Shown here piece by piece: positions 1 to 64,000 of a DNA stretch of 64,000 nucleotides (positions are counted from its first letter, which is position 1; the number at the start of each line of letters is the position of its first letter). A program made the position numbers and the translations under genes. The DNA comes from Aureimonas ureilytica DSM 18598 = NBRC 106430 (GTDB taxonomy: Bacteria > Pseudomonadota > Alphaproteobacteria > Rhizobiales > Rhizobiaceae). A model generated the notes under the pieces. It did no database searches, had not been told where the DNA came from, and worked only from the letters and a program-made list of their open reading frames with translations. The stretch covers positions 725,551 to 789,550 of the forward strand of contig NZ_ARQE01000001.1 of the NCBI RefSeq assembly GCF_000382705.1. The letters run 5' to 3'.

Positions 1-1
1 A

Positions 2-193
2 AGCTTCGAGGAGGCGCTGATCCTCGCCGTCAACCTCGGCGAGGACGCCGACACGGTCGGTGCCGTCACCGGCCAGATCGCCGGCGCCCTCCATGGCGCC
101 TCCGCCATCCCCGCGCGCTGGCTGGACCGGCTCGCCTGGCGCGAGGAGATCGAGACCGTGGCGGACAGGCTGATCGGCCGGGGCCGCGAATAA
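2..193 (+). CDS. ADP-ribosylglycohydrolase family protein, 3' end only
   Basis: The window opens inside this gene; the last 63 codons are visible and end at TAA. The segment contains the DraG/ARH signature [20 protein letters not shown], whose aspartates bind the metal ions that cleave ADP-ribose from proteins or small molecules. The frame is open to the window edge, so the start and N-terminal motif are not seen. It lies left of the integrase and could be either cargo of the integrated element or flanking chromosome. The family call is firm; the substrate cannot be told. Confidence 0.85.
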
Positions 194-249
194 ACCCCTG
201 CATCTGCGATCGACCGTTGCGGACTGATTCTCGCAGGCGCTTCAGAGCC

Positions 250-1773
250 CTAGCTTCGTTCGAGGATCAAACTTGGGATCTTCTCCATTTCCCGGCGCAT
301 GGCTGAAACCGGGTGAGCGCCATATCGGTCTCCCACCTTGTTCGGCGCATGTCCGACCATGGCATCAACGATGTCGAGACGCAGATCATAGCGCCGGCCC
401 ATGGTCTTGAAGCGGTGGCGCCACGAATGATTGGGAGCCAGACGCGGATCTTTCAGACCAAGGCTTCGAACCCAGCGTCCGATGACCTTCAAGCCATTGC
501 CCCCACGTCGACCGAAGGTATCGGGCGGCAGGTCCACGAACAGCGGGCCCGACTTCGTCGTCTGCACGAAAACCAGGAAGCCGTTCTCCAGCAGAGCGGA
601 ATGAACGGGAACAGTACGTTCCGAACTGGCGGTCTTGAGGTCTCCCGCTTCGGCGGAAAATCTCATCACCCAGATGCCTTCGTGCTGAAAAACGTCCTCG
701 CGACGCAACTGGCAGACCTCCGAAACACGGGCACCGGAATAGGCGCACAGCCACGGCACCCACCGCAGAACCGGTTTTCGTTCCGAAAGCGAAGCCTTGA
801 GCACGGTCACGGCCTCCTCCTCGGTGAAGTCGCGCCGCGCGTCGGCCGCGACCTTCTTCACCGTCACCGTCACCTTCTCGGCAGGATTGCCGTCAAGCTT
901 TCGGTTCTCGACTGCGATTTGCAGAATGGCCCGGATCGGGGCGAGCTTGGCATCGCGGATGGTCTTCGTGGAACGGCCAGCTTCCAGAAGGGACTGCTTC
1001 CACCGGATGAAGTCGTCCGGCGTCAGGCGGCCGGCCTCACGGTGGCCGACGAAGGTGGCGAACTCGTTCATGATGCGCCGCCATTCGTATTGCGTCTTTT
1101 CCCGGGGCCTGCGCTCCAGAACCCAAAGCTTCAGGGCGTCGTCGAAGCTCAGCGCGCTCTTCGGCAGGGCGGGCGCAGACGTCATGGGGAGAGCCGTTCG
1201 TTCGGACGAGACGAACGTCACCCCCGGTTCGCCGCGTGCCTGCGCGGCAAGGGCAAGACTGGCCCTTTGCAGAACCAGGGCGACGGCCCTCGCCAGCTTC
1301 CCTCGGCTCTCGCCATCGGTGATGAGCCCTCGACCCTGCAGCAGCGTATCGGCACCTTCGAACGCCAGGGCCTCCATCTCGCGCCGTTTCACGCCATCGA
1401 CATCGATCTCGCCGAGGGGATGGGAGAGCTCATCAGCGGTGGGCGGACGCCAGAGGTTTTCGAATAGATCCGTCCGCCAGCGGGTCTGCTGGCTGGGTTC
1501 GTCCCGATGCAGCTCGATCCATCGATCGAAGAGGTCGCGGGCGATCTCAGCTGCCTCGCGCTCGGTGAGCTTGGTGGTCCCCGCCCGCAGCGTCGCCCAG
1601 CGGGCATCGATCTCGGCAAGGGCCATCGCGTGCAGCCGCTTCGCCTCGCCGGCATCCTTCGTCTTCAGGCTAAGCAGTTCTTCGCGCTTGCCGATTATCG
1701 GAATGAGATCGGCAGGCACGCGTCGCCGCAGCCAGTACATGCCAGTCTTGGGATGCTTGAACGGACGCGCCAT
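250..1773 (-). CDS. tyrosine recombinase / site-specific integrase
   Basis: About 507 residues. The N-terminal MARPFKHPKTGMYWLRRRVP is typical of phage- and island-type integrases with a DUF6538-like N-terminal arm. The catalytic domain holds the expected tetrad: Arg in YSGARVSEVCQLRREDV, His-x-x-Arg in NHSWRHRFKTMGRR, a second His in VGHAPNKVGDRYG and the nucleophile Tyr in the same motif. I prefer the ATG at 1773 because the family normally begins MARP; an in-frame ATG at 1785 adds four residues, and neither has a clear ribosome binding site. The gene begins about 100 bp past the 3' end of tRNA-Leu, the usual place for an island integrase. The frame is intact, so the enzyme may be active. 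Confidence 0.93.
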   Translation of the reverse strand: MARPFKHPKTGMYWLRRRVPADLIPIIGKREELLSLKTKDAGEAKRLHAMALAEIDARWATLRAGTTKLTEREAAEIARDLFDRWIELHRDEPSQQTRWRTDLFENLWRPPTADELSHPLGEIDVDGVKRREMEALAFEGADTLLQGRGLITDGESRGKLARAVALVLQRASLALAAQARGEPGVTFVSSERTALPMTSAPALPKSALSFDDALKLWVLERRPREKTQYEWRRIMNEFATFVGHREAGRLTPDDFIRWKQSLLEAGRSTKTIRDAKLAPIRAILQIAVENRKLDGNPAEKVTVTVKKVAADARRDFTEEEAVTVLKASLSERKPVLRWVPWLCAYSGARVSEVCQLRREDVFQHEGIWVMRFSAEAGDLKTASSERTVPVHSALLENGFLVFVQTTKSGPLFVDLPPDTFGRRGGNGLKVIGRWVRSLGLKDPRLAPNHSWRHRFKTMGRRYDLRLDIVDAMVGHAPNKVGDRYGAHPVSAMRREMEKIPSLILERS

Positions 1774-1786
1774 GCACAGGACCATT

Positions 1787-1811
1787 GTGTATCACCCGTG
1801 TGTATCACTCG
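1787..1811. repeat. short direct repeat in the integrase promoter region
   Basis: The 9-bp word GTGTATCAC occurs at 1787-1795 and again at 1800-1808, a 13-bp period, just upstream of the integrase start. Such direct repeats can be arm-type binding sites for an integrase or excisionase. Only the repeat is observed; the role is inference. Confidence 0.4.
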
Positions 1812-1872
1812 GGCGGCACTAAGTCTCTGTTTTTGCGGAAAACCTCACCAGCTCAACAGCTTAAGAGAGGAT

Positions 1873-1957
1873 TGGTGCCCAGGAAAGGACTCGAACCTTC
1901 ACGCCTCGCGGCACACGGACCTGAACCGTGCGCGTCTACCAATTCCGCCACCTGGGC
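1873..1957 (-). tRNA. tRNA-Leu (anticodon CAG)
   Basis: Read on the minus strand the gene is 85 nt including the encoded CCA. The acceptor arms GCCCAGG and CCTGGGC pair over 7 bp, with discriminator A and then CCA. The anticodon arm is CACGG-TTCAGGT-CCGTG, giving anticodon CAG. A long variable arm (TGCCGCGAGGCGT region) and T-arm GGTTCGAGTCC follow, as expected of a type II leucine tRNA. The 3' end faces the integrase, so this tRNA is the likely attachment site of the element to the left; its sequence is complete and functional. Confidence 0.96.
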
Positions 1958-2326
1958 ACGAGCGGTTCAATACGGGGGCGGCTCGGCCGTGTCAATCGCG
2001 TTCACGTCGGAAATGTGAAACTCGGGCGAAAGAAGGGGCGGTGGACGATGGGGGAAGGCAGGTTCGATCTGTTAAGTCATTGAATCTTCTGGTCTTGATG
2101 AGGCGGCGGCGGCGCGGCGGACTTTCGTTGGCGCGAGCGCTGGGCTGGCCGGATGGCCGAGGAGCGGGGCGGGCCGGGGCGAATCAGGGTTGGCGGGGTG
2201 GCGGCGAAAGGCTTTTGCGACGCGGCTTCTTTTCCGATTCATGCATTGCCGCTAAAGCAATGCGCGACAGATGGGCGGGGCGCCGGGTTCGAGCTTGCGG
2301 GCCCCCTTTTACGAGGCGATGAGGTC
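1958..2326. other. intergenic region between tRNA-Leu and the NDUFA9-like gene
   Basis: 369 bp without a convincing gene. The one clear structure is a perfect inverted repeat, GCATTGC-CGCTAAA-GCAATGC, at 2243-2263, about 64 bp before the downstream start codon. It could be an operator or an mRNA hairpin. The tRNA promoter must lie in the left part but I cannot point to good boxes. Confidence 0.5.
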
Positions 2327-3352
2327 ATGGCAGTCGATACGAAGAAGCAGATCACGGTGTTCGGGGGATCGGGCTTCCTCGGCCGCTACGTCGTCCATGC
2401 CCTCGCCAAGCGCGGCCATCGCATCCGCGTCGCCTGCCGCCGGCCCGATCTCGCCTATCACCTGCAGATCGCCGGCACGCTCGGCCAGATCCAGGCCGTG
2501 CAGGCGAACCTGCGTTATCCCTGGTCGATTGACCGCGCGATGGACGAGGCCGACCATGTGGTCAATCTCGTCGGCATCCTGGCCGAGGCCGGCAAGCAGA
2601 ACTTCACGCAGCTGCAGGCCGAGGGCGCGGGGCTGATCGCCGAGGGCGCGGCCAAGCGGGGCATCGGCATGGTGCAGATGTCGGCGATCGGCGCCGATCC
2701 GCAGTCGCGCTCCGAATATGCGCGCACCAAGGCCGAAGGCGAGGCGCGCGTCTTCGCCGCCCGGCCGGACGCCGTGGTGCTGCGTCCCTCCCTCGTCTTC
2801 GGCATGGAGGATCAGTTCTTCAACCGCTTCGCCAACATGGCGCGCCTGTCGCCGGTCCTGCCGCTGATCGGCGGCGGCAAGACGCGCTTCCAGCCCGTCT
2901 TCGTCAACGACGTGGCGCTCGCCGTCGCCGACGCGGTGGAAGGCAAGGTCGCGGGCGGGCGCGTCTACGAGCTCGGCGGCCCCAGCGTCCTCACCTTCCG
3001 CGAGATGATGGAAGAGATGCTGCGCGTCGTGGAGCGCCGCCGTCGCTTCGTCGACATTTCCTTCGGCACGGCCGCCTCGCTCGCCAATCTCCTCGGCAAG
3101 CTGCCGGGCGCGCCGCTGACGCCCGATCAGGTCGAGCAGCTCCAGAACGACAATGTCGTGTCCGAGGCCGCCATTCGCGAAGGGCGCACCTTCCAGGCCT
3201 TCGGCCTCGCCCCGCGCACGCTGGAATCCGTTCTGCCGACCTATCTCGTCCGCTTCCGGCCGCAGGGCCAGTTCTCCAAGCCGCAGCCCCATGACGACCG
3301 CCCGGCCGAAGACACATCGCTGCCGGGCGACCGGGGCGTCGCCAAGCCCTGA
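2327..3352 (+). CDS. complex I NDUFA9-family NAD(P)-binding protein
   Basis: 341 residues. An atypical short-chain dehydrogenase/epimerase fold with nucleotide-binding motif VFGGSGFLGRYVV at residues about 10-22. The rest matches the bacterial NDUFA9-like group found beside alphaproteobacterial respiratory genes, a Rossmann protein thought to help complex I assembly or quinone biology. The start chosen is the ATG at 2327 (MAVDTKKQITVFGG), preceded by GAGGCGATGAGG; upstream in-frame codons are not protein-like. It is a single gene closed by a strong terminator. A general NAD-dependent epimerase is the alternative reading. Confidence 0.85.
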   Translation: MAVDTKKQITVFGGSGFLGRYVVHALAKRGHRIRVACRRPDLAYHLQIAGTLGQIQAVQANLRYPWSIDRAMDEADHVVNLVGILAEAGKQNFTQLQAEGAGLIAEGAAKRGIGMVQMSAIGADPQSRSEYARTKAEGEARVFAARPDAVVLRPSLVFGMEDQFFNRFANMARLSPVLPLIGGGKTRFQPVFVNDVALAVADAVEGKVAGGRVYELGGPSVLTFREMMEEMLRVVERRRRFVDISFGTAASLANLLGKLPGAPLTPDQVEQLQNDNVVSEAAIREGRTFQAFGLAPRTLESVLPTYLVRFRPQGQFSKPQPHDDRPAEDTSLPGDRGVAKP

Positions 3353-3380
3353 ACGTTCGGCGGGTTTTGAATGTGAAAAA

Positions 3381-3404
3381 GGAGGGCGCGAGCCCTCCAT
3401 TTTT
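3381..3404 (+). terminator. intrinsic terminator, probably bidirectional
   Basis: Perfect 7-bp stem GGAGGGC-GCGA-GCCCTCC followed by ATTTTT. It is preceded by five A residues, so it also works for the converging uppP gene. Confidence 0.88.
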
Positions 3405-3430
3405 AATTGTCTCATTTTGATGCGCTCCGG

Positions 3431-4237
3431 TCAGCGCAAGGCCAGAAGCACGCCGATGCCGATCGAGCCGACGACGATCCGCCACCACGCGAACGGGGCG
3501 AAGCCGTAGCGGGAGACGAAGCTGAGGAGCGAGCGGACCACCACGAGGGCGGAGAAGAAGGCCATCACGAAGCCGATCGTGATCGTCACCGCGTCGTCGG
3601 CGTTCAGCGACTTGTAGTTCTTCAGGAGATCGAAGGCGAAGGCGCCGGCCATGGTGGGCATGGCGAGAAAGAAGGAGAACTCGGCCGCCGAGCGCTTGTC
3701 GGTGCCGAGCAAGAGGGCGCCGGCGATCGTCGAGCCCGAGCGCGACGTGCCGGGGATCATGGCGAGGCACTGGAAGAAGCCGATCTTCAGGCAGAGCGAG
3801 AGCGGATAGGATTCGATGTCGGTGTAGCGCGGCTCGCGCGGAATGCGGTCGATGACGAGAAGGGCGACGCCGCCGACGAGCAGCGCCACGCAGATCACCA
3901 TCGGCGTTTCGAACAGGACGCCCTTGATGAAGTCGTGCGCGAGCGCGCCGATCACCGCCGCCGGCAGGAAGGCGACGAGAATGCCGAGAATGAAATGGCG
4001 CGAGCGGGGCGAGGAGGGCAGCGTCACGGCCAGATGCCAGAGCTTGCCGAAATAGACCGACAGGACGGCGAGCACGGCGCCGAGCTGGATCAGCACTTCG
4101 AACGTGTTGGCGGTGGACTTGAAGCCCATCAACTCGCTGGCGAGAAGGAGGTGGCCCGTAGAGGAAACCGGGATGAACTCGGTCAGACCCTCGATCAGGC
4201 CGAGAACCAAGGCTTCGAAGATTTGGATAGTGTCCAT
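3431..4237 (-). CDS. uppP: undecaprenyl-diphosphatase UppP (BacA)
   Basis: 268 residues, the normal length. It dephosphorylates undecaprenyl pyrophosphate in the inner membrane to recycle the lipid carrier for peptidoglycan and other envelope polymers. Both family signatures are present: [17 protein letters not shown] near residue 15 (the Glu-rich catalytic motif) and [10 protein letters not shown] in the middle. About eight hydrophobic segments follow. I chose [10 protein letters not shown] (4237) as start because UppP proteins begin this way; an upstream in-frame ATG at 4279 adds 14 polar residues with no family support. It converges on the NDUFA9-like gene and shares its terminator. Confidence 0.95.
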
Positions 4238-4521
4238 GAAACGTCCTGAAGGGCGATGACCCGGAGTGCGGCGGCCCAAAGCGGTGCAGCCCCGAACGAG
4301 GCCCTAGCCGACGCTCCACTATGCCTTGCGAAGCTTTCGGCGGCATGACCGCGCTCACCCGTCTTGCGCATTCGAACGATTCGATTATGTGACCGCGCAG
4401 CCGTGGATCGCGCTTCTCTTCACGATCCGCCAATGTTTTGGGCCTTAGAATGGTCTGTCGCGGCTGCGCCGTTCGTCCATTGGGTCCGATCCGCCCGGAA
4501 GCATCGAGTTCTTCGCCTTTC

Positions 4522-5214
4522 ATGTTGACCCTCCATCATCATCCCATGTCCGCCGCTTCCCGCTTCGTGCGGCTGATTCTGGGCGAGTACGGCGAGCGCG
4601 CGGAACTGATGGACGAGCGCCCCTGGGAGCGACGACCGGAATTCCTGGCGCTGAACCCGGCGGCGACCGTGCCGGTCCTGGTGGAGGACAACGGCCTGCC
4701 GATCGTCGGCGGCATGGTGGCGGCCGAATATCTCGACGAGACGCGCGGCGCCTTCCAGCGCGAGCGGCGCCTTCTGGCCGAGAAGCCGGCCGAGCGCGCC
4801 GAGATCCGCCGCCTCACCGAATGGTTTCTCGGCAAGATGGATTCGGAAGTGACGCGCTATCTCGTTCGCGAGCGCGTGTTCAAGCTCGAGATGCGCGCCA
4901 ACGAGGGCGGCGGCTCGCCCGACGCCTCGGCGATCCGCGCCGCGCGCGCCAATCTGAAGAACCACATGCGCTATATCGGCTGGCTCGCCGAAAGCCGGAA
5001 CTGGCTGTCGGGCCCCAAACTCTCCTATGCCGATCTCGCGGCCGCCTCGGCCGTGTCCATCCTCGACTATCTTGGCGAGGTCGCCTGGGACGAGGAGCCG
5101 GCCGCGAAAGACTGGTACATGCGCATGAAGTCGCGCCCGGCCTTCCGGCCGTTCCTCGCCGAGCGCGTGCGCGGCCTGCCCCCGGCGGCGCATTATCCCG
5201 AGCTGGATTTCTAG
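4522..5214 (+). CDS. glutathione S-transferase family protein
   Basis: 230 residues. The N-terminal thioredoxin-like domain (about 1-80) starts MLTLHHHPMSAASRFVRLIL and has the cis-proline segment NPAATVPVLVED that contacts glutathione. A helical C-terminal domain with SYADLAAASAVSILDYLGEV follows. Start at 4522 because a GST must begin within a few residues of the first beta strand; the open frame extends upstream without GST-like sequence. Catalytic class and substrate cannot be assigned; the N-terminal Ser in PMSAASR is a plausible active-site residue. It stands upstream of queG in the same direction, a pairing often seen in alphaproteobacteria. Confidence 0.88.
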   Translation: MLTLHHHPMSAASRFVRLILGEYGERAELMDERPWERRPEFLALNPAATVPVLVEDNGLPIVGGMVAAEYLDETRGAFQRERRLLAEKPAERAEIRRLTEWFLGKMDSEVTRYLVRERVFKLEMRANEGGGSPDASAIRAARANLKNHMRYIGWLAESRNWLSGPKLSYADLAAASAVSILDYLGEVAWDEEPAAKDWYMRMKSRPAFRPFLAERVRGLPPAAHYPELDF

Positions 5215-5333
5215 GAACCTCTTTCTGCTCCATCGGGCAACGAGGCCGATCGAGCGGCGACATCCGCTGCCGAGACACGGAGCGCGGCCCTGCGGCGCTG
5301 CCCTTTGGCGGCCGGATGGCCTATATGCCCCCC

Positions 5334-6548
5334 ATGGCCGATCCGCTTTCCCTTTCCGCGCTGAGGCGCTTTCTGGACGAGGACGCGCGCCGTCTCGGCT
5401 TTTCCGCGCTCGGCGTCGCGTCCGCGCGCGAACAGGGCCTGAGCGGAGCGCGGCTCGACGCCTTCATCGCCGACGGATTCCACGGCACGATGGGCTGGCT
5501 GCCCGAAACCGCCGAGCGCCGCCGCTCAGTGGACGCGCTCTGGCCCGAGGCCGAGGCGGTGATCGTGCTCGGCCTGAATTACGGGCCGGACGAGGACCCG
5601 CTGGCGCTCATGGGCCGGCCCGACCGGGGCGCGATCTCGGTCTATGCGCGCCACCGCGATTATCACGACGTCATCAAGGGCAAGCTGAAGGAACTCGCCG
5701 GCCGGCTGGTGGCGCGGGCTGGCACGCGCGCCGACGGGCGCCTGCACGACGCCAAGGTCTTCGTGGACACCGCGCCGCTCATGGAAAAGCCGCTCGGCGA
5801 GGCGGCCGGGCTCGGCTGGCAGGGCAAGCACACCAATCTCGTGTCGCGCGCCTTCGGCTCCTGGCTGTTTCTGGGCTCGATCGCGACCACGATCCCGCTC
5901 GCGCCCGACCGGGCGGGGCGCGACCTCTGCGGCTCCTGCCGCGCCTGTCAGGACGCCTGTCCGACGGCGGCCTTCCCCGAGCCCTATCGCCTGGATGCGC
6001 GGCGCTGCATCTCGTACCTGACGATCGAAACGCGCCGCCCGATCCCGCGCGAGTTCCGCGAGGCCATGGGCAATCGCATCTATGGCTGCGACGATTGTCT
6101 GGCGGTCTGCCCCTGGAACAAGTTCGCGCAGGAAGCCTCCGAGGCCAAGCTCCAGGCGCGCGAGGACCTGAAGGCGCCGGCGCTCGCCGATCTCCTCCAG
6201 CTCGACGACGCGGCCTTCCGGGCGCTGTTTTCCGGCTCGCCGGTGAAGCGCGTCGGGCGCGACAAGTTCGTGTCGAACTGCCTGATCGCCGCCGGCAACA
6301 GCGGCGACACGAGCTTCCTGCCCCTCGTGGAGCGCCATCTCGCCGACCCCGCGCCGCTGGTGCGCGCCATGGCGGTCTGGGCTCTGGCCCGGCTCGATGC
6401 GGCGCGCTTCACGGTTCTGCGCGCCGAGAGGCTGGCGGGGGAGGGGGACGCCACGGTGCGCGAGGAATGGGCCGCCGGTCCCGAGACGCGCCCCCTCGAA
6501 GCCAACCCGAACGAGACGACCACGATCTGCCAAAGGAGCCCGGCCTGA
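5334..6548 (+). CDS. queG: epoxyqueuosine reductase QueG
   Basis: 404 residues. It performs the last step of queuosine synthesis in tRNA, reducing epoxyqueuosine with a cobalamin and two [4Fe-4S] clusters. The ferredoxin-type cysteine sets are visible: CGSCRACQDACP and the later C in ARRCISYLTIE, then CDDCLAVCPWNKF. The C-terminal HEAT-like repeat (HLADPAPLVRAMAVWALARL) is characteristic. Start codon is uncertain: MADPLSLSAL at 5334 is the conserved beginning, but ATGs at 5316 and 5325 are in frame and none has a clear ribosome binding site. Its TGA overlaps the next start by one base. Confidence 0.94.
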   Translation: MADPLSLSALRRFLDEDARRLGFSALGVASAREQGLSGARLDAFIADGFHGTMGWLPETAERRRSVDALWPEAEAVIVLGLNYGPDEDPLALMGRPDRGAISVYARHRDYHDVIKGKLKELAGRLVARAGTRADGRLHDAKVFVDTAPLMEKPLGEAAGLGWQGKHTNLVSRAFGSWLFLGSIATTIPLAPDRAGRDLCGSCRACQDACPTAAFPEPYRLDARRCISYLTIETRRPIPREFREAMGNRIYGCDDCLAVCPWNKFAQEASEAKLQAREDLKAPALADLLQLDDAAFRALFSGSPVKRVGRDKFVSNCLIAAGNSGDTSFLPLVERHLADPAPLVRAMAVWALARLDAARFTVLRAERLAGEGDATVREEWAAGPETRPLEANPNETTTICQRSPA

Positions 6549-7441
6549 TGCCCCCGATCCCGACGCCCCGCCCGCTCGGCCCCGAGCCGACGCGCCTTTT
6601 CGTGTTCGGCTGCGGCTACAGCGCCGACCGCTTCGTGCGCGAGCTGCCGGAGGACGAGATCAGCGGCGTCACCACGCGCTCGGCGGAGAAGGCGAAGAGC
6701 TTCGCGGCACGCGGCCTGTCGCCCTTCCTGTTCGACGGCACGCGGCCGGGCGAGGGGATCGACGAGGCGCTGGCCGAGACCACGCATCTTCTCGTTTCGG
6801 TCGCGCCCGGCGAGGCGGGCGATCCGGTGCTGCGCCATCATGGCGAGACGATCGGCGCGCGGATGCCGCGCCTGCGCTGGATCGGGTATCTTTCCACCGT
6901 CGGTGTCTATGGCGATCACGACGGCGCCTGGGTGGACGAGACGGCGACGCTGCGCCCCGTCTCGACGCGCTCGCGCCAGCGGGTCGAGGCCGAAGCCGAC
7001 TGGCTGCTTCTGGCGCGCCGGCGCGGCACGCCGCTGTCCATCCTGCGCCTGTCGGGCATCTACGGGCCGGGGCGCAACGCCTTCGAGAACCTGCGCGCGG
7101 GCAAGGCGCGCCGGCTGGTGAAGCCGGGCCAGGTGTTCAACCGCATCCATGTCGCCGACATTGCCGGGGCGCTGCGGCTGCTGACAGCGCGTTGCGAGAA
7201 CGCCATCGTCAACGTCACCGACGACGAGCCCGCGCCGCCGCAGGACGTGGTCGCCTTCGCGGCCCGGATCGGCGGTTTCGACCTGCCGCCCGAGGTGGAT
7301 TTCGATTCGGCCGATCTCACGCCGATGGCACGTTCTTTCTACGGAGAGAACAAAAGGGTGAGAAACGAGCGTCTTAAATCGCTCGGATACGAATTTTTTT
7401 TCCCGACATTTCGTGAAGGGCTGGAAGCCCTGAAGCCCTGA
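6548..7441 (+). CDS. SDR-type NAD-dependent epimerase/dehydratase family protein
   Basis: 297 residues. The N-terminal nucleotide-binding segment LFVFGCGYSADRFV is a variant glycine motif. The centre carries YLSTVGVYGDHDGAWVDE, which in this subgroup replaces the usual YxxxK region, and ILRLSGIYGPGRNAFENL is typical of extended SDRs. Translationally coupled to queG (TGATG), suggesting co-expression. Proteins of this type are often called YeeZ-like; the substrate is unknown. The last 40 codons are richer in A/T than the rest of the gene, but the frame stays intact. Confidence 0.83.
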   Translation: MPPIPTPRPLGPEPTRLFVFGCGYSADRFVRELPEDEISGVTTRSAEKAKSFAARGLSPFLFDGTRPGEGIDEALAETTHLLVSVAPGEAGDPVLRHHGETIGARMPRLRWIGYLSTVGVYGDHDGAWVDETATLRPVSTRSRQRVEAEADWLLLARRRGTPLSILRLSGIYGPGRNAFENLRAGKARRLVKPGQVFNRIHVADIAGALRLLTARCENAIVNVTDDEPAPPQDVVAFAARIGGFDLPPEVDFDSADLTPMARSFYGENKRVRNERLKSLGYEFFFPTFREGLEALKP

Positions 7442-7609
7442 ATTGCAGGGGATTCGATCACCGATTATTTCATAAATATTTCATTAGGTTATTTTTCGTG
7501 ATGGAACCGTCCCTTTTTCGCCTTTTCCGGCCGGCACTCCGCCCTGGTCGAACGGCGGGGGCCACGAGGGGATTTCGTTAAGGAATTCAAAGGCTCGGCC
7601 CGCGCCCGT

Positions 7610-8026
7610 ATGAAACGGATCAGGTCCGGACATTTGAACGCAAGAACGCTCGTCGTGGCAGCTTCCACCTTGGCCACGCTCACTCTCCTCGCCACCCCCC
7701 AGGCGGCCGAGGCCGCCGGCAAGACCACCTGCGGGGGCGCCTCCTGGTATGCGCTGACATCGCGCACCGCGTCGGGCGAGAGAATGAACCCATCGGCCAT
7801 GACGGCGGCCCACAAGACGCTGCCGCTCGGCTCCAAGGTGAAGGTCACGAACCTGCGCAACAACCGCTCGGTGGTCGTTCGCATCAACGATCGCGGTCCC
7901 TTCATCAAGGGCCGGCTGATCGACCTTTCGAAGGGCGCCGCCGCCAAGCTCGGCTTCGTGTCCGCCGGCCACACCCGCGTTCAGATCGAGCCGGCCGACG
8001 GGTCGGGCACGATGAGCTGCGGCTGA
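7610..8026 (+). CDS. septal ring lytic transglycosylase RlpA family protein, secreted
   Basis: 138 residues. A signal peptide covers about residues 1-36 (KR-rich start, hydrophobic core [18 protein letters not shown] cleavage region). The mature part is a single double-psi beta-barrel of the RlpA type with [31 protein letters not shown] and the conserved [11 protein letters not shown], whose Asp is the likely catalytic acid. No SPOR domain and no lipobox Cys, so it is a short periplasmic version rather than full RlpA. Role by family: cleavage of denuded glycan strands, or a structural wall protein. Confidence 0.88.
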
Positions 8027-8092
8027 GCCTTTTCGCCTGCCTTGAACTATTCCGTCCAGACCGCCGCTCGGCGGCTCGGGACGCGACCGAAC

Positions 8093-8127
8093 CGGGCGGC
8101 GCATGGCCGCCCGTTCATCCTTTTCCC
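8093..8127 (+). terminator. possible terminator after the RlpA-like gene
   Basis: 8-bp stem CGGGCGGC-GCATG-GCCGCCCG at 8093-8113 followed by the pyrimidine-rich TTCATCCTTTTCCC. The T-run is interrupted, so termination strength is uncertain. Confidence 0.45.
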
Positions 8128-8159
8128 GGTTTCCGTCCTCCGCCCCGGCGGGCCGCTTG

Positions 8160-9581
8160 TCAGGCGACGATCCGCGTGGGAAGGGCGCCTTGTCCGGCCT
8201 TCAGTTCGGCCGCCGCGCCCGCGCCGACCAGCGACAGGTCGATCCGCGCCAGCCCCTGTTTCAGGGCGGCGACGCAGAGCGGGTCCACCGCCGTGCCGGT
8301 TTCCTTGTCGAGAATGGCGAGCGCCTGGCTGATCGGCATGGCTGCGCGATAGGGCCGCTCGGCCGTCAGGGCGTCGAAAATGTCGGCCACCGTCACGATC
8401 CGTGTTTCCAGGCCGATCTCGTCGCCCTTCAGCCCGCGCGGATAGCCCTTGCCGTCGAGCCGTTCGTGATGGCCGCCGCCGATTTCGGCGAGCTCGGCGA
8501 AGGCCGTGATCTGGGACAGGATCGTCTCGCTATGGCTGGCATGGAGCCGGACCTGCGCGAATTCCTCGTCCGTCAGCGCGCCCGGCTTGTCGAGGATCGT
8601 GTTGGACACGCCGAGCTTGCCGATATCGTGCAGGAGCGCCGCGCGCTTCATCTTGCGCCGCTGCTCGGGCGAGAAGCCGAGCGCCTCGCCGATCAGATCC
8701 GTGAACAGGGCGACGCGCTTGCAATGGCCCGACGTGAAGGGGCTCTTGGAATCCACCACTTCCGAAAAGGCTTCCGCGATGTCGTCGAGATAGGCGTCGT
8801 CCACGAGGGCCGAGAGGTCCTCCTCGGGCGGGAACAGCGCGGCCTCCGGGCCTTCCAGCTGGCTCCAGAAGCCGACCCGGCTCGCGGCCGCCTCGAAGGC
8901 GCGCACGAGCGCGGGGTCGAACCAGCGCCCGCTGCGCGCCGTCACCTCCGCCAGCGCCGCGTTCCGCCCGCCGCCCCGGTGAAAGACGTCGGCGACCTGC
9001 GACAGGAGCGCGATGCGGGCATAAAGCGGAATGGCCTCGCCCGCGCGGCCGAAGGGCCGGCCGTGGCCGTCCCAGTGCTCGTCCAGCGCATGGATGCCGA
9101 GCGCCACGGGCTCGGAAAAGCGCAGGCGGCGGGCGATCGCCGCGCCCCGGTCGCAGCGCGTCTCGATCAGCTCCTGCGCGATGTCGCCGCCATTGCGGAA
9201 GATATGGGCGATGGCGCGAAAGCGCTCGGCGAGGCCCGCCGTCAGGCCGGTCTGTTCGATCACGAAGCGCAGAACCTGCGGCAGCCCGTCGTCCAGCCGC
9301 TTGAAGGCCCGTTTGAAGGCGACGTCGTCGGCGAGATAAAGCTGGCAGAGCCGCGCAGCGTTGGAGGAGCAGCCGAGATCCTTCAGCGTGATCGTGTGGC
9401 GCAGGTCCTGAAGCGCGGCGGCGTCGAGGCCGATCTCCAGCCCGACGCGCGTGCCGATAAAGGCGGCGCGCACGCAATGACCGGCCGGCTGGCCTTCCGT
9501 CATGTCGAGGGCATGGCTGAGCGCGCCGACGAGTTCCGAAAGCCGGACGGACGGCGTGGATGGGGGAAGGATGGAGAGCAT
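8160..9581 (-). CDS. HD-GYP domain protein (cyclic-di-GMP phosphodiesterase) with a degenerate second HD domain
   Basis: 473 residues. The C-terminal half is a canonical HD-GYP domain: HCKRVALFTDL, the HD pair in ALLHDIGKLGVSNTILDKPG, HHERLDGKGYPRGL carrying the GYP signature, and VADIFDALTAERPYR. This fold hydrolyses cyclic di-GMP. The N-terminal half looks like a second, decayed copy: HCVRAAFIGTRVGLEIGL, then TLKDLGCSSNA where HD should be, and ALDEHWDGHGRPFGRAGEAI where the GYP motif should be. There are no membrane segments and no receiver domain. Start is the ATG at 9581; a GTG two codons upstream is possible. Probable role: lowering c-di-GMP in the cytoplasm, with the N-terminal half as regulator. 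Confidence 0.9.
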   Translation of the reverse strand: MLSILPPSTPSVRLSELVGALSHALDMTEGQPAGHCVRAAFIGTRVGLEIGLDAAALQDLRHTITLKDLGCSSNAARLCQLYLADDVAFKRAFKRLDDGLPQVLRFVIEQTGLTAGLAERFRAIAHIFRNGGDIAQELIETRCDRGAAIARRLRFSEPVALGIHALDEHWDGHGRPFGRAGEAIPLYARIALLSQVADVFHRGGGRNAALAEVTARSGRWFDPALVRAFEAAASRVGFWSQLEGPEAALFPPEEDLSALVDDAYLDDIAEAFSEVVDSKSPFTSGHCKRVALFTDLIGEALGFSPEQRRKMKRAALLHDIGKLGVSNTILDKPGALTDEEFAQVRLHASHSETILSQITAFAELAEIGGGHHERLDGKGYPRGLKGDEIGLETRIVTVADIFDALTAERPYRAAMPISQALAILDKETGTAVDPLCVAALKQGLARIDLSLVGAGAAAELKAGQGALPTRIVA

Positions 9582-9724
9582 CGACACCGGCGGAAGAGAT
9601 TCTGCCGGTGAGCCTAGTATGGCGAGATTAAGGCCTGTTTACGGAACAAGAAAATCTCTGACGGAAAGGTCGTGCCGTCATTATTTTCCAAGTCGTCGAC
9701 AACCAATCGGGTCCGCGGGCAACG

Positions 9725-9756
9725 AAAAGCCCCCGCCGGGCGAACCGACGGGGGCT
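9725..9756 (-). terminator. intrinsic terminator of mucR
   Basis: On the minus strand AGCCCCCGTCGG-TTCG-CCCGGCGGGGGCT forms a long GC-rich stem (one mismatch) followed by TTTCGTTG. It lies 32 bp past the mucR stop codon. Confidence 0.85.
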
Positions 9757-9787
9757 GAAGGGCCGAGGGGGGCGCCGGGCGTTCGCC

Positions 9788-10306
9788 TCAGGCCTCCGCC
9801 GCCGCCTTGGGCTTGCGCGGCGCTGCGCGGCGCTTGGCGGGCTTTTCCGCTTCCGGCTCGGGCTCAGGCTCGGGAGCGGCCGCGACTTCGGGCGCGCTGA
9901 TCTTGCGGCCGAGGCCGATGCTCTTGGCGAGCTCCGAGCGCTTGGCCGCGTAATTGGCCGCGACCATCGGATAATCGGCGGGGAGCCCCCATTTCTGGCG
10001 ATAGGCTTCCGGCGTCAGATTGTAATGCGTCATCAGATGGCGCTTCAAAGATTTGAACTGCTTACCGTCTTCGAGGCAAACAATATAATCCGGCGTGACC
10101 GACTTCTTGACCGGAACCGCAGGGACAAGAGGCGCCGCTTCGGCCTGCGCCGCGTCGGCGGGCGTGTCGAATTTCAGCGCGTCAAACACAATGCCGATCA
10201 GGCTGGGGAGATCGTCTCGCGGGACATGGTTGTTGCTGACATAGGCTTTGACGATCTGCGCTGCGAGATGGCGGCGCGACGAAACCTGGTCCGAGTTGTC
10301 TTCCAT
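9788..10306 (-). CDS. MucR/Ros family zinc-finger transcriptional regulator
   Basis: 172 residues. Residues about 1-55 are the MucR oligomerisation region; the prokaryotic zinc finger sits at YIVCLEDGKQFKSLKRHLMT with Cys, Asp and the two His of HLMTH as ligands. It is followed by the conserved YRQKWGLPADYPMVAANYAA. The last 40 residues are an Ala/Pro/Glu- and Lys-rich tail (repeated PEPE, then PAKRRAAPRKPKAAA), longer than in many homologues. The family binds AT-rich promoters and silences exopolysaccharide, motility and virulence genes in rhizobia and Brucella, often repressing itself. The upstream gap is AT-richer than its surroundings, which suits autoregulation. Confidence 0.93.
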   Translation of the reverse strand: MEDNSDQVSSRRHLAAQIVKAYVSNNHVPRDDLPSLIGIVFDALKFDTPADAAQAEAAPLVPAVPVKKSVTPDYIVCLEDGKQFKSLKRHLMTHYNLTPEAYRQKWGLPADYPMVAANYAAKRSELAKSIGLGRKISAPEVAAAPEPEPEPEAEKPAKRRAAPRKPKAAAEA

Positions 10307-10738
10307 ATCCTGACAGACCTTTCACCAGTTGGAAGTGCCACCGGGAGACGTGGCGCGAATGAACTGGTTTGTATTTGCCTTCAACGTTCTTCTGTTTCAA
10401 GCCGATACTGAAAAATCACCGGACGTTTTGCCCTGTGATCGCTTTTCGGAACCCGATCGAGTTGGATATCTGAACGCGAGAGACGTGGTGCCCCTGCCGA
10501 GTGCACGCGGTGCGGGTGGCGGCTCGCGGAATCGAATCACCCGAATGCTTTTGCGAGCGACCTTGAGCGAAAGTAGGGCGGCGCGTCCAACTTGCGTGGA
10601 CGAGCAAGAAGGTCGGGATCGCCGGAACTGCAGCAAGGCAATTCAGTAAAATGAGGAGAAAAATGGGCGCGATGGAACAAGGTTTTCTTCGCCGGCTCGA
10701 TGCGCGAACCGGCGAAGCGGGCGAAAGACGCCGTTTCG
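10307..10738. other. intergenic region upstream of mucR and downstream of the TenA genes
   Basis: 432 bp with no supported gene. The half nearest mucR is relatively AT-rich and presumably holds its promoter. At 10687-10717 there is a perfect 13-bp hairpin, CTTCGCCGGCTCG / CGAACCGGCGAAG with one G-T pair. The only T-run (GGTTTT) is on its left on the plus strand, so it is not an ordinary terminator for the minus-strand thiamin operon. Short open frames here have no protein-like character. Confidence 0.5.
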
Positions 10739-11410
10739 TCAGGCTTGCGTCTCGAGACCCATTTGCCAGAAGTCGGCCTCCAGCCGGCAGGCCTGCGCGA
10801 ACATCTCCCCCAACGCGCCGAAGCGCCGCTCGGTGAGCGAGCGGGCGGCGAGATCCTCCAGATGAAGGCGCGCCGCCTCCGCGACGCCCTGATAGGGCGC
10901 GCCCGCATATTCGCCGATCCAGTCGCGATAGGGATGCGCGGCGAGAGCGTCGGGCGTCAGCGCGGCGGCGAGCCGGGCGCCGATCTCGCCATAGCCGATG
11001 ACGCAAGGGGCGAGCGCCACATGCAGGTCGAGAAGATCGCCCGACGCGCCGCAATCCAGCACGAAGCGCGTATAGGCCGTGGTGGCCGGTTCCTCGCGCG
11101 CCCGTTCCAGATCCATCGCCGACAGGCCCCAGCGCGCCGAAAGGCGCACATGGAGGTCCAGTTCGACATCGAGGATCGCCGAAAGCGCGCCTTGCGCCCG
11201 GCGCATGTCGGCGAGCGTCCGGCTCTTGTAGGCGGCGAGCGCGTTGGCCCGCGCGAACTGGATCAGGAACAGGTAATCCTGCACGAGATAGCGCCGGAAG
11301 GCGGCGTCCGGCAGCGTCCCGTCGCCCATCCGTCGAACGAAGTCATGCTCGACATAGCGGCTCCAGTCCGCGCTCGCGGCCCCTTTCAGCCGCTCGAACA
11401 CGGCGCTCAT
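10739..11410 (-). CDS. tenA: TenA family protein, Cys-containing type (TenA_C)
   Basis: 223 residues, the standard TenA length. It is an all-helical aminopyrimidine aminohydrolase that converts thiamin breakdown product aminomethyl-HMP to HMP. The active-site cysteine is at C136 in LAPCVIGYGEIG, and other family positions are in YLVQDYLFLIQFARANALA and YRDWIGEYAG. It is last in the riboswitch-controlled operon and overlaps the upstream paralogue by 4 bp (ATGA). Paired with its Cys-lacking neighbour it suggests a two-step salvage of degraded thiamin. The next identifiable structure downstream is the hairpin at 10687. Confidence 0.92.
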   Translation of the reverse strand: MSAVFERLKGAASADWSRYVEHDFVRRMGDGTLPDAAFRRYLVQDYLFLIQFARANALAAYKSRTLADMRRAQGALSAILDVELDLHVRLSARWGLSAMDLERAREEPATTAYTRFVLDCGASGDLLDLHVALAPCVIGYGEIGARLAAALTPDALAAHPYRDWIGEYAGAPYQGVAEAARLHLEDLAARSLTERRFGALGEMFAQACRLEADFWQMGLETQA

Positions 11411-12060
11411 GCTGGCCTCGGCGCGTCGTAGGCGGCGTCGAAAAAGGCGCGCTCCAGCGCGACCGCTCGCCGGAACAGGGTCTCGCAGAGCGCGCGCTCC
11501 TGTGGCCCGACGCGGTCGAGCTCGATGCGCAGAAAGGCGACGAAGTCGCGAAAGCCAGGATTGTCGTGCAGCGTGATCCATTCGCGATGGACGAAGCCGT
11601 CGGGCAGAGGCGTGGGCGCGCGGGAGGCCCAGTCGAGATAGAGCCATTCGGCGACGGCGAGGACGCTGAGCGCGGCGGCATAGGAGCGATGCTCCGCCGC
11701 GTCCCGCATCAGGGCCTTGAACCCGGCCGTGGCGGCGCTGTCCGGCTCGCTCGCGCGCCGTTCGGCCGAGACGCCGAGCGCCTCGAAGGCGCGCTCGAAA
11801 TAGGTGTTCTCCTCGCCCGCCACGAGGCCGGCGAAGCGCGCGAGCCGCAGGCGCGACTCGAAGCGGTCGCTCGTCGCCATCGCCGCGCCGATCAGCATCA
11901 GGAACCGGTCCACGAAGCGATGATCCTGGACGAGATAGCGCGCCATGATGTCGGGCGCGAGCGTGCCGTCCATGAGCTCGCGGGTGAAGCGATGCGTCGC
12001 CGCCTCGCTCCAGTCGGGCTCGGCGAGATCGCGAAGATGCTCGGTGAAACGCTCGCTCAT
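11407..12060 (-). CDS. TenA family protein lacking the active-site Cys (TenA_E-like)
   Basis: 217 residues, paralogous to the next gene. It shares the pattern DGTL-x5-ARYLVQDHRFVDRFLMLIG with its partner but at the catalytic position reads VLAVAEWLYLDWA. The Cys is replaced by Ala and a Glu follows, the mark of the TenA_E group. In plants and other organisms TenA_E proteins act on formylaminopyrimidine, one step before the Cys-type TenA. The gene starts inside the thiD stop (4-bp overlap) and ends inside the next start, so the genes are tightly coupled. The TenA_E assignment rests on one motif read by eye. Confidence 0.87.
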   Translation of the reverse strand: MSERFTEHLRDLAEPDWSEAATHRFTRELMDGTLAPDIMARYLVQDHRFVDRFLMLIGAAMATSDRFESRLRLARFAGLVAGEENTYFERAFEALGVSAERRASEPDSAATAGFKALMRDAAEHRSYAAALSVLAVAEWLYLDWASRAPTPLPDGFVHREWITLHDNPGFRDFVAFLRIELDRVGPQERALCETLFRRAVALERAFFDAAYDAPRPA

Positions 12061-12905
12061 GGCTTGTCTCCTTCCCGGCCTTCAGGCCAGAGGGCGTGGA
12101 AATGATGGACGGGACCCCGGCCCGACCCGAGCCGCCAGCCTGCCCCGGCTTCGAGCGCGCCTTGCAGGAAGAGCCGCGCCTCGCGCACCGCGTCTTCCAG
12201 CGCCAACCCTCGGGCAAGGCCGGCGGCGATCGCGGCGGCGAGCGTGCAGCCGGTGCCGTGGTCGTTCCGTGTGTCGACGCGCGGCAGGGCGAGGCGAAGC
12301 TCGCCCGCCTCCGACAGGAAGAGATCGACGCTTTCCGCCCCTTGCCGGTGGCCGCCTTTGACCAGAACCGCGCGGGGGCCGAGCGCGCGAAGCCGCAGCC
12401 CCTGCGCGCGCTGGGCCGCTTCGCTTTCGGCCGGGCGCTCGCCCAGAAGCAGCGCCGCTTCCGGCAGGTTCGGCGTCAGCACCTCGGCGAGCGGCAGAAG
12501 CTCGTCCTGGAGCGCGCCGGTCGCGTCCTCGTCCATCAGCCGGTCGCCCGAGGTCGCGACCATGACCGGGTCCACCACCGCGCGGCGGCCATGGGCGCGC
12601 AGGCGCTCGGCGATGGCGCGGATCACCGGCACGCTCGACACCATGCCGATCTTGATGCCGCCGACCGCGAAATCGCCGAGCACCGCGTCGATCTGCGCCG
12701 CAACGATGGCGGGCGACAGGGTTTCCACGGCCGAAACGCCGCGCGTGTTCTGCGCGGTGACGGCGGTGAGGACGCTGGTGCCGAAGACGCCGAGCGCCGA
12801 GAAGGTCTTCAGATCGGCCTGGATGCCGGCCCCGCCACCCGAATCCGACCCCGCGATGGTGAGCGCGACCGGGATCGCGCCGGCCTGCGCGCCTTGAGCG
12901 TTCAT
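12057..12905 (-). CDS. thiD: hydroxymethylpyrimidine / phosphomethylpyrimidine kinase ThiD
   Basis: 282 residues. It phosphorylates HMP twice to HMP pyrophosphate, the pyrimidine half of thiamin. Ribokinase-fold signatures are clear: TIAGSDSGGGAGIQADLKTF at residues 15-34, then DPVMVATSGDRL and the anion hole/catalytic NDHGTGCTLAAAIAAGLA with its Asp base. ATG overlaps on both sides tie it to the substrate-binding protein and to TenA. In this operon it takes the HMP produced by the two TenA proteins or imported by the transporter. Confidence 0.95.
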   Translation of the reverse strand: MNAQGAQAGAIPVALTIAGSDSGGGAGIQADLKTFSALGVFGTSVLTAVTAQNTRGVSAVETLSPAIVAAQIDAVLGDFAVGGIKIGMVSSVPVIRAIAERLRAHGRRAVVDPVMVATSGDRLMDEDATGALQDELLPLAEVLTPNLPEAALLLGERPAESEAAQRAQGLRLRALGPRAVLVKGGHRQGAESVDLFLSEAGELRLALPRVDTRNDHGTGCTLAAAIAAGLARGLALEDAVREARLFLQGALEAGAGWRLGSGRGPVHHFHALWPEGREGDKP

Positions 12906-13843
12906 CGCTTCAGCTCCACGGCGTAATCGGCGACGGTCGGAACGGCCGAGAGGACGCCCTCGTCCTTCAGAAAGGCGGCGAAGCGCTCGGCGCGCACCGT
13001 GTCGAGCGCGCCGGGCCGCTTGGCGAAGCGCGGCAGCGTGTCGGCGAAGGCGGTGCGGTTCAGTGTGTCGTCGAGATCGGGATAGGCCTTGAGGAAGAGC
13101 GGAAGCGCCTCGTCCGGGTGGTTGGTCAGAAACAGCGTCGCCTCCTCCACCGCGTCGAGAAAGCGCGGCAGGCGCGGGTCGGCGAGCTTGTCGCGGCTGG
13201 TGACGAAGATCAGCTCGTCATAGGGCGGCACGCCGTTTTCCTCGGGGTAGAAGAAGCGCCCCTCGTGGTTCTCGAGGCGCATCTGCGTCGCCTCGAAATT
13301 GCGATAGGAGCCGATGGTCGCGTCCACATTGCCGGAGGCGAGCGAGGCGGTGAGCGCGAAATTGACGTTGACGAGTTGGACGTCGGAGAGCTGGAGGCCG
13401 GCCGAGCCGAGCATGGCCGAGAGAACCGCTTCCTCCACGCCCGCCACGGAATAGCCGATCCGCTTGCCCTTGAGGTCGGCGAGCGAGCGGATCGGCCCGT
13501 CGGCGAGCACCGCCACCGTGTTCAGCGGCGTTTCCACCAGCGTGCCGAAGCGCACCAGCGGCAGGCCGTTGGCGTGGTCGAGGAGGAGATTGGGCTGGTA
13601 GTGAACCGCCACATCCGCCTGACCGGCGGCGACGAGGCGCGGCGGGGCGGACGGGTCGGCGGGCGGCACGAGATCGACGTCGAGCCCATGGCGCTCGAAG
13701 AAGCCCTTTTCCTTGGCGATCACGAGCGGCGCGTGGTCCGGGTTCACGAACCATTCGAGAAGCACGGTGAGCTTGTCGGCGGCGAGCGCCGGGCTGGCGA
13801 TCAGCGAGAGGGCGAGCGCTGCGGCGGCGCAGAGGGATCGCAT
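12902..13843 (-). CDS. ThiY-like ABC transporter substrate-binding protein (pyrimidine precursor uptake)
   Basis: 313 residues with a Sec signal peptide of about 21 residues (MRSLCAAAALALSLIASPALA). The mature protein belongs to the NMT1/THI5-like periplasmic binding group: LLEWFVNPDHAPLVIAKEKG at the start is diagnostic of the ThiY/formylaminopyrimidine-binding branch. Ligand by family and context: N-formyl-aminopyrimidine, a thiamin degradation product. Its 5' end overlaps the permease gene by 43 bp, and its 3' end overlaps thiD by 4 bp. The ATG at 13843 was chosen because it begins the signal peptide. Confidence 0.92.
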   Translation of the reverse strand: MRSLCAAAALALSLIASPALAADKLTVLLEWFVNPDHAPLVIAKEKGFFERHGLDVDLVPPADPSAPPRLVAAGQADVAVHYQPNLLLDHANGLPLVRFGTLVETPLNTVAVLADGPIRSLADLKGKRIGYSVAGVEEAVLSAMLGSAGLQLSDVQLVNVNFALTASLASGNVDATIGSYRNFEATQMRLENHEGRFFYPEENGVPPYDELIFVTSRDKLADPRLPRFLDAVEEATLFLTNHPDEALPLFLKAYPDLDDTLNRTAFADTLPRFAKRPGALDTVRAERFAAFLKDEGVLSAVPTVADYAVELKR

Positions 13844-14631
13844 GAGGCGGGTTTCCTTCGAAACAGGAGGGTGGAAAGGGGAGGGGCGGCGTCCTCGCTC
13901 GCCCAGGGGGCAAGGCGCGGGGCGAACTCGTCCACCAGCGCGCGCAGGAGCAGCGTCATGGCGGCGAGCAGGATCAGCGCGGCGAACATGAGATCGGTCT
14001 GCATCCGCGCATTGGCCTGGATCATCACGAAGCCGAGCCCGCCGGATGCGCCGACCCATTCGCCGATCACCGCGCCGAGCGGGGCGAGCGGGGCGGCGAC
14101 GCGCAGGCCCGTGACGAGGGCGGGCATGGCGAGCGGAATGCGCACGAGGCGCAGCGTCTGCCAGTGCGTCGCGGCCGTCAGGGCGGCGGCGTCCACGAGG
14201 TCGGGCTCGGTGCGGCGCAACCCGTCGGCAAAGGCGGAGGCGACCGGAAAGAAGATGACGAGCGCCGCCATCACCACTTTCGAGACGAGGCCGAAGCCGA
14301 ACCAGAGCACGAGAAGCGGCGCAAGCGCGAAGACGGGCATGGCCTGAAGAACGAGAAGAAGCGGCCAGGCGACGCGGCCGAGGCGCGGCCAGAGCACGGT
14401 GCCGAGCCCCGCCGAGGCGCCGGCCAGCGCGCCGAGCGCGAGGCCGAGCAGCGTCTCGACGAGGGTCAGCCAGCCCTGCGCCAGAAGAAAGCCCGACCGC
14501 GCCCAGAGCACCGCGCCGACGCGAAGGGGCGAGGGCAGCATGTAGGGCGGCGGCGCGGCGAGCGCGACGAAGAGCCCCCAGGCCAGAAGCACGGCGAGAA
14601 GGCCCAGAAGGGTGGCGCGAAGGGCGCGCAT
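13801..14631 (-). CDS. ThiX-like ABC transporter permease
   Basis: 276 residues with about six membrane segments. The binding-protein-dependent transport motif is recognisable around ALTAATHWQTLRLVRIPLAM, where EAA-loop residues contact the ATPase. It is first in the thiamin operon, 158 bp after the riboswitch. No ATP-binding subunit (ThiZ) gene lies in the operon or within the window beside it, so the ATPase must be encoded elsewhere. The last 30 residues are poorly conserved and overlap the next gene. Confidence 0.9.
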   Translation of the reverse strand: MRALRATLLGLLAVLLAWGLFVALAAPPPYMLPSPLRVGAVLWARSGFLLAQGWLTLVETLLGLALGALAGASAGLGTVLWPRLGRVAWPLLLVLQAMPVFALAPLLVLWFGFGLVSKVVMAALVIFFPVASAFADGLRRTEPDLVDAAALTAATHWQTLRLVRIPLAMPALVTGLRVAAPLAPLGAVIGEWVGASGGLGFVMIQANARMQTDLMFAALILLAAMTLLLRALVDEFAPRLAPWASEDAAPPLSTLLFRRKPASCDPSAPPQRSPSR

Positions 14632-14789
14632 CGGCTCCGCCCGTCAGGCCGGATGGGGACCGGGGCGGGGTGTTCTGTGTGGGGGCGGCGTGCGATGGCG
14701 CATATGATCTCCTCAGCCCCGACAAAGGGTCCGCAAGAGATCCGGAGTGAAGCGAAGAAGGTGCGCGGGCCGCCGACAAGCCGCCCATT

Positions 14790-14912
14790 CCCGTTCCTAC
14801 GCCGGTATGACCCGGATCAGGTTCAAGGGTTCGGCTCGCGCCATCTCAGCGCCCTGGAGCGGCGCGGGTCCCTCGAAAGGGCCAGCCATCGCTCCGAGGC
14901 ACACCCCTCGGA
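14790..14912 (-). ncRNA. TPP riboswitch (THI element)
   Basis: On the minus strand the RNA reads CCGAGGGGTGTGCC, then the pyrimidine-sensor core GCGCTGAGATGGCGCGAGC, then ACCCTTGAACCTGATCCGGG and TCATACCGGCGTAGGAA. These are the conserved blocks of the thi-box aptamer in the right order. It sits in the 5' leader of the permease-thiY-thiD-tenA operon, so high thiamin pyrophosphate should switch the operon off. The region between the aptamer and the start codon (158 nt) is long enough to hold an expression platform. Confidence 0.96.
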
Positions 14913-14921
14913 ATGATCGAA

Positions 14922-14950
14922 GTGATGCAGGGCAGGGGCGGCTTTGTCAA
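14922..14950 (-). promoter_or_regulatory. candidate sigma-70 promoter of the thiamin operon
   Basis: A perfect TTGACA box lies on the minus strand at 14950-14945. After a 17-nt spacer comes CATCAC at 14927-14922, a weak -10 match. The predicted start would fall just before the riboswitch. The -35 box and spacing support the call; the poor -10 box limits it. Confidence 0.5.
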
Positions 14951-15061
14951 CCGGCGCGCGGATGCGCCGGACGGCCGGGGGGCCGGCGGCTCATGGCGCC
15001 GCGCCCGTTCGAGACGCCGCGGGCCATGACGAGCCACCCCGGACGCCGCGCCTGTCGAAAT

Positions 15062-15222
15062 GGCGTTCCCTGAAGAGGACGATGTCTGCGACCTCGCATC
15101 TGGCCGGGTTCAAGCCGGGCTTGGGGGCCTCCCATGAGGAACGGAGCGATCCTCTCCGTCCCCATGTGGGGCGCCCTGCGGAAAGCCAATCGATTCAAGA
15201 CGCAGGGCGAGGAAATGACGCC
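15062..15222 (-). ncRNA. candidate structured RNA with 6S-like architecture
   Basis: This stretch between the riboswitch and ugd has no open gene but folds well. The ends are complementary in blocks (GGCGT with ACGCC, TTCC with GGAA, CCTG with CAGG). The middle forms a long apical hairpin around ACGGAG-CGATCCT-CTCCGT, extended by CCCATG with CATGTGGG. Between end stem and apical arm are two facing unpaired stretches. Read on the minus strand these contain TCTTGAATCGAT and GGCTTGAACC, reminiscent of the 6S RNA central bubble. Length about 160 nt fits. The usual 6S neighbours (zapA, 5-formyl-THF cyclo-ligase) are absent and no promoter is obvious, so strand and identity are tentative. Confidence 0.3.
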
Positions 15223-15230
15223 CTGTCCCG

Positions 15231-16616
15231 TCAGGCCACTTCCAGAGCGGGTGCGGCCGGCGCGGGCGCGGCGACGCCGGCGCGGCCGATCGAGACATAG
15301 CCGAGGCCGGCCCTCGCCATGTCGGCGGGCGCGAACATGTTGCGGAAATCGACGATCAGGGGCCGGCGCAGGGCGCGCTTGTAGTCGGCGAGCGGACGGT
15401 CGGCGAATTCCCGCCATTCGGTCGCCAGGACGCAGAGATCGGCCCCATTGAGCGCCGCGTCCATGCTCGGCGCATAGGCCACCGCGTCGCCCAGAAGCTC
15501 GCGCGCATGCGCCATGCCCTGCGGGTCGTAGGCGCGCACGATCGCGCCGCGCGCGGCGAGTTCCTCGGCCACGAGCAGGGCGACGCTGTCGCGCACGTCG
15601 TCGGTTTCCGGCTTGAAGGTGAGGCCGAGCAGCGCGATCACCTGACCGCGCACGTCGCCGCCGGCCGCCGCCACGACCTTGGCCACCATGCGATGGGGCC
15701 GGGCGCGGTTCACCGCGATCACCGCTTCCACGATCGTCGCCGGGCTCAGGGCCTTTTCGCCCAGATGCACCATGGCGAGCGTGTCCTTGGGAAAGCAGGA
15801 GCCGCCATAGCCGGGGCCGGGCTGGAGAAAGGCGCGCCCGATGCGCCGGTCCGACCCCATGCCGCGCGCGATGTCGGCGATGTTGCCGCCGACCTTCTCG
15901 CAGAGATCGGCCATCTCGTTGATGAAGGAGACCTTGGTGGCGAGAAACGTGTTGGCGGCGTATTTGATGAGCTCGGCCGAGGTGATGTCGGTCGCGATCA
16001 GCTCATGCCCTCGATCGGTGAAGGGGCGGTAGAGCGCGCGCAGGGCGGCGAGGGCGCGGGGCGTCTCGGTGCCCACCACGATCCGGTCGGGCCGCATGAA
16101 GTCCGACAGCGCGTTGCCCTCGCGCAGGAATTCCGGGTTGGAGGCGATGTCGAAATCGAGCGCGGGATTCTCCTGCGCGATGAGGCGCCGGATTTCGCGA
16201 CCCGTGCCGGCCGGCACGGTGGACTTGGTGACGATCACGGCCGGATGGGTGAGCGCGCGGGCGATGTCGCGGCTGGCGGCGAAGACGTATTGAAGGTCGG
16301 CGTTCCCGTCGAGCTTGCGGGTGGGCGTTCCCACCGCGATCATGACGAGATCCGCGCCGGACAGGGCCTCCGCCACGTCGGTCGTGAAGCCGAGCCGGCC
16401 GGCCTCGACATTGCGCCGCACGAGATCGGCAAGGCCTGGTTCGTAGATGGGAATCTGGCCGGCCCGCAGGCTTTCGATCTTGCTCGCTGCCCGATCGACG
16501 CAGACGACGCGGTGGCCGACCTCCGCGAGACAGGCGCCGGATACGAGACCGACATAGCCGGTGCCGATCACGGCGAGCTTCAGGGCGGGACGTTCAGGCG
16601 GTGGCATGTCGCGCAT
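15231..16616 (-). CDS. UDP-glucose 6-dehydrogenase
   Basis: 461 residues. It oxidises UDP-glucose twice to UDP-glucuronate for exopolysaccharide and other envelope glycans. The N-terminal NAD domain has LAVIGTGYVGLVSGACLAEV; the central domain has FLREGNALSDFMRPDRIVVG and INEMADLCEKVG. The catalytic Cys lies in PGPGYGGSCFPKDTLAM and the C-terminal domain carries LGLTFKPETDDVRDS. The ATG at 16616 is chosen for its GGAG six bases upstream; ATGs at 16643, 16628 and 16607 are also in frame. A weak hairpin (TGACG/CGTCA then TTT) begins at the stop codon. Confidence 0.96.
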   Translation of the reverse strand: MRDMPPPERPALKLAVIGTGYVGLVSGACLAEVGHRVVCVDRAASKIESLRAGQIPIYEPGLADLVRRNVEAGRLGFTTDVAEALSGADLVMIAVGTPTRKLDGNADLQYVFAASRDIARALTHPAVIVTKSTVPAGTGREIRRLIAQENPALDFDIASNPEFLREGNALSDFMRPDRIVVGTETPRALAALRALYRPFTDRGHELIATDITSAELIKYAANTFLATKVSFINEMADLCEKVGGNIADIARGMGSDRRIGRAFLQPGPGYGGSCFPKDTLAMVHLGEKALSPATIVEAVIAVNRARPHRMVAKVVAAAGGDVRGQVIALLGLTFKPETDDVRDSVALLVAEELAARGAIVRAYDPQGMAHARELLGDAVAYAPSMDAALNGADLCVLATEWREFADRPLADYKRALRRPLIVDFRNMFAPADMARAGLGYVSIGRAGVAAPAPAAPALEVA

Positions 16617-16853
16617 GGCGCACTCCATCCTTGCCGAGACCAAGTTCGCCGACCGCGCCTTCTTGCAGGCGCAGCATGAAACAGGGGCTTTTTACGCCTC
16701 GCGGTCAGTCTCGACAATCGAGGGAAGTGTGAAACTTTTATGTTTGCTTGGAAGCTCGGCGCGATCGGCCCTGCCGTTCCTTCGAGGACTCCGCAGCCCC
16801 GCCTTTAAGCTCTGCCGGCCGAAGTATTCGCCTGCGTGTCGTAGTGGGTGCGG

Positions 16854-17657
16854 TCAGTCCGCGAGAGCGAGAAGCGCCGGGTCGCCGAAGGCCAGAAAGG
16901 CGCCGTTCTCGAAATCCGTCTCCGGGCTCGCGCCGCGTTTGCCGTAGCGCAGCGGCTCGCCGCCGGGCGTGACGACACGGCCGCCCGCGCTCTCCAGAAT
17001 GGCCTGTCCCGCCGCCGTGTCCCATTCCATCGTGCGGCCGAAGCGGGGATAGAGATCGGCCTCGCCCGCCGCCAGAAGGCAGAATTTCAGCGACGAGCCG
17101 CGCGTCGCGATATGGCGGATCGCACGGCGCGCCAGCCAGTCGGCGGTCTCGGGCGAGGGGTGGGAGCGGCTGGCGACGGCGACGGGCTCGGGCGGCGCGG
17201 CGCGCACGCGCATCGGGCGGCGGTCCGCGACCGTGCCCTCCGCCGTGACCTCTCCCTGCCAGGCCGAGGTGCCGTCGCCCGCGAAGATGCGGTGGAGGCA
17301 GGGCGCGAGGATGACGCCGGCGACGGGAACGCCCCGCTCGATCAGGGCGATGTTGACCGTGAACTCGCCATTGCGGCCGACGAACTCGCGCGTGCCGTCG
17401 AGCGGGTCCACCAGAAAGAAGCGCTCGGCGATGTCGGGAACGCGGCCGGCCGACGCTTCCTCCTCGGCGACCACCGGAACACCCGGAAACTCGCGGGCGA
17501 GCGCTTCGAGGATGATGGCCTCGGCGACGCGATCGGCTTCGGTGACGGGCGAGCCGTCCGCCTTCCATTCCGGGGCGATGCATCGCTCGTAGATCGCGGT
17601 CGCGGCCGCGCCGGCGCGGAGCGCTGCGCAAACGAGGGGGGCGAGAGGGTCGGACAT
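16854..17657 (-). CDS. cysQ: 3'(2'),5'-bisphosphate nucleotidase CysQ
   Basis: 267 residues of the inositol monophosphatase superfamily. It removes the 3' phosphate from PAP, a by-product of sulfate assimilation. Metal-binding motifs are present: VVAEEEAS, then FFLVDPLDGTREFVGRNGEF (the D-P-x-D-G-T core), and EWDTAAGQAILESAGG near the C-terminus. The run SLKFCLLAAGEADLYPRFG is typical of CysQ rather than SuhB. It stands alone on the minus strand between ugd and the chemotaxis operon. No terminator or promoter could be recognised around it. Confidence 0.93.
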   Translation of the reverse strand: MSDPLAPLVCAALRAGAAATAIYERCIAPEWKADGSPVTEADRVAEAIILEALAREFPGVPVVAEEEASAGRVPDIAERFFLVDPLDGTREFVGRNGEFTVNIALIERGVPVAGVILAPCLHRIFAGDGTSAWQGEVTAEGTVADRRPMRVRAAPPEPVAVASRSHPSPETADWLARRAIRHIATRGSSLKFCLLAAGEADLYPRFGRTMEWDTAAGQAILESAGGRVVTPGGEPLRYGKRGASPETDFENGAFLAFGDPALLALAD

Positions 17658-17782
17658 GGCGCTCGGGGCCTGGCTAGCGAAGTCGAAGCACCCGACTTCT
17701 CATTGTTTCGACCGGGCGCGCAAGGCCCGCGCCGCTCCGGCCCGGCCGCGCGGAGCTTTAGCTCAAGCTGGTACGGGGCGGC

Positions 17783-18109
17783 TCAGAAGAAATCCACTTC
17801 GCCCGATTCCGCCTGCTCTTCCGCTTGGCCGAGAAGGCGCGCGCGAAGGCCCGACAGGGTCATCGCCTCGAAACAGCCGGCGGGAGCTTCGGCCTCGCCC
17901 GCCGAGGCCGCGAGGCATCGCAGAAGCGCGCCGAGTTCGGCCAGATGCTGCGAGGACGTGTCGATGGTCTGCGCGCTGACGAGCGTCTCGTCGGCCGGGC
18001 GGCCCTCGGCGAGGGCATGGAGACCGCGCACGGCCTCGGCCTGTTCGGCGAGTTCGCCGCCGATCCGTTCGAGAACGAGCGACAGGCGCGGAGCGATCGT
18101 GTGGGGCAT
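17783..18109 (-). CDS. small CheT-like protein at the end of the che operon
   Basis: 108 residues, mostly predicted helix, no membrane segment and no domain I recognise. It is the last gene of the minus-strand che operon, after cheD. That is the position of cheT (orf10) in the S. meliloti che operon, whose product is reported to bind the methyltransferase CheR. The protein ends SGEVDFF, almost the same as the CheD tail LGEVEFF and similar in nature to the GWEEF tail of the MCP. A 210-bp gap separates it from cheD. The assignment comes from gene order and tail; sequence similarity to CheT was not tested. Confidence 0.65.
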   Translation of the reverse strand: MPHTIAPRLSLVLERIGGELAEQAEAVRGLHALAEGRPADETLVSAQTIDTSSQHLAELGALLRCLAASAGEAEAPAGCFEAMTLSGLRARLLGQAEEQAESGEVDFF

Positions 18110-18319
18110 GGCGATGTTCCTCGGCCTCGATCGGCCGTGATGAAGAGGGGCCCGGATCGGGCGTCCGGCTCGGCGACCGGAGGGCAGACCCGTCCCGAAC
18201 CAGATCGGGGCGGGCGTCGGGGCGGGGTGGTCCCTCGCCGAAGAGGCGCTCCGGGCCGCCGCGCGGCGCGGGAGCCTTCCTTCGCGACGTCCGGATGCGA
18301 AAGCCGACCCGGCCTTCGC

Positions 18320-18847
18320 TCAGAAGAACTCGACCTCGCCGAGATCCCGCTCCTTGGGCAGCGGGGCGGCGGTGGGCGTCGGATCGGGCGCGTTGATATA
18401 GAGCTGGCGCGCCCGTCCGGTCGCCGGCCAGAACTGGACGCGCCGAACCTGATTGCCGCCGAGGCTCGCGCCCACGAGCGGAATGTTCTCCATGGCGAGA
18501 AACCGCTTGGCGAAGGCGCCGTTGGCCACGCCGATCTCGCCCCGGCCGAGCCCGGTGCAGGCTCCGCCGAACAACTTGCCGAGCAGCCGCTCGCGCCGCG
18601 CGCCGCGCTCCAGAAGTCCGTTCACCAGCACTTCCATGAGGTAGACGCCGTAGCGTTCCGCCTCCCCGCTGCGCGGGCCGTCGTCGCCCGCGAGCAGGAA
18701 ATGGTTCATGCCGCCGGCCGAGGCCAGGGGGTCGAAGATGCAGGCGGCGACGCAGGAGCCCAGGATCGTCGTCAGGCAGACGCTCTCATGGACCCCGAAG
18801 CAGATCTCGCCCTGTGGGACGTGAATCCGCTCGTCCGGCCCCCTCAT
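18320..18847 (-). CDS. cheD: chemoreceptor glutamine deamidase CheD
   Basis: 175 residues. It deamidates glutamines of chemoreceptors and in some species modulates CheC or CheA. The catalytic Cys and His are visible in TTILGSCVAACIFDP and GGMNHFLLAGDD, with GGACTGLGRGEIGVANGAF further on. It starts inside the cheY2 stop (ATGA). The C-terminus extends about 25 residues beyond the core, Pro/Ala-rich and ending LGEVEFF, a tail shared in type with the CheT-like protein. The operon position matches S. meliloti. Confidence 0.94.
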   Translation of the reverse strand: MRGPDERIHVPQGEICFGVHESVCLTTILGSCVAACIFDPLASAGGMNHFLLAGDDGPRSGEAERYGVYLMEVLVNGLLERGARRERLLGKLFGGACTGLGRGEIGVANGAFAKRFLAMENIPLVGASLGGNQVRRVQFWPATGRARQLYINAPDPTPTAAPLPKERDLGEVEFF

Positions 18848-19239
18848 CCGGGCAGATTGCCGGTAACCGCCTGGATGGCCTTCTGCAGCGCGGCGGGCTG
18901 CACGGGCTTGGGCAGGTAGTTGTTGACGCCGAGCTTCACCGCCTTCTGCAGCACTTCGCGATCGCCCGAGCCGGTCAGGAGAATGAAGGGCGTGATGCGC
19001 GTGGCCGGATAGGTGCGGATCGCCTGGAGGAGCTGCAGGCCGTTGAGCTTGGGCATGTTGTAGTCGGACACGACGATATGAGCCGGGCTCGACATCATCA
19101 TCTTCAACGCTTCCTCGCCGTCCTTGGCGAAGGGGATGTTGGCGAAGCCGATCTGCTGCAACGCGTCCCGCATCAGAAGGCGGCTCGTGGTCTGGTCGTC
19201 CACGATCAGGATCTTGATGGTCTGCTTGGTGAGCGACAT
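18844..19239 (-). CDS. cheY: chemotaxis response regulator CheY (second CheY of the operon)
   Basis: 131 residues, a single receiver domain. Acidic pocket D14-D15 in ILIVDDQTTSRLLM, phospho-acceptor D59 in VVSDYNMPKLNG, then the switch Thr in FILLTGSGD and the Lys in NNYLPKPVQP. Its position between cheB and cheD is that of CheY2 in S. meliloti, which controls the flagellar motor while CheY1 acts as phosphate sink; the same division is likely here. Alternative: both could act on the motor. Confidence 0.93.
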   Translation of the reverse strand: MSLTKQTIKILIVDDQTTSRLLMRDALQQIGFANIPFAKDGEEALKMMMSSPAHIVVSDYNMPKLNGLQLLQAIRTYPATRITPFILLTGSGDREVLQKAVKLGVNNYLPKPVQPAALQKAIQAVTGNLPG

Positions 19240-19256
19240 GGAGTGAGGCCTTCGTA

Positions 19257-20303
19257 TCAGGCGCCGAAGACGGCGCGGTGTATCGTTTCGAGTGGATGTT
19301 CTTCTTCGATGGCGCCGAGCGCGAAGGCCGCGCGGGGCATTCCATAGACGAGGGACGATTCTTGGTTCTGACCGATTGTCCTCCCTCCGGTCTTACGAAT
19401 CTCCAAAGCTCCCTGCGCCCCGTCGCTGCCCATGCCGGTCAAAATCACCGCAAGGCTTCTTTTTCCGAAACGACGCGCTACGGAGTGGAACAAAACGTCC
19501 ACGGAGGGGCAATGACCGCTGACCGGGGCCGCTTCCACCAGCGAGCAGACCGGCACGGCGCCGGTCGCCATCAGGTGTCGCTTGCCGCCGGGGGCGATGT
19601 AGATCGAGCCCCGTTCCAGGGGCATGCCGTCCTCGGCCTCCACCACGCGGGCGGGCGACAGCCGCTCCAAGCGCTGGGAGAAGCCGCGCGTGAAGCCGGC
19701 CGGCAGATGCTGCACGACGAGCGTCGGCGGGGCGTTGTCGGGCCATTCGGAAAACAGCGCCGTCAGGGCCTCGATGCCGCCCGTGGACGCGCCGATGGCG
19801 ATCACCTCGGGCTCGACGCGCGCGGAGGCCGCGCGCTGGCCGAGCGGGCGCGGGGCGTCCTGGCGCTGTTCGGCCGTGCGGGCCCGCCGGGCCGAGATGC
19901 CGAGAAGACCCTGCCGCGAGGCCGCCGCCGCGCGCAGGGTCTGGCCGAGCCGCGCGAAGGCTTCGTCCTGTGCCCGCCGGGGCTTGGCCAGACAGTCGAA
20001 CGCGCCGATCGACAGCGCCTCGATCGCGGTCGCCGTGCCCGGCCCGGTCTGGTTCGACACCATGACCACGGGCATGGGGCGCAGGCGCATGATCTTTTCG
20101 AGAAACTCGATGCCCGGCATTCCCGGCATCTCGACGTCGAGCGTGACGACGTCGGGGTCGAGCGCCTTGATCGCGGCGCGCGCCTCGCTCGCCGTTCCCG
20201 CCTCGCCGACGACCTCGATGTCCTCCTCTTCGCGCAGCGCCGTGCGGATCAGCATTCGCATGGTCGGCGAATCGTCGATCACCAGCACACGAACCGGCGT
20301 CAT
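19257..20303 (-). CDS. cheB: protein-glutamate methylesterase CheB (operon 1)
   Basis: 348 residues: N-terminal receiver (VLVIDDSPTMRMLIRTAL, phospho-Asp in TLDVEMPGMPGIEFL), a linker of about 50 residues, and the C-terminal methylesterase. The catalytic triad is seen as Ser in IAIGASTGGIEAL, His in LVVQHLPAGFTRGF and Asp in ILTGMGSDGAQGALE. It removes methyl groups from receptors after phosphorylation by CheA. It overlaps cheR by 4 bp, coupling the opposing enzymes. Confidence 0.95.
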   Translation of the reverse strand: MTPVRVLVIDDSPTMRMLIRTALREEEDIEVVGEAGTASEARAAIKALDPDVVTLDVEMPGMPGIEFLEKIMRLRPMPVVMVSNQTGPGTATAIEALSIGAFDCLAKPRRAQDEAFARLGQTLRAAAASRQGLLGISARRARTAEQRQDAPRPLGQRAASARVEPEVIAIGASTGGIEALTALFSEWPDNAPPTLVVQHLPAGFTRGFSQRLERLSPARVVEAEDGMPLERGSIYIAPGGKRHLMATGAVPVCSLVEAAPVSGHCPSVDVLFHSVARRFGKRSLAVILTGMGSDGAQGALEIRKTGGRTIGQNQESSLVYGMPRAAFALGAIEEEHPLETIHRAVFGA

Positions 20304-21163
20304 TTTGCGTGTCTCCGATAGGTGGTGGTGGCCTCGTGCGAGAAGAGCTGTGCCGCCGCGCCCGTGATGCGCTCGGAATGGCCGGCATAGAGCCAGCCGC
20401 CCGGCCGGATATGCTGGGCCATGCGCACCCAGAGCGCTTCGCGCAACGGCTGGTCGAAATAGATCGCCACGTTGCGGAAGAAGACGATGTCGAACTGCCC
20501 GTTCATCGGCCAGTCGTCGAGAAGGTTCAGCTCGCGGAACGTAATGAGCGCGCGCGCCTCGGGGCGCGCTTCCGACAAGCCGTCCTCGCGCGGGGGAAGA
20601 AAGGCGCGCTCGCGATCGGCCTTCGGCACGGCGGCGAGCGTCGCCTCGTCGTAGAGGCCGGCGCGCGCGGTGGCGAGGACGTTGCGATCGATGTCGGTGG
20701 CGAGAATCTTCACGTCGTGGCGCGCCGCGTCCGGGGCGACGGCCAGAAGCGAGAGGGCGATCGAATAGGTTTCGTGGCCCATGGAGCAGCCCGCGCTCCA
20801 GATCCGCACGCGCTTCCCGCGCGCGGCCTCGGCCATCAGCCCCGGCAGGACCTCGCGACGCAGATGCTCGAAATGGTGCGGCTCGCGCAGGAAGAACGTG
20901 TAGTTGGTGGTCAGCGCCTCCACCATCTTCTTCAGCTCGCTCTTGCCCGCGGCCGACTCGACGAGGTCGCAATAGGTGCTGAAGGACGCGATGCCGACCG
21001 CCCGCAGCCGCTTCACGAGACGCGAGTAGACGAGCGAGGTCTTGGCGTCCGCCAGATGAATGCCGGCCTCGTCGCGAATGATGCGCGCGATGCGGCCGAA
21101 CTCGGCCACGGAGAGTTCGGGGTCGTCGGATGCTCGGGTTGCCGGGGAAAAAGCGAGCGACAT
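20300..21163 (-). CDS. cheR: chemotaxis methyltransferase CheR (operon 1)
   Basis: 287 residues. An N-terminal helical domain precedes the SAM-dependent methyltransferase: VRIWSAGCSMGHETYSIAL (SAM motif I), ILATDIDRNVLATAR, and IVFFRNVAIYFDQP followed by GGWLYAGHSE. It methylates glutamates of chemoreceptors. The MCP of this operon ends in a GWEEF pentapeptide, the type of tail that docks CheR, so the two are probably functional partners. Starts 2 bp before the cheW stop region and overlaps cheB. Confidence 0.95.
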   Translation of the reverse strand: MSLAFSPATRASDDPELSVAEFGRIARIIRDEAGIHLADAKTSLVYSRLVKRLRAVGIASFSTYCDLVESAAGKSELKKMVEALTTNYTFFLREPHHFEHLRREVLPGLMAEAARGKRVRIWSAGCSMGHETYSIALSLLAVAPDAARHDVKILATDIDRNVLATARAGLYDEATLAAVPKADRERAFLPPREDGLSEARPEARALITFRELNLLDDWPMNGQFDIVFFRNVAIYFDQPLREALWVRMAQHIRPGGWLYAGHSERITGAAAQLFSHEATTTYRRHAK

Positions 21164-21165
21164 CG

Positions 21166-21630
21166 TCAGTTCAGCCTCAGCCGCTCTGGCAGCATCCGCT
21201 CGGGCATGATGCGGGCGATCATCCGGTCGTCCATGGCGATCACCGAGGAGACGAAGGCCTTCGCCGAATCCTGCGCCAGATCGGGCGCGCCCTGGAGCAG
21301 ATCGGGCGAGATCGACAGGATGTCGGACACCGCATCCACCAGAAGGCCGAAGGTCTGGTCCTCCGCCTGCACCACGACGATGACGTGGCGGGGGGTCGGC
21401 TCCTCCAGCGGCAGGCCGAGGCGCGCGGCGAGATTCACCACCGGCAGGACCGTGCCGCGCAGGTTGATGACGCCCAGGATGTAGTGCGGCGCATGGGGCA
21501 GGGTGGTGGCCGGCGTCCAGCCCCGGATTTCGCGCACCGCCTTGATGTCGACGCAGAATTCCTGGGAGCCGACGCGGAAGGCCACCATCTCGACCCCGTG
21601 GCCGATGGATTTGCGGGCCGTGTTCGACAT
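21166..21630 (-). CDS. cheW: chemotaxis coupling protein CheW (operon 1)
   Basis: 154 residues, a single SH3-like CheW domain: [20 protein letters not shown] at the start, [20 protein letters not shown] in the middle, and [20 protein letters not shown]. It links MCP to CheA in the receptor array. The tail beyond the domain (about 20 residues, [16 protein letters not shown]) is short and basic. Six bases separate it from cheA. Confidence 0.95.
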
Positions 21631-21636
21631 GGGTGC

Positions 21637-23880
21637 TTACTCCGCCGCGACGTTGTCGATACCGAAGATGAAATTGTCGAGCGTCCGGTCGCCCGCGATG
21701 GCCTCGACGTCGAGGATGAGCGCCACGCGCCCTTCGCCCGAGATCGTGGCCGCCGAGATGCCCGGCACCGGGCGATAGTTCTTCTCGAGGCTCTTGATGA
21801 CGACCTGCCGCTGGCCGCGAATGTCGTCCACCAGGAGCGCCACGCGCCGGTTGTTGTCGCAGTCCACGAGAACCGCGACCGAGGTCAGCGGATCGACGGG
21901 CGCCTTGCGATAGCCGAGCTCCACGCCGACATCGATCAGGGGCACGATCTGGTCGCGCACGTGAACGGTGCGGCCCTGGCCGACATACTGGATGTCGCCG
22001 GGCTGCGGGCGGAAGGTGAAGACGATGGTGCTGAGCGGCACCACCAGCGTTTCCTCCTCGACGCGCACGATCATGCCGTCGAGCACGGCCAGCGTCAGCG
22101 GCAGGCTCATGGTGAAGGCCGAGCCGAGACCGGGGCGCGAGGAGATGGACAGGCGTCCGCCCAGCGCCTCGATCGAGGATTTCACCACGTCCATGCCGAC
22201 GCCGCGCCCCGAGATGGACGAGACGGTGGTGGCGGTGGAGAAGCCCGGCAGCATGACGAGCTGGTCGGTTTCCTCGTCGGACAGAACCGCGTCGGGCGGG
22301 ATCAGGCCCTTGTCGATCGCGATCTGCTTGACCTTCGGCCGGTTGATGCCGCCGCCATCGTCGGAAATCTCGATGATGATGCGGCCCGAGCGATGGGCGG
22401 CCGAGAGCGTCACCGTGCCTTCGGCCGGCTTGCCCTTGGCGACGCGGTCGTCCGGCTTTTCCAGGCCGTGGTCGATCGCGTTGCGGATCATGTGGGTCAG
22501 CGGGTCGGACAGGCGTTCCACCACGGTCTTGTCGACCTCGGTGTTCTCGCCATGGGTGACGAAATTGACCTTCTTGCCGGTGGCCGAGGCGGTTTCGCGC
22601 ACGAGGCGCGGCATGCGCTGGAACACCGACTTCACGGGCTGGGCGCGCACGGCCATGACGCTGTCCTGCAGCGTGCGGGTCAGGCGGTCCAGTTCCTCGA
22701 TCGAGCTGACGACCTCGGAGCCGGTCGGCAGACCCGCTTCCTCGACCTTCTGCGCGAGCATGGTCTGCGTGGTCACGAGTTCGCCCACGAGATCGATCAG
22801 CTTGTCGACCCGGTGAAGCTCGACGCGAATGACGACGGCGGGCGCTTCGGCCTCGCTCTTGCTGCCGGCTTTGCCCTTGTCGTCCTTGTCGTCCTTGCTC
22901 TCCGCCTTCGCGGGCTCAGACGGTGCGGGGGCCGGCGTCAGCGAGGGGAGGGGGGAGCCCTCCGCCTTGTCGCTGGTCTCGGAAGGGGCTTCCGTGGCGA
23001 TCTCGCCCTGGAGGCGAGCGAGAAGATCGGCCACCGACACGCCGCCGGCATCGTCGCCGCCGAAGTCGGGCACCGAGCCGCCACGCGCCTTGATCTCCAG
23101 TTCGCAATCCCATTCGGCGAATTCGAAGATCTCGCGGACCTTGGCTTCCGTGGCGTTCTCGCCGTCGAGTTCGACCTCGAAGGACAGATAGGCGCCTTCC
23201 GGGTCGATCTCGTCCAGCGCGGGAACGGCGGACGTGTCGCAGCGCACCACGGCCTCGCCGAGCGAGGCGACCTCGCGCAGGAGAACCGCGGCCTCGTTGG
23301 CCTTGGCGTAGAGATCCTTGTTCGGCTTGAAGCTGATGCGGATCGCCGGGCCGTCCTCGTCCTCGGCGGCGGGCGCCTCGGTGGCGAGGCCCATCGCGCC
23401 CCAGTCCATCGCCACCGGCGTGAACTCGAAATCGGCAAGGCTGAGGCCGCCATCCTCGTCGTCGCCGTCCTCGGAGGCCGAATGACCGCCCTTGGGGCCG
23501 CCGATCAGCGTTTCGAGTTCGACGATCAGCTCCTTGGAGCGCTCCTGGTCGCCGTCGCCGCCGTCGCGACCGGCGGCCACGAGGTCGCGCAGATGGTCGG
23601 CCGAGCGTAGCATGACCGGCATGACCGTACCGTCGGCGGCGAGCCGATGGGCGCGCACCTCGTCCAGCACGGTTTCGAACGTGTGGGCGAACTTGACCAG
23701 CTTGTGCAGGTCGAAGGCGCCGGCGCCGCCCTTGATCGAGTGCACCGCGCGGAACACGCGGTTCACCGTGTCGTCGTCGGTCTCGCCGCCTTCCATGGCG
23801 GTGAGGCCGTCCTCCAGTTCCTGGAGCTGGTCGTCGCATTCCTGGAAGAAGACGACCCTGATTTCGTCGAGTGCGCTCAT
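21637..23880 (-). CDS. cheA: chemotaxis histidine kinase CheA (operon 1)
   Basis: 747 residues. P1/HPt domain at 1-110 with phospho-acceptor H47 in FRAVHSIKGGAGAF; a P2-like response-regulator-binding domain around 180-285 flanked by acidic and Pro/Ala linkers. Then come the dimerisation helices (HRVDKLIDLVGELVTTQTML), the ATPase with N box LTHMIRNAIDHGLE and G boxes ISDDGGGI and GRGVGMDVV, and a C-terminal CheW-like P5 domain. It phosphorylates the two CheY proteins and CheB of this operon. Lys/Asp/Ser-rich linker KAESKDDKDDKGKAGSKSEA is unusually charged. Confidence 0.96.
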   Translation of the reverse strand: MSALDEIRVVFFQECDDQLQELEDGLTAMEGGETDDDTVNRVFRAVHSIKGGAGAFDLHKLVKFAHTFETVLDEVRAHRLAADGTVMPVMLRSADHLRDLVAAGRDGGDGDQERSKELIVELETLIGGPKGGHSASEDGDDEDGGLSLADFEFTPVAMDWGAMGLATEAPAAEDEDGPAIRISFKPNKDLYAKANEAAVLLREVASLGEAVVRCDTSAVPALDEIDPEGAYLSFEVELDGENATEAKVREIFEFAEWDCELEIKARGGSVPDFGGDDAGGVSVADLLARLQGEIATEAPSETSDKAEGSPLPSLTPAPAPSEPAKAESKDDKDDKGKAGSKSEAEAPAVVIRVELHRVDKLIDLVGELVTTQTMLAQKVEEAGLPTGSEVVSSIEELDRLTRTLQDSVMAVRAQPVKSVFQRMPRLVRETASATGKKVNFVTHGENTEVDKTVVERLSDPLTHMIRNAIDHGLEKPDDRVAKGKPAEGTVTLSAAHRSGRIIIEISDDGGGINRPKVKQIAIDKGLIPPDAVLSDEETDQLVMLPGFSTATTVSSISGRGVGMDVVKSSIEALGGRLSISSRPGLGSAFTMSLPLTLAVLDGMIVRVEEETLVVPLSTIVFTFRPQPGDIQYVGQGRTVHVRDQIVPLIDVGVELGYRKAPVDPLTSVAVLVDCDNNRRVALLVDDIRGQRQVVIKSLEKNYRPVPGISAATISGEGRVALILDVEAIAGDRTLDNFIFGIDNVAAE

Positions 23881-23893
23881 GGGTGAAGGGTCC

Positions 23894-24259
23894 TCAGGCG
23901 ACGACGCGGTTGATGGCGGCGATCAGCCGGGCGGGGTCGAAGGGTTTGACGATCCAGCCCGTGGCGCCGGCCTTGCGGGCGCGGTCCTTCTTGGCCGTGT
24001 CGCTTTCCGTGGTCAGGACGATGATCGGAATGGCGCGCTTGGCGGCATCGACGCGCACGGCCTCGATGAATTCCAGCCCGTTCATGCGCGGCATGTTGAT
24101 GTCGGTGATGATGGCGTCGGGCTCGCTGGCGCCCAGCACTTCCAGTCCGTGGAGCCCGTCCTCGGCCTGGATGACCGTGAAGCCGGCCGGCTCCAGGGCC
24201 GAGCGGAGCAGCTCGCGCATGGTGCGGGAATCGTCGACGGTGAGGATGGTCTTGGGCAT
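23894..24259 (-). CDS. cheY: chemotaxis response regulator CheY (first CheY of the operon)
   Basis: 121 residues, one receiver domain: D9-D10 in ILTVDDSRTMRELL, phospho-Asp D53 in AIITDINMPRMNGLEF, Thr in IIVLTTESDTA and Lys in GWIVKPFDP. It corresponds by position to S. meliloti CheY1, a phosphate sink fed by back-transfer from CheY2. The start shares one base with the stop of the STAS gene before it (TGATG). It resembles the CheY of the neighbouring plus-strand operon more than it resembles the second CheY of its own operon. Confidence 0.93.
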   Translation of the reverse strand: MPKTILTVDDSRTMRELLRSALEPAGFTVIQAEDGLHGLEVLGASEPDAIITDINMPRMNGLEFIEAVRVDAAKRAIPIIVLTTESDTAKKDRARKAGATGWIVKPFDPARLIAAINRVVA

Positions 24260-25014
24260 CAGGCGGCGGTCCTCTGGAACAGGTCGTCGCGGCTCAGGCC
24301 CATGAAGCCGAGATCGCGATCGAAGGCTTCGGACGCGCCCTGGAGCCGGATCGGAACGCCGTCCGCCGCCCAGGTGCGATCCGCCGACAGGAGAAGCTGA
24401 AGGCACTGGCCGCCCAGACGCTTCACCTCGCCCGCGTCCAGCGCCAGCGGCGTGCCGCGATGGTTGAGGAGCGCGGCGTGCAGGGCGCCGGCGGCGGTGA
24501 GGTCGAGAACGGCGGGCAGCGACAGAAGCGCCTCGTTCTCCGCCGGCTCGGCGGGGAGGGCGGCCGGCGCGCTCGGCTCGGCACCCGCCGGCAGGGCGCC
24601 GACGCTCGCCAGAAGCAGCGCCATCTGCGCGTCGAGATCGGCCGGCGGGGCGTCCTCTCCGGCGACGCCGGCCAACTCGGCAGGCTCGCTCGGATCGGCG
24701 TCGCCGAGGTCGGCGGCGTCGGTCCCGTCGTCGGCATCCTCCGCCGCGACAAGCACCGTCTCGTCGGAGGCGTCCTCAACGACGTCGTCCGAGGCGTCCA
24801 GCTCCGGCGCGCTCGCCAGGTCGTCGGCCGCGTCCGCTTCGCCGCTCTCGGCCGACAAGGCGGCCGCGTCCTCGGCTTCCGCCGCTTCGGCGTCCTGCGT
24901 CGCTGTAAGGGACGCGTCGCTCGCCGCCATCATGGCGAGAATTTCGGGGGGCAGGGCGACGACGAGGTCGTCCTGTGGTTCAGGCGTGCCGGTGGTCGGT
25001 GTCTTCGAACCCAT
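24259..25014 (-). CDS. STAS-domain protein (CheS-like) with a long acidic N-terminal extension
   Basis: 251 residues. Residues about 160-251 form a STAS domain (LSLPAVLDLTAAGALHAAL ... TPLALDAGEVKRLGGQCLQL), the fold of anti-sigma antagonists. The gene occupies the place of orf2/cheS in the S. meliloti che operon; CheS there is reported to bind CheA and help drain CheY1-phosphate. Here the STAS domain follows about 150 low-complexity residues, mostly Ala, Asp and Glu, with no predicted structure. The ATG at 25014 is preceded by GGGAGGA at proper distance, better than the in-frame ATG at 25029. It overlaps the MCP stop by one base. Confidence 0.8.
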   Translation of the reverse strand: MGSKTPTTGTPEPQDDLVVALPPEILAMMAASDASLTATQDAEAAEAEDAAALSAESGEADAADDLASAPELDASDDVVEDASDETVLVAAEDADDGTDAADLGDADPSEPAELAGVAGEDAPPADLDAQMALLLASVGALPAGAEPSAPAALPAEPAENEALLSLPAVLDLTAAGALHAALLNHRGTPLALDAGEVKRLGGQCLQLLLSADRTWAADGVPIRLQGASEAFDRDLGFMGLSRDDLFQRTAA

Positions 25015-27002
25015 CAGAATTCCTCCCAACCCAGATCTTCGGACGGAGCGGCGGCGGCGGCGGCACCACCACCCGAGGCGGCGGCGACGGCGACCGGGCG
25101 GGCGACAGGGGCCGGCTCGGCGGCGCGCGGCGCGGGAGCCGGGGCCGCCTGCGGCTTGGCGGTGGTCTTCATGGCGGCGGACATGGAGCGCAGCTGCGCC
25201 ACGGCGCCGTTGGTCCCGTCCACCTGGAAGGAGGACACGAGACGTCCGAGTTCTTCGGTCTCGGCGCGCAGCGACAGCGTGGCGGCGGTGGTTTCCTCCA
25301 CCATGGCCGCGTTCTGCTGCGTGACGCGGTCCATCTTGTTCACGGCGTCGTTGACGTCGGCGATGCCGATCGACTGTTCGCGCGCCGAACCGGCGATCTC
25401 CTGCACCAGGGCGTCGATCTGCGTCACCTGCGCGGCGATGCGGGTGAGCACCTCGCCCGAGCGGTTCACGAGGTCCACGCCGTTGCCGACATGGGTCGAG
25501 GACGTGCCGATCAGCGTCTTGATTTCCTTGGCCGCTTCCGAGGAGCGCTGGGCGAGCGCGCGCACTTCGAGCGCCACGACCGCGAAGCCGCGACCGGCAT
25601 CGCCCGCTCTCGCCGCTTCGACGCCCGCGTTCAGCGCCAGGAGGTTGGTCTGGAAGGCGATCTCGTCGATGACGCCGATGATGCGGGCGATCTGCTGCGA
25701 GGACTTCTGGATCGCGTTCATCGCGTCCACCGCCTCGCGCATGACCTCGCCGGAGCGCTCGGTGTCCTGCCGCGCGGCGGCGACGGACGAGGCGACCGAC
25801 GCGGCGTTCTCGGCCGAATGCTTCACCGTCGCGGTGATCTCGTCGAGCGCCGAGGCGGTCTTGTCGAGGCTGGCGGCCTGCTGCTCCGTGCGGCGCGACA
25901 GGTCGTCCGAGGCATGGCCGATCTCGCTCGTGCCGTTGGCGATCGAGGACACGGACTGCGCGACGCGGCCGACCATGTCGTGCAGATGGGTGACGGCGGC
26001 GTTGAACTCGTTGCGAAGCTTGGCGTAGCGCGGCGGGAACTCGGCCTCGATGCGGCAGGTGAGGTCGCCACCCGACAGGCGGGTCAGCCCGTCCTGGATG
26101 GCCTGCACCACGTCGGCCTGCTCGCCGACCGTGCGCAGGCGCTCGGTCTCGGCTTCCTGCTCGCGGTTGGCGCTCGAGGAGCGCAGGCTCGCCAGTTCGG
26201 CTTCGAGGGCGAGCGCGCGCTGGCGGGCGGCGCGCAGCGCCTCGCCGGTGCGGGCGAGCGCGCCGATCTCGTCGGCGCGGCCGATCGCGCCGGGCTGCGC
26301 GTCGGACGCGCCCTCGGCGAGGCGCGCCAGTTCCTCGCTCGTGCGGCGCAGCGGCGAGGCGATGCCGCGAAGGAGAAGCGCGCAGGACAGGCCGGCGAGA
26401 ACCAGCGGGAAGCCGATCGCCAGGGGAAGGGTCGTGTTGGCCGTGGCGCGCGCTTCCTCGCGGTGGGCGAGGGCGGTGGCGAGCGCGCTTTCCTCGCTTT
26501 CGCGCAGCGAGCGCACGAGCGACAGCATGGGCGCGGCGTCCGGGCCGCTCGCGGGCGCCGCGAGAATCTCCGTGCGGGCCCGGGCGGGCGCCGCCGGAGC
26601 GGCGACCGCGCCGCCGAGCGCATGATCGACATCGCTGCGGAAGTCGGCGTCGAGGCTCTTCAGGCGCTCCAGGCGCGCCGTGTCGGTGGCCGAAAGGAAG
26701 CGGCCCTGCAGCGCGCCGACGGCGGCCGACAGGTCGGAACCAGCCGTCTTGAACTGCGCCTCGGCACCGTCGTTGCGCTGCTGAACGAGCGCCATGGCCG
26801 CCGTGCTGCGAGCGAGCACGGCCCGTTCCAGCGCATCGGTCGCCCGGGCGCGGTCCAGAAGCTCGTCATAGGAAGCGTTCGCCGCATCCGTCGCGGCGGC
26901 GGTCTGATGGATCGCGACCCCGCCCATGCCGACGCCTGCCGCAGTCAAGCAGAAGGCCAGAAGGAGCTTGCGGGAGGTGGAGATGTTCTTGAACGCGAGC
27001 AT
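25014..27002 (-). CDS. methyl-accepting chemotaxis protein (first gene of che operon 1)
   Basis: 662 residues. The first membrane helix is at about 12-33 (LLLAFCLTAAGVGMGGVA) and the second near 190-210, enclosing a four-helix-bundle periplasmic domain of about 150 residues. HAMP follows, then the signalling domain with hairpin tip EIAFQTNLLALNAGVEAARA and GRGFAVVALEVRALAQRS. The C-terminus is an Ala/Pro linker ending in GWEEF, a CheR-docking pentapeptide. Ligand unknown. The ATG at 27002 is chosen because a GGAG lies six bases upstream and the membrane helix begins soon after. It occupies the receptor position at the head of the S. meliloti-type operon. Confidence 0.93.
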   Translation of the reverse strand: MLAFKNISTSRKLLLAFCLTAAGVGMGGVAIHQTAAATDAANASYDELLDRARATDALERAVLARSTAAMALVQQRNDGAEAQFKTAGSDLSAAVGALQGRFLSATDTARLERLKSLDADFRSDVDHALGGAVAAPAAPARARTEILAAPASGPDAAPMLSLVRSLRESEESALATALAHREEARATANTTLPLAIGFPLVLAGLSCALLLRGIASPLRRTSEELARLAEGASDAQPGAIGRADEIGALARTGEALRAARQRALALEAELASLRSSSANREQEAETERLRTVGEQADVVQAIQDGLTRLSGGDLTCRIEAEFPPRYAKLRNEFNAAVTHLHDMVGRVAQSVSSIANGTSEIGHASDDLSRRTEQQAASLDKTASALDEITATVKHSAENAASVASSVAAARQDTERSGEVMREAVDAMNAIQKSSQQIARIIGVIDEIAFQTNLLALNAGVEAARAGDAGRGFAVVALEVRALAQRSSEAAKEIKTLIGTSSTHVGNGVDLVNRSGEVLTRIAAQVTQIDALVQEIAGSAREQSIGIADVNDAVNKMDRVTQQNAAMVEETTAATLSLRAETEELGRLVSSFQVDGTNGAVAQLRSMSAAMKTTAKPQAAPAPAPRAAEPAPVARPVAVAAASGGGAAAAAAPSEDLGWEEF

Positions 27003-27477
27003 GGCGTCTCCGGAGCAGGCGCGTGCGGCGACCGCGATTGGCGATACGGGCGAAACGAGCGCTCCGGCGGGGAAGGCGGATCGGCGACGCGCCGCCCTCG
27101 AGGGAGGCGTGGGGGCTCGGCGTCCGGGCGCCGGGCTTGTTCGCCGATCGGATTCCACGGGGAATCGATCGTCTTTCCACCCTGTTGTATCGGCCAACCT
27201 ATAAGATTGTGTTGAATTGCACTTGCCTGATTTCGGCAAGAAATCGTTCATCTTTCTTGCGTCCCCAGCAACCATCCGATGCTTGGGTGTTCCGGTCGGG
27301 GAAGGTCATCCTTTCGAAAGGATTGCTGGCGGCGGTTGCTTTGAATGGGTGGTCGTAGGGAGAAGAAAAGCTTTCGTTGACTCTGAAAGCATTCCGCATC
27401 GAAGAGCTGGGTCGCTTAACGGCTGCGCAATCTGTTTTCGACATTTTGAACTGGTCCGAAAGCGAGGCCAAGTCGCG
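27003..27477. promoter_or_regulatory. divergent intergenic region between the two chemotaxis operons
   Basis: 475 bp with no supported gene. It must contain the promoters of both the minus-strand MCP operon and the plus-strand STAS-cheY-cheA operon. The stretch 27170-27260 is markedly AT-richer than the genes on both sides. I see no convincing -35/-10 pairs; one GCCGATAC on the minus strand resembles a flagellar sigma-28 -10 box but has no matching -35. Confidence 0.55.
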
Positions 27478-27756
27478 ATGTCTTCTTCTTCCAACACAAT
27501 CGCCCTGTCCGGCGCCTGCGAGCTGTCCCGTCTCGTGGATGTGCGCGCCGAACTTCTCGATTTCGCCGAGCGGAATCCCGAAGGGCCCGTGCATCTCGAT
27601 CTCAAGGCCGTGGATCGCGCCGATATCGGCCTCGTTCAGCTGGTCGCGAGCTTTCGCGCCTCGCTGGCCGCCAAGGGGCGCGAGCTGACGCTCGTCCTGT
27701 CCGAGACGGTCGAGCAGCTGTTCCAGAGCGCCGGCGCTCCGGTGCCCGGGCGCTGA
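27478..27756 (+). CDS. STAS-domain protein (head of che operon 2)
   Basis: 92 residues, a stand-alone STAS domain: IALSGACELSRLVDVRAELL, then the nucleotide/serine-loop region HLDLKAVDRADIGLVQLVAS and a C-terminal helix TVEQLFQSAGAPVP. The family includes anti-anti-sigma factors and, in chemotaxis operons, proteins that bind CheA. The canonical phosphorylatable Ser position reads ADIG, so phospho-control is doubtful. It is a shorter counterpart of the STAS gene in the divergent operon. Ninety bp separate it from cheY. Confidence 0.82.
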   Translation: MSSSSNTIALSGACELSRLVDVRAELLDFAERNPEGPVHLDLKAVDRADIGLVQLVASFRASLAAKGRELTLVLSETVEQLFQSAGAPVPGR

Positions 27757-27847
27757 TCGCCCCGGACACCAGGGACCGCGCGGCTTCCTTTTTCTTCCTT
27801 CCCTTCCTCCCGAACGTTCAATCCCCGAAATCAGAAAGGTGCAGTCC

Positions 27848-28216
27848 GTGACAAAGTCCGTACTTTGCGTCGATGACTCCGCCAGCATCCGTCAGATGGT
27901 GTCGTTCACGCTCGAAAGCGCCGGCTACGCGCCCGACACGGCGGTGGACGGTGCCGATGCCCTGACCAAGCTGGATCAGAACAAGTATCAGCTCATCATC
28001 ACCGACCTGAACATGCCCAATCTCGACGGGATCGGCATGATCAAGAAGGTCCGTGAGATGCCGCAGCACGCCGGCGTGCCGATCGTCATGCTGACCACCG
28101 AGTCCGACGAGGGCAAGAAGCAGGAAGGCAAGGCGGCCGGCGCCACCGGCTGGATCGTCAAGCCTTTCGATCAGACCAAGCTCGTCGCCGTCGTCAACAA
28201 GCTGATCGGAGCCTGA
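27848..28216 (+). CDS. cheY: chemotaxis response regulator CheY (operon 2)
   Basis: 122 residues. D9-D10 in VLCVDDSASIRQMV, phospho-Asp D53 in LIITDLNMPNLDGIGM, Thr in IVMLTTESDEG, Lys in GWIVKPFDQT. It begins with GTG at 27848; an AAGG motif eight bases upstream supports this over the in-frame GTG at 27839. It sits directly before cheA of the same system and is its likely phosphorylation target. Confidence 0.94.
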   Translation: MTKSVLCVDDSASIRQMVSFTLESAGYAPDTAVDGADALTKLDQNKYQLIITDLNMPNLDGIGMIKKVREMPQHAGVPIVMLTTESDEGKKQEGKAAGATGWIVKPFDQTKLVAVVNKLIGA

Positions 28217-28221
28217 CGTCC

Positions 28222-30279
28222 ATGGGCGGCGATATGCTCGAAGTCTTCCTCAACGAAGCGCGTGATCTTCTGGAACAGCTCGAAGCGGCGCTGCTCGACT
28301 TGGAAACGCGGCCGAACGACCGCGAACTCATCAACACGACCTTCCGGGCTCTTCACACGCTGAAGGGTTCGGGCGGCATGTTCGGCCCGCCCGCCATGGC
28401 GGCCTTCGCCCATGAGCTGGAAAACGCCTTCGAGAAGGTGCGCCAGGACAAGGCCCCGGTCACGCCCGCCCTTGTCAGCCTGCTTCTCCAGTCGGCCGAC
28501 CAGATCCGCAAGCTCCTGTTCGAAAGCGACGGCGACCATTCCGCCGAAAGCCGCCGCCTGGCGGACGCGCTTCTGGCCGAAGTCGCCGACGGCGCCGCGG
28601 CGCCCGTCGCAGCCGCCTCGGGCGCCGCCCAGCCGGCGATGCAGGCCGCTGTCGCGGAAACGCTCCAGCGCTTCCGCATCCGCATGTCGCTCGAGCGCAG
28701 CGCGCTGGCCTTCGGCACCAATCCCTTGGCGCTGATCGACGAGCTGCGCGATCTCGGCACGCTCAGCGTCGTGGCCGACACATCGGGCGTGCCGGTGCTC
28801 GAAGAGCTCGTCCCGACCGATCTGCACATGGCCTGGGACATGGAACTGGCGACCTCGCGCGGCCGCTCGGCGATCGACGACGTGTTCATCTTCGTGGACG
28901 GCCCGGACGCGGTTCGCATCGAGGAACTCGCCGCCGAAGCCGCGCCCGCCCCGGTTGCCGCGCCGGCTCCGGTCGCCGCCGCGCCCGTGGCCGCCGCGCC
29001 CGTCGCTTCCGCTCCGGTTGCCGCTCCCGCAGCGCCGGCGCCCAAGAGCGAAGCGCCCGTCGCCGCCAAGGCGCCCGCCAAGGCCGAAGCGCCGGGCGAG
29101 GGCAAGGCCGCCGCTGCGGAAGCCAATGTCCGCGTCTCCGCCTCGCGCCTCGACATGCTGCTCGATCAGGTCGGCGAACTCGTGATCGCCCAGGCCCGCC
29201 TGTCGGCGCTCGCCCGCAACCGCCACGACCCGGTTCTCACCACGGTGGCCGAGGAAATCGAGCGCCTGTCCTCGGACCTGCGCGACTCGGCCATGGGCAT
29301 GCGCATGGTGCCGATCGAAACGCTGTTCGGCCGCTATCGCCGCGTCGTGCGCGACATCTCCTCCGATCTCGGCAAGGACATCGACCTCCAGTTCTCCGGC
29401 GAGGAAACCGAACTCGACAAGACCGTGCTCGACCGCCTCGGCGATCCCATGGTCCACATCATCCGCAACAGCTGCGACCACGGCATCGAGTCGGCCGAGC
29501 GCCGCGAGGCGGCCGGCAAGCCCAAGCGCGGTCTCCTGCGCCTGTCGGCCCGCCAGGCCGGCACCGAGGTCGTCATCACGATCGAGGACGACGGCGCCGG
29601 TCTCAACCGCGCCCGCATCCTGGAAAAGGCGCAGGCCGCCGGTGTCGTGCCGGAGGGCGTGACGCCGCCCGATCGCGAGATCGACGAGCTGATCTTCCAT
29701 CCGGGCCTGTCCACGGCGGCCGCCGTGTCCAACCTGTCGGGCCGCGGCGTCGGAATGGACGTGGTGCGCCGCACCATCACCGAGCTGCACGGCACGATCG
29801 AGATCGACACGCGCCCCGGCGAGGGGACGCGCTTCATGCTGCGCCTGCCGCTGACGCTCGCCATCATCGACGGGCTCCAGGTCGCCATCGGCGACGCCCA
29901 GTGCATCCTGCCGCTCACCAGCGTCGAGGAATGCGTGGAACTGGCGGCGGTGGAAACCCGCGCCTCGGGCGGCCGCAACTTCGTGGACATCCGTGGCACG
30001 CTCGTCCCGCTCCTGTGGATGAACGAAGTGTTCGGCACGGCTGAGCGCGGCGCCATCGTGGTGGTCACCGAAAGCGAGGCCGGCAAGCTCGGCGTCGTGG
30101 TGGATCAGGTGGTGGGCCAGCACCAGACGGTGATCAAGCCGCTCTCGCCGCTCCACGCCAAGACGCCGGGCCTCGTCGGCGCGACGATCCTGGGTGACGG
30201 CGCGGTCGCCCTCATTCTCGACGTGAACCCCCTTGCACGGTTCGTGGGCCAGCCCCGCGCCGACCGCATCGCCGCCTGA
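28222..30279 (+). CDS. cheA: chemotaxis histidine kinase CheA (operon 2)
   Basis: 685 residues. HPt domain at 1-110 with H45 in FRALHTLKGSGGMFG; a P2-like domain around 140-235; then an Ala/Pro/Val-rich linker of about 60 residues with repeated APVAA units. The dimerisation region is DMLLDQVGELVIAQARLS, the ATPase has VHIIRNSCDHGIES and EDDGAGL and GRGVGMDVVRR, and the CheW-like P5 domain ends the protein. It differs clearly from the CheA of operon 1, so the two are separate systems and not a recent duplication. Confidence 0.96.
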   Translation: MGGDMLEVFLNEARDLLEQLEAALLDLETRPNDRELINTTFRALHTLKGSGGMFGPPAMAAFAHELENAFEKVRQDKAPVTPALVSLLLQSADQIRKLLFESDGDHSAESRRLADALLAEVADGAAAPVAAASGAAQPAMQAAVAETLQRFRIRMSLERSALAFGTNPLALIDELRDLGTLSVVADTSGVPVLEELVPTDLHMAWDMELATSRGRSAIDDVFIFVDGPDAVRIEELAAEAAPAPVAAPAPVAAAPVAAAPVASAPVAAPAAPAPKSEAPVAAKAPAKAEAPGEGKAAAAEANVRVSASRLDMLLDQVGELVIAQARLSALARNRHDPVLTTVAEEIERLSSDLRDSAMGMRMVPIETLFGRYRRVVRDISSDLGKDIDLQFSGEETELDKTVLDRLGDPMVHIIRNSCDHGIESAERREAAGKPKRGLLRLSARQAGTEVVITIEDDGAGLNRARILEKAQAAGVVPEGVTPPDREIDELIFHPGLSTAAAVSNLSGRGVGMDVVRRTITELHGTIEIDTRPGEGTRFMLRLPLTLAIIDGLQVAIGDAQCILPLTSVEECVELAAVETRASGGRNFVDIRGTLVPLLWMNEVFGTAERGAIVVVTESEAGKLGVVVDQVVGQHQTVIKPLSPLHAKTPGLVGATILGDGAVALILDVNPLARFVGQPRADRIAA

Positions 30280-30290
30280 CGGAGCCTCCC

Positions 30291-30755
30291 ATGTCGCAGA
30301 TCGCAGAATCCGCCGATCCCTCCCTGCAGGACTACCTGACCGTCGCTCTCGGCGAGGACCTGTTCGGCATCAAGGTGGCGCTGGTGCACGAGGTTCTCGA
30401 CCCGCCCGCGATGACGCGGGTGCCCAACGCGCCGGCCTTCGCGCCGGGCCTCGTCAACGTGCGCGGCAATGTCCTGCCGCTCATCGACCTTCGCAACCGC
30501 TTCGGCATGGAGCCGACCGAGGACACCGAATCGACCCGGTTGATCGTGTCCGAGGTCGCCGCCGCCGGCGAGACCTTCCATGTCGGCATCAAGACCGACG
30601 CGGTGTTCGAGGTCATCCACGTTCGCCCCGGCGAGGTGGAAGCCATGCCCGAATACGGCACGCGCTGGCCGAGCCGCTATCTCGACGGCGTGGTGCGCCA
30701 GGACGGTCGCTTCGTCGTGCTGCTGGATGTCGAGCAGCTCCTCGAGGACGCCTGA
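30291..30755 (+). CDS. cheW: chemotaxis coupling protein CheW (operon 2, first copy)
   Basis: 154 residues: YLTVALGEDLFGIKVALVHE, then APGLVNVRGNVLPLIDLRNR and IKTDAVFEVIHVRPGEVEAM mark a CheW fold. It lies 11 bp after cheA. It is diverged from the second CheW next to it, so the two may couple different receptors or one may act as an array adaptor. Confidence 0.93.
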   Translation: MSQIAESADPSLQDYLTVALGEDLFGIKVALVHEVLDPPAMTRVPNAPAFAPGLVNVRGNVLPLIDLRNRFGMEPTEDTESTRLIVSEVAAAGETFHVGIKTDAVFEVIHVRPGEVEAMPEYGTRWPSRYLDGVVRQDGRFVVLLDVEQLLEDA

Positions 30756-30821
30756 TCCGGACCCGCTTCCGCGCCGCCCTTCCCCTTTCGCTCCGCCGAG
30801 CCGACTTCACAGGATGAGAGC

Positions 30822-31343
30822 ATGAACACGCCCTTCCACTCCTCCCGCGCCGAAGACGAGGAGGCCGACAGCAACAACGAGATGCTGACGTTCCAGCTCG
30901 GCTCCGCCGCCTTCGCCGTCAATGTGCGCCAGGTCCGCGAAGTGCTCGACTACAAGCCGATCCAGCGCATGGCCAACGCGCCGGAAAGCCTGCTCGGCAT
31001 GATCGACGTGCGCGGCGTCGGCGTTCCGGTGGTGGATCTCAAGCGTCGTCTCGCCATGCCGGCGAGCGAAACGCGCGAGGTCGGCGCCGAAACCCGCATC
31101 GTGGTCCTGGAGTTCGAACTCGACGAGCATCTCCACACGCTCGCCGTGATCGCGGACGCGGTTCACGAAGTGGCCGACCTGTCGGACCAGACGCTCGAAG
31201 CGCCGCCGCATGTGGGCGAGGCCTGGAGCAACGAGTTCGTGCAGGGGCTCGGACGGCGGGGCGAGTCCTTCCTCACCCTTCTGAAGGTCGAGAAGCTTTT
31301 CGGCGCGAGCGACCGCGCGCTCCTCAAGGCAGAGGCGGCCTGA
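30822..31343 (+). CDS. cheW: chemotaxis coupling protein CheW (operon 2, second copy)
   Basis: 173 residues. An acidic N-terminal 20 residues (SRAEDEEADSNNE) precede a standard CheW domain: LTFQLGSAAFAVNVRQVREV, ESLLGMIDVRGVGVPVVDLK and VIADAVHEVADLSDQ. The acidic extension is absent from the first copy. Four bases separate it from cheR. Confidence 0.93.
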   Translation: MNTPFHSSRAEDEEADSNNEMLTFQLGSAAFAVNVRQVREVLDYKPIQRMANAPESLLGMIDVRGVGVPVVDLKRRLAMPASETREVGAETRIVVLEFELDEHLHTLAVIADAVHEVADLSDQTLEAPPHVGEAWSNEFVQGLGRRGESFLTLLKVEKLFGASDRALLKAEAA

Positions 31344-31347
31344 TCCG

Positions 31348-32244
31348 ATGCAAGGCGCCGCTCGCTCCTCCACCTACGCAGATCCGGCGCCCGAGGCGAT
31401 CCCCCAATGGACCCGCGTGGAACTCGGCGACAAGGCTTTCGAAGCCCTTGTCCGCCTCGTCCACGAACATTGCGGCATCACGCTCTCGTCCGTGAAGAAG
31501 ACCATGCTGGAAACGCGGCTGCGCCGCCGCCTCCATGCCAATGGCCTCGACAATTTCGACGACTATGTCGCGCTTCTGCGCTCGCCGACCGAACGGGGCC
31601 GCGAGCTTCAGGGCTTCGTCGACACGGTCGTCACGAACGAGACCTCGTTCTTTCGGGAACGAACCCATTTCGACTATCTGGACGCGGCCGAACTCGACCG
31701 GCTCGTGGCCAATGCCGGGACGCGCCAGCTGCGCGCCTGGAGCGCGGCCTGCTCCTCGGGGCAGGAGGTCTACACGCTCGCCATGGTTCTGGACGCCGCC
31801 TCGGAAGGGGCGACGCGCTGGGACTGGAACATCCTGGCGACCGACATCTCGGTGAAGGTCCTGACGGCCGCGCGCGAGGCGATCTACCGCGCCGAGGACG
31901 TGGCGAGCGTGCCGCAGGCGCTGCGCGACCGCTACGTGCTGCGCTCCAAGGACCCGAACAGCGAGGCCGTGCGCATGGCGCCCGAGCTGCGCCAGCGCGT
32001 CCAGTTCGGCCAGCTCAACCTCATGCACAACGAGTATCACGTGAAGTCGAAGATGGACGTCATCTTCCTTCGCAACGTGCTCATCTATTTCGAGCCGAAG
32101 ACGCAGGAAGCCGTGGTGGCGAAGCTCTGCCGCCACCTTCGCCCGGGCGGGCTCCTGTTCCTCGGCCATTCCGATACGACACGATCGGGCAGCCTGCCGC
32201 TGCGCCTCGTTCGCGGCAACATCTATCAGCGTCTGGAGGACTGA
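31348..32244 (+). CDS. cheR: chemotaxis methyltransferase CheR (operon 2)
   Basis: 298 residues. Helical N-terminal domain [20 protein letters not shown], then SAM-binding [39 protein letters not shown] and [16 protein letters not shown] plus [10 protein letters not shown]. It methylates receptors feeding the second system; no MCP gene lies in this operon, so its receptors are encoded elsewhere or are shared with operon 1. Confidence 0.95.
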
Positions 32245-32249
32245 TCGCC

Positions 32250-33362
32250 ATGAAGCCTATTCGCGTCCTCATCGTGGACGACAGCGCGAGCGTCCGTCAG
32301 GTCCTGTCCGAGATCGTCGCGGCCGAGCCCGACATGGAAGTGCTCGGAACGGCCTCCAACCCCTATTTCGCCGCCGAGCGGATGCGCGACGAGGTGCCCG
32401 ACGTCATCATCTGCGACATCGAGATGCCGCGCATGGACGGCATCACCTTCGTCCAGAAGCTGATGAGCCAGCGCCCGATCCCGGTCGTGATCTGCTCCTC
32501 GCTCGCCGAGGCCGGCTCCAAGATGGCGCTTCAGGCGCTGGAAGCGGGCGCGGTCGAGATCATCGCCAAGCCCAAGATGGGCACGCCGCAATTCCTCATG
32601 GAATCGCGCACCCGCATCGCCGACGCCGTGCGCGCCGCCTCGCACGCCACGGTGCGCGCCCGCAAGCCGCCGGCCGCCGCGATCACCCCCCAGGCCAAGC
32701 TGACCGCCGACGCGGTTCTGCCGCCCTCCAACGGCCGCCCGATCGACCGCACCACCGACAAGGTCGTGGTGATCGGCGCCTCCACGGGCGGAACCGAGGC
32801 GCTGCGCCGCATCCTGGAAGCGCTGCCCGCCGACGCGCCGGGCATCGCCATCGTCCAGCACATGCCCGCCGGCTTCACCTCCGCCTTCGCCAAGCGCCTC
32901 GACGGCCTGTGCCAGATCGAGGTCCGCGAGGCGGTGACGGGCGATCGCCTCATGCCGGGCCTCGCGCTGATCGCGCCGGGCAACCAGCATCTTCTCCTCC
33001 AGCGCTCCGGCGCGCAGTATCATGTCGAAGTGCGCGACGGGCCGCTCGTCACGCGTCACCGCCCCTCGGTGGACGTCCTGTTCCGCTCCGCCGCCCGCTC
33101 GGCCGGCGCCAACGCGCTCGGCATCATCATGACGGGCATGGGCGACGACGGCGCCAAGGGCCTTCTGGAACTGCGCCAGACCGGCGCGCACACGATCGGC
33201 CAGGACGAGGCGACCTGCATCGTCTACGGCATGCCCAAGGAAGCCATGAAGGCGGGCGCCGTGGAGCAGGAACTGCCGCTCGACCGCATCCCGACCGAGA
33301 TCGTGCGCTTCGGCCACGATCAGCCCCTTCGTTCGGCGGCCCGCGCCGCCCAGGTCCGGTGA
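32250..33362 (+). CDS. cheB: protein-glutamate methylesterase CheB (operon 2)
   Basis: 370 residues: receiver domain with phospho-Asp in [16 protein letters not shown] and the CheB-typical CSSLAEAGS, a linker of about 55 residues, and the methylesterase with Ser in [15 protein letters not shown], His in [14 protein letters not shown] and Asp in [15 protein letters not shown]. Last of the recognised che genes here, seven bases before the unusual 599-residue protein. Confidence 0.95.
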
Positions 33363-33369
33363 TCCCGCA

Positions 33370-35169
33370 ATGGCTCGCTCCGCTGCTCTTTCCGTCTCCG
33401 CCCCCGCGGACCCTTCCATGCTGAACGACCGGCAGACCGGCCCGCTGCGCGAGCTTCTGGCTGATGTCCACCAGTGGAACGTCTCGTCGGAGGCCGTGTA
33501 TCTGGGCGCCGGCAACGATCTTCAGACGCTTCACCGCCGCATCGGAACGGTGCGCGACTCGATCCGCCAGTCGACTGAGGCCGTCGCCTCGGACGAGGGC
33601 GACCGCGTCGAGACGCTGCTCGCCGAAGCCGCGTCCACCGCGACGCAGCTCGAAACGCTGGCCGGCGAGCGCTCGCGCATCCTGCGCGTCCTGTCGGAGG
33701 GCGTCGTGACCGCCGCCGAGGGCGCCTCGGCCGTCGCGCTCGTGTTCCGCCTTCTCGACTATGTCGTGCTCGTCGCGCGCACCCATGTCGAGGGCATGAC
33801 GCAGGCGCGCGACGTGCTCGTGCCCTTCACCGAACATGTCCACGAACTCGTCGGCTCGGGCCAGACGGTGGCCCGCGCGCTCGACGCCCGCGTTCGCACG
33901 GTTCAGGGCCATATCGCCGAAAGCCGCACGATCGACGCGCGCGTCGGCGGCCGGGCGCTCGTGGGCGAGGCGAGTCTGGCCTTCCAGTTCCGCTCGCTCA
34001 ACCGCCGCCTGTCGCAGGAGCGCGACGCCGCGTCCACGACGCGCGAAGCGGCCCATCGCTCCTTCTCGGTGATCCGCGACGCGGTCGGCGGCCTCGTCAT
34101 GGGCCTCCAGTTCCACGACATCGCGCGCCAGCGCCTGGAACACACGCTGACCAATCTGGAGCGGCTCTTCGTTCTGGCCGAGACCGGCGTCCTCACCCCC
34201 GACAGCGCGCCGATGGAAGGCAAGTCGCGGCTTCTGGCGATCCGCCGGATCGTGGAGCTCGAGATCGCCCAGCTCACCAGCCTGACCGAGCTCTACGAGA
34301 CGAAGATGGGCGAGGTTCACGCCAATCTCGACGTTCTCGCCGGCGAGATCGTGGAAAGCGACCGCATCCTGTCCTCGCTCTTCTCGGACGAGAGCGGCAA
34401 GGGCGGCAAGAGCGCCATCGCCGTCCTGGAAGCGGAAGCGGTGAAGGTGCGCGAGCGCTTCGAGCGCGGCGAGGCCGACCGGCGCCAGCTCGACGCCTCG
34501 CTCCACGAATGCGTCGAGGCCGCCGGCCCGCTGATCGCGATGACCGACGAACTCGCCTCGCTGGAACACACGCTGCGTCTGGCCGGCTTCAACGCCGCCG
34601 TGCGCGCCGCCCATGTGGACTCGGGCGACGAGACGATCGGCTATATCGCCCGCGAAATCCGCGAGCAGGCGACCGTCGCCAAGTCCCAGGCCGATCTTGT
34701 GCGCGAAGGCATCGAGATGGCCGTGTCGGCGACGCGCGAGCTGGAAGACACGATCCTGCCGCGCATCGCCGAGGCCGAGACCTGGATCGCCGAGCGCTTC
34801 GTCACCGCGACCGACATTCTCTCGCGCATCGAGGCGGCCTGCATGGAGCGCCTGCGCGACGCGGCCACCAATGCGCGCGGGCTCGACGAGCGCATCCGCA
34901 CCATCGCCAGCCTGATGACGCCCCATGTCGAAGGCTGCGCCCTGATGCGCCGCACGATCGGCCAGCTTCAGGTGATGCTGGAAGGTCTGCCGGACGAGCC
35001 GATCTCGCCCGAGGACGCGCTGCGCCTGCACAGCCTTCTGGCCACGCAGTACACGATGGCCGAGGAGCGCGCGATCTTCGAGGCCTCGTTCCGCGGCGTC
35101 GGCCTGCCGCCCTCCGCCATGGCGGCCCCCGCACCCGCGAGCGACGATCTCGACGATTTCCTGTTCTGA
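33370..35169 (+). CDS. soluble helical chemotaxis protein with MCP-like hairpin and CheZ-like D-x-x-x-Q motif
   Basis: 599 residues, almost wholly helical and heptad-like, with no membrane segment or signal peptide. Three parts stand out. Residues 246-258, LQFHDIARQRLEH, place D250 and Q254 four apart on a helix, as in the CheZ phosphatase motif D-L-T-G-Q. Residues 398-436 (LEHTLRLAGFNAAVRAAHVD, then IGYIAREIREQA) resemble a degenerate MCP signalling hairpin. The C-terminus, after an Ala/Pro linker, is SDDLDDFLF, acidic and hydrophobic like the CheY-binding CheZ tail. It is the last gene of che operon 2, seven bases after cheB and before a strong terminator. I infer a cytoplasmic signalling protein acting on CheY-phosphate or on the array; the name remains open. 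Confidence 0.75.
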   Translation: MARSAALSVSAPADPSMLNDRQTGPLRELLADVHQWNVSSEAVYLGAGNDLQTLHRRIGTVRDSIRQSTEAVASDEGDRVETLLAEAASTATQLETLAGERSRILRVLSEGVVTAAEGASAVALVFRLLDYVVLVARTHVEGMTQARDVLVPFTEHVHELVGSGQTVARALDARVRTVQGHIAESRTIDARVGGRALVGEASLAFQFRSLNRRLSQERDAASTTREAAHRSFSVIRDAVGGLVMGLQFHDIARQRLEHTLTNLERLFVLAETGVLTPDSAPMEGKSRLLAIRRIVELEIAQLTSLTELYETKMGEVHANLDVLAGEIVESDRILSSLFSDESGKGGKSAIAVLEAEAVKVRERFERGEADRRQLDASLHECVEAAGPLIAMTDELASLEHTLRLAGFNAAVRAAHVDSGDETIGYIAREIREQATVAKSQADLVREGIEMAVSATRELEDTILPRIAEAETWIAERFVTATDILSRIEAACMERLRDAATNARGLDERIRTIASLMTPHVEGCALMRRTIGQLQVMLEGLPDEPISPEDALRLHSLLATQYTMAEERAIFEASFRGVGLPPSAMAAPAPASDDLDDFLF

Positions 35170-35191
35170 CGGGCGCTCGTCTCTCCTCTCG

Positions 35192-35230
35192 AAAACGGCC
35201 GGCCGGGCAGGGTGCCCGGCCGGCCGTTTT
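35192..35230 (+). terminator. strong intrinsic terminator closing che operon 2
   Basis: An 18-bp perfect stem with a GGG loop (arms 35192-35209 and 35213-35230, built on CGGCCGGCCGGGCA) begins in AAAA and ends in TTTT. It therefore works for the convergent LysR gene as well. Confidence 0.93.
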
Positions 35231-35246
35231 CGTTTGGGGGGAAACG

Positions 35247-36128
35247 TCAGCCGAACAGCGCGCGCTCGCCTTGAACGAGCTCGGCGATGAAGTCGGCGAC
35301 CGCGCGGATGCGCGTCAGCTCGCGCGAGGTCTCGTGCGTCACCAGCCAATATTCGCGCCGGATCTCGCAGTCGGGCAGGACCCGCTCCAGCCCCGGCCGC
35401 CCGCCGGCCATGAAGGCGTGGAGAATGCCGATCCCCGCGCCCGCCGCGACGGCTTCCAACTGCCCGAGCGCGGAGGAAATCTCGACCCGGCTCTGCCAGT
35501 CCGGCAGGATTTCGCCGGCATAGTGCAGCGACGGGCTGTAGACGAGATCGTCCACATGGCCGACGAGGCGATGGGCGCGCAGCTCCGCGACGCTGCCGGG
35601 GCGCCCGAACCGGTCGAGATAGGCGCCAGCGCCATAAAGGCCGAGCGCGTAGGACACGAGCCGGCGCGCCACGAGCCGCCCCTGCGAGGGCCGCTCCACG
35701 GTGATCGCGATATCGGCTTCGCGCCGCGAGATCGAGAAGGCGCGCGGCACGGGCACGAGCTGCACGGTCAGCGCCGGATGCCGCTCGGCCAGCGCGCCGA
35801 GGCGCGGGGCGAGGAAGGCCGTGCCGAACCCGTCCGGCGCGCCGATCCGCACCGTGCCGGACAGCTGCGTTTCCGGCTGGCCGAGGCTCGCCCGCGCCCC
35901 CAGCATCTCCGCTTCCATGCGCTCGGCGGCGGCGAGAAAGCTCGCGCCCTCGCGCGTCGTCTCGCAGCCGTTCGGCCGCCGGTCGAAGAGCTTGGCGCCG
36001 AGCGCGGCCTCCAGCGCGTCGAGCCGGCGCCCGACGGTGGCATGGTTCAAGCCCAGCCGGCGCGAGGCCGCCAGAATCTGCCCCGCCCGCGCGACGGCGA
36101 GAAACACGCGCACATCGTCCCAGTTCAT
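35247..36128 (-). CDS. LysR-family transcriptional regulator
   Basis: 293 residues. The winged-helix domain is MNWDDVRVFLAVARAGQILA and LGLNHATVGRRLDALEAALG at the N-terminus, followed by the effector domain from about residue 90 (SGTVRIGAPDGFGTAFLAPR). The subgroup with NHATVGRRLDALE often regulates neighbouring dehydrogenases. It starts at 36128 and is divergent from methylmalonate-semialdehyde dehydrogenase with 109 bp between, so that gene is the likely target. Confidence 0.92.
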   Translation of the reverse strand: MNWDDVRVFLAVARAGQILAASRRLGLNHATVGRRLDALEAALGAKLFDRRPNGCETTREGASFLAAAERMEAEMLGARASLGQPETQLSGTVRIGAPDGFGTAFLAPRLGALAERHPALTVQLVPVPRAFSISRREADIAITVERPSQGRLVARRLVSYALGLYGAGAYLDRFGRPGSVAELRAHRLVGHVDDLVYSPSLHYAGEILPDWQSRVEISSALGQLEAVAAGAGIGILHAFMAGGRPGLERVLPDCEIRREYWLVTHETSRELTRIRAVADFIAELVQGERALFG

Positions 36129-36154
36129 GTCCGGTGACTCCAGGGCTTCAATTG

Positions 36155-36171
36155 GCGCACAACGGGTGCGC
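36155..36171. promoter_or_regulatory. inverted repeat, candidate LysR operator
   Basis: GCGCAC-AACGG-GTGCGC, a perfect 6-bp dyad, lies between the divergent LysR gene and mmsA. LysR proteins bind such dyads in divergent promoters. Binding is inferred from position only. Confidence 0.45.
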
Positions 36172-36237
36172 ATAGGATCTGCTTGATTTCAAGTCCGCGC
36201 TGCGGCTCTCTCCTCTCCAGACAAAGGGAGAGAAGCC

Positions 36238-37734
36238 ATGAACGAGATCGGTCACTTCATCGACGGCGCGCGCGTCGCCGGCACGTCGGGCCGCACGGCC
36301 GACGTCTTCAACCCGGCGACGGGTCAGGTCACGGCGCGCGTCGCGCTGGCGAGCCGCGAAGAGCTGCAGCAGGCGGTGGACGCCGCGCGCGCCGCGCAGG
36401 TGAAGTGGGCGGCGGTCAACCCGCAGCGCCGCGCCCGCGTCTTCATCAAGTTCGTGGAGCTTCTCAACGCCAACATGCAGGAGCTCGCCGAGCTTCTCTC
36501 CTCCGAGCACGGCAAGACGGTCGAGGATTCCAAGGGCGACATCGTGCGCGGCCTCGAAGTCTGCGAGTTCGTGATCGGCATTCCGCACCTGGCCAAGGGC
36601 GAGTTCACCGAAGGGGCCGGCCCCGGCATCGACATGTATTCGATCCGCCAGCCGGTCGGCATCGGCGCGGGCATCACGCCCTTCAACTTCCCGGGCATGA
36701 TCCCGATGTGGATGTTCGCGCCGGCCATCGCCTGCGGCAACGCCTTCATCCTGAAGCCCTCCGAGCGCGACCCGTCCCTGCCGATGCGTCTGGCCGAACT
36801 CATGATGGAAGCCGGCCTGCCCAAGGGCGTGCTTCAGGTCGTCAACGGCGACAAGGACGCGGTGGACGGCATTCTGGAGCATCCCGAGATCGGGGCCGTC
36901 TCCTTCGTCGGCTCGACGCCGATCGCAGCCTATGTCTATGCCGGCGCGACGGCGCGCGGCAAGCGCGCCCAGTGCTTCGGCGGCGCCAAGAACCACATGA
37001 TCATCATGCCCGACGCCGATCTCGATCAGGCGGCGGACGCCCTGATCGGCGCGGGCTACGGCTCGGCCGGCGAGCGCTGCATGGCGATCTCGGTGGCGGT
37101 GCCGGTCGGCGAGGCGACGGCCAATGCACTGGTCGAGAAGCTGATCCCCAAGGTCGAGGCGCTGAAGATCGGCCCCTATACCGACAGCTCGGCCGATTTC
37201 GGCCCGGTCGTCACCAAGGCCTCGCAGCAGAAAATTCTCGGCCTCGTGGAAAAGGGCGTGGCCGAGGGCGCGACGCTCGCCGTGGACGGGCGCGGCTTCA
37301 CCATGCAGGGCTATGAGGACGGGTTCTTCGTCGGCGCCTGCCTGTTCGACCATGTCACGCCCGAGATGGACATCTACAAGGAAGAGATCTTCGGCCCGGT
37401 TCTCTCGGTCGTGCGCGCCAAGGACTACGAAGAAGCGCTGTCGCTGCCGACCCAGCATGAATACGGCAATGGCGTCGCCATCTTCACGCGGGACGGCGAT
37501 GCGGCCCGCGACTTCGCCTCGCGCGTGCCGATCGGCATGATCGGCATCAACGTGCCGATCCCGACGCCGCTCGCCTACCATTCCTTCGGCGGCTGGAAGC
37601 GCTCCTCCTTCGGCGATCTCAACCAGCACGGCCCGGATTCGATCAAGTTCTGGACCCGCACCAAGACGATCACCAGCCGCTGGCCGTCAGGCATCAAGTC
37701 GGGCGCGGAATTCTCCATGCCTGTGATGAAATAA
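36238..37734 (+). CDS. mmsA: CoA-acylating methylmalonate-semialdehyde dehydrogenase
   Basis: 498 residues, the usual length. It converts (methyl)malonate semialdehyde to propionyl- or acetyl-CoA in valine, inositol and beta-alanine breakdown. Aldehyde dehydrogenase fold with GITPFNFPGMIPMWMFAPA and LKPSERDPSLPMRLAEL. The family-specific CFGGAKNHMIIMPDADLDQ lacks the usual general-base Glu, as expected for CoA-acylating members, and the catalytic Cys is in GSAGERCMAISVAV. AAGGGAGAGAAGCC just before the ATG supplies the ribosome binding site. Single gene; likely controlled by the divergent LysR protein. Confidence 0.95.
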   Translation: MNEIGHFIDGARVAGTSGRTADVFNPATGQVTARVALASREELQQAVDAARAAQVKWAAVNPQRRARVFIKFVELLNANMQELAELLSSEHGKTVEDSKGDIVRGLEVCEFVIGIPHLAKGEFTEGAGPGIDMYSIRQPVGIGAGITPFNFPGMIPMWMFAPAIACGNAFILKPSERDPSLPMRLAELMMEAGLPKGVLQVVNGDKDAVDGILEHPEIGAVSFVGSTPIAAYVYAGATARGKRAQCFGGAKNHMIIMPDADLDQAADALIGAGYGSAGERCMAISVAVPVGEATANALVEKLIPKVEALKIGPYTDSSADFGPVVTKASQQKILGLVEKGVAEGATLAVDGRGFTMQGYEDGFFVGACLFDHVTPEMDIYKEEIFGPVLSVVRAKDYEEALSLPTQHEYGNGVAIFTRDGDAARDFASRVPIGMIGINVPIPTPLAYHSFGGWKRSSFGDLNQHGPDSIKFWTRTKTITSRWPSGIKSGAEFSMPVMK

Positions 37735-37786
37735 TCCCGAGCTTTCGGGAGGAGGGACCGCCGGTGCGAAAAGGCATCGGCGGTCC
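37735..37786 (+). other. two hairpins after mmsA
   Basis: A perfect TCCCGA-GCTT-TCGGGA hairpin starts one base after the mmsA stop (37735-37750). A second one, GGACCGCCG with CGGCGGTCC, follows at 37755-37786. Neither has a T-run, so they may protect the 3' end of the mRNA or assist Rho-dependent termination. Confidence 0.5.
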
Positions 37787-37922
37787 TGCCTCGACCCCGG
37801 ACCGCCGGCGGATGGGTGGCGTGCACCAAGAGCCTCGCCTCGACGCGCAGGGTCTTGCCGGCTGAACGAGCCGAGGCTTCCGGCCTCGCGCCCGTCCCTT
37901 TCCATCGCTCCCCAAACCTGCG

Positions 37923-37951
37923 AAAGGCCGGCGGTGCCCCCGCCGGCCTTT
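37923..37951 (+). terminator. bidirectional intrinsic terminator
   Basis: Perfect stem AAAGGCCGGCGG / CCGCCGGCCTTT with a short loop, flanked by A and T residues. It lies 35 bp before the AEC transporter gene, presumably ending the mmsA transcript. Confidence 0.75.
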
Positions 37952-37985
37952 GCCGTTCGTTCCTGCCTCCAAGCGACATGCCCCG

Positions 37986-38912
37986 ATGATCCAGACGCTC
38001 GTTTCCGTGCTGACGCCGGTCTTCTTCATGCTGGGGCTCGGCTTCGTGTCGGGCAAGCGGCACTGGGTCAATCCGCATGGCACCGACATGCTCGGCGCCT
38101 TCATCGCCAAGTTCGCGCTGCCCGTGTCGCTGTTTCTGGCCATCGTCACCGCGCCGCGCCATCTGCTCGCGCCCGAACTCGTGCCGACCGTGGCCTATGC
38201 CGCCGCGCTTCTGTCGGGTTTCGCCATCGCGCTTTACACCGCGAGCCGCGCCGGCTTCTCGCCCGTCACCGCCGCGCTCTACTCGCTGACGGCCGGCATG
38301 CCCAATCTCGGCGGCATCGGCCTTGCGCTGTTCCAGTCGCTGGAGGGCTCCGAGGCGGCCGTTTCGCTCGCCGTCGCCAATCTCGTCGGCACGCTGACGG
38401 TGATCCTCGCCTGCTTCGTGCGGCTGGAAATGCAGGGCGGGGGGCATCCGCTGCGCGCCGTCTCGGCCGCGCTCCTGAAGCCGATGACGATCGTTCCGAC
38501 GCTCGGCTTCGTGGTGGCCTTTCTCGACCTGCCCTTCCCGGACCTCTTCGTCTCGGCCCTGCGCCCCCTCGCGCAGTCGACCGCCGGGGCCGGCCTGTTC
38601 CTGACGGGTGTCATTCTCTCGACGCAGCGCCTTCGCCCGACGCGGCCCGTGATGCTCGGCGCGCTCGCCTCCAACATCGTGCAGCCCGCAGTCGCGCTTA
38701 TCGCCTGTCTGGCGCTGCATCTGCCGGCGCATCTCGAAGCGCGGGCGATCATCGCCATGGCCATTCCCGCCGGCTTCGTCGGCACGATCCTGTCGGCGGT
38801 CTATCGCGAGGGCGCGGAAGAAGCGGGCGGCGTCCTCGTCGCGTCCTCGGCGCTGTCGATCGTCACGCTGCCGCTCTGGATCGTGCTCGCGCTCTGGATC
38901 GGCGGGGCCTGA
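37986..38912 (+). CDS. AEC family transporter (auxin efflux carrier type)
   Basis: 308 residues with eight to ten hydrophobic segments: five N-terminal helices (LVSVLTPVFFMLGLGFVSGK is the first), a central loop near GGGHPLRAVS, and five C-terminal helices. The conserved TAGMPNLGGIGLALFQSL and PAGFVGTILSAVYR match the AEC fold. Members carry small carboxylates or export metabolites across the inner membrane; substrate unknown here. The ATG at 37986 (MIQTLVSVLTP) is chosen since helix 1 begins at once. Confidence 0.88.
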   Translation: MIQTLVSVLTPVFFMLGLGFVSGKRHWVNPHGTDMLGAFIAKFALPVSLFLAIVTAPRHLLAPELVPTVAYAAALLSGFAIALYTASRAGFSPVTAALYSLTAGMPNLGGIGLALFQSLEGSEAAVSLAVANLVGTLTVILACFVRLEMQGGGHPLRAVSAALLKPMTIVPTLGFVVAFLDLPFPDLFVSALRPLAQSTAGAGLFLTGVILSTQRLRPTRPVMLGALASNIVQPAVALIACLALHLPAHLEARAIIAMAIPAGFVGTILSAVYREGAEEAGGVLVASSALSIVTLPLWIVLALWIGGA

Positions 38913-38914
38913 GG

Positions 38915-39559
38915 TCAGGCCGCGCCGTCGCTGCGGATGGCGATGTCGGCCGGGCGGCTGTTCGACAGCACGAGGCGCATGTTCGGCAGATCGTTGCCTT
39001 CGAGCTTCTCGACCAGCGCGTCCGGCGTGTAATCATAGCCGAGCCAGCGCTGCGTCAGGCGCTCGATCAACACGTCCTCGCTCGCCTCGATCATGATCGT
39101 CAGGTCGAAAAGGGCGCCCAGATCCCGCCAGCCGGGCTCGTCCAGCAGAAGATAATTGCCCTCGGCGAGGATGATGCGCACGTCCGGCGCGATGATGCGC
39201 GCGCCGGCCCGCGCGATCTCGATGGAGCGGTCGAACACGGGGACGGCGACCTCGCGCCCGTCGTCCGCGCGCAGGCGTTCCAGCATGGCGCGGAACCCGT
39301 CGAGATCGAACGTGTGCGGCGCGCCCTTGCGCGGGCGATGACCGCGCGCGTTCAGCACCAGATCATCGAGGTGATAGCCATCCATGGGCAGAATGTCGGC
39401 GACGCCCGGCCGGCGCGCGTTGAGGCGCTCCTTCAGCGACTCGGCCGTGGTGGACTTGCCCGAGCCCGGCGAGCCGGCGATCGCGACGATGCGCCGGCGC
39501 TCGCCGTCCTCGCTCAAGAGCGCGTCGGTCAGGCCAGCCAGCGTGGAGCGTTCCGTCAT
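38915..39559 (-). CDS. P-loop sugar/nucleoside kinase (uridine kinase / FrcK-like)
   Basis: 214 residues. Walker A IVAIAGSPGSGKSTTAESL at about residues 23-41, a DGYHLDD catalytic/substrate motif, RKGAPHTFDLDGF, and VRIILAEGNYLLLDEPGW containing the Walker B-like segment. These are hallmarks of the phosphoribulokinase/uridine kinase group. In rhizobia close relatives are annotated as fructose kinase FrcK or as nucleoside kinase; no sugar transporter lies nearby to decide. It converges on the AEC transporter with two bases between stops. Confidence 0.85.
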   Translation of the reverse strand: MTERSTLAGLTDALLSEDGERRRIVAIAGSPGSGKSTTAESLKERLNARRPGVADILPMDGYHLDDLVLNARGHRPRKGAPHTFDLDGFRAMLERLRADDGREVAVPVFDRSIEIARAGARIIAPDVRIILAEGNYLLLDEPGWRDLGALFDLTIMIEASEDVLIERLTQRWLGYDYTPDALVEKLEGNDLPNMRLVLSNSRPADIAIRSDGAA

Positions 39560-39601
39560 CGTCCGATTCCTCCCATCCGGGCGGAATGGGGCTCGCCCGG
39601 T

Positions 39602-41134
39602 TCAGGAGGCCTTTGCCTGAAGGCGCGAGATTTCGCCAGCCCCCCGGTCGCGCTCCGGCTCGAAGCCGGCGAGGCTTTCCGGCTCGCAATCGGCGAAGAC
39701 GCGGCCGACGCCGATCAGGATCGGCCGCTCGATGCCGATGCGCCCGACGATCTCGGCGAGCGTCGCCAGCGTGCCGACGAGCCGCGCTTCCTCGGGCCGC
39801 GAGATGGAGGCGGCGACGGCGACCGGCGTCTCGGCCGGCAGCCCGTGGCCGATCAGCTCAGCGGCGATGCGCGGGGCCATGCGCCCGCCCATGTAGAAGA
39901 TCGTCGTGGCGTGATCGTCGGCGAGCGCCTGCCAGTCGAGATCATCAGGCAACCCGCCCTTCTGCGAATGGCCGGTGACGAAGCGCACCTGCTGCGCGCG
40001 GTCGCGGTGTGTCAGCGAGACGCCGAAGCCGGCGGCGAGCGCGGACGCCGCCGTGATGCCCGGCACGATCGCGACCGGAATGCCCTCGCGCTTCAGTTCG
40101 GCGATTTCCTCGCCCGAGCGGCCGAAGACCGACACGTCGCCCGACTTCAGGCGCACGACATGCTTACCGGCTCTGGCGAACTGCACCATCATCCGGTTGA
40201 TGTCTTCCTGCCGGCACGAGTCGCGGCTGGCGCGCTTGCCGACCAGCATGCGCTTGGCCTCGCGGCGGGCGAGTTCCAGGATGTCGTCCGAGACGAGATC
40301 GTCGAACAGGATGACGTCGGCGGCCTGGAGCGCGCGCACGGCTTTGAGCGTCAGAAGCTCGGCCTCGCCGGGGCCGGCGCCGACCAGCGTCACGCGCCCG
40401 CCGGCCTGCGGGCGGCTGACGAGATCGCGCACGAAGCGGCGCGCATCGGCCTCGGCCACGTCGTCCGGCGCCTTGCGGGTGAAGGCCTCGTCGGAGAAAC
40501 GCTCCCAGAAGGCGCGGCGCGCCGGACCGGGCTGGAGCCGGTCCATCACCTCGGCGCGCACCTTGGCGGCGAGCCTGGCCCAGCCGGTGAGCGTTGCGGG
40601 CAGAAGCGTTTCGATGCGCCGGCGAATGGCCTGGCCGAGGATCGGGGCCGCGCCGTCGGTGGAAATGCCGACCACGACCGGCGAGCGGTTGACGATCGTG
40701 CCAAAGCGGAACTGGCAGAAATCCGGCTTGTCGATGACGTTGACAGGAACGCCCGCGCCCTTCGCCGCGCAATAGAAGCTCTGCGCCTCCGACTCGCTTT
40801 CGCAGTCCGCCACAGCGAGGGCCGCGCCCTCGAAACAATCCAGCGCCCAGGGCCGGTCGTGATGCCGGATCGCGCCGTCCGCGAAGGACAGGGCGAGAAC
40901 GGTGCGCATCTCCTCGGTGAGATGCTCGGCTTCGCAATAGAGATCGACATGGGCGCCGGAGGCCGCCAGGAGTTCCGCCTTCCAGGCCGCGCCGTCCGAG
41001 CCGCCCACCATGGCGACGCGCTTGCCCTTCAGGTCGAAGAAGACCGGGAGCGTCGCAAGCTCGCCCATGCGCTGCGGGCGCGTGCGAGCAGCGGCGGCGG
41101 TGTCGTCAGCGGAGTTCGAGAACGCGCTCGGCAT
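39602..41134 (-). CDS. cysG: siroheme synthase CysG (trifunctional)
   Basis: 510 residues. N-terminal precorrin-2 dehydrogenase/ferrochelatase (about 25-230: LPVFFDLKGKRVAMVGGSDG, ISTDGAAPILGQAIRRRIE) fused to a C-terminal uroporphyrinogen-III methyltransferase (from about 240: VTLVGAGPGEAELLTLKAVR, then VVRLKSGDVSVFGRSGEEI). Together they make siroheme from uroporphyrinogen III. The gene overlaps the 3' end of nasA by 29 bp, tying siroheme supply to the nitrite reductase of this operon. Confidence 0.95.
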   Translation of the reverse strand: MPSAFSNSADDTAAAARTRPQRMGELATLPVFFDLKGKRVAMVGGSDGAAWKAELLAASGAHVDLYCEAEHLTEEMRTVLALSFADGAIRHHDRPWALDCFEGAALAVADCESESEAQSFYCAAKGAGVPVNVIDKPDFCQFRFGTIVNRSPVVVGISTDGAAPILGQAIRRRIETLLPATLTGWARLAAKVRAEVMDRLQPGPARRAFWERFSDEAFTRKAPDDVAEADARRFVRDLVSRPQAGGRVTLVGAGPGEAELLTLKAVRALQAADVILFDDLVSDDILELARREAKRMLVGKRASRDSCRQEDINRMMVQFARAGKHVVRLKSGDVSVFGRSGEEIAELKREGIPVAIVPGITAASALAAGFGVSLTHRDRAQQVRFVTGHSQKGGLPDDLDWQALADDHATTIFYMGGRMAPRIAAELIGHGLPAETPVAVAASISRPEEARLVGTLATLAEIVGRIGIERPILIGVGRVFADCEPESLAGFEPERDRGAGEISRLQAKAS

Positions 41135-43778
41135 CGATCAATCCCTGGAGTTCCGTACGGCAGGAGCCACAATTCGTCCCGGCCTTCAAGTCCCGGCCGA
41201 TGGCCGAAACACTCGTGCAGCCCTTTTCGCGGATCGCCCGCCTGATGTCGTTGGCGCCGACGCCAAAACAAGAGCAGACGAGCGCGCCGGGATCGGGCCT
41301 GTCGGCGCCCGGCCGCCCGGCCAGAAGCCGGAAGCGCGTGGCCGATTCCATCGGCGCGCCCGACAGGCACGAGACGGCATAGGCGCGGGACACGGCCACA
41401 GGCTCGGGCGACAGCCAGAGGGCGCCGAGAAAGCGCCCGTCCTCGAAGGCGGCGAAGCGGTGATGCCCCGCTCGGTCGGCATAATGCAGAAGCTCGGCCG
41501 CCTCGGGAAGGCCGAGAAGCTCGCGCGCGAAAGCCTCGGTGTTCTCCAGCTTTGCCGTGCCGGCGAGTTCCATGCGCCAGCCGCCATCGGCCCGCGCGCG
41601 CGCCCAATAGGCGCTGCCAGCGGGGACCGGCTCGGCAAGCGAGACGGCGAACCCATGCCACGCCGCGTCGAAGCGGCGGAGCGCGGCGGGCGCGGCCTTC
41701 GAGGCCGGCTGGCCGGACACGGGGTCCGTGCGGCCGGGCACGAGGGCGTTGATACGCGCCGCGCCGGAGAACTGCTCCGTCCAGTGCATGGGGGCGAACA
41801 GCGTGCCGGGGCGCACGCGCTCGGTCAGAAGCGCGCGCAGGATCACGGTGCCATGGTCGGTTTCGACTGTGACCAGATCGGCTTCGGAGATGGAAAGACG
41901 CGCAGCGTCTTCGGGGTGCAACTCGCAGAAGGGCTCGGCGAGATGGGCCGACAGGCGCGCCGAGCGGCCGGTGCGGGTCATCGTGTGCCACTGGTCGCGA
42001 ATGCGCCCGGTGTTGAGCACGAAAGGGCGCTCCGGCGAGGTCGCGGGCGCGGCGGCCGGCGCGACGGGGAGGAAGCGCGCCTTGCCGTCCGGGGTGAAGA
42101 AGCGGCCGTCCGCGAAGAAGCGCGGCTTCGACGCGCCATCGGCCGCGACGGGCCATTGCACAGGCGACAGTGCCTCGTAAGCCGGCTCATCCAGCGTTGC
42201 GAGGCCGGACAGCTCGAAGTCCCTGATACCCTCGTTCTCGAAGGCCGAGAGCGCAGCATGTTCGCGGAAGATCGCGGCCGGCCCGTCGAAGGCGAAGGCC
42301 GCCTCATGCCCCATGCGCCGCCCGACCTCGGCCATCTGCCACCAGTCGGGCTTGGCTTCGCCGGGTGCGGGGAGGAAAGCGCGCTGGCGGGAAATGCGGC
42401 GCTCGGAATTCGTGACCGTTCCCGCCTTCTCGCCCCAGGCGACGGAGGGCAGGAGGACATGGGCATAAGGAACGGTGTCGGTGTCACGAACCACGTCCGA
42501 CACGACCACCAAGGGGCAGCGCTCCAAGGCCTGCCGCACGAGGTCGGCTTCGGGCAGCGAGTCCACCGGATTGGTGCCCATGATCCAGATGGCTTCGACG
42601 CGTCCGTCATGCACGGCGCGGAAGAGATCGACTGCTTTCAACCCGGGCTTAGCCGGCAAAGCGGGTGCGTTCCAGAAGCGGCCGACGATGTCTTCATGCG
42701 TGGGATTGCCGATCGCCATATGCGCGGCAAGCTGGTTGGCGAGCCCACCGACCTCGCGCCCGCCCATGGCGTTGGGCTGGCCGGTGACGGAGAAGGGACC
42801 GCAGCCCTCGCGTCCGATCCGGCCGGTCGCGAGATGACAGTTCAGGATCGCGTTGACCTTGTCCGTGCCCCCGGCCGACTGGTTGACGCCCTGGCTATAG
42901 ACGGTGACGGTGCGCTCGGTCTCGGCAAACAGCGCGAAGAAGCGCTGGAGCGCCGGCTGATCCAGCCCCGTCTCGGCGGCAAGGCGCGTCAGATCGCGAT
43001 AGGGCAGGGCGGCTTGGAGCGCGGCGTCGAAGCCTTGCGTGTGCGCTTCCACGAAGGCCCGGTCGATCCGCCCGGCCGCGCTCAGATGCGCGAGGAGCCC
43101 CAGAAACAAGGCCGTGTCGCCGTCCGAGCGGATCGGCAGGTGCAGGTCGCTTTCCGCCGCCGTGACGGTGCGGCGCGGGTCGATCGTGACGAGCTTCATC
43201 GACGGCCGCGCGGCCTTGGCCGCCAGCAAGCGCTGGAACAGGACCGGGTGGCACCAGGCGAGATTGGAGCCGACGAGAACGAGAAGGTCGGCCGCCTCGA
43301 GGTCTTCATAGGTGTTCGGCACCGTGTCCGAGCCGAAGGCCCTGACATGGCCGGCGACCGAGGAGGACATGCAGAGGCGGGAATTGGTGTCGATATTGGC
43401 CGAGCCGATGAAGCCCTTCATCAGCTTGTTGGCGACGTAATAATCCTCGGTCAGGATCTGGCCGGAAACATAGAAGGCGACGGAGTCCGGGCCCTTGCGC
43501 CTGATCGTCTCGGCAAAACGATCAGCCACATGATCCAGCGCCGCGTCCCAGGACACGCGGCTCCCCGCGATTTCCGGGTGGAGCAGCCGGCGGTCGGGGA
43601 TCAGCGTTTCGGCCAGCGCCGAGCCCTTGGAGCAGAGCCGGCCGAAATTGGCGGGGTGCTCCGGGTCGCCCGAGATGGCGATCGTGCCGTCGGGCTTGGG
43701 GCTTGCGAGCACGCCGCAGCCGACGCCGCAATAGGGGCAGGTGGTGCGTGTGGCCTGGGGCGCTCGCAGGGCTTCCAT
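41106..43778 (-). CDS. nasA: assimilatory nitrate reductase catalytic subunit NasA with C-terminal [2Fe-2S] domain
   Basis: 890 residues. It reduces nitrate to nitrite in the cytoplasm using molybdenum bis-MGD. The N-terminal [4Fe-4S] ligands are in TTCPYCGVGCGVL and the later C in FGRLCSKGSA. Mo-pterin regions follow, with GQPNAMGGREVGGLANQL characteristic of NasA. The last 65 residues are a BFD-type [2Fe-2S] domain (VCSCFGVGANDIRRAI and CGSCRTELQGL), as in Klebsiella-type NasA, which can accept electrons directly. No NasC/NasB electron-transfer subunit is encoded here. Sits seven bases after nirD. Confidence 0.95.
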   Translation of the reverse strand: MEALRAPQATRTTCPYCGVGCGVLASPKPDGTIAISGDPEHPANFGRLCSKGSALAETLIPDRRLLHPEIAGSRVSWDAALDHVADRFAETIRRKGPDSVAFYVSGQILTEDYYVANKLMKGFIGSANIDTNSRLCMSSSVAGHVRAFGSDTVPNTYEDLEAADLLVLVGSNLAWCHPVLFQRLLAAKAARPSMKLVTIDPRRTVTAAESDLHLPIRSDGDTALFLGLLAHLSAAGRIDRAFVEAHTQGFDAALQAALPYRDLTRLAAETGLDQPALQRFFALFAETERTVTVYSQGVNQSAGGTDKVNAILNCHLATGRIGREGCGPFSVTGQPNAMGGREVGGLANQLAAHMAIGNPTHEDIVGRFWNAPALPAKPGLKAVDLFRAVHDGRVEAIWIMGTNPVDSLPEADLVRQALERCPLVVVSDVVRDTDTVPYAHVLLPSVAWGEKAGTVTNSERRISRQRAFLPAPGEAKPDWWQMAEVGRRMGHEAAFAFDGPAAIFREHAALSAFENEGIRDFELSGLATLDEPAYEALSPVQWPVAADGASKPRFFADGRFFTPDGKARFLPVAPAAAPATSPERPFVLNTGRIRDQWHTMTRTGRSARLSAHLAEPFCELHPEDAARLSISEADLVTVETDHGTVILRALLTERVRPGTLFAPMHWTEQFSGAARINALVPGRTDPVSGQPASKAAPAALRRFDAAWHGFAVSLAEPVPAGSAYWARARADGGWRMELAGTAKLENTEAFARELLGLPEAAELLHYADRAGHHRFAAFEDGRFLGALWLSPEPVAVSRAYAVSCLSGAPMESATRFRLLAGRPGADRPDPGALVCSCFGVGANDIRRAIREKGCTSVSAIGRDLKAGTNCGSCRTELQGLIDAERVLELR

Positions 43779-43784
43779 GAGGAG

Positions 43785-44138
43785 TTACTCCGCCGCCATC
43801 GCGTAGGCGCTCGCCCGCTCGATCAGGAGTTCCAGCGCGCCCTCCGCCCCGACGCGCACCGGGAAGGTGCGCACCTGTCCCTCGTCCGGCCCCTGCACGA
43901 GGCCCGTGTCGAGCGCGATGACCTGATTGTGGAGGGGGCAGGTGACGGAGCCGCCATGGACGATGCCCTGAGAGAGCGGCCCGCCCTTGTGCGGGCAGCG
44001 ATCTTCCGTGGCGAAGACCTTGTCGTCCATCGTGCGGAACACGGCGATGCGGCCCAGCGGGGAGTTGACGCAGCGCGCGCCGCGCCGGGGAATGTCGTCG
44101 AGGCGGCCGATCGCCACCCAGTCGGAAACGGTGCTCAT
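43785..44138 (-). CDS. nirD: nitrite reductase (NADH) small subunit NirD
   Basis: 117 residues, a Rieske-type domain. The expected [2Fe-2S] ligands are C-x-H and C-x2-H: DRCPHKGGPLSQGIV and SVTCPLHNQVIALDTG both contain Cys and His pairs, so the cluster looks intact, whereas many NirD proteins have lost it. It partners NirB in reducing nitrite to ammonium. It overlaps nirB by 4 bp (ATGA). Confidence 0.93.
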   Translation of the reverse strand: MSTVSDWVAIGRLDDIPRRGARCVNSPLGRIAVFRTMDDKVFATEDRCPHKGGPLSQGIVHGGSVTCPLHNQVIALDTGLVQGPDEGQVRTFPVRVGAEGALELLIERASAYAMAAE

Positions 44139-46591
44139 TCTGCGGCCTCGCGGAAGGGGGTGATGTCGGCCATGGGCTTGAACTCGTGGGCGGCGACGCC
44201 CTTCGACGCGCGCTCGGCCCAGGGATCGACCTGCGCGAATTGCTGCGAGTAGACGAAGCGCTCGAAATAGTGCTGGCGCTTTTCGAGATCGTCCACGATC
44301 GCGGCCTTGATCGACGCCATGCCGACCCGCTTCAGCCACTTGTAGATGCGCTCGAGATAATGGCCCTGCTCGCGATACGCTTGAGTCAGTGCCGCGATCA
44401 CGACGACCGCTTCGTCCTCGGTGTCCACATGGCAGAGAACCTGCGTCCCGTGGATGTCGAGCCCGGCGGCGCCGGCAAAGTGGATGTCGTAGCCCGAATC
44501 CACGCAGATGACGCCGATATCCTTGCAGGTCGCCTCGGCGCAGTTGCGCGGGCAGCCGGAGACGGCGAGCTTCAGCTTGGCCGGGGTCCAGGAGCCCCAC
44601 ATGAACTTTTCCAGCCGGATGCCGAGGCCGGTGGAATCCTGCGTGCCGAAGCGGCACCAGTCGGAGCCGACGCAGGTCTTCACCGTGCGCAGGCCCTTGG
44701 CATAGGCCGCGCCCGACACCATGCCGGCGGCGTTGAGATCGGCCCAGACGGCGGGCAGGTCCTCCTTCTTGACGCCCAGCATGTCGATGCGCTGGCCGCC
44801 GGTGCATTTCACGGCGGGGATGGCGAACTTGTCCACGACATCGGCGATGGCGCGAAGCTCCGCCGAGGAGGTCATGCCGCCCCACATGCGCGGCACGACG
44901 GAATAGGTGCCGTCCTTCTGGATATTGGCGTGGACGCGCTCGTTGATGAAGCGGCTCTGCTTGTCGTCCTGATACTCGCCCGGCCAGTCGGCGAGGAGAT
45001 AATAGTTCAGCGCCGGGCGGCACTTGGCGCAGCCGCAGGAGGTCTTCCACTCCAGTTCCTGCATCACGGCCGGAATGCTCTTCAGCCCCTTGGCCTGGAT
45101 CAGGCGGCGGACATCGCCATGGCCGAGATCGGTGCAGCCGCACATGGGCTTCACGGCCTGCGCGTTGAACTTGTCCCCCAGCGTCACGCTCATCAGCTGC
45201 TCGACGAGGCCCGTGCAGGAGCCGCAGGAGGCGGACGCCTTGGTGTGGGCGCGCACTTCGTCCAGCGTGGTCAGGCCCTTGGCCGTGATGGTGCCGGTGA
45301 TCTTGCCCTTGCAGACGCCGTTGCAGCCGCAGATCTCTGCGTCATCGCCCAAGGCTGCAACGGCCGCCATAGGGTCCAGCGGGGACCCTCCCTGATAGCT
45401 CTGTCCGAAGATGAGCGTGTCGCGCATCTCGGTGATGTCGGACTGCTTTTTCATCAGGTCGGCGAACCAGCCGCCATCCGCCGTCTCGCCATAGAGAACC
45501 GCGCCGAGGATCTTGTTGTCCTTGACGACGAGGCGCTTGTAGACGCCGGCCGTCGCGTCGCGCAGCACGATCTCCTCGCGGTCCGGGGCATCCGCGAAGT
45601 CGCCGACGGAATAGAGATTGATGCCGGTAACCTTGAGCTTGGTCGGCGTGTCGGAATGGCGGAAGCCGTCGCCCGCTTGGCCGGCGAGGCGGCGCGCGGC
45701 GATCTCGGCCATCTGATAGAGCGGGGCGACGAGGCCGTAGACGCGCCCGTCCAGCTCGACGCATTCGCCGAGCGCCGAGATGTTTGCGTCGGAGGTCAGG
45801 AGCTGGTCATCCACATGGATGCCGCGGCCACAAGCGAGACCCGCTTCCTTCGCCAGCCCCGCCGAGGGGCGGATGCCGACCGCCATGACGATCAGCGTCG
45901 CGGGAATGACGCGCCCGTCCTTGAGCTGGACGCCCTCCACCTTGTCCGTGCCGAGAATGCTCTCGGTGTTGGCGTTGCAGATCACCTCGATGCCGCGCTT
46001 TTCCAAAGCGCGCTGGAGGAGATAGCCGGCGGCGGGATCGAGCTGGCGCTCCATCAGCGTCGGCATGAGATGAAGAACCGTGACCTCCAGCCCCTGTGCG
46101 CGCAGGCCTGCCGCCGCTTCCAAGCCGAGCAGACCGCCGCCGATGACGACCGCCTTGGCTCTCGACTGCGCGGCGAGGATCATCGCCTCCACATCGTCCA
46201 GATCGCGATAGGCGAGAACGCCGGGCAGGTCCTTGCCGGGCACGGGCGGAATGAAGGGCGTCGAGCCCGTCGCGATCACGAGATGATCGTAGGATTCCGT
46301 CACGCCATGGTCCGACGTCACCGTCTTGGCCTGACGGTCGATCGCGACGATCCGGTGGCCCTTGTAGAGGGTGACGCCGTGCTTGATGTACCAGCCGTCG
46401 CCATGGATCACGATGTCGTCGAACTGCTTTTCGCCCGAGAGAACCGGCGAGAGCATGATGCGATCGTAGTTCACGCGGGGCTCCGCGTTGAAGATCGTCA
46501 CCTCATAGGCGCCGGGGGCGGCCTCGAAGAGATGTTCCAACATGCGGCCGGGCGCCATACCATTGCCGACGACGACGAGTTTCTGGGTCAT
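44135..46591 (-). CDS. nirB: nitrite reductase (NADH) large subunit NirB
   Basis: 818 residues. FAD/NADH-binding N-terminal half (KLVVVGNGMAPGRMLEHLFE, VVIGGGLLGLEAAAGLRAQG); two BFD-like [2Fe-2S] segments (CGCNGVCKGKITGTI with CGSCTGLVEQL, then a second Cys set near CGCAKCRPALNYYL); and the sulfite/nitrite reductase domain with CVGSDWCRFGTQDS and SGCPRNCAEATCKDIGV binding siroheme and [4Fe-4S]. Reduces nitrite to ammonium with six electrons. I prefer MTQKLVVVGNG (46591) to the ATG three codons earlier. It is separated from nrtD by the tandem-repeat block. Confidence 0.95.
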   Translation of the reverse strand: MTQKLVVVGNGMAPGRMLEHLFEAAPGAYEVTIFNAEPRVNYDRIMLSPVLSGEKQFDDIVIHGDGWYIKHGVTLYKGHRIVAIDRQAKTVTSDHGVTESYDHLVIATGSTPFIPPVPGKDLPGVLAYRDLDDVEAMILAAQSRAKAVVIGGGLLGLEAAAGLRAQGLEVTVLHLMPTLMERQLDPAAGYLLQRALEKRGIEVICNANTESILGTDKVEGVQLKDGRVIPATLIVMAVGIRPSAGLAKEAGLACGRGIHVDDQLLTSDANISALGECVELDGRVYGLVAPLYQMAEIAARRLAGQAGDGFRHSDTPTKLKVTGINLYSVGDFADAPDREEIVLRDATAGVYKRLVVKDNKILGAVLYGETADGGWFADLMKKQSDITEMRDTLIFGQSYQGGSPLDPMAAVAALGDDAEICGCNGVCKGKITGTITAKGLTTLDEVRAHTKASASCGSCTGLVEQLMSVTLGDKFNAQAVKPMCGCTDLGHGDVRRLIQAKGLKSIPAVMQELEWKTSCGCAKCRPALNYYLLADWPGEYQDDKQSRFINERVHANIQKDGTYSVVPRMWGGMTSSAELRAIADVVDKFAIPAVKCTGGQRIDMLGVKKEDLPAVWADLNAAGMVSGAAYAKGLRTVKTCVGSDWCRFGTQDSTGLGIRLEKFMWGSWTPAKLKLAVSGCPRNCAEATCKDIGVICVDSGYDIHFAGAAGLDIHGTQVLCHVDTEDEAVVVIAALTQAYREQGHYLERIYKWLKRVGMASIKAAIVDDLEKRQHYFERFVYSQQFAQVDPWAERASKGVAAHEFKPMADITPFREAAE

Positions 46592-46665
46592 GAGTCTCAT
46601 CCCGAGAAGGAAAGGTGAGATGGAGGGCCGGGCGCGGCGTCGGTGGCGCGCCGAGCGGTCAGGAG

Positions 46666-46790
46666 AGTGTCAGGCCGCTTCCGTGGAGCGTCACGCAGCT
46701 TCGTGAAGCGTCACGCAGCTCCGGCGAAGCGTCACGCAGCTTCGCCTGAGCGTCAGGCAGCTTCCGCCAAGCGTCAGGCCGCTTCCACGA
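46666..46790. repeat. six tandem 21-bp repeats between nrtD and nirB
   Basis: Units at 46666-46686, 46687-46706 (20 bp), 46707-46727, 46728-46748, 46749-46769 and 46770-46790 follow the pattern AGCGTCACGCAGCTTCxxxxx. The last unit is the final codons and stop of nrtD, so the array is an expansion of the gene's own 3' end running into the gap before nirB. Each unit contains GCGT-C-ACGC or a close variant, a small dyad, and flanking GAAGC/GCTTC. The array could form a run of weak hairpins in the mRNA. Confidence 0.88.
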
Positions 46791-47574
46791 AGCGGTTGCG
46801 CTCGTACAGGAACTTCAGCACGGCCTGCCGGCACTTGAGATAGGTCGCGTCGGTGGCGAGCTTGATGCGGTCGCGCGGGCGGGCGAGCGGCACGTCGAGG
46901 ATTTCGCCGATGCGCGCCGAGGGGCCGTTGGTCAGCATGACGATGCGGTCCGACAGGAGCACGGCCTCGTCCACGTCATGCGTGATCATCATGACCGTGG
47001 TGCCGAGATCGTTCTGGATCTGCATGACCTGATCCTGGAGATGGGCCCGCGTCAGCGCGTCCAGCGCGCCGAAGGGCTCGTCCAGAAGCAGGATCTTCGG
47101 CTCCATGGCGAGCGCGCGGGCGATGCCGACGCGCTGCTTCATGCCGCCCGAAATCTCGCTCGGGCGCTTGTCCTTGGCATGGCCCATATGGACCAGCTCC
47201 AGATTGCGCATGACCCATTCGCGGCGCTCAGTGGCCGGTTTGGTCCGCGAGAACACCTTGTCCACGGCGAGCGCGACATTCTCGTAGACCGTCAGCCAGG
47301 GCAGGAGCGAGTGGTTCTGGAACACGACGCCCCGGTCCGGCCCCGGCTGGTCCACCACCTTGTCCTCCAGGAGGACGACGCCGGTCGTGGCGACGGTGAG
47401 GCCCGCCACGATGTTGAGGAGCGTGGACTTGCCGCAGCCGGAATGGCCGATGATCGAGATATATTCGCCCTTAGTGACCGTGAGGTCGATGCCTTTCAGG
47501 ACATTGGTCGTGGCGCTGCCGCGCTTGAAGGTCATGTCGACGCCTTCGATGGACAGGAACGGCTTGGGGGTCAT
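46774..47574 (-). CDS. nrtD: nitrate ABC transporter ATP-binding protein
   Basis: 266 residues. Walker [23 protein letters not shown] signature ISGGMKQRVGIARALAM, Walker B ILLLDEPFGALDALTRAH, and the H-loop MMITHDVDEAVLLSDRI. Of the NrtD/SsuB/TauB group; it energises nitrate uptake through the NrtB permease. Its C-terminal codons form the last unit of a tandem repeat array that continues beyond the stop codon. Confidence 0.94.
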   Translation of the reverse strand: MTPKPFLSIEGVDMTFKRGSATTNVLKGIDLTVTKGEYISIIGHSGCGKSTLLNIVAGLTVATTGVVLLEDKVVDQPGPDRGVVFQNHSLLPWLTVYENVALAVDKVFSRTKPATERREWVMRNLELVHMGHAKDKRPSEISGGMKQRVGIARALAMEPKILLLDEPFGALDALTRAHLQDQVMQIQNDLGTTVMMITHDVDEAVLLSDRIVMLTNGPSARIGEILDVPLARPRDRIKLATDATYLKCRQAVLKFLYERNRFVEAA

Positions 47575-47607
47575 GGCGGTTCGCTCCGGGTCTTTGTGGG
47601 AAGGGCG

Positions 47608-48513
47608 TCAGGCGGCGGAGGTGCCGCGGGTGACGAGGCGGCCGATGAGCGCCACGATCCGGTCGAGCACGAAGCCGACCACGCCGACATAGGCGAGCGC
47701 GACGATGATGTCGGAGATCAAGGAGGAGTTCCAAGCGTCCCAGATGAAGAAGCCGATGCCGACGCCGCCGATCAGCATTTCGGCCGCGACGATAGCCAGC
47801 CACGACAGGCCGACGCCGATGCGAAGCCCGGTGAAGATGTAAGGGGCTGCCGCCGGCAGCATGATCTTGGCGAAGAATTCGAGCCCGTTGAGGCGCAGGA
47901 CCGCCGCGACATTGCGGTAGTCCGACGGGATGTTGCGGATGCCGACTGCCGTGTTGATGATGATCGGCCAGACGGCGGTGATGAAGATCACGAAGATCGC
48001 GGCGGGCTGGCCGTCCTTGAAGGCGGCGAGCGACAGCGGCAGCCAGGCGAGCGGCGGCACGGTGCGCAGAACCTGGAAGATCGGGTCGAGGCCGCGCATG
48101 GCGAGGGTGGACTGGCCGACCAGCGTGCCGAGCGAGATGCCGACGACGACGGCGATCGCATAGCCCACCGCCACGCGCTGGAGGCTCGCCCAGATCTGCC
48201 AGCCGAGGCCGACATCATTGCCCGAATTCACGTAGAACGGATGGACGATCAGGTCCCAGCTGTCCGACAGGATCTGGGTCGGCGCGGGAAGCGCAGCGCC
48301 GGGCTGGGAGCAGACGAGTTCCCAAAGCCCGAGCAGCACGGCGAGCGTGACCAGAAAGGGCAGCGTGTTGGCGGCCATCTCGCCGCCCCGGCGGCTTGCC
48401 GCGGCCGCGAAGGTCGCGCGGGGACGCGGCAGGGCCACGATCTCGGCCTTTGCGCCAGCGGCGGCCGGAGCGGGCGCTTTGGCGACAGGCAGCTTGGAAA
48501 CGGTCTGGGACAT
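47608..48513 (-). CDS. nrtB: nitrate ABC transporter permease
   Basis: 301 residues. An Ala/Pro-rich cytoplasmic N-terminus of about 45 residues precedes six membrane segments. The EAA-type loop is in VAAVLRLNGLEFFAKIMLPA, which docks the ATPase, and WIWDAWNSS-like sequence (GFFIWDAWNSSLISDIIVAL) is typical of NrtB. Between nrtA and nrtD in the operon. Start ATG 48513 with GAGGGTTCC upstream. Confidence 0.94.
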   Translation of the reverse strand: MSQTVSKLPVAKAPAPAAAGAKAEIVALPRPRATFAAAASRRGGEMAANTLPFLVTLAVLLGLWELVCSQPGAALPAPTQILSDSWDLIVHPFYVNSGNDVGLGWQIWASLQRVAVGYAIAVVVGISLGTLVGQSTLAMRGLDPIFQVLRTVPPLAWLPLSLAAFKDGQPAAIFVIFITAVWPIIINTAVGIRNIPSDYRNVAAVLRLNGLEFFAKIMLPAAAPYIFTGLRIGVGLSWLAIVAAEMLIGGVGIGFFIWDAWNSSLISDIIVALAYVGVVGFVLDRIVALIGRLVTRGTSAA

Positions 48514-48590
48514 GGAACCCTCACGCCATCGGGCGGAACAAAGCGAAACGAGGAAGGGGCGGCCTCGTCGAGCGGGCCGCCCGGAAGGGA

Positions 48591-49901
48591 TCAGGCGACG
48601 CGCTTGATGGAGAGGCTTTCGAGATAGGCGGACGGATTGGCCGGATCGAAGCTCTTGCCGTCGAAGAAGGTCTCGACGCCGCGCGAGGTGCCGGTAGGAA
48701 TGTCGCTGGCGGCAACGCCGAGGTCTTTCGCCGCCGCGCGCCAGATGTCCTCGCGGTTGACCGCTTCCACCAGGGCCTTCGTGTCGGCGTCGGCCGGCAG
48801 GTAGCCCCAGCGCTGGTCCTCGGTCAGGAACCAGAGGTCGTGGCTCTTGAACGGGTAGGAGGCGTTGTCCCGCCAGAATTTCATGATGTGGGGCGAGTTC
48901 TCGACCACCGGCCGGCCATTGCCGTAGTCGTATTCGCCCGACAGGCGCTTCACGATGTCCTTGGCCGGCACGTTGAACCAGGCGCGCTTGCCGACGATTT
49001 CGGCGAGTTCGGTCTTGTTCTCGGCCTTGTCGCACCATTGCTGGGCTTCCAGAACGGCCATGGTCAGCGCCTTGGCGCTGTTGGGATGAGCGGCCACCCA
49101 GTCGGCGCGCATGGCGAGCGACTTTTCGGGATGGTTGTTCCAGAGTTCGCCCGTTGTCAGCGCGGAGAAGCCGATCTTCTGGCCGACCATCTGCTCGTTC
49201 CAGGGCTCGCCCACGCAGAAGGCGTCCATCGTGTTGACCTTGAGGTTCGCCACCATCTGCGGCGGCGGCACGACGATGGTCTCAACGTCGGTGTTCGGGT
49301 CGATGCCGGCGGCGGCCAGCCAGTAGCGCATCCAGAGATCATGCGTGCCACCGGGGAAGGTGACGGCGACCTTGGAGGGCTTGCCAGCGGCCTTGGCCTT
49401 GGCGAAGCCCTCGCGCAGAACGCCCGCATCCAGCCCGACCTTCAGATCGGCGAAGGCGTTGGCGATCGAGATGCCCTGGCCGTCGAGATTGAGGCGGGCG
49501 AGGATCTGCATGGGCATGGGGCCGCCTTGCGTGATCTTTCCCGCATTCATGAGATAGGGCATGGGCGTCAGGATATGCGCGCCGTCGATGCCCGAGCCGG
49601 CCGAACCGAGCACGAGATTGTCGCGCGTCGTGCCCCAGGAGGACTGCTTGACGACCTCCACATCCGCCATGCCGTGCTTGGCGAAAAGGCCCTTTTCCTT
49701 GGCGACGATCAGCGGCGAGGCGTCGGTCAGCGCGATGAAGCCGAGAATGGCCTTGGTGGTTTCCGGGCCCGCGCCTTGCGCGAAGGCGCCGGCCGGGAAG
49801 CTCGCGCCGATGGCCGAGAAGAGCGCTGCCGTTCCCGCGCTGGCCGCCGTGCCCTGAAGGAAGCGTCGACGGTTGATGCCAGTCTTCGAGATGTCGGACA
49901 T
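48591..49901 (-). CDS. nrtA: nitrate ABC transporter substrate-binding protein, Tat-exported
   Basis: 436 residues of the CmpA/NrtA family. A twin-arginine signal, NRRRFLQGTAASAGTAALFS, lies at residues 9-29, so the folded protein is exported by Tat. The mature part has ALTDASPLIVAKEKGLFAKH and GTHDLWMRYWLAAAGIDPNT, family landmarks for nitrate or bicarbonate binding. Nitrate is inferred from the neighbouring reductases. It is the first structural gene behind the leader terminator, with GGAGGAATG at the start. Confidence 0.95.
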   Translation of the reverse strand: MSDISKTGINRRRFLQGTAASAGTAALFSAIGASFPAGAFAQGAGPETTKAILGFIALTDASPLIVAKEKGLFAKHGMADVEVVKQSSWGTTRDNLVLGSAGSGIDGAHILTPMPYLMNAGKITQGGPMPMQILARLNLDGQGISIANAFADLKVGLDAGVLREGFAKAKAAGKPSKVAVTFPGGTHDLWMRYWLAAAGIDPNTDVETIVVPPPQMVANLKVNTMDAFCVGEPWNEQMVGQKIGFSALTTGELWNNHPEKSLAMRADWVAAHPNSAKALTMAVLEAQQWCDKAENKTELAEIVGKRAWFNVPAKDIVKRLSGEYDYGNGRPVVENSPHIMKFWRDNASYPFKSHDLWFLTEDQRWGYLPADADTKALVEAVNREDIWRAAAKDLGVAASDIPTGTSRGVETFFDGKSFDPANPSAYLESLSIKRVA

Positions 49902-49948
49902 GCCATTCCTCCGGTGAGATCGGGTGAGGGATGCGGAAGGGGAAAACG

Positions 49949-50000
49949 AAAAAACGCCGCCGTCTGGAGCCTCCCCGACCGATCGGATGGGAAGGCGGCA
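49949..50000 (-). terminator. intrinsic terminator in the nrtA leader (attenuator)
   Basis: On the minus strand TGCCGCC-TTCCC pairs with GGGGAGG and GGCGGCG, followed by TTTTTT. It lies ahead of nrtA rather than after nasS (246 bp away), so it must be passed to express the nitrate genes. ANTAR regulators such as NasT prevent just this kind of termination. Confidence 0.75.
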
Positions 50001-50004
50001 GAAC

Positions 50005-50026
50005 GCGCGACGTCACTGTCTTCGCG
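50005..50026 (-). promoter_or_regulatory. hexaloop hairpin just upstream of the attenuator
   Basis: The minus-strand RNA CGCG-AA-GAC-AGUGAC-GUC-G-CGCG places the hexaloop AGUGAC on a short stem; A at position 1 and G at position 4 are the loop bases recognised by ANTAR domains. A second such hairpin, normally present upstream, was not clear. Confidence 0.45.
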
Positions 50027-50150
50027 GATGCTTCGCCGGAGCGAGGCCTCTTTCGGCCCGTCGTCCTTGGCGGGTCTAAGGGCTATTGAAGCGGAAGCAT
50101 GGGACTTTGGAAAGTCCAAATGTTCAGCATGAAGGCACGCTCAATAAATG

Positions 50151-50168
50151 TGCAATCGGCGTGCAGGC
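50151..50168 (-). promoter_or_regulatory. candidate sigma-54 promoter of the nrt-nir-nas genes
   Basis: On the minus strand CTGCACGCCGATTGCA matches the -24/-12 consensus YTGGCACG-N4-TTGCA except for the first G of the -24 GG, with correct 10-nt spacing to the -12 GC. Nitrogen-regulated promoters are often of this type. Confidence 0.4.
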
Positions 50169-50246
50169 CCGAGTTTACAAGGGTTTTAAACTGCCTCGTT
50201 CCCATGCTCTTCGCGTATGCAGCATGAGGAAATGAAGGGCAGTGCG

Positions 50247-51500
50247 TCAGTCCCGGGACGGGGCGAAGGCGCCGTCACCCAACTGGCGACGGATCGGGAA
50301 GCCCTCGACATAGGCCTTGATCGCGTCCGGCGTCAGTTCGCCCACCGGCGCGGTTTCACGTGAATCCCCCGATGCCGCGTCTTCGAACGCGGCGTCATGG
50401 AGATCGGGCCGGAAGGCGCCGGCGGCGCGGCGGGCCATGTCCTCGCCGAGGGGCACCTGTCCCCAGCGCACCATCTGGCTGTAGACCCAGAGTGCTTCGG
50501 ACGGGCGTGGGCGGTTGGCCTCGCCGCGATGGAAGGTCAGATAGTTCGGCAGGTTGCGGCGCGTTCCGTCCCGGTCCACCCGCAGGTCGCCTGCGAGGAT
50601 GCTCGCGAGCGAGGCGGCGTCGCCGCCGAGATGCTCCGGCCGCGCGAGGATCGAGGCGAGTTCCACCCGGTTCTCCGCTCCGTCGCACCAGAGCGCCGCC
50701 TGCCTCAGCGCCCGCAGGAGCGCCGCGCCGAGTTCGGCGTTCTCGGCCCACCAGTCCGGCCGGACGCCCAGCACCTTTTCCGGCGAGGACGGGGAGATGT
50801 CGGCCTTCACCGCGACGATGCGCCCGACGCCCGCTTCCACCGCGCCGACATTCCAGGGCGCGTTGACGCAGAACCCGTCGATCGCGCCCGAGCGCAGGGC
50901 GTCCACCGTCAGCGGCGGCGGGACGACGGTCATGGCGACGTCGCGATCCGGGTCGATCCCCGCTTCCGCCATCCAGAAGCGGAACTCGTAATTGTGCGAC
51001 GAGAACGGGTAGGTCATCGCGAAGGTCAAGGGCGCCTCGCCCGCCGCCGCGCGCTGTCGGACCACGCGGGCGAGCGCACGCGCATGGGCGGCGGGCTCCT
51101 CGCCGTCCTCCCCGTCCGCCGCCTCGCGCATCGCCTCGAACAGGCGCATGGACAGCGTCACCGCATTGCCGCCGAGGCCGAGCGAAAAGGGCGCGATGAC
51201 GGGATAGGGATTGGAGCCGAGGCCGAGCTGCGAGGCGACCGCCATGGGTCCGAGAAGATGGGCCGCGTCGAACTGGCGGAAGGCGAGCCGATCCCGGATG
51301 TTGGACCAGGACACGTCCCGCACGAGATCGAGCCGCAGCCCTGCCGCGCGGTCGAGCCCGAGGGCGGCCGCCGCGATCGGCACCGCCGCGTCCACCAGCG
51401 GAATGAAGCCGAGGCGCACGGTCGGCAGCGTGGACAGGTTGGACAGGGTGGCGGGGCCGGACAGGGTGGAGGGGGCCGAAAGGGAAGGGGTCGAATTCAT
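50247..51500 (-). CDS. nasS: NasS, nitrate-sensing NrtA-like regulator
   Basis: 417 residues of the CmpA/NrtA family but without any signal peptide, so it is cytoplasmic. Landmarks are TVRLGFIPLVDAAVPIAAAA, SSHNYEFRFWMAEAGIDPDR and FCVNAPWNVGAVEAGVGRIV. In Paracoccus and Azotobacter NasS holds NasT inactive until nitrate or nitrite binds. It overlaps nasT by 4 bp. The N-terminus carries a repetitive Ser/Thr/Leu stretch (SAPSTLSGPATLSNLSTLPT) not seen in typical members. Confidence 0.93.
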   Translation of the reverse strand: MNSTPSLSAPSTLSGPATLSNLSTLPTVRLGFIPLVDAAVPIAAAALGLDRAAGLRLDLVRDVSWSNIRDRLAFRQFDAAHLLGPMAVASQLGLGSNPYPVIAPFSLGLGGNAVTLSMRLFEAMREAADGEDGEEPAAHARALARVVRQRAAAGEAPLTFAMTYPFSSHNYEFRFWMAEAGIDPDRDVAMTVVPPPLTVDALRSGAIDGFCVNAPWNVGAVEAGVGRIVAVKADISPSSPEKVLGVRPDWWAENAELGAALLRALRQAALWCDGAENRVELASILARPEHLGGDAASLASILAGDLRVDRDGTRRNLPNYLTFHRGEANRPRPSEALWVYSQMVRWGQVPLGEDMARRAAGAFRPDLHDAAFEDAASGDSRETAPVGELTPDAIKAYVEGFPIRRQLGDGAFAPSRD

Positions 51501-52099
51501 CGCTTCACCTCGCCGCCGAAGAGATCGGCCGCCGTCACGATGCTGCGCGCGATCTCCACCAGCTTCCGCTTCTCGTTCATCGCCGTCTGGCGCAGGAGGC
51601 GGTAGCTTTCTTCCTCGCTGAGGCCCCTGCGCTGCATCAGGATGCCCTTGGCCTTTTCCACGATCTTGCGATCGGCGAGTTCCGAGCGCGCCTCGTGCAA
51701 TTCGCGCTCCAGCCGCGAATAGGCGTGGAAACGCAGGACGGCCATGTCGAGAATCGCCTTCACGCGCTCCTTCTTCAGCCCGTCCACCACATAGGCCGAG
51801 ACGCCCGCCGAGATCGCGGCCTCCATGGAGGCGGCGTCCGAGCGGTCGACGAACATGGCGATGGGGCGCTGAACGGTGCGCGACACCTGAAAGAACTGCT
51901 CCAGCCGGTCGCGATTGGGGTTTTCGAGATCCACCACGATCACGTCGGGACGAAACTGCTCGATCTCGCGCACCAGACCGTTCATCGCGGCGACGACGCG
52001 CACGCGCTCATGCCCGGCCTCGCGCAGCCCCTCCTCGATGATGGTGGCCCGCGCTCGGTTTTCGTCGACGATCAGAACGGCAAGGGCGCTGGGCTCCAT
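51497..52099 (-). CDS. nasT: NasT, ANTAR-domain response regulator (antiterminator)
   Basis: 200 residues: receiver-like domain (LAVLIVDENRARATIIEEGL, VIVVDLENPNRDRLEQFF) and an ANTAR RNA-binding domain at about 135-190 (RKIVEKAKGILMQRRGLSEE, SYRLLRQTAMNEKRKLVEIA). ANTAR proteins bind paired hexaloop hairpins in leader RNAs and stop terminator formation; the nrtA leader next door is the obvious target. Start at 52099 (MEPSALAVLIVDE) because the extra upstream residues are Ala/Arg-rich and unlike the family. Confidence 0.94.
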   Translation of the reverse strand: MEPSALAVLIVDENRARATIIEEGLREAGHERVRVVAAMNGLVREIEQFRPDVIVVDLENPNRDRLEQFFQVSRTVQRPIAMFVDRSDAASMEAAISAGVSAYVVDGLKKERVKAILDMAVLRFHAYSRLERELHEARSELADRKIVEKAKGILMQRRGLSEEESYRLLRQTAMNEKRKLVEIARSIVTAADLFGGEVKR

Positions 52100-52191
52100 C
52101 TGCGCATGTTTTGCGCAAGCCGCACGAGGAGGCAAGGGAGGTCCTGCTGCGGCGCGGCAAAAATTTAGCCGCGCCCTCAAGCGGGAGCGCG

Positions 52192-52620
52192 TCAGCCCTT
52201 GTCGGCGGTGAGGCCGGCGGCTTCGATGCCGGCGACTGCGGCCGTCTCGTCATTGTCCGACGTGTCGCCGGTGATGCCGACCGCGCCGACGATCGCGCCA
52301 TCGCGGCGGATCAGGACGCCGCCCGGCACCGGCACGAGCGAGCCGCCGGCCAGCGCGTTCATGGACTGGATGAAATAGGGCTGCTCCTCGGCGCGCTTCC
52401 ACAGGGCGCGCGAGCCCATGCCCATCTGCACCGCGCCATTGGCCTTGCCGATGGCGATGTCGGGCCGCATGCGCGAGGCGCCGTCCTGCCGCTCCAGGGC
52501 GACGAGCGCGCCGCCGGCATCCAGCACCGCGACGGTCAGCGGCTTCAGCTTCAGCTCCGCGCCCTTGGCGAGCGCGGCGGCGATGATGGTGCGGGCGGTG
52601 TCGAGCGTCAGCGTCGTCAT
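52192..52620 (-). CDS. GlcG/HbpS family heme-binding-like protein
   Basis: 142 residues. The single domain matches GlcG/HbpS: LTVAVLDAGGALVALERQDG at about 28-47, then IAIGKANGAVQMGMGSR and VPVPGGVLIRRDGAIVGAVG, ending with the conserved GITGDTSDNDE region. Members bind heme or cobalamin, or assist metabolic operons; function here is not known. It is 92 bp upstream of nasT on the same strand and may be co-transcribed with nasTS. Confidence 0.85.
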   Translation of the reverse strand: MTTLTLDTARTIIAAALAKGAELKLKPLTVAVLDAGGALVALERQDGASRMRPDIAIGKANGAVQMGMGSRALWKRAEEQPYFIQSMNALAGGSLVPVPGGVLIRRDGAIVGAVGITGDTSDNDETAAVAGIEAAGLTADKG

Positions 52621-52721
52621 GAAACGGCCTCTCGTTAAGGGAGGCCTGTCCTAACGCGCGCGGGCGCGGCTCGCAAATCGCGGGGGCCTGGAAGGCGGGA
52701 GCGCATCGCGCTCCCGTTCCG

Positions 52722-52973
52722 CTAGCGGGAGGCAGGGCTCTCCACGAGGAGGCCCGCGAGCCGACGCACGAGCGGCATGACGACGAGAAGCGTCGGAAAG
52801 GCGACGAGCCAGGACAGGCCCCAGCCCTTCAGCCATTGGGTGGGCAGGTCGGCGGACAGGCCGAGCGCCCGCGCCGTGGAAATGGCCGAAACCACGCCGC
52901 ACATCATGAGCGAGAGAAGAAACGGAACCACGATCGAGGCATGGCGCGGGGGAAGCTTGCGGAAAGCAGGCAT
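52722..52973 (-). CDS. DUF2798 family small membrane protein
   Basis: 83 residues with two membrane helices (VVPFLLSLMMCGVVSAISTA and WGLSWLVAFPTLLVVMPLVR), the exact layout of DUF2798. The pattern W-x2-W-x2-AFPTLLVVMPLVRRL in the second helix is the family signature. Function unknown; an inner-membrane location is expected. It stands alone between two minus-strand genes. Confidence 0.87.
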   Translation of the reverse strand: MPAFRKLPPRHASIVVPFLLSLMMCGVVSAISTARALGLSADLPTQWLKGWGLSWLVAFPTLLVVMPLVRRLAGLLVESPASR

Positions 52974-53117
52974 GACGACACTCCCTAGGCCTGCCGGAAC
53001 GGCGAAGGCCAGCTTGAGCGTTGGTTCACGTTAACGCTTACGGAGCGGATGCACGCAGGGACGATTCCATGGTGCGGCGCGGCGGTCAAGCGCCGCGACG
53101 GGGAAGGCCTGCCCGCC

Positions 53118-54377
53118 TCAGCCGAAGCGGCGCGCCGCGTCGAGGCCGAGGCCGAGGCCGACCGAGCCGAAGGCGTCGGAATGGGCGATGCGGGCGCCGG
53201 GAAAGCGCGCCACAGCCGCGCCCTGCACGGCCGGCACCTGTGCGCCGCCGCCCGTCAGGATCACCGTGTCCACCGCCTCCGCCTCGACGCCGCCGAGATG
53301 CAGCGCCTCGGAAATGGCGCGGTCGATCTTCTCCACGAGTTCTCCCGTCGCCGCCTCGAATTCGCCGCGCGTCACCGCCGTTTCGAGCGCGAGACCGGGC
53401 TCCTTCAGCTGGATGGCGGTCGCGGCCTCGTCCGACAGGGCGATCTTGGCGCGCTCCACCGCGCCGGCGAGGCGGTGGCCCGAGCGATGCGCCAGCATAT
53501 GCTCCATGCGCCCGAGCTTCTCGGGCTCGGCCGCTTCCTTGCGCAGGGCGCGGATGTCGGCGAGGATCTTGGGCGTATAGAGCGTGTTGATCCGGTGCCA
53601 GGTCGCCATGTCGTTGAAGTACCAGACCGGCATCAGGCGCTTGCCGTCGGCGGTCGAGGAGCCGAGGCCGAGCAGCGGCTGCATCTTGGCGATGTTCAAG
53701 AGCCGATCGAAATCCGTGCCGCCGACATGGACGCCCGTCGTGCCGAGAATGTCGTCGGCCCGGTCGGGATTGCGGGCGCGCTCGGGCGACAGGCGCAGGA
53801 GCGAGAAGTCCGACGTGCCGCCGCCGATATCCACTACCAGCGCCAATTGCTCGGCATTGATCGTGCTCTCGAAATAGAGCGCGGCGGCGACCGGCTCGAA
53901 CTGGAACTCGATATGGCGGAAGCCCTGCGCGCGGGCGGCGGCTTCGAGCTGCCCTTGCGCGTTCGCGTCCGCCTCGTCGCTCTCGTCCACGAAGCGCACG
54001 GGGCGGCCGAGCACGATGCTGTCGGTCTCGCCGCCGGTCTCCGTTTCCAGCTTCTGGCGCAGATGCTTCAGGAAGCGGCCGATCAGGTCCTCGAAGGTCA
54101 TGCGCTCGCGCCCGACCTGCGTCGTTTCCTTCATCAAGGCCGAGCCGAGAATGCTTTTCAGCGCGCGCATGAAGCGCCCTTCGGCCCCGTCCACATATTC
54201 GAACACGGCGCGGCGCCCGAAATAGGTGTGCCCGTCCTCCAGGCTGAAGAACAGCGCCGAGGGGATCGTCAGATGCTCGCCTTCCACCGGCAGAAGCCGC
54301 GGCGCACCGCCCGGCGCGCAGAGCGCGAGGGTGGAATTGGTGGTGCCGAAGTCGAGGCCGGGAAAGAAGCGGGACAT
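53118..54377 (-). CDS. Hsp70-like ATPase (YegD type) without substrate-binding domain
   Basis: 419 residues. Only the actin-like ATPase of Hsp70 is present: phosphate 1 GLDFGTTNSTLALCAPGG, phosphate 2 LALVVDIGGGTSDFSLLRL, and the adenosine motif TVILTGGGAQVPAVQGAAVA. The beta-sandwich and lid of DnaK are missing, as in E. coli YegD. Role unknown; a chaperone-like or cytoskeletal ATPase is possible. Start at 54377 (MSRFFPGLDFGTT); an ATG 57 bp upstream adds sequence unlike the family. Confidence 0.9.
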   Translation of the reverse strand: MSRFFPGLDFGTTNSTLALCAPGGAPRLLPVEGEHLTIPSALFFSLEDGHTYFGRRAVFEYVDGAEGRFMRALKSILGSALMKETTQVGRERMTFEDLIGRFLKHLRQKLETETGGETDSIVLGRPVRFVDESDEADANAQGQLEAAARAQGFRHIEFQFEPVAAALYFESTINAEQLALVVDIGGGTSDFSLLRLSPERARNPDRADDILGTTGVHVGGTDFDRLLNIAKMQPLLGLGSSTADGKRLMPVWYFNDMATWHRINTLYTPKILADIRALRKEAAEPEKLGRMEHMLAHRSGHRLAGAVERAKIALSDEAATAIQLKEPGLALETAVTRGEFEAATGELVEKIDRAISEALHLGGVEAEAVDTVILTGGGAQVPAVQGAAVARFPGARIAHSDAFGSVGLGLGLDAARRFG

Positions 54378-54576
54378 GGAGCGGCTCGCGAAACGAGGGC
54401 TTCGCGGCACCCGGAACGGCGCGTCGAAGCTCATGGCAAACGGGCGGCCCGTCTATCGTATCGCGCCGCACAATGAAAGGGCGAGCCTTGCGCGAAACGG
54501 CCCTGGCTGGCCTGCGTGCTTTCCATCAGTGCGCGACGCGAGGCGTGCCCCAAAGCTCCTGCCCAACGGTCGAAAC

Positions 54577-54606
54577 GAAAAAGGGACGCCGAGCGACGCC
54601 CCTTTC
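54577..54606 (-). terminator. probable terminator of the catalase-family gene
   Basis: On the minus strand AAAGGG-N14-CCCTTTTTCG forms a 6-bp outer stem with weaker inner pairing, then a T-run, 32 bp past the stop codon. Confidence 0.55.
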
Positions 54607-54637
54607 CTGTCGGCTGACGCGCAGGACCATCGCCGCC

Positions 54638-55708
54638 TTACGCCGGCTCGTGGATCGGGCAGCGGTTGAAGCGGGCGCGGAACTCGGCGGAATGCTGGTA
54701 GGCCGAGCGGCGGGCGCGGTTGATGTTGCCGAGCGGCTGATGGGCGGCAAGGCCGGTCCAGACGCTGAAGCGCATTTCCTCGTCCACCGCCCGCACGCGC
54801 CTCTCGTCCCAGCTGTCCTGCGGATCGACCGTGATGGTCGCGACCGTCTGGAACGGCGCTTCCTCCTCGTTCCACTCGACGGTCGGGTCTTCCACCGGCT
54901 GGCGCTCCAGATCGCGGCAGAGCTGGACGCGCAGCTCCCACACGCCCCGGCGCGCGCGCATCTCGGCCTGCACCGTTTCACGAATGGCGTTCGGCCGGTC
55001 GGTGGCGTCGATCTCCTTGTCTTCCAGCTCGGTCAGGTCGGCCGAGACCGGCACGATGCTGAACTTGGCGATATAATCGCCGTAACGGAAGGGCGTGACG
55101 CTGTAATAGGTCTGGCCGAGCGGATCGACATTGGGCGCGCCGCCGAGCGACTGGAGCTTGGGGCTTTCGATGCCCACCGTTTCCAGCGCCTTGCTGACGC
55201 CGCGCAAAACGCTCGACATCACCGTCTTGGTGCCTTCGAGCCGGTCCGTGGTCTTGGCCAGCATCTTCAGATTGCCGAGAAACTGATCGGCCGTCTTGGT
55301 CTGGAAGACCGGGCCGTTGACCATGACGAAATCCTGCGTCGTGCCTTCCGCGCCGGGCAGGCGCTCGCCCTCGACATCCAGAACCTTCAAGGCGAGGCCG
55401 CGCGGCAGCGAGATCGCGTCGGGCAGGATGTCGCCGGCATTGGTGGACAGGCGCAGGAAGACCTTGTGCTCGCCGGGCTTGGCGAAAAGCCCCTGCGCGA
55501 GTTCCGGGGCAAGGCCCTCGTGAACGCGCATCGTGCCTTCCAGAATGCCATGCGCCTTGGCATGAACCGAGCGCACGGCATGGCCGTAGTCGTGCGCGGT
55601 GGTCTCCAGGATCGTGTCGAAGGTCTCGTTCAGACCGGCTTGTGTTTCCTTCTCGTCGGGCTGCACGGTTTCGACGGCGGGGGAATAGCGGACGGGCGCG
55701 GCTGTCAT
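54638..55708 (-). CDS. catalase family protein (small, SrpA-like)
   Basis: 356 residues, shorter than a full catalase. The distal His is in DYGHAVRSVHAKAHGILEG, the substrate-channel Asn region in TTQDFVMVNGPVFQTKTADQ, and a probable proximal heme Tyr in NINRARRSAYQHSAEFR. Such short heme proteins have weak catalase or peroxidase activity. Start is ATG 55708; an upstream TTG would add six residues. The 5' region holds a tiny reading frame and a 22-bp palindrome. No cytochrome partner is encoded beside it. Confidence 0.87.
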   Translation of the reverse strand: MTAAPVRYSPAVETVQPDEKETQAGLNETFDTILETTAHDYGHAVRSVHAKAHGILEGTMRVHEGLAPELAQGLFAKPGEHKVFLRLSTNAGDILPDAISLPRGLALKVLDVEGERLPGAEGTTQDFVMVNGPVFQTKTADQFLGNLKMLAKTTDRLEGTKTVMSSVLRGVSKALETVGIESPKLQSLGGAPNVDPLGQTYYSVTPFRYGDYIAKFSIVPVSADLTELEDKEIDATDRPNAIRETVQAEMRARRGVWELRVQLCRDLERQPVEDPTVEWNEEEAPFQTVATITVDPQDSWDERRVRAVDEEMRFSVWTGLAAHQPLGNINRARRSAYQHSAEFRARFNRCPIHEPA

Positions 55709-55747
55709 GACCTTGAACCTTTCCAAACGCCTTGGGGGCTTGGTCGG

Positions 55748-55804
55748 CTAAGCTTCGGCCAGGCCGATGAGTTCCATCGCGCGCGAGAGATTGAGGCTGT
55801 CCAT
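55748..55804 (-). CDS. possible 18-residue leader peptide before the catalase gene
   Basis: An ATG at 55804 opens MDSLNLSRAMELIGLAEA followed by TAG, 39 bp before the catalase start. The start codon lies at the centre of a perfect 22-bp palindrome, so a hairpin could hide it. No ribosome binding site is obvious. Translation is not shown; it may be the remnant of a longer gene. Confidence 0.25.
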   Translation of the reverse strand: MDSLNLSRAMELIGLAEA

Positions 55805-55814
55805 GGACAGCCTC
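55793..55814. repeat. perfect 22-bp palindrome upstream of the catalase gene
   Basis: Arms GAGGCTGTCCA and TGGACAGCCTC meet without a spacer. It touches the stop codon of the membrane protein gene upstream and overlaps the possible leader peptide start. It could be an operator or, without a loop, a DNA cruciform; there is no T-run for a terminator. Confidence 0.7.
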
Positions 55815-56326
55815 TAGGGTTTCCAGACCCAGAGAAAGATCGCGACGCCGAAGAGATAGGTCCAGGTGAAGCCGAAGATCCAGGGCGTGTGCAGGGCGAA
55901 GCGCGCGCCCTGCCGGAAGCGCAGGTCGAGCGTCGGGTCGAGCGGCGAATCCGCCCGCTCCACCGGCCAGAAGGGCGCGAGCGCGCGGTGGCGGTCGATG
56001 AGCTCCTGCTGCCGCCGGTGCCAGGCCTCGATCTCGCCCGCCGAAGCGCGCAGGCTCGCCCAGGCATCGACCGACAGGACGAAGCCGAGGATCGACAGGG
56101 GCAGGGGCACGAGCAGCGTGAAGAGGCCGGGCTTCGACCAGCCCGCCGCCATGGAGGAGGCATAGGCGATCACCAGAAAGGACTGCGCCGTCAGATAGGC
56201 CGACAGGCGCGCCGACAGAATCTCGCCCTCGAACCGGATTTCGCTGCGATATTGCGACAGAAGCGCGGACGGGTCCGGCGTGTTCGCCGGCTGCGGGCCT
56301 GCGGCGCTTGCGCCGGCCTCGCTCAT
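55814..56326 (-). CDS. uncharacterised membrane protein
   Basis: 170 residues. A polar N-terminus of about 40 residues is followed by two close hydrophobic segments (SFLVIAYASSMAAG and LFTLLVPLPLSILGFVLSV), a cytoplasmic helix rich in Trp and Arg (AWHRRQQELIDRHRALAPFW), and a final hydrophobic helix (FGFTWTYLFGVAIFLWVW). I do not recognise a named family. It may share a transcript with the small gene before it and the catalase after it. Confidence 0.72.
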   Translation of the reverse strand: MSEAGASAAGPQPANTPDPSALLSQYRSEIRFEGEILSARLSAYLTAQSFLVIAYASSMAAGWSKPGLFTLLVPLPLSILGFVLSVDAWASLRASAGEIEAWHRRQQELIDRHRALAPFWPVERADSPLDPTLDLRFRQGARFALHTPWIFGFTWTYLFGVAIFLWVWKP

Positions 56327-56353
56327 GGCCGCGCGGCCCTTCGCTCGGCCGGA

Positions 56354-56545
56354 TCACCCCTTGGCATGGTTCGCCTCGCCGGATTCGCCGGCCAGAACCG
56401 CCTGGAGATTGCTGACGATCAGCTCCACATTCTCGCGGCTGGCGCTGATTTCGAAGACTTCGGCTTGATCGTCCACGATATGGATCACGAACGTTCCGTC
56501 GGTGTTCTCGCTGGCAAAACCGGTGAGGTTGCGGCGCTCGGTCAT
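56354..56545 (-). CDS. small uncharacterised protein
   Basis: 63 residues: TDGTFVIHIVDDQAEVFEIS suggests beta strands and ISASRENVELIVSNLQAVLA an amphipathic helix, a compact soluble alpha/beta protein. No family recognised. Composition fits the surrounding genes and the preceding gap holds no other frame, so I think it is real. 27 bp before the membrane protein gene. Confidence 0.6.
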   Translation of the reverse strand: MTERRNLTGFASENTDGTFVIHIVDDQAEVFEISASRENVELIVSNLQAVLAGESGEANHAKG

Positions 56546-56619
56546 GGGGCGTCTCCGTCGCTGGAAGGGGGCGGGGCGGCCGGGTGGGGCGCCGTCGCCG
56601 GATCAAGGGAAAGGCATCC

Positions 56620-57780
56620 ATGAGCGCTTTGGTTCAGCCCCGTCTCGTGAACGACGCGTTCGGCGATTCCACGCTCTATCTCGACTTCGCCTTCGGCCGG
56701 CGCGCCATGCTCTTCGACCTCGGGGACATCCACGCCCTGTCGCCGCGCGAGATCGGCCGCGTTACCCATGTGTTCGTGTCGCATCTCCACATGGATCACT
56801 TTGCCGGCTTCGACCGCCTCTTGCGCCTTCGATTGAACGTGCCGGGCCGCATCCGGCTCGTCGGGCCGCCGGGCCTTTGCGAGGGCGTGGCGCACAAGCT
56901 CGCGGCCTATCGCTGGAACCTCCTCGGCGAGACCTCGCCCGATTTCGCGCTGGAGGCGCTGGACTGGCGGGAGGGCGGCTTCGTCGCGGCCGGCCTGTTT
57001 CGGGCGCGGGCGGGTTTCGCGCAGGCCGACTTAGAGCTGGGGATGAAACCTCCGGGCGGAGGAGGGTCGAGAGATTTTCGTTCGCTCGCTAGGAGCGAAG
57101 CGCAGTCGATGCCGGCGGCATCGGCGAGCATTCACGACGAAGCGAGCGACGGAAAGATCCGACCCGCCGACCCCGCGAGGTTTCGTCCCCAGCTCTTAAG
57201 CTTGCCCGATCTTCCGCCCGGCGTGGTCCTCGCCGAGCCAGGTCTCCTGGTAGAGGCGGTGCCGCTCGACCACGGAATTCCCTCGCTCGCCTTCGCCCTG
57301 CAGGAACGGCTGCGGGTGAATGTCCACAAGGCGAGGCTGGACGAGATGGGGCTTGCCGTCGGCCCCTGGCTTTCCCGCGCCAAGGAACGTCTGCGGGCCG
57401 GCGAGGGCGGGGACGTGGAGGGGCCGGAGGGGCAAGCGCTTTCGCTGGAGGCGCTGGTTCAGGCCGGCGCGCTGCAAACGGCCGATGGCCAGCGCGTCGC
57501 CTATGTCACCGATGCGGGATGGAGCGAGGCGAACCGCAAGGGTATCCGAGCCATCGCGAAGGACGCCGACACGCTCTTCATCGAAGCCGGCTTTCTCGAC
57601 GCCGATCGCGCCATCGCCAATGGCCGGCACCATCTGACCGCCGCGCAAGCCGGCACGCTCGCGCGCGAAGCCGGCGCGCGGCGCGCCGTAGCCCATCATT
57701 ATTCGCCCCGCTACGAGACGCGGGAAGCGGAACTGAGCGCCGAGTTCGAGGCGGCCTACAGGCGCAGCGGCGAGGCGTAG
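56620..57780 (+). CDS. MBL-fold metallo-hydrolase (RNase Z-like) carrying an in-frame palindromic insertion
   Basis: 386 residues. Metal ligands: THVFVSHLHMDHFAGFDRLL (HxHxDH), VPLDHGIPSLAFALQER, VTDAGWSEAN, FIEAGFLD and a final His in VAHHYSPRYE. This is a ribonuclease Z/ElaC-related branch. Residues about 138-194 (LELGMKPPGGGG to FRPQLLS) have no counterpart in the fold and are encoded by a 171-bp near-palindrome, exactly 57 codons. Without it the reading would run AQAD to LPDLPPG, as expected for the family. The frame stays open, so the protein may still fold with an extra loop. The start at 56620 has AAGGGAAAGG upstream. The 3' end overlaps the convergent gene by 25 bp. Confidence 0.88.
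   Translation: MSALVQPRLVNDAFGDSTLYLDFAFGRRAMLFDLGDIHALSPREIGRVTHVFVSHLHMDHFAGFDRLLRLRLNVPGRIRLVGPPGLCEGVAHKLAAYRWNLLGETSPDFALEALDWREGGFVAAGLFRARAGFAQADLELGMKPPGGGGSRDFRSLARSEAQSMPAASASIHDEASDGKIRPADPARFRPQLLSLPDLPPGVVLAEPGLLVEAVPLDHGIPSLAFALQERLRVNVHKARLDEMGLAVGPWLSRAKERLRAGEGGDVEGPEGQALSLEALVQAGALQTADGQRVAYVTDAGWSEANRKGIRAIAKDADTLFIEAGFLDADRAIANGRHHLTAAQAGTLAREAGARRAVAHHYSPRYETREAELSAEFEAAYRRSGEA
57030..57200. mobile_element. 171-bp palindromic element inserted in frame in the MBL-fold gene
   Basis: The left arm starts CTTAGAGCTGGGGATGAAAC (57030) and the right arm ends GTTTCGTCCCCAGCTCTTAAG (57200): over 20 bp of near-perfect inverted repeat. The complementarity continues inward (GGTCG...TTCGCTCGCT against AGCGAGCGA...CGACC). 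The centre is the perfect palindrome CGATGCCG-G-CGGCATCG at 57107-57123, whose midpoint 57115 is the exact midpoint of the element. It carries no transposase. Length 171 is a multiple of three and the reading has no stop. It resembles in kind the palindromic elements that insert in frame in Rickettsia genes; family unknown. Confidence 0.8.
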
Positions 57781-58826
57781 CCGGTGAGTTCCAGATAGCC
57801 GCGCGCGCCCGGCGCCGACACCGCGCCTTCCCAATAAACAGGCAAGCCGCCCGAGCGCCCGTCGAGCTCCTGGTCGGGAAAGAGCGGCTTCAGATGGAAG
57901 CTCCGCTCGCCCTCGGGCAGGCGCAGGGTCAGGCGCTGCTCCACGGGATAGACGGCGTCGGTGCGCGGCGAACGCCAGGTCTGGAGCGGCTCCAGCGCCA
58001 CGTCTTCCGGCCGAAACCGCGTGATCGTGCCGTCCGCCCGGCGATAGGAGCCGCCGGCATAGACCGTGCCGCCGTCGCGTCCGCGAATGCGAAAGGCGAC
58101 GAGCGCGCCGCCATCGTCAAGATTGAGCCCCGTCCAGTCCCAGCCCGACGCCTCGGCTGAGAGAAGCGTCGAGGACCATTCGCGGTCGAGCCAGGCCTCG
58201 CCCGTCACCGCCTCGGCTCTCCCCTCGCACGTGACGGTGCCGGAGACGGCAAGATGCGGCATGGAATAGTAGTAGCTGGCCTCGATCGGGTTCGGCCCCT
58301 TCTGGCTGTAGCCGTTTTCGCCCTGAAGGAGGATCGGCTGCGTCGGCTGGAAGGCGAGGTCGAGGGCGAATTCGCCGGTCGCGACCTCCGTCGTGAACCG
58401 CCCGTCCGCTTCGCGCCGGAAGCGCCAGTCCTGCAGCGTCACGTCGGCATCCGCCTCCGCGGCTTGCGCGAGGCCGAATCCGGCGCGGGCCGAGCGTTCG
58501 CCATGCAGGAGATGCCCGACCGCCGGGTCCGACAGGCCGGCATGGGCAAAGAGGATCTGGCTCGGCGAAAAGCGGCTCGGATTGGCCGGGTCGACGTCCG
58601 GCCGGGTGCGGAAGAACGTCACCTGAAAGCCGAGATCGCGCCCGTCAGCGGTCTTCAGCCAGCCGGTGACATACCACCATTCGGTGCGGAAGTCGGGATG
58701 GGCGCCATGGTCGCGCGGGAAGGCGAGCGCCGCCCCCGGCACGACCGGCGGATAGGCGATCTCGGCCGCGCGTAGGGGCGCGGCGAGCGTCGCGAAAGCG
58801 AGGAAACAGGCCAAGATCTGCCGCAT
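57756..58826 (-). CDS. lipocalin-like / AttH-CrtC family secreted protein
   Basis: 356 residues with a signal peptide of about 20 residues (QILACFLAFATLAAPLRA). The body matches the AttH/carotenoid 1,2-hydratase fold: FPRDHGAHPDFRTEWWYVTG, DLGFQVTFFRTRPD and AEAVTGEAWLDREWSSTLLS are signatures. Partner proteins of this kind usually sit beside a LolCDE-like exporter, as here, and act in the periplasm on lipophilic cargo. It overlaps the permease by 4 bp. The 3' end converges on the MBL gene with 25 bp shared. Confidence 0.9.
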   Translation of the reverse strand: MRQILACFLAFATLAAPLRAAEIAYPPVVPGAALAFPRDHGAHPDFRTEWWYVTGWLKTADGRDLGFQVTFFRTRPDVDPANPSRFSPSQILFAHAGLSDPAVGHLLHGERSARAGFGLAQAAEADADVTLQDWRFRREADGRFTTEVATGEFALDLAFQPTQPILLQGENGYSQKGPNPIEASYYYSMPHLAVSGTVTCEGRAEAVTGEAWLDREWSSTLLSAEASGWDWTGLNLDDGGALVAFRIRGRDGGTVYAGGSYRRADGTITRFRPEDVALEPLQTWRSPRTDAVYPVEQRLTLRLPEGERSFHLKPLFPDQELDGRSGGLPVYWEGAVSAPGARGYLELTGYASPLRL

Positions 58827-61357
58827 CACCAATCCTCCCGCACGGCCAGAACCGCGCTTCGATGCGTCGCCCGCCGGCCGGCGAGGATCGCTGTTCCCGC
58901 CGCCGCCAGAACCAGCGCGGCGACCACGAGCGGGACCGTGCCGAGGGGCAGGCGGGTCGCCATGGTCCAGTTGAAGGATTGCGGGTTGATGACGTGGATC
59001 AGCACCTGCGCCAGCGCGAGGCCGAGGAGCACGCCGGCAATGCCGCCGACGAGCCCGAGCAGCGCGCCCTCGCGCGCCAGCATGGCGAGGATCTGGCCCT
59101 TGGTGAGGCCGAGATGGCGCAGCATTCCGAACTCGCGCGAACGCGCCAAGGTCTGCGCCGAAACGGTGGCCGCGACGCCGGCGAGGCCGACGAGAATGGC
59201 GACGCCTTCCAGAACATAGGTGACGGCGAAGGAGCGATCGAAGAGATCGAGCGCGAAACGCCTCAGCTCGGCCGGGCGCGAGGCGGTGACGCCGGGCCTG
59301 ATGGCCTCGGGCAGGGCGGCGACGAGCCCGGCCTGCACGGCGGCTTCGTCCGCGCCGGGGTCCAGCATCGCCATGGCCTCGTCGCGCGTCCGGTCTCCCG
59401 TGAGGCGCGTATAGTCGGCTTCGGGAAGGATCACCGCGCCGGCCTGCCGCGCATAGTCGCGCCAGATGCCGGCCACCGCAAAGCGCTCCGCGCCCGTGCC
59501 GATCGGCAGGGCGATCGTGTCGCCGAGGTCCCATCCGTAGAGGCGCGAGGCGGGTTCGGAGACATAGACGGGACGCGTGCCGGGAGCGGGCGTCCGTGGC
59601 CCCTCGATCAGCGTCAGGAGCCCTTCCGGGCGGGCCGGGTCGACGGGCCGCGCGATCAGCGTCACCGGCGGCTCGTCGGGCTCGATCGTGAGGGGAAACT
59701 GACGGCTGAAGGTGAGGCTCGCGACACCCGGAACGGCGGCCATGCGAGCCTGCGTCTCCGGGTCGAAGCCGGCGCCCTCCGCGCGCAGGTAGAGATCGGC
59801 CGAAAGCACCTGTCCGAGCCATTCGTCCACCGCGCCGCGAAAGCTCGTGACCATCGTGGCCATCGCGATCATCAGGGCGGTCGAGGCGACGATGCCGCAA
59901 AGCGCGGTCGCCGCCTGTCCCGGCGCGCCGTGGAGATGGCGCGTGGCGAGCTGGCCGGACACCGAGCGGCCCTTCCGCCGGGCGAGCGGGGCGAGGAGGA
60001 GGCGCGACAGGAAGGGCACGCCCGCGACGCCTCCCGCCAGCATCAGCGCCATGCCGACAAAGCCGAAGACGGGAAGCCGCGCCACGGCCGGCAGAAGCGC
60101 GGCGCCGACGCCGAGCGCCAGGAGAAGGGCCGCCGGCTTCCAGGGGACCGGCTTGCGCGGATCGAGAAGATCGCCGCTGTTCTTCAGCGCGGCGGCGGGC
60201 GCGGCGCGCGAGGCGGCGCGGGCCGGCAGGATGCTGCCCGCGAGCGCCGCCGCAAGGCCGAGCGCGAAGAAGAGGAGCGCCGCGCCCGGCTGGAACACGA
60301 TGCGCGAGGCGCCGCTGAAATAGCCGGCGCCCAGATCCCCGCCGAAGAAGCGCAGCGCCAGAACGGCGAGGCCGTAGCCTGCGGCAAGGCCCGCAACCGC
60401 GCCGAGAACGCCGATCAGGAGCCCTTCCAGCGCCACCGCGGCCACCACGCCGCGCCGGGGCAGGCCGAGCGTGCGCACGAGCGCGAAGGCGCGAAGCCGG
60501 CGCGCGACCGACAGGGACTGCGCGGAGAACACGAGAAAGCCGCCGGTCAGCAGCGCCACCAGCGCCAGCATGTCGAGATTCACGCGATAGGCGCGCGACA
60601 GGGCGCTCCCTTGCGCTTCCTCGGTCTCGCTGCTCGCCAGCGTCGCGCCTGCGGGAAGAAGCGCGCGCAGGGCCGGCTCGGCCGCGTTGCGATCGCTCAA
60701 AGCAAGGTCGATCCGGTCGATCGTTCCCAAGCGATCGAAGCGCCATTGCGCGCTGGCGATGTCGATGACGCCGAGAGCCTGACCTTCCGGCACGCCGGGC
60801 AGGGCGCCCGCGACGCGAAAGCGCGCCGTCCGGCCATGGGCGGACAGGGTGATGGTCTGCCCGACGCGGGCGCCGAGCGCGGCTTGCGCGGCGCGCGAGA
60901 GATAGAGCGCGTCGGGGTCGAACACGTCGTTGTTGGTCGTGTCCGGGCCGCGGGGGCTAAGACCGACGAGGCTCGGCGTCACGCGGATGGCGCGCATCAC
61001 GTCGAGCCCGAGCAGCGTCAGCGCGCCGCGCTCGGTCCGTGCCTCCAGGCTCACCACGGGGCTGGCGTCGCGCACGCCGGCCGCCCGCGCCACCTCGCCA
61101 TAGACGGCTTCGTCGAGGCCGAGCGGGGTCGCGGCGCGGATCGACAGGTCGGCCGCTCCGTTCACCGCCCGCACAGCACCGCCGAAGGCGCTGAGCGCCG
61201 AACCGTTGACGAGATGGACGGCAAAGCCGAGCGCGACGCCGACCGCGATGGCGAGGGCGGTGGCGAGAAAGCGCGAGGGATGGGCGCGCCATTCGCCCGA
61301 GATCAGCCAGCCGAGCGCCAGCCGCGCATCGGCGAGGTCGGAGCGAACGCCGCTCAC
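58826..61357 (-). CDS. FtsX-like ABC transporter permease (LolC/LolE-type, fused)
   Basis: 843 residues, twice the size of a single FtsX/MacB permease. It has an N-terminal helix (FLATALAIAVGVALGFAVHLV) with a periplasmic domain, three helices near 265-390 (LLTGGFLVFSAQSLSVARRL), a fourth near 410-450, then a second periplasmic domain and a final FtsX helix triplet with VARSREFGMLRHLGLTKGQ-like sequence (SREFGMLRHLGLTKGQILAM). The LVRTLGLPRRGVVAA and LRHLGLTKGQ sites are the ATPase contacts. It works with the ATPase next door and the AttH-like protein. Such systems are thought to move lipids or lipoproteins from the inner membrane. Confidence 0.9.
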   Translation of the reverse strand: MSGVRSDLADARLALGWLISGEWRAHPSRFLATALAIAVGVALGFAVHLVNGSALSAFGGAVRAVNGAADLSIRAATPLGLDEAVYGEVARAAGVRDASPVVSLEARTERGALTLLGLDVMRAIRVTPSLVGLSPRGPDTTNNDVFDPDALYLSRAAQAALGARVGQTITLSAHGRTARFRVAGALPGVPEGQALGVIDIASAQWRFDRLGTIDRIDLALSDRNAAEPALRALLPAGATLASSETEEAQGSALSRAYRVNLDMLALVALLTGGFLVFSAQSLSVARRLRAFALVRTLGLPRRGVVAAVALEGLLIGVLGAVAGLAAGYGLAVLALRFFGGDLGAGYFSGASRIVFQPGAALLFFALGLAAALAGSILPARAASRAAPAAALKNSGDLLDPRKPVPWKPAALLLALGVGAALLPAVARLPVFGFVGMALMLAGGVAGVPFLSRLLLAPLARRKGRSVSGQLATRHLHGAPGQAATALCGIVASTALMIAMATMVTSFRGAVDEWLGQVLSADLYLRAEGAGFDPETQARMAAVPGVASLTFSRQFPLTIEPDEPPVTLIARPVDPARPEGLLTLIEGPRTPAPGTRPVYVSEPASRLYGWDLGDTIALPIGTGAERFAVAGIWRDYARQAGAVILPEADYTRLTGDRTRDEAMAMLDPGADEAAVQAGLVAALPEAIRPGVTASRPAELRRFALDLFDRSFAVTYVLEGVAILVGLAGVAATVSAQTLARSREFGMLRHLGLTKGQILAMLAREGALLGLVGGIAGVLLGLALAQVLIHVINPQSFNWTMATRLPLGTVPLVVAALVLAAAGTAILAGRRATHRSAVLAVREDW

Positions 61358-62109
61358 GCCGAGGGGCCTTCGCTGGCGCGCAACCCGTTCCGGGTCAGCA
61401 CCAGAATTCGGTCCGCGATCGCGGCCGTGGCGCGGCTGTGGGTGACGATCACCGCCGCCGAGCGCCGCTCGCCGGCCTGATCACTGCGCACCTGCTCGGC
61501 GAAGAGGGAGAGGATGCGCCCGGCCGTTTCGGGGTCGAGATTGCCGGTCGGCTCGTCGGCCAGAATCAGGGCGGGCCGGTGGATCAGGGCGCGGGCGATG
61601 GCGACGCGCTGCATCTCGCCGCCCGACAGGTCGCGCGCATAGTCGCCGCCGCGCGTGCCGAGGCCCACCGCTTCCAGCATGGCCTCGGCGCGCGTCTCGA
61701 TCGCGGCGCGCTTGTTCGAGACCAGCGCCAGCGGCAGGGCGACGTTCTGGCGAAGCGTCAGATAGGGAAGGATGTGGAAGGCCTGGAACACGAAGCCGAT
61801 GCGCTCTCGCCGCAGCTTGGTGCGCGCCGCCTCGTCCAGGGTGCCGAGCAGGGTCCCTTCGATCCGAACCTCGCCCCGATCGGCGTCGTCGAGCCCGGCG
61901 AGGATATTGAGGAGCGTCGACTTGCCGACGCCCGATTCCCCGACGATCGCGACGAGTTCGCCCGGCCGCACCGCAAGGTCCAGCCCGGAAAAGAGCTGCC
62001 GGTCGGCGCCGACCGATTTGGCAAGATCCTCCACCAGGAGCGCCGCGTCGGCGACGTCTCGCTCCTTGGAGGGCTGCGTTCGGGTGTCGTTCAAGCTCTC
62101 GCCTCGCAT
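61354..62109 (-). CDS. LolD-like ABC transporter ATP-binding protein
   Basis: 251 residues. Walker [21 protein letters not shown], signature [20 protein letters not shown], Walker [21 protein letters not shown] and the H-loop [18 protein letters not shown] are typical of the LolD/MacB branch. ATG overlaps the downstream permease stop codon context by 4 bp. First gene of the three-gene exporter operon. Start chosen as MRGESLNDT (62109); the first 20 residues are variable in the family. Confidence 0.93.
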
Positions 62110-62206
62110 TCGCCGCGTCCCCCCAATCGTAGGCCGCAGCCTCCCCGCGCATAGGGGGCGCGACAGGGCGACTCGGGGGCGAACGTCTTGGCCGGGTCCG
62201 TTCGGC

Positions 62207-63112
62207 TCAGCGCTGGCAGACCGGGCAGAAGAAGGTCGAGCGGCCCGATTGCACGATGCGCGCGACGATGCCCCGGCAGCCCTCGTGCCGGCAGGGCTCG
62301 CCTTCGCGGTCGTAGACGTTGAAGCGGTGCTGGAAATAGCCGAGACTTCCGTCGGCCTGCCGATAGTCCCGCAAGGTTGATCCGCCGGCCTCGATCGCAT
62401 CCGCAATGGTCTCGCGAATGTGAAGCGCGAGCGCGTCGAGCCGCTGCGTCGCCGTGCCGTCCTTCTTCACGAGCGTCCCCGCCTCGCGCCGGGGCGACAG
62501 GCGTGCGCGCCAGAGCGCTTCGCAGACATAGATATTGCCGAGACCGGCGATGATGGTCTGGTCGAGAAGCGCGGCCTTCAAGGGCGCGGCCTTGCCGCGA
62601 AAGCGCGGCGCGAGATCGGCGCCCGACAGCGTGTTGCCGGTCGGCTCCAGCCCGAGCGCGCGAAAATGCGGGTGGTCGGCCATCTCGGCGCGGGGAAACA
62701 GCGTCATGTAGCCGAAGCGGCGCGGGTCGTTGAAGACGATGCGCGCGGGCGTGCCGTCCGGGCGCCGGATGTGGAAGAGAACGTGGTCGTGCAGCTTGTC
62801 TTCCGAGCGGGCGAGGTGAAAGGCCGCACCGGCCACCGGCTCGGATGCCTCTGCGCCCGCCGTCTCGATGCGGAAGGAGCCGGACATGCCGAGATGCATG
62901 GCGAGCACGAGATCGCCCTCGAGATCGGCCAGAAGATATTTCGCCCGCCGCGACAGGCTCTCGATGCGCCGCCCGCCCACGCGCTCGGCGAAGCGCTCTG
63001 GCAGCGGAAAGCGCAGGTCCGGCCGGCGCATCTCGACGCGCTCGATCCGCGCGCCCTCCATCACGGGCGAAAGACCCCGGCGAACCGTCTCCACCTCTGG
63101 CAATTCGGGCAT
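62207..63112 (-). CDS. mutM: bifunctional DNA-formamidopyrimidine glycosylase/AP lyase MutM (Fpg)
   Basis: 301 residues. It excises oxidised purines such as 8-oxoguanine. The catalytic N-terminus [15 protein letters not shown] supplies Pro1 and Glu2 after Met removal; Lys in [17 protein letters not shown] is the conserved active-site lysine; the helix-two-turn-helix is around [20 protein letters not shown]. The zinc finger CRHEGC ... TFFCPVCQR closes the protein with four Cys. Start is fixed by the need for PELPE at the N-terminus. Divergent from ubiE, the arrangement seen near dnaA in many Hyphomicrobiales. Confidence 0.97.
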
Positions 63113-63262
63113 GGCACCTACCTGTCGTCACGCGGGCGACTTCCAAGCGCCGATGGCGCTCGCGGTTCGCTTGGTTTAAGACCGGCGCGAAACGGGCCGT
63201 CCCGCCGGCCGATGCTTCCTATAGGCCCGCTTCGGCCATGGGCAAACCTTAAGAGGTGAACG

Positions 63263-64000
63263 ATGTCTGAATCCCGAGTCGGCTCCGCGGAAGGCATGGA
63301 AACCTCCTATGGCTTCGAGACCGTGTCGGGTCGGGACGAGAAGCAGGCGCGCGTCAACGAGGTGTTCCACCGCGTCGCCGAGCGCTACGACATCATGAAC
63401 GACCTCATGTCGGGCGGCATGCACCGGCTCTGGAAGGACGCGCTGGTCAACATGGTGGCCCCGTCCAAGCGGCCGGGCTGGCGCTTTCTCGATGTCGCCG
63501 GCGGCACGGGCGACGTCGCCATGCGCATCGTGGAGGCCTCCAGCCGGCAGGCCGAGGGCACGGTGCTCGACATCAACGGCTCCATGCTCGCGGTCGGCGC
63601 CGAGCGCGCCCGCAAGAAGGGGCTCGACGGCAATCTTCTCTTCGTGGAAGGCAATGCCGAGGACCTGAAACTGCCGGCGGAGAGCTTCGACGCCTATACG
63701 ATCGCGTTCGGCATCCGCAACGTGCCGCGCATCGATCTGGCGCTGGAGGAAGCCTTTCGCGTCTTGAAGCCCGGCGGGCGCTTCCTGTGCCTCGAATTCT
63801 CCGAGGTCGAGCTGCCGGTTCTCGACAAGATCTACGATCTCTGGAGCTTCAAGGCCATTCCCGCCATCGGGCAGGCCGTGGCCAAGGATCGCGACAGCTA
63901 CGAGTATCTCGTCGAATCCATCCGCCGCTTCCCCAATCAGGTGAATTTCGCGAGCGCCATCCGCAAGGCCGGCTTCGACCGCGTGACCTATCGCAATCTG
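63263..64000 (+). CDS. ubiE: ubiquinone/menaquinone methyltransferase UbiE, 3' end beyond window
   Basis: 246 residues are visible and the frame runs off the right edge. Class I methyltransferase: [23 protein letters not shown] motif [19 protein letters not shown], then [19 protein letters not shown] and [18 protein letters not shown] are UbiE signatures. It methylates the benzoquinol ring in ubiquinone synthesis. AAGAGGTGAACG precedes the ATG and supplies the ribosome binding site. The missing part should be only a few residues, as the family is about 250 long. Confidence 0.96.

Follow-up and report, generated by a model that had tools for sequence, protein, structure and literature searches.

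How did a long near-palindrome come to lie inside a conserved protein gene of Aureimonas ureilytica DSM 18598 with its reading frame intact, and what kind of element is it? The gene lies in a stretch of 64,000 nucleotides (hereafter the window). The first-pass annotation, made from the sequence alone, had described a unit of 171 bp or 57 codons; the true unit is 162 bp long (57034-57195) with TTA, a 3-bp duplication, on either flank, and the net gain at the site is 165 nt or 55 codons (162 bp plus one extra TTA). The longer figure arose because both TTA copies and three flank bases had been included. The features of the locus are as follows (MITE, the class argued for below; TIR, terminal inverted repeat).

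56620..57780, + strand: host gene for an RNase Z-like protein with MBL fold (PRK02126 subfamily), 386 aa with the insert counted; ATG start picked by homologue alignment
57031..57033, no strand: left copy of the TTA target-site duplication, Leu in frame
57034..57195, + strand: putative MITE, 162 bp, GAG...CTC, TIR type A
57034..57049, + strand: left TIR, 16 bp; types A and B differ mainly at element positions 5-12, i.e. 57038-57045
57056..57173, + strand: core hairpin behind model R2, a module common to elements with other TIRs
57091..57093, + strand: conserved AGG, 5' side of an asymmetric internal loop; its middle G pairs with the C of ACG
57107..57123, + strand: apical stem CGATGC/GCATCG and loop, the perfect 17-nt centre
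57137..57139, + strand: conserved ACG, 3' side of the internal loop
57180..57195, - strand: right TIR, 16 bp; matches the TIR of the IS at locus L274 (16 bp, 94%)
57196..57198, no strand: right copy of the TTA target-site duplication

The near-palindrome lies where it was first placed: over 37 nt, 81% of the bases in the arm 57033-57069 are complementary to those in the arm 57160-57196, base pairing is perfect in the 17-nt centre (CGATGCCGGCGGCATCG), and the element starts with GAGCTGGGGATGAAACC and terminates in the near-complement of GAGCTGGGGATGAAACC. Folding, proposed in the first-pass annotation as a check, gave -151 kcal/mol for the 231-nt stretch 57000-57230 as compared to a mean of -101.6 for shuffled sequences (z -9.4; 0/200 shuffles were as low). 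With its TIRs and its length of 162 bp (the range for MITEs being 70-300 bp) the element has the build of a MITE, and it is too short for a transposase gene.

The host protein matches PF12706 and the NCBIfam 'ribonuclease Z' subfamily PRK02126 (338 bits, cut-off 315, in two stretches), and the frame of this metallo-beta-lactamase-fold gene is open, with no stop, through the element, as the first pass had it. The best titled homologue is from Aureimonas ureilytica (87%) and its gene is without the 165 nt; the window residues FAQADL/SLPDLPPG flanking the insert are equal in length to FAGCPSTLPDLPPG in this orthologue, which represents the empty site. The insert is absent from 31/31 homologues in a 32-row alignment (a few residues are aligned there in L085 and L101), and among 41 genomes searched (host included) the orthologues in genomes G019, G013 and G028 have no gap at the insert position. 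The insertion in the window is real and missing from the nearest relatives sampled, and the clean in-frame gain that an orthologue alignment had been expected to reveal is what the alignment gives. In the AlphaFold model of the host protein (mean pLDDT 86.4, with a confident core) residues 145-190, in the insert, score below 50; the 55-residue insert is probably a disordered loop in the predicted RNase Z-like protein.

Copies of the element are numerous. A search of the host genome by BLAST with the window copy gave 45 matches, including self-matches on the reverse strand. A covariance model (R1), built from 26 full copies, found 28 full-length copies there, plus weaker and antisense matches, and matched 19 of 61 genomes (host included), with most matches in G013 (at least 48), G019 (at least 45), the host (at least 35) and G008 (at least 21); 8 of the 20 genus mates searched have no R1 match. 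The idea of a small non-autonomous mobile element with copies elsewhere in this genome and in sister genomes is borne out by this search. We gathered 151 copies with their flanks; 149 of these belong to the genus, and the other 2 come from G034, which is in another family. Their lengths are chiefly 159, 161, 162 and 163 bp, the GAG...CTC ends are exact in 107 copies, TNA stands on both sides in 78, and the TNA flanks are identical in 61 (27 TAA, 23 TTA, 8 TCA and 3 TGA). In the R1 core alignment, 35/56 pairs show compensatory change. No annotated feature lies under the best matches on three plasmids of G013.

Some copies measure 194-217 bp rather than about 162 bp (L271, L154 at 1043-1259, L186, L226 and L228), and in L271 (the same as L009) the extra sequence lies within the core. 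We also note weak matches of about 50 nt that reach both ends of R1 in the host genome (G000; C1:679053-679106, C3:529988-530040, C4:229692-229744 and C8:263-315), possibly minimal deletion derivatives that keep both ends.

Many copies sit at the ends of genes. According to our own codon-model gene calls, which were used in place of annotation, the duplication coincides within 1 nt with a gene stop in 46/151 copies. Of the 61 copies with strict duplications, 23 are at stops, 26 are intergenic and 12 are in called genes, as compared to 123, 941 and 4029, respectively, for background TNA sites in the same flanks (stop vs intergenic, P about 8e-10). When the flank class is matched and stop overlaps are included, 25 of 49 non-genic copies are stop-related vs 5.9 expected, and 0/20,000 simulations reached this number; the two C-TWA classes contain few background stops (3, with 2 further overlaps). 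Copies therefore coincide with stop codons well beyond expectation. At such sites the duplicated TNA keeps the stop of the gene (TAA/TGA, or TTA/TCA on the other strand), and the orientation of the element relative to the stop-codon gene shows no bias (29 same, 20 opposite, P 0.25).

The stop-codon excess may reflect target choice, survival, or both. The favoured target is C-TNA-G/A with A or T as middle base. Insertions that break genes would be selected against, and the window copy may have survived because 162+3 is a multiple of three, the frame holds no stop, and the site is a loop in which the 55 residues probably form a disordered linker. Against selection on gene-breaking insertions stand the 12/61 strict copies in called genes. 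In the C-TWA-G context, moreover, called genes hold 6 copies per 13 background sites and intergenic regions 5 per 11, and this equal rate speaks against such selection unless the gene calls are wrong. Siting at stop codons with a stop-keeping duplication suggests how a GC-rich genome can bear dozens of insertions cheaply.

Which transposase could move such elements? We sought DUF4096-family transposases in 21 Aureimonas genomes and inspected a subset of the loci for ends, which yielded partner ISs for three end types of the MITE copies. Those of type A, the type of the window copy, are in G013 (L292, 842 bp, TAA/TAA, GAGTTGGGGACAAAAC; L274, 857 bp, TTA/TAA), those of type B are in G008 (L309, 845 bp, TTA/TTA, GAGTGCCTAACAAAAC; L306, 845 bp, TAA/TAA, with ends GACYGCCTAACAAAAC, GAC), and those of type C are in G010 (L294, 911 bp, TTA/TTA, GAGTCCGTCCGGAAAG) and G003 (L279/L293/L310, 907 bp, TAA/TGA). 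NCBIfam calls L292, L309 and L294 IS5 (L309 with 108.9 bits, just below the cut-off of 110). The ends of the A-type ISs match 20 MITE copies, all 20 of type A; those of the B-type match 26 (25 B and 1 untyped), and those of the C-type match 18 (15 C, 2 D and 1 untyped). The left ends of L002 and L003 match the TIR of L274 over 16 bp with 94% and 100% identity, respectively, and ISs of types A and B share 76-80% DNA identity. For types A, B and C the TIRs thus match autonomous ISs in related genomes. The host genome has 13 DUF4096 hits, some at contig ends and possibly cut; the 11 that were inspected include no autonomous IS with such ends, and the inspected IS5 loci, which are part of the IS hits in the genus, include no partner for end types D and D2 (the commonest) or E.

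We conclude that the window element is very probably a palindromic MITE, mobilised in trans by those transposases of the IS5 family (DUF4096 / NF033580) that make a 3-bp TNA duplication, which we take to be the mark of the IS1031 group of IS5. The transposase would recognise the 16-19 bp ends, chiefly a block at about positions 5-12. Descent by internal deletion from one of the ISs found was rejected: matches between MITE and IS ends are at most 19 bp, the longest other matches are 22-23 bp with E-values of at least 0.15, and the interior has no significant match. As a separate observation, three elements with two hairpins (L396, L436 and L437 of G526) have GGGTCCGAACCC ends that resemble the GGGTCAGGACCC ends of the IS-like elements L339 and L296 in Aureimonas; going by this likeness, a further partner type is possible.

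The two ends of a copy agree: by nearest consensus, left and right end type are identical in 147/151 copies. The end type changes repeatedly along a tree built from the core only (118 columns; 55 of 147 inner branches are unresolved and no direction is given), with at least 17 changes among 139 typed copies, or 25 (vs a shuffled mean of 95) when the 12 untyped copies are taken as a seventh group. Well-supported branches alone force 3 changes for type A, 4 for B, 3 for C, 3 for D2, 5 for D and 2 for E. Judged from these sequences, end type is polyphyletic on the core tree, related cores having been combined several times with different ends, and the ends look interchangeable. The window copy itself falls, with four type-A sisters, within a well-supported clade of 38 mostly type-B cores. 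In this clade 3 type-A and 13 type-B copies have no letter in common at the end positions 5-8 and 155-157 or, further in, at 31, 49, 53, 112 and 113; the majority letter differs between the types at 29/162 positions, 12 of which are within the outer 12 bases of either end, and inner identity is 83% between A and B, 87% within B and 92% within A. Both the ends and a middle-stem block (about 49-58 and 106-116) vary between type-A and type-B copies.

A new end could be gained on one arm, e.g. through recombination with the end of an IS; as the element forms a single hairpin over its full length, hairpin-templated repair could then copy it to the other arm, so that both ends would change together and the element would switch transposase. 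End replacement and core conversion give the same pattern on a core tree, and it is conceivable that ends were not swapped and that parts of the cores became alike through recombination or gene conversion between different MITE families, for which an equal mosaic pattern is expected on a tree without direction. We give this alternative a substantial though minority likelihood because copies of types A and B also differ in the middle stem and the variable blocks are not confined to the ends. However, the end blocks (5-8 and 155-157) are the only long runs of fixed differences, and since both sides change together, conversion would have had to stop near the same point on each side.

Outside the genus the core recurs in Alphaproteobacteria and a number of other Pseudomonadota, combined with many further ends. 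R1 matched 6/199 genomes of the order (host included), and a second model (R2), built from 31 cores including distant ones, matched 32/385 genomes of the class and 13/398 of the phylum (host in each), 8 of the 13 being outside the class; most sampled genomes are without the core at the thresholds used. G494 and G498 carry elements of 161-162 bp with type-D-like ends and TTA or TCA flanks. In 20 further loci of the class search the ends are 259-273 bp apart in 16 and longer in 2 (307 and 329 bp), and 2 gave no ends; TIRs of class-search loci are of many kinds, with flanks that are often CTA...TAG or TTA...TAA. Among seven phylum-search loci, six look single-core (155-178 bp by end search) and one is a 262-bp unit. 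Two inverted cores are present in 19/29 loci outside the genus.

The structure of the core is kept across this range. In 48 hairpins from the 29 loci outside the genus 95.1% of cells are paired and 30/31 pairs show double changes, with a covariation of 0.659 vs 0.157 for shuffled and at most 0.107 for slid alignments (the alignment was fitted to the model, which favours this result). In these hairpins from other genomes the AGG has its A in 47/48 and both Gs in 48/48, and the ACG has its A in 48/48, its C in 47/48 and its G in 43/48. On the motif strand G-U pairs outnumber A-C pairs by 61:15 in the hairpins outside the genus and by 171:51 over 18 pairs in the Aureimonas copies, for which the structure was predicted without G-U (in both sets the copies are related and the counts not independent). 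The G-U excess points to selection acting on one of the two strands, in the form of RNA or of single-stranded DNA. The core would be kept since a strand-specific structure acts, in either form, independently of the ends, and our guess is that it is a structured nucleic acid, specific to one strand, that lives as a parasite on any IS5-like transposase its ends happen to fit. No Rfam family matched near its gathering score in the window region and 18 other loci; two matches are at chance level, one to SAM-IV at 57568-57683 (21 bits against a cut-off of 38) and one to isrG in L391 (18.5 bits against a cut-off of 100). Tentatively, and with less than even confidence, we propose a phylum-wide class of mobile hairpins with one structured core (a variable long stem, near-invariant AGG/ACG and a CGATGC-type apical stem), which is present either once or twice in inverted orientation. 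By gaining IS5-like ends time and again, such hairpins would have come to parasitise many transposases, and stop codons would offer them refuge; selection would act on the core as its unit, and the ends would be keys that can be exchanged.

Some individual loci outside Aureimonas are worth recording. In G197 (L372-L383) at least 14 core matches were scored; they lie in a repeat of about 300 bp that has two hairpins and GAGCGGTTCATGGTTATAGGG ends, and several are situated at contig ends. G417 (L404, L420-L425) contains two-hairpin elements with several end sequences in one genome; no autonomous two-hairpin element was found in it, and the exact end of L404 occurs solely at that element. The 162-bp, type-D-like element L438 has relatives with 69-71% identity at 165095-165256 of NZ_CP040642.1 (Agrobacterium sp. 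T29) and 564724-564848 of NZ_CP015737.1 (Shinella sp. HZN7), both plasmids, with no annotation beneath.

The open frame in the window raises the question of whether the family is made to be translated. Likely coding sequence is on both flanks of 17/151 copies (42/151 are within called genes by a looser criterion), and the frame is kept open in 4 of the 17. Apart from the window copy these are L154, at a stop codon, and L166 and L223, without a domain spanning the insert; by Pfam, no domain spans an insert in 15 read-through frames, and in L166, L211, L242 and L247 the domains are downstream. An initial test for ORFs spanning the element proved too noisy for a genome so rich in GC. The window copy is the one homologue-verified in-frame insertion among 151, and the earlier suggestion that the family tolerates or exploits translation does not hold as a rule, the clear excess being at stop codons instead. 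A protein-coding palindrome of the Rickettsia type, selected for translation, would agree with the open frame in the window and with 3.57 open frames per copy, slightly more than in all 40 sets of dinucleotide shuffles (mean 3.06, highest 3.28; the excess is small and consistent). Rickettsia palindromic elements, however, recur in frame in protein genes, and one verified case in 151 copies shows no such recurrence, which largely refutes this type as the rule; we give it almost no credence.

Another reading keeps mobility as the means of spread only and sees in the core a structured RNA under selection, which would be of advantage to the gene on whose stop codon it has landed, for instance as an insulator or by stabilising the 3'-UTR. 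The compensatory changes, the near-invariant loop residues, the preference for G-U over A-C on one strand and the stop-codon siting in 46/151 copies would all agree with it. We consider it unlikely, as the elements have no preferred orientation to the gene, the cores of two-hairpin elements are opposed in direction, no Rfam family matches, and target choice plus selection can account for the stop-codon sites. A REP/REPIN-like element, whose apical hairpin a RAYT (Y1, IS200/IS605-like) transposase would recognise and whose AGG/ACG loop would be a degenerate GTAG tag, is highly improbable. Its layout does recall the GTAG REPs, with an unpaired tag beside a hairpin and dimers in opposite orientation (here the 19/29 loci outside the genus), as PMC3733652 describes them, and GTAG is at the place of the tag in 10/48 hairpins outside Aureimonas. 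Yet the 15 commonest tags, found in 144/151 copies (CGAG 85, CAAG 19), do not include GTAG, and a DDE transposase is what TIRs with 3-bp duplications fit. Of 21 Aureimonas genomes none gave a match to the Y1 transposase family (PF01797), as compared to 5/14 control genomes, and mobilisation by RAYT is rejected for Aureimonas on this ground, unless a Y1 enzyme escaped detection.

MITEs are usually seen as deletion remnants tied to one parent transposon, and ERIC, NEMIS/Correia, RUP and YPAL are not known to have more than one TIR type each. The window family shares the GAG... ends (GAC in L306), the TNA duplication and the DUF4096 transposase with the TNA-duplicating (IS1031) group of the IS5 family; unlike an internal-deletion remnant of an IS5 element, it matches the ISs at the ends only, over at most 19 bp. 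Like Rickettsia palindromic elements (RPEs), the window copy is a palindrome with a long hairpin (about 100-150 bp in RPEs), in frame inside a conserved protein gene; unlike RPEs, which lie in frame in many genes (19 reading frames cited in PMC2229807), its family has one verified in-frame copy, carries TIRs, duplicates TNA and has, for three of its end types, partners in the IS5 family. The same review describes ERIC, NEMIS/Correia, RUP and YPAL as elements of 100-200 bp, mostly with TIRs and target duplication, with a stable hairpin and some in-frame fusions, as here, with mostly TA termini and YPAL duplications of 3-26 bp as compared to TNA in our family; only RUP among ERIC, NEMIS, RUP and YPAL has a named partner there, IS630-Spn1 (PMC2229807). 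Several end types on one core and the stop-codon excess set the window family apart from these. Caulobacter CIR (PMC2229807) are likewise alphaproteobacterial intergenic repeats, of about 110 bp, with two inverted arms, and are defined by GANTC, which is present in 1/48 hairpins from other genomes and 24/151 Aureimonas copies (CIR were compared by description only). GTAG/CGTC REPs with their RAYTs resemble the core in having a hairpin with conserved unpaired foot residues, pairs in opposite orientation and positions mostly downstream of genes (PMC3733652); our elements differ from GTAG REPs in that no RAYT-family member was found in the 21 Aureimonas genomes, in having no conserved GTAG, and in forming a TIR-flanked unit with target duplication.

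The first-pass annotation knew of no in-frame palindrome family for this group. In the open-licence PMC literature we indeed found neither the window family nor an Aureimonas MITE, nor MITEs with exchangeable ends on a conserved core, but in-frame MITE fusions outside Rickettsia are known (ERIC, YPAL and NEMIS; PMC2229807), and the in-frame insertion alone is a fresh case of a known phenomenon. A conserved core with varied ends, three of which fit different transposons and in which both ends agree, lets one test how non-autonomous elements outlive and switch their parent transposon, and it points to a structured nucleic acid absent from Rfam. With its apparently interchangeable ends, its stop-codon excess and its widespread structured core, the wider family is a new variant of MITE and is of more interest than the insertion through which it was found.
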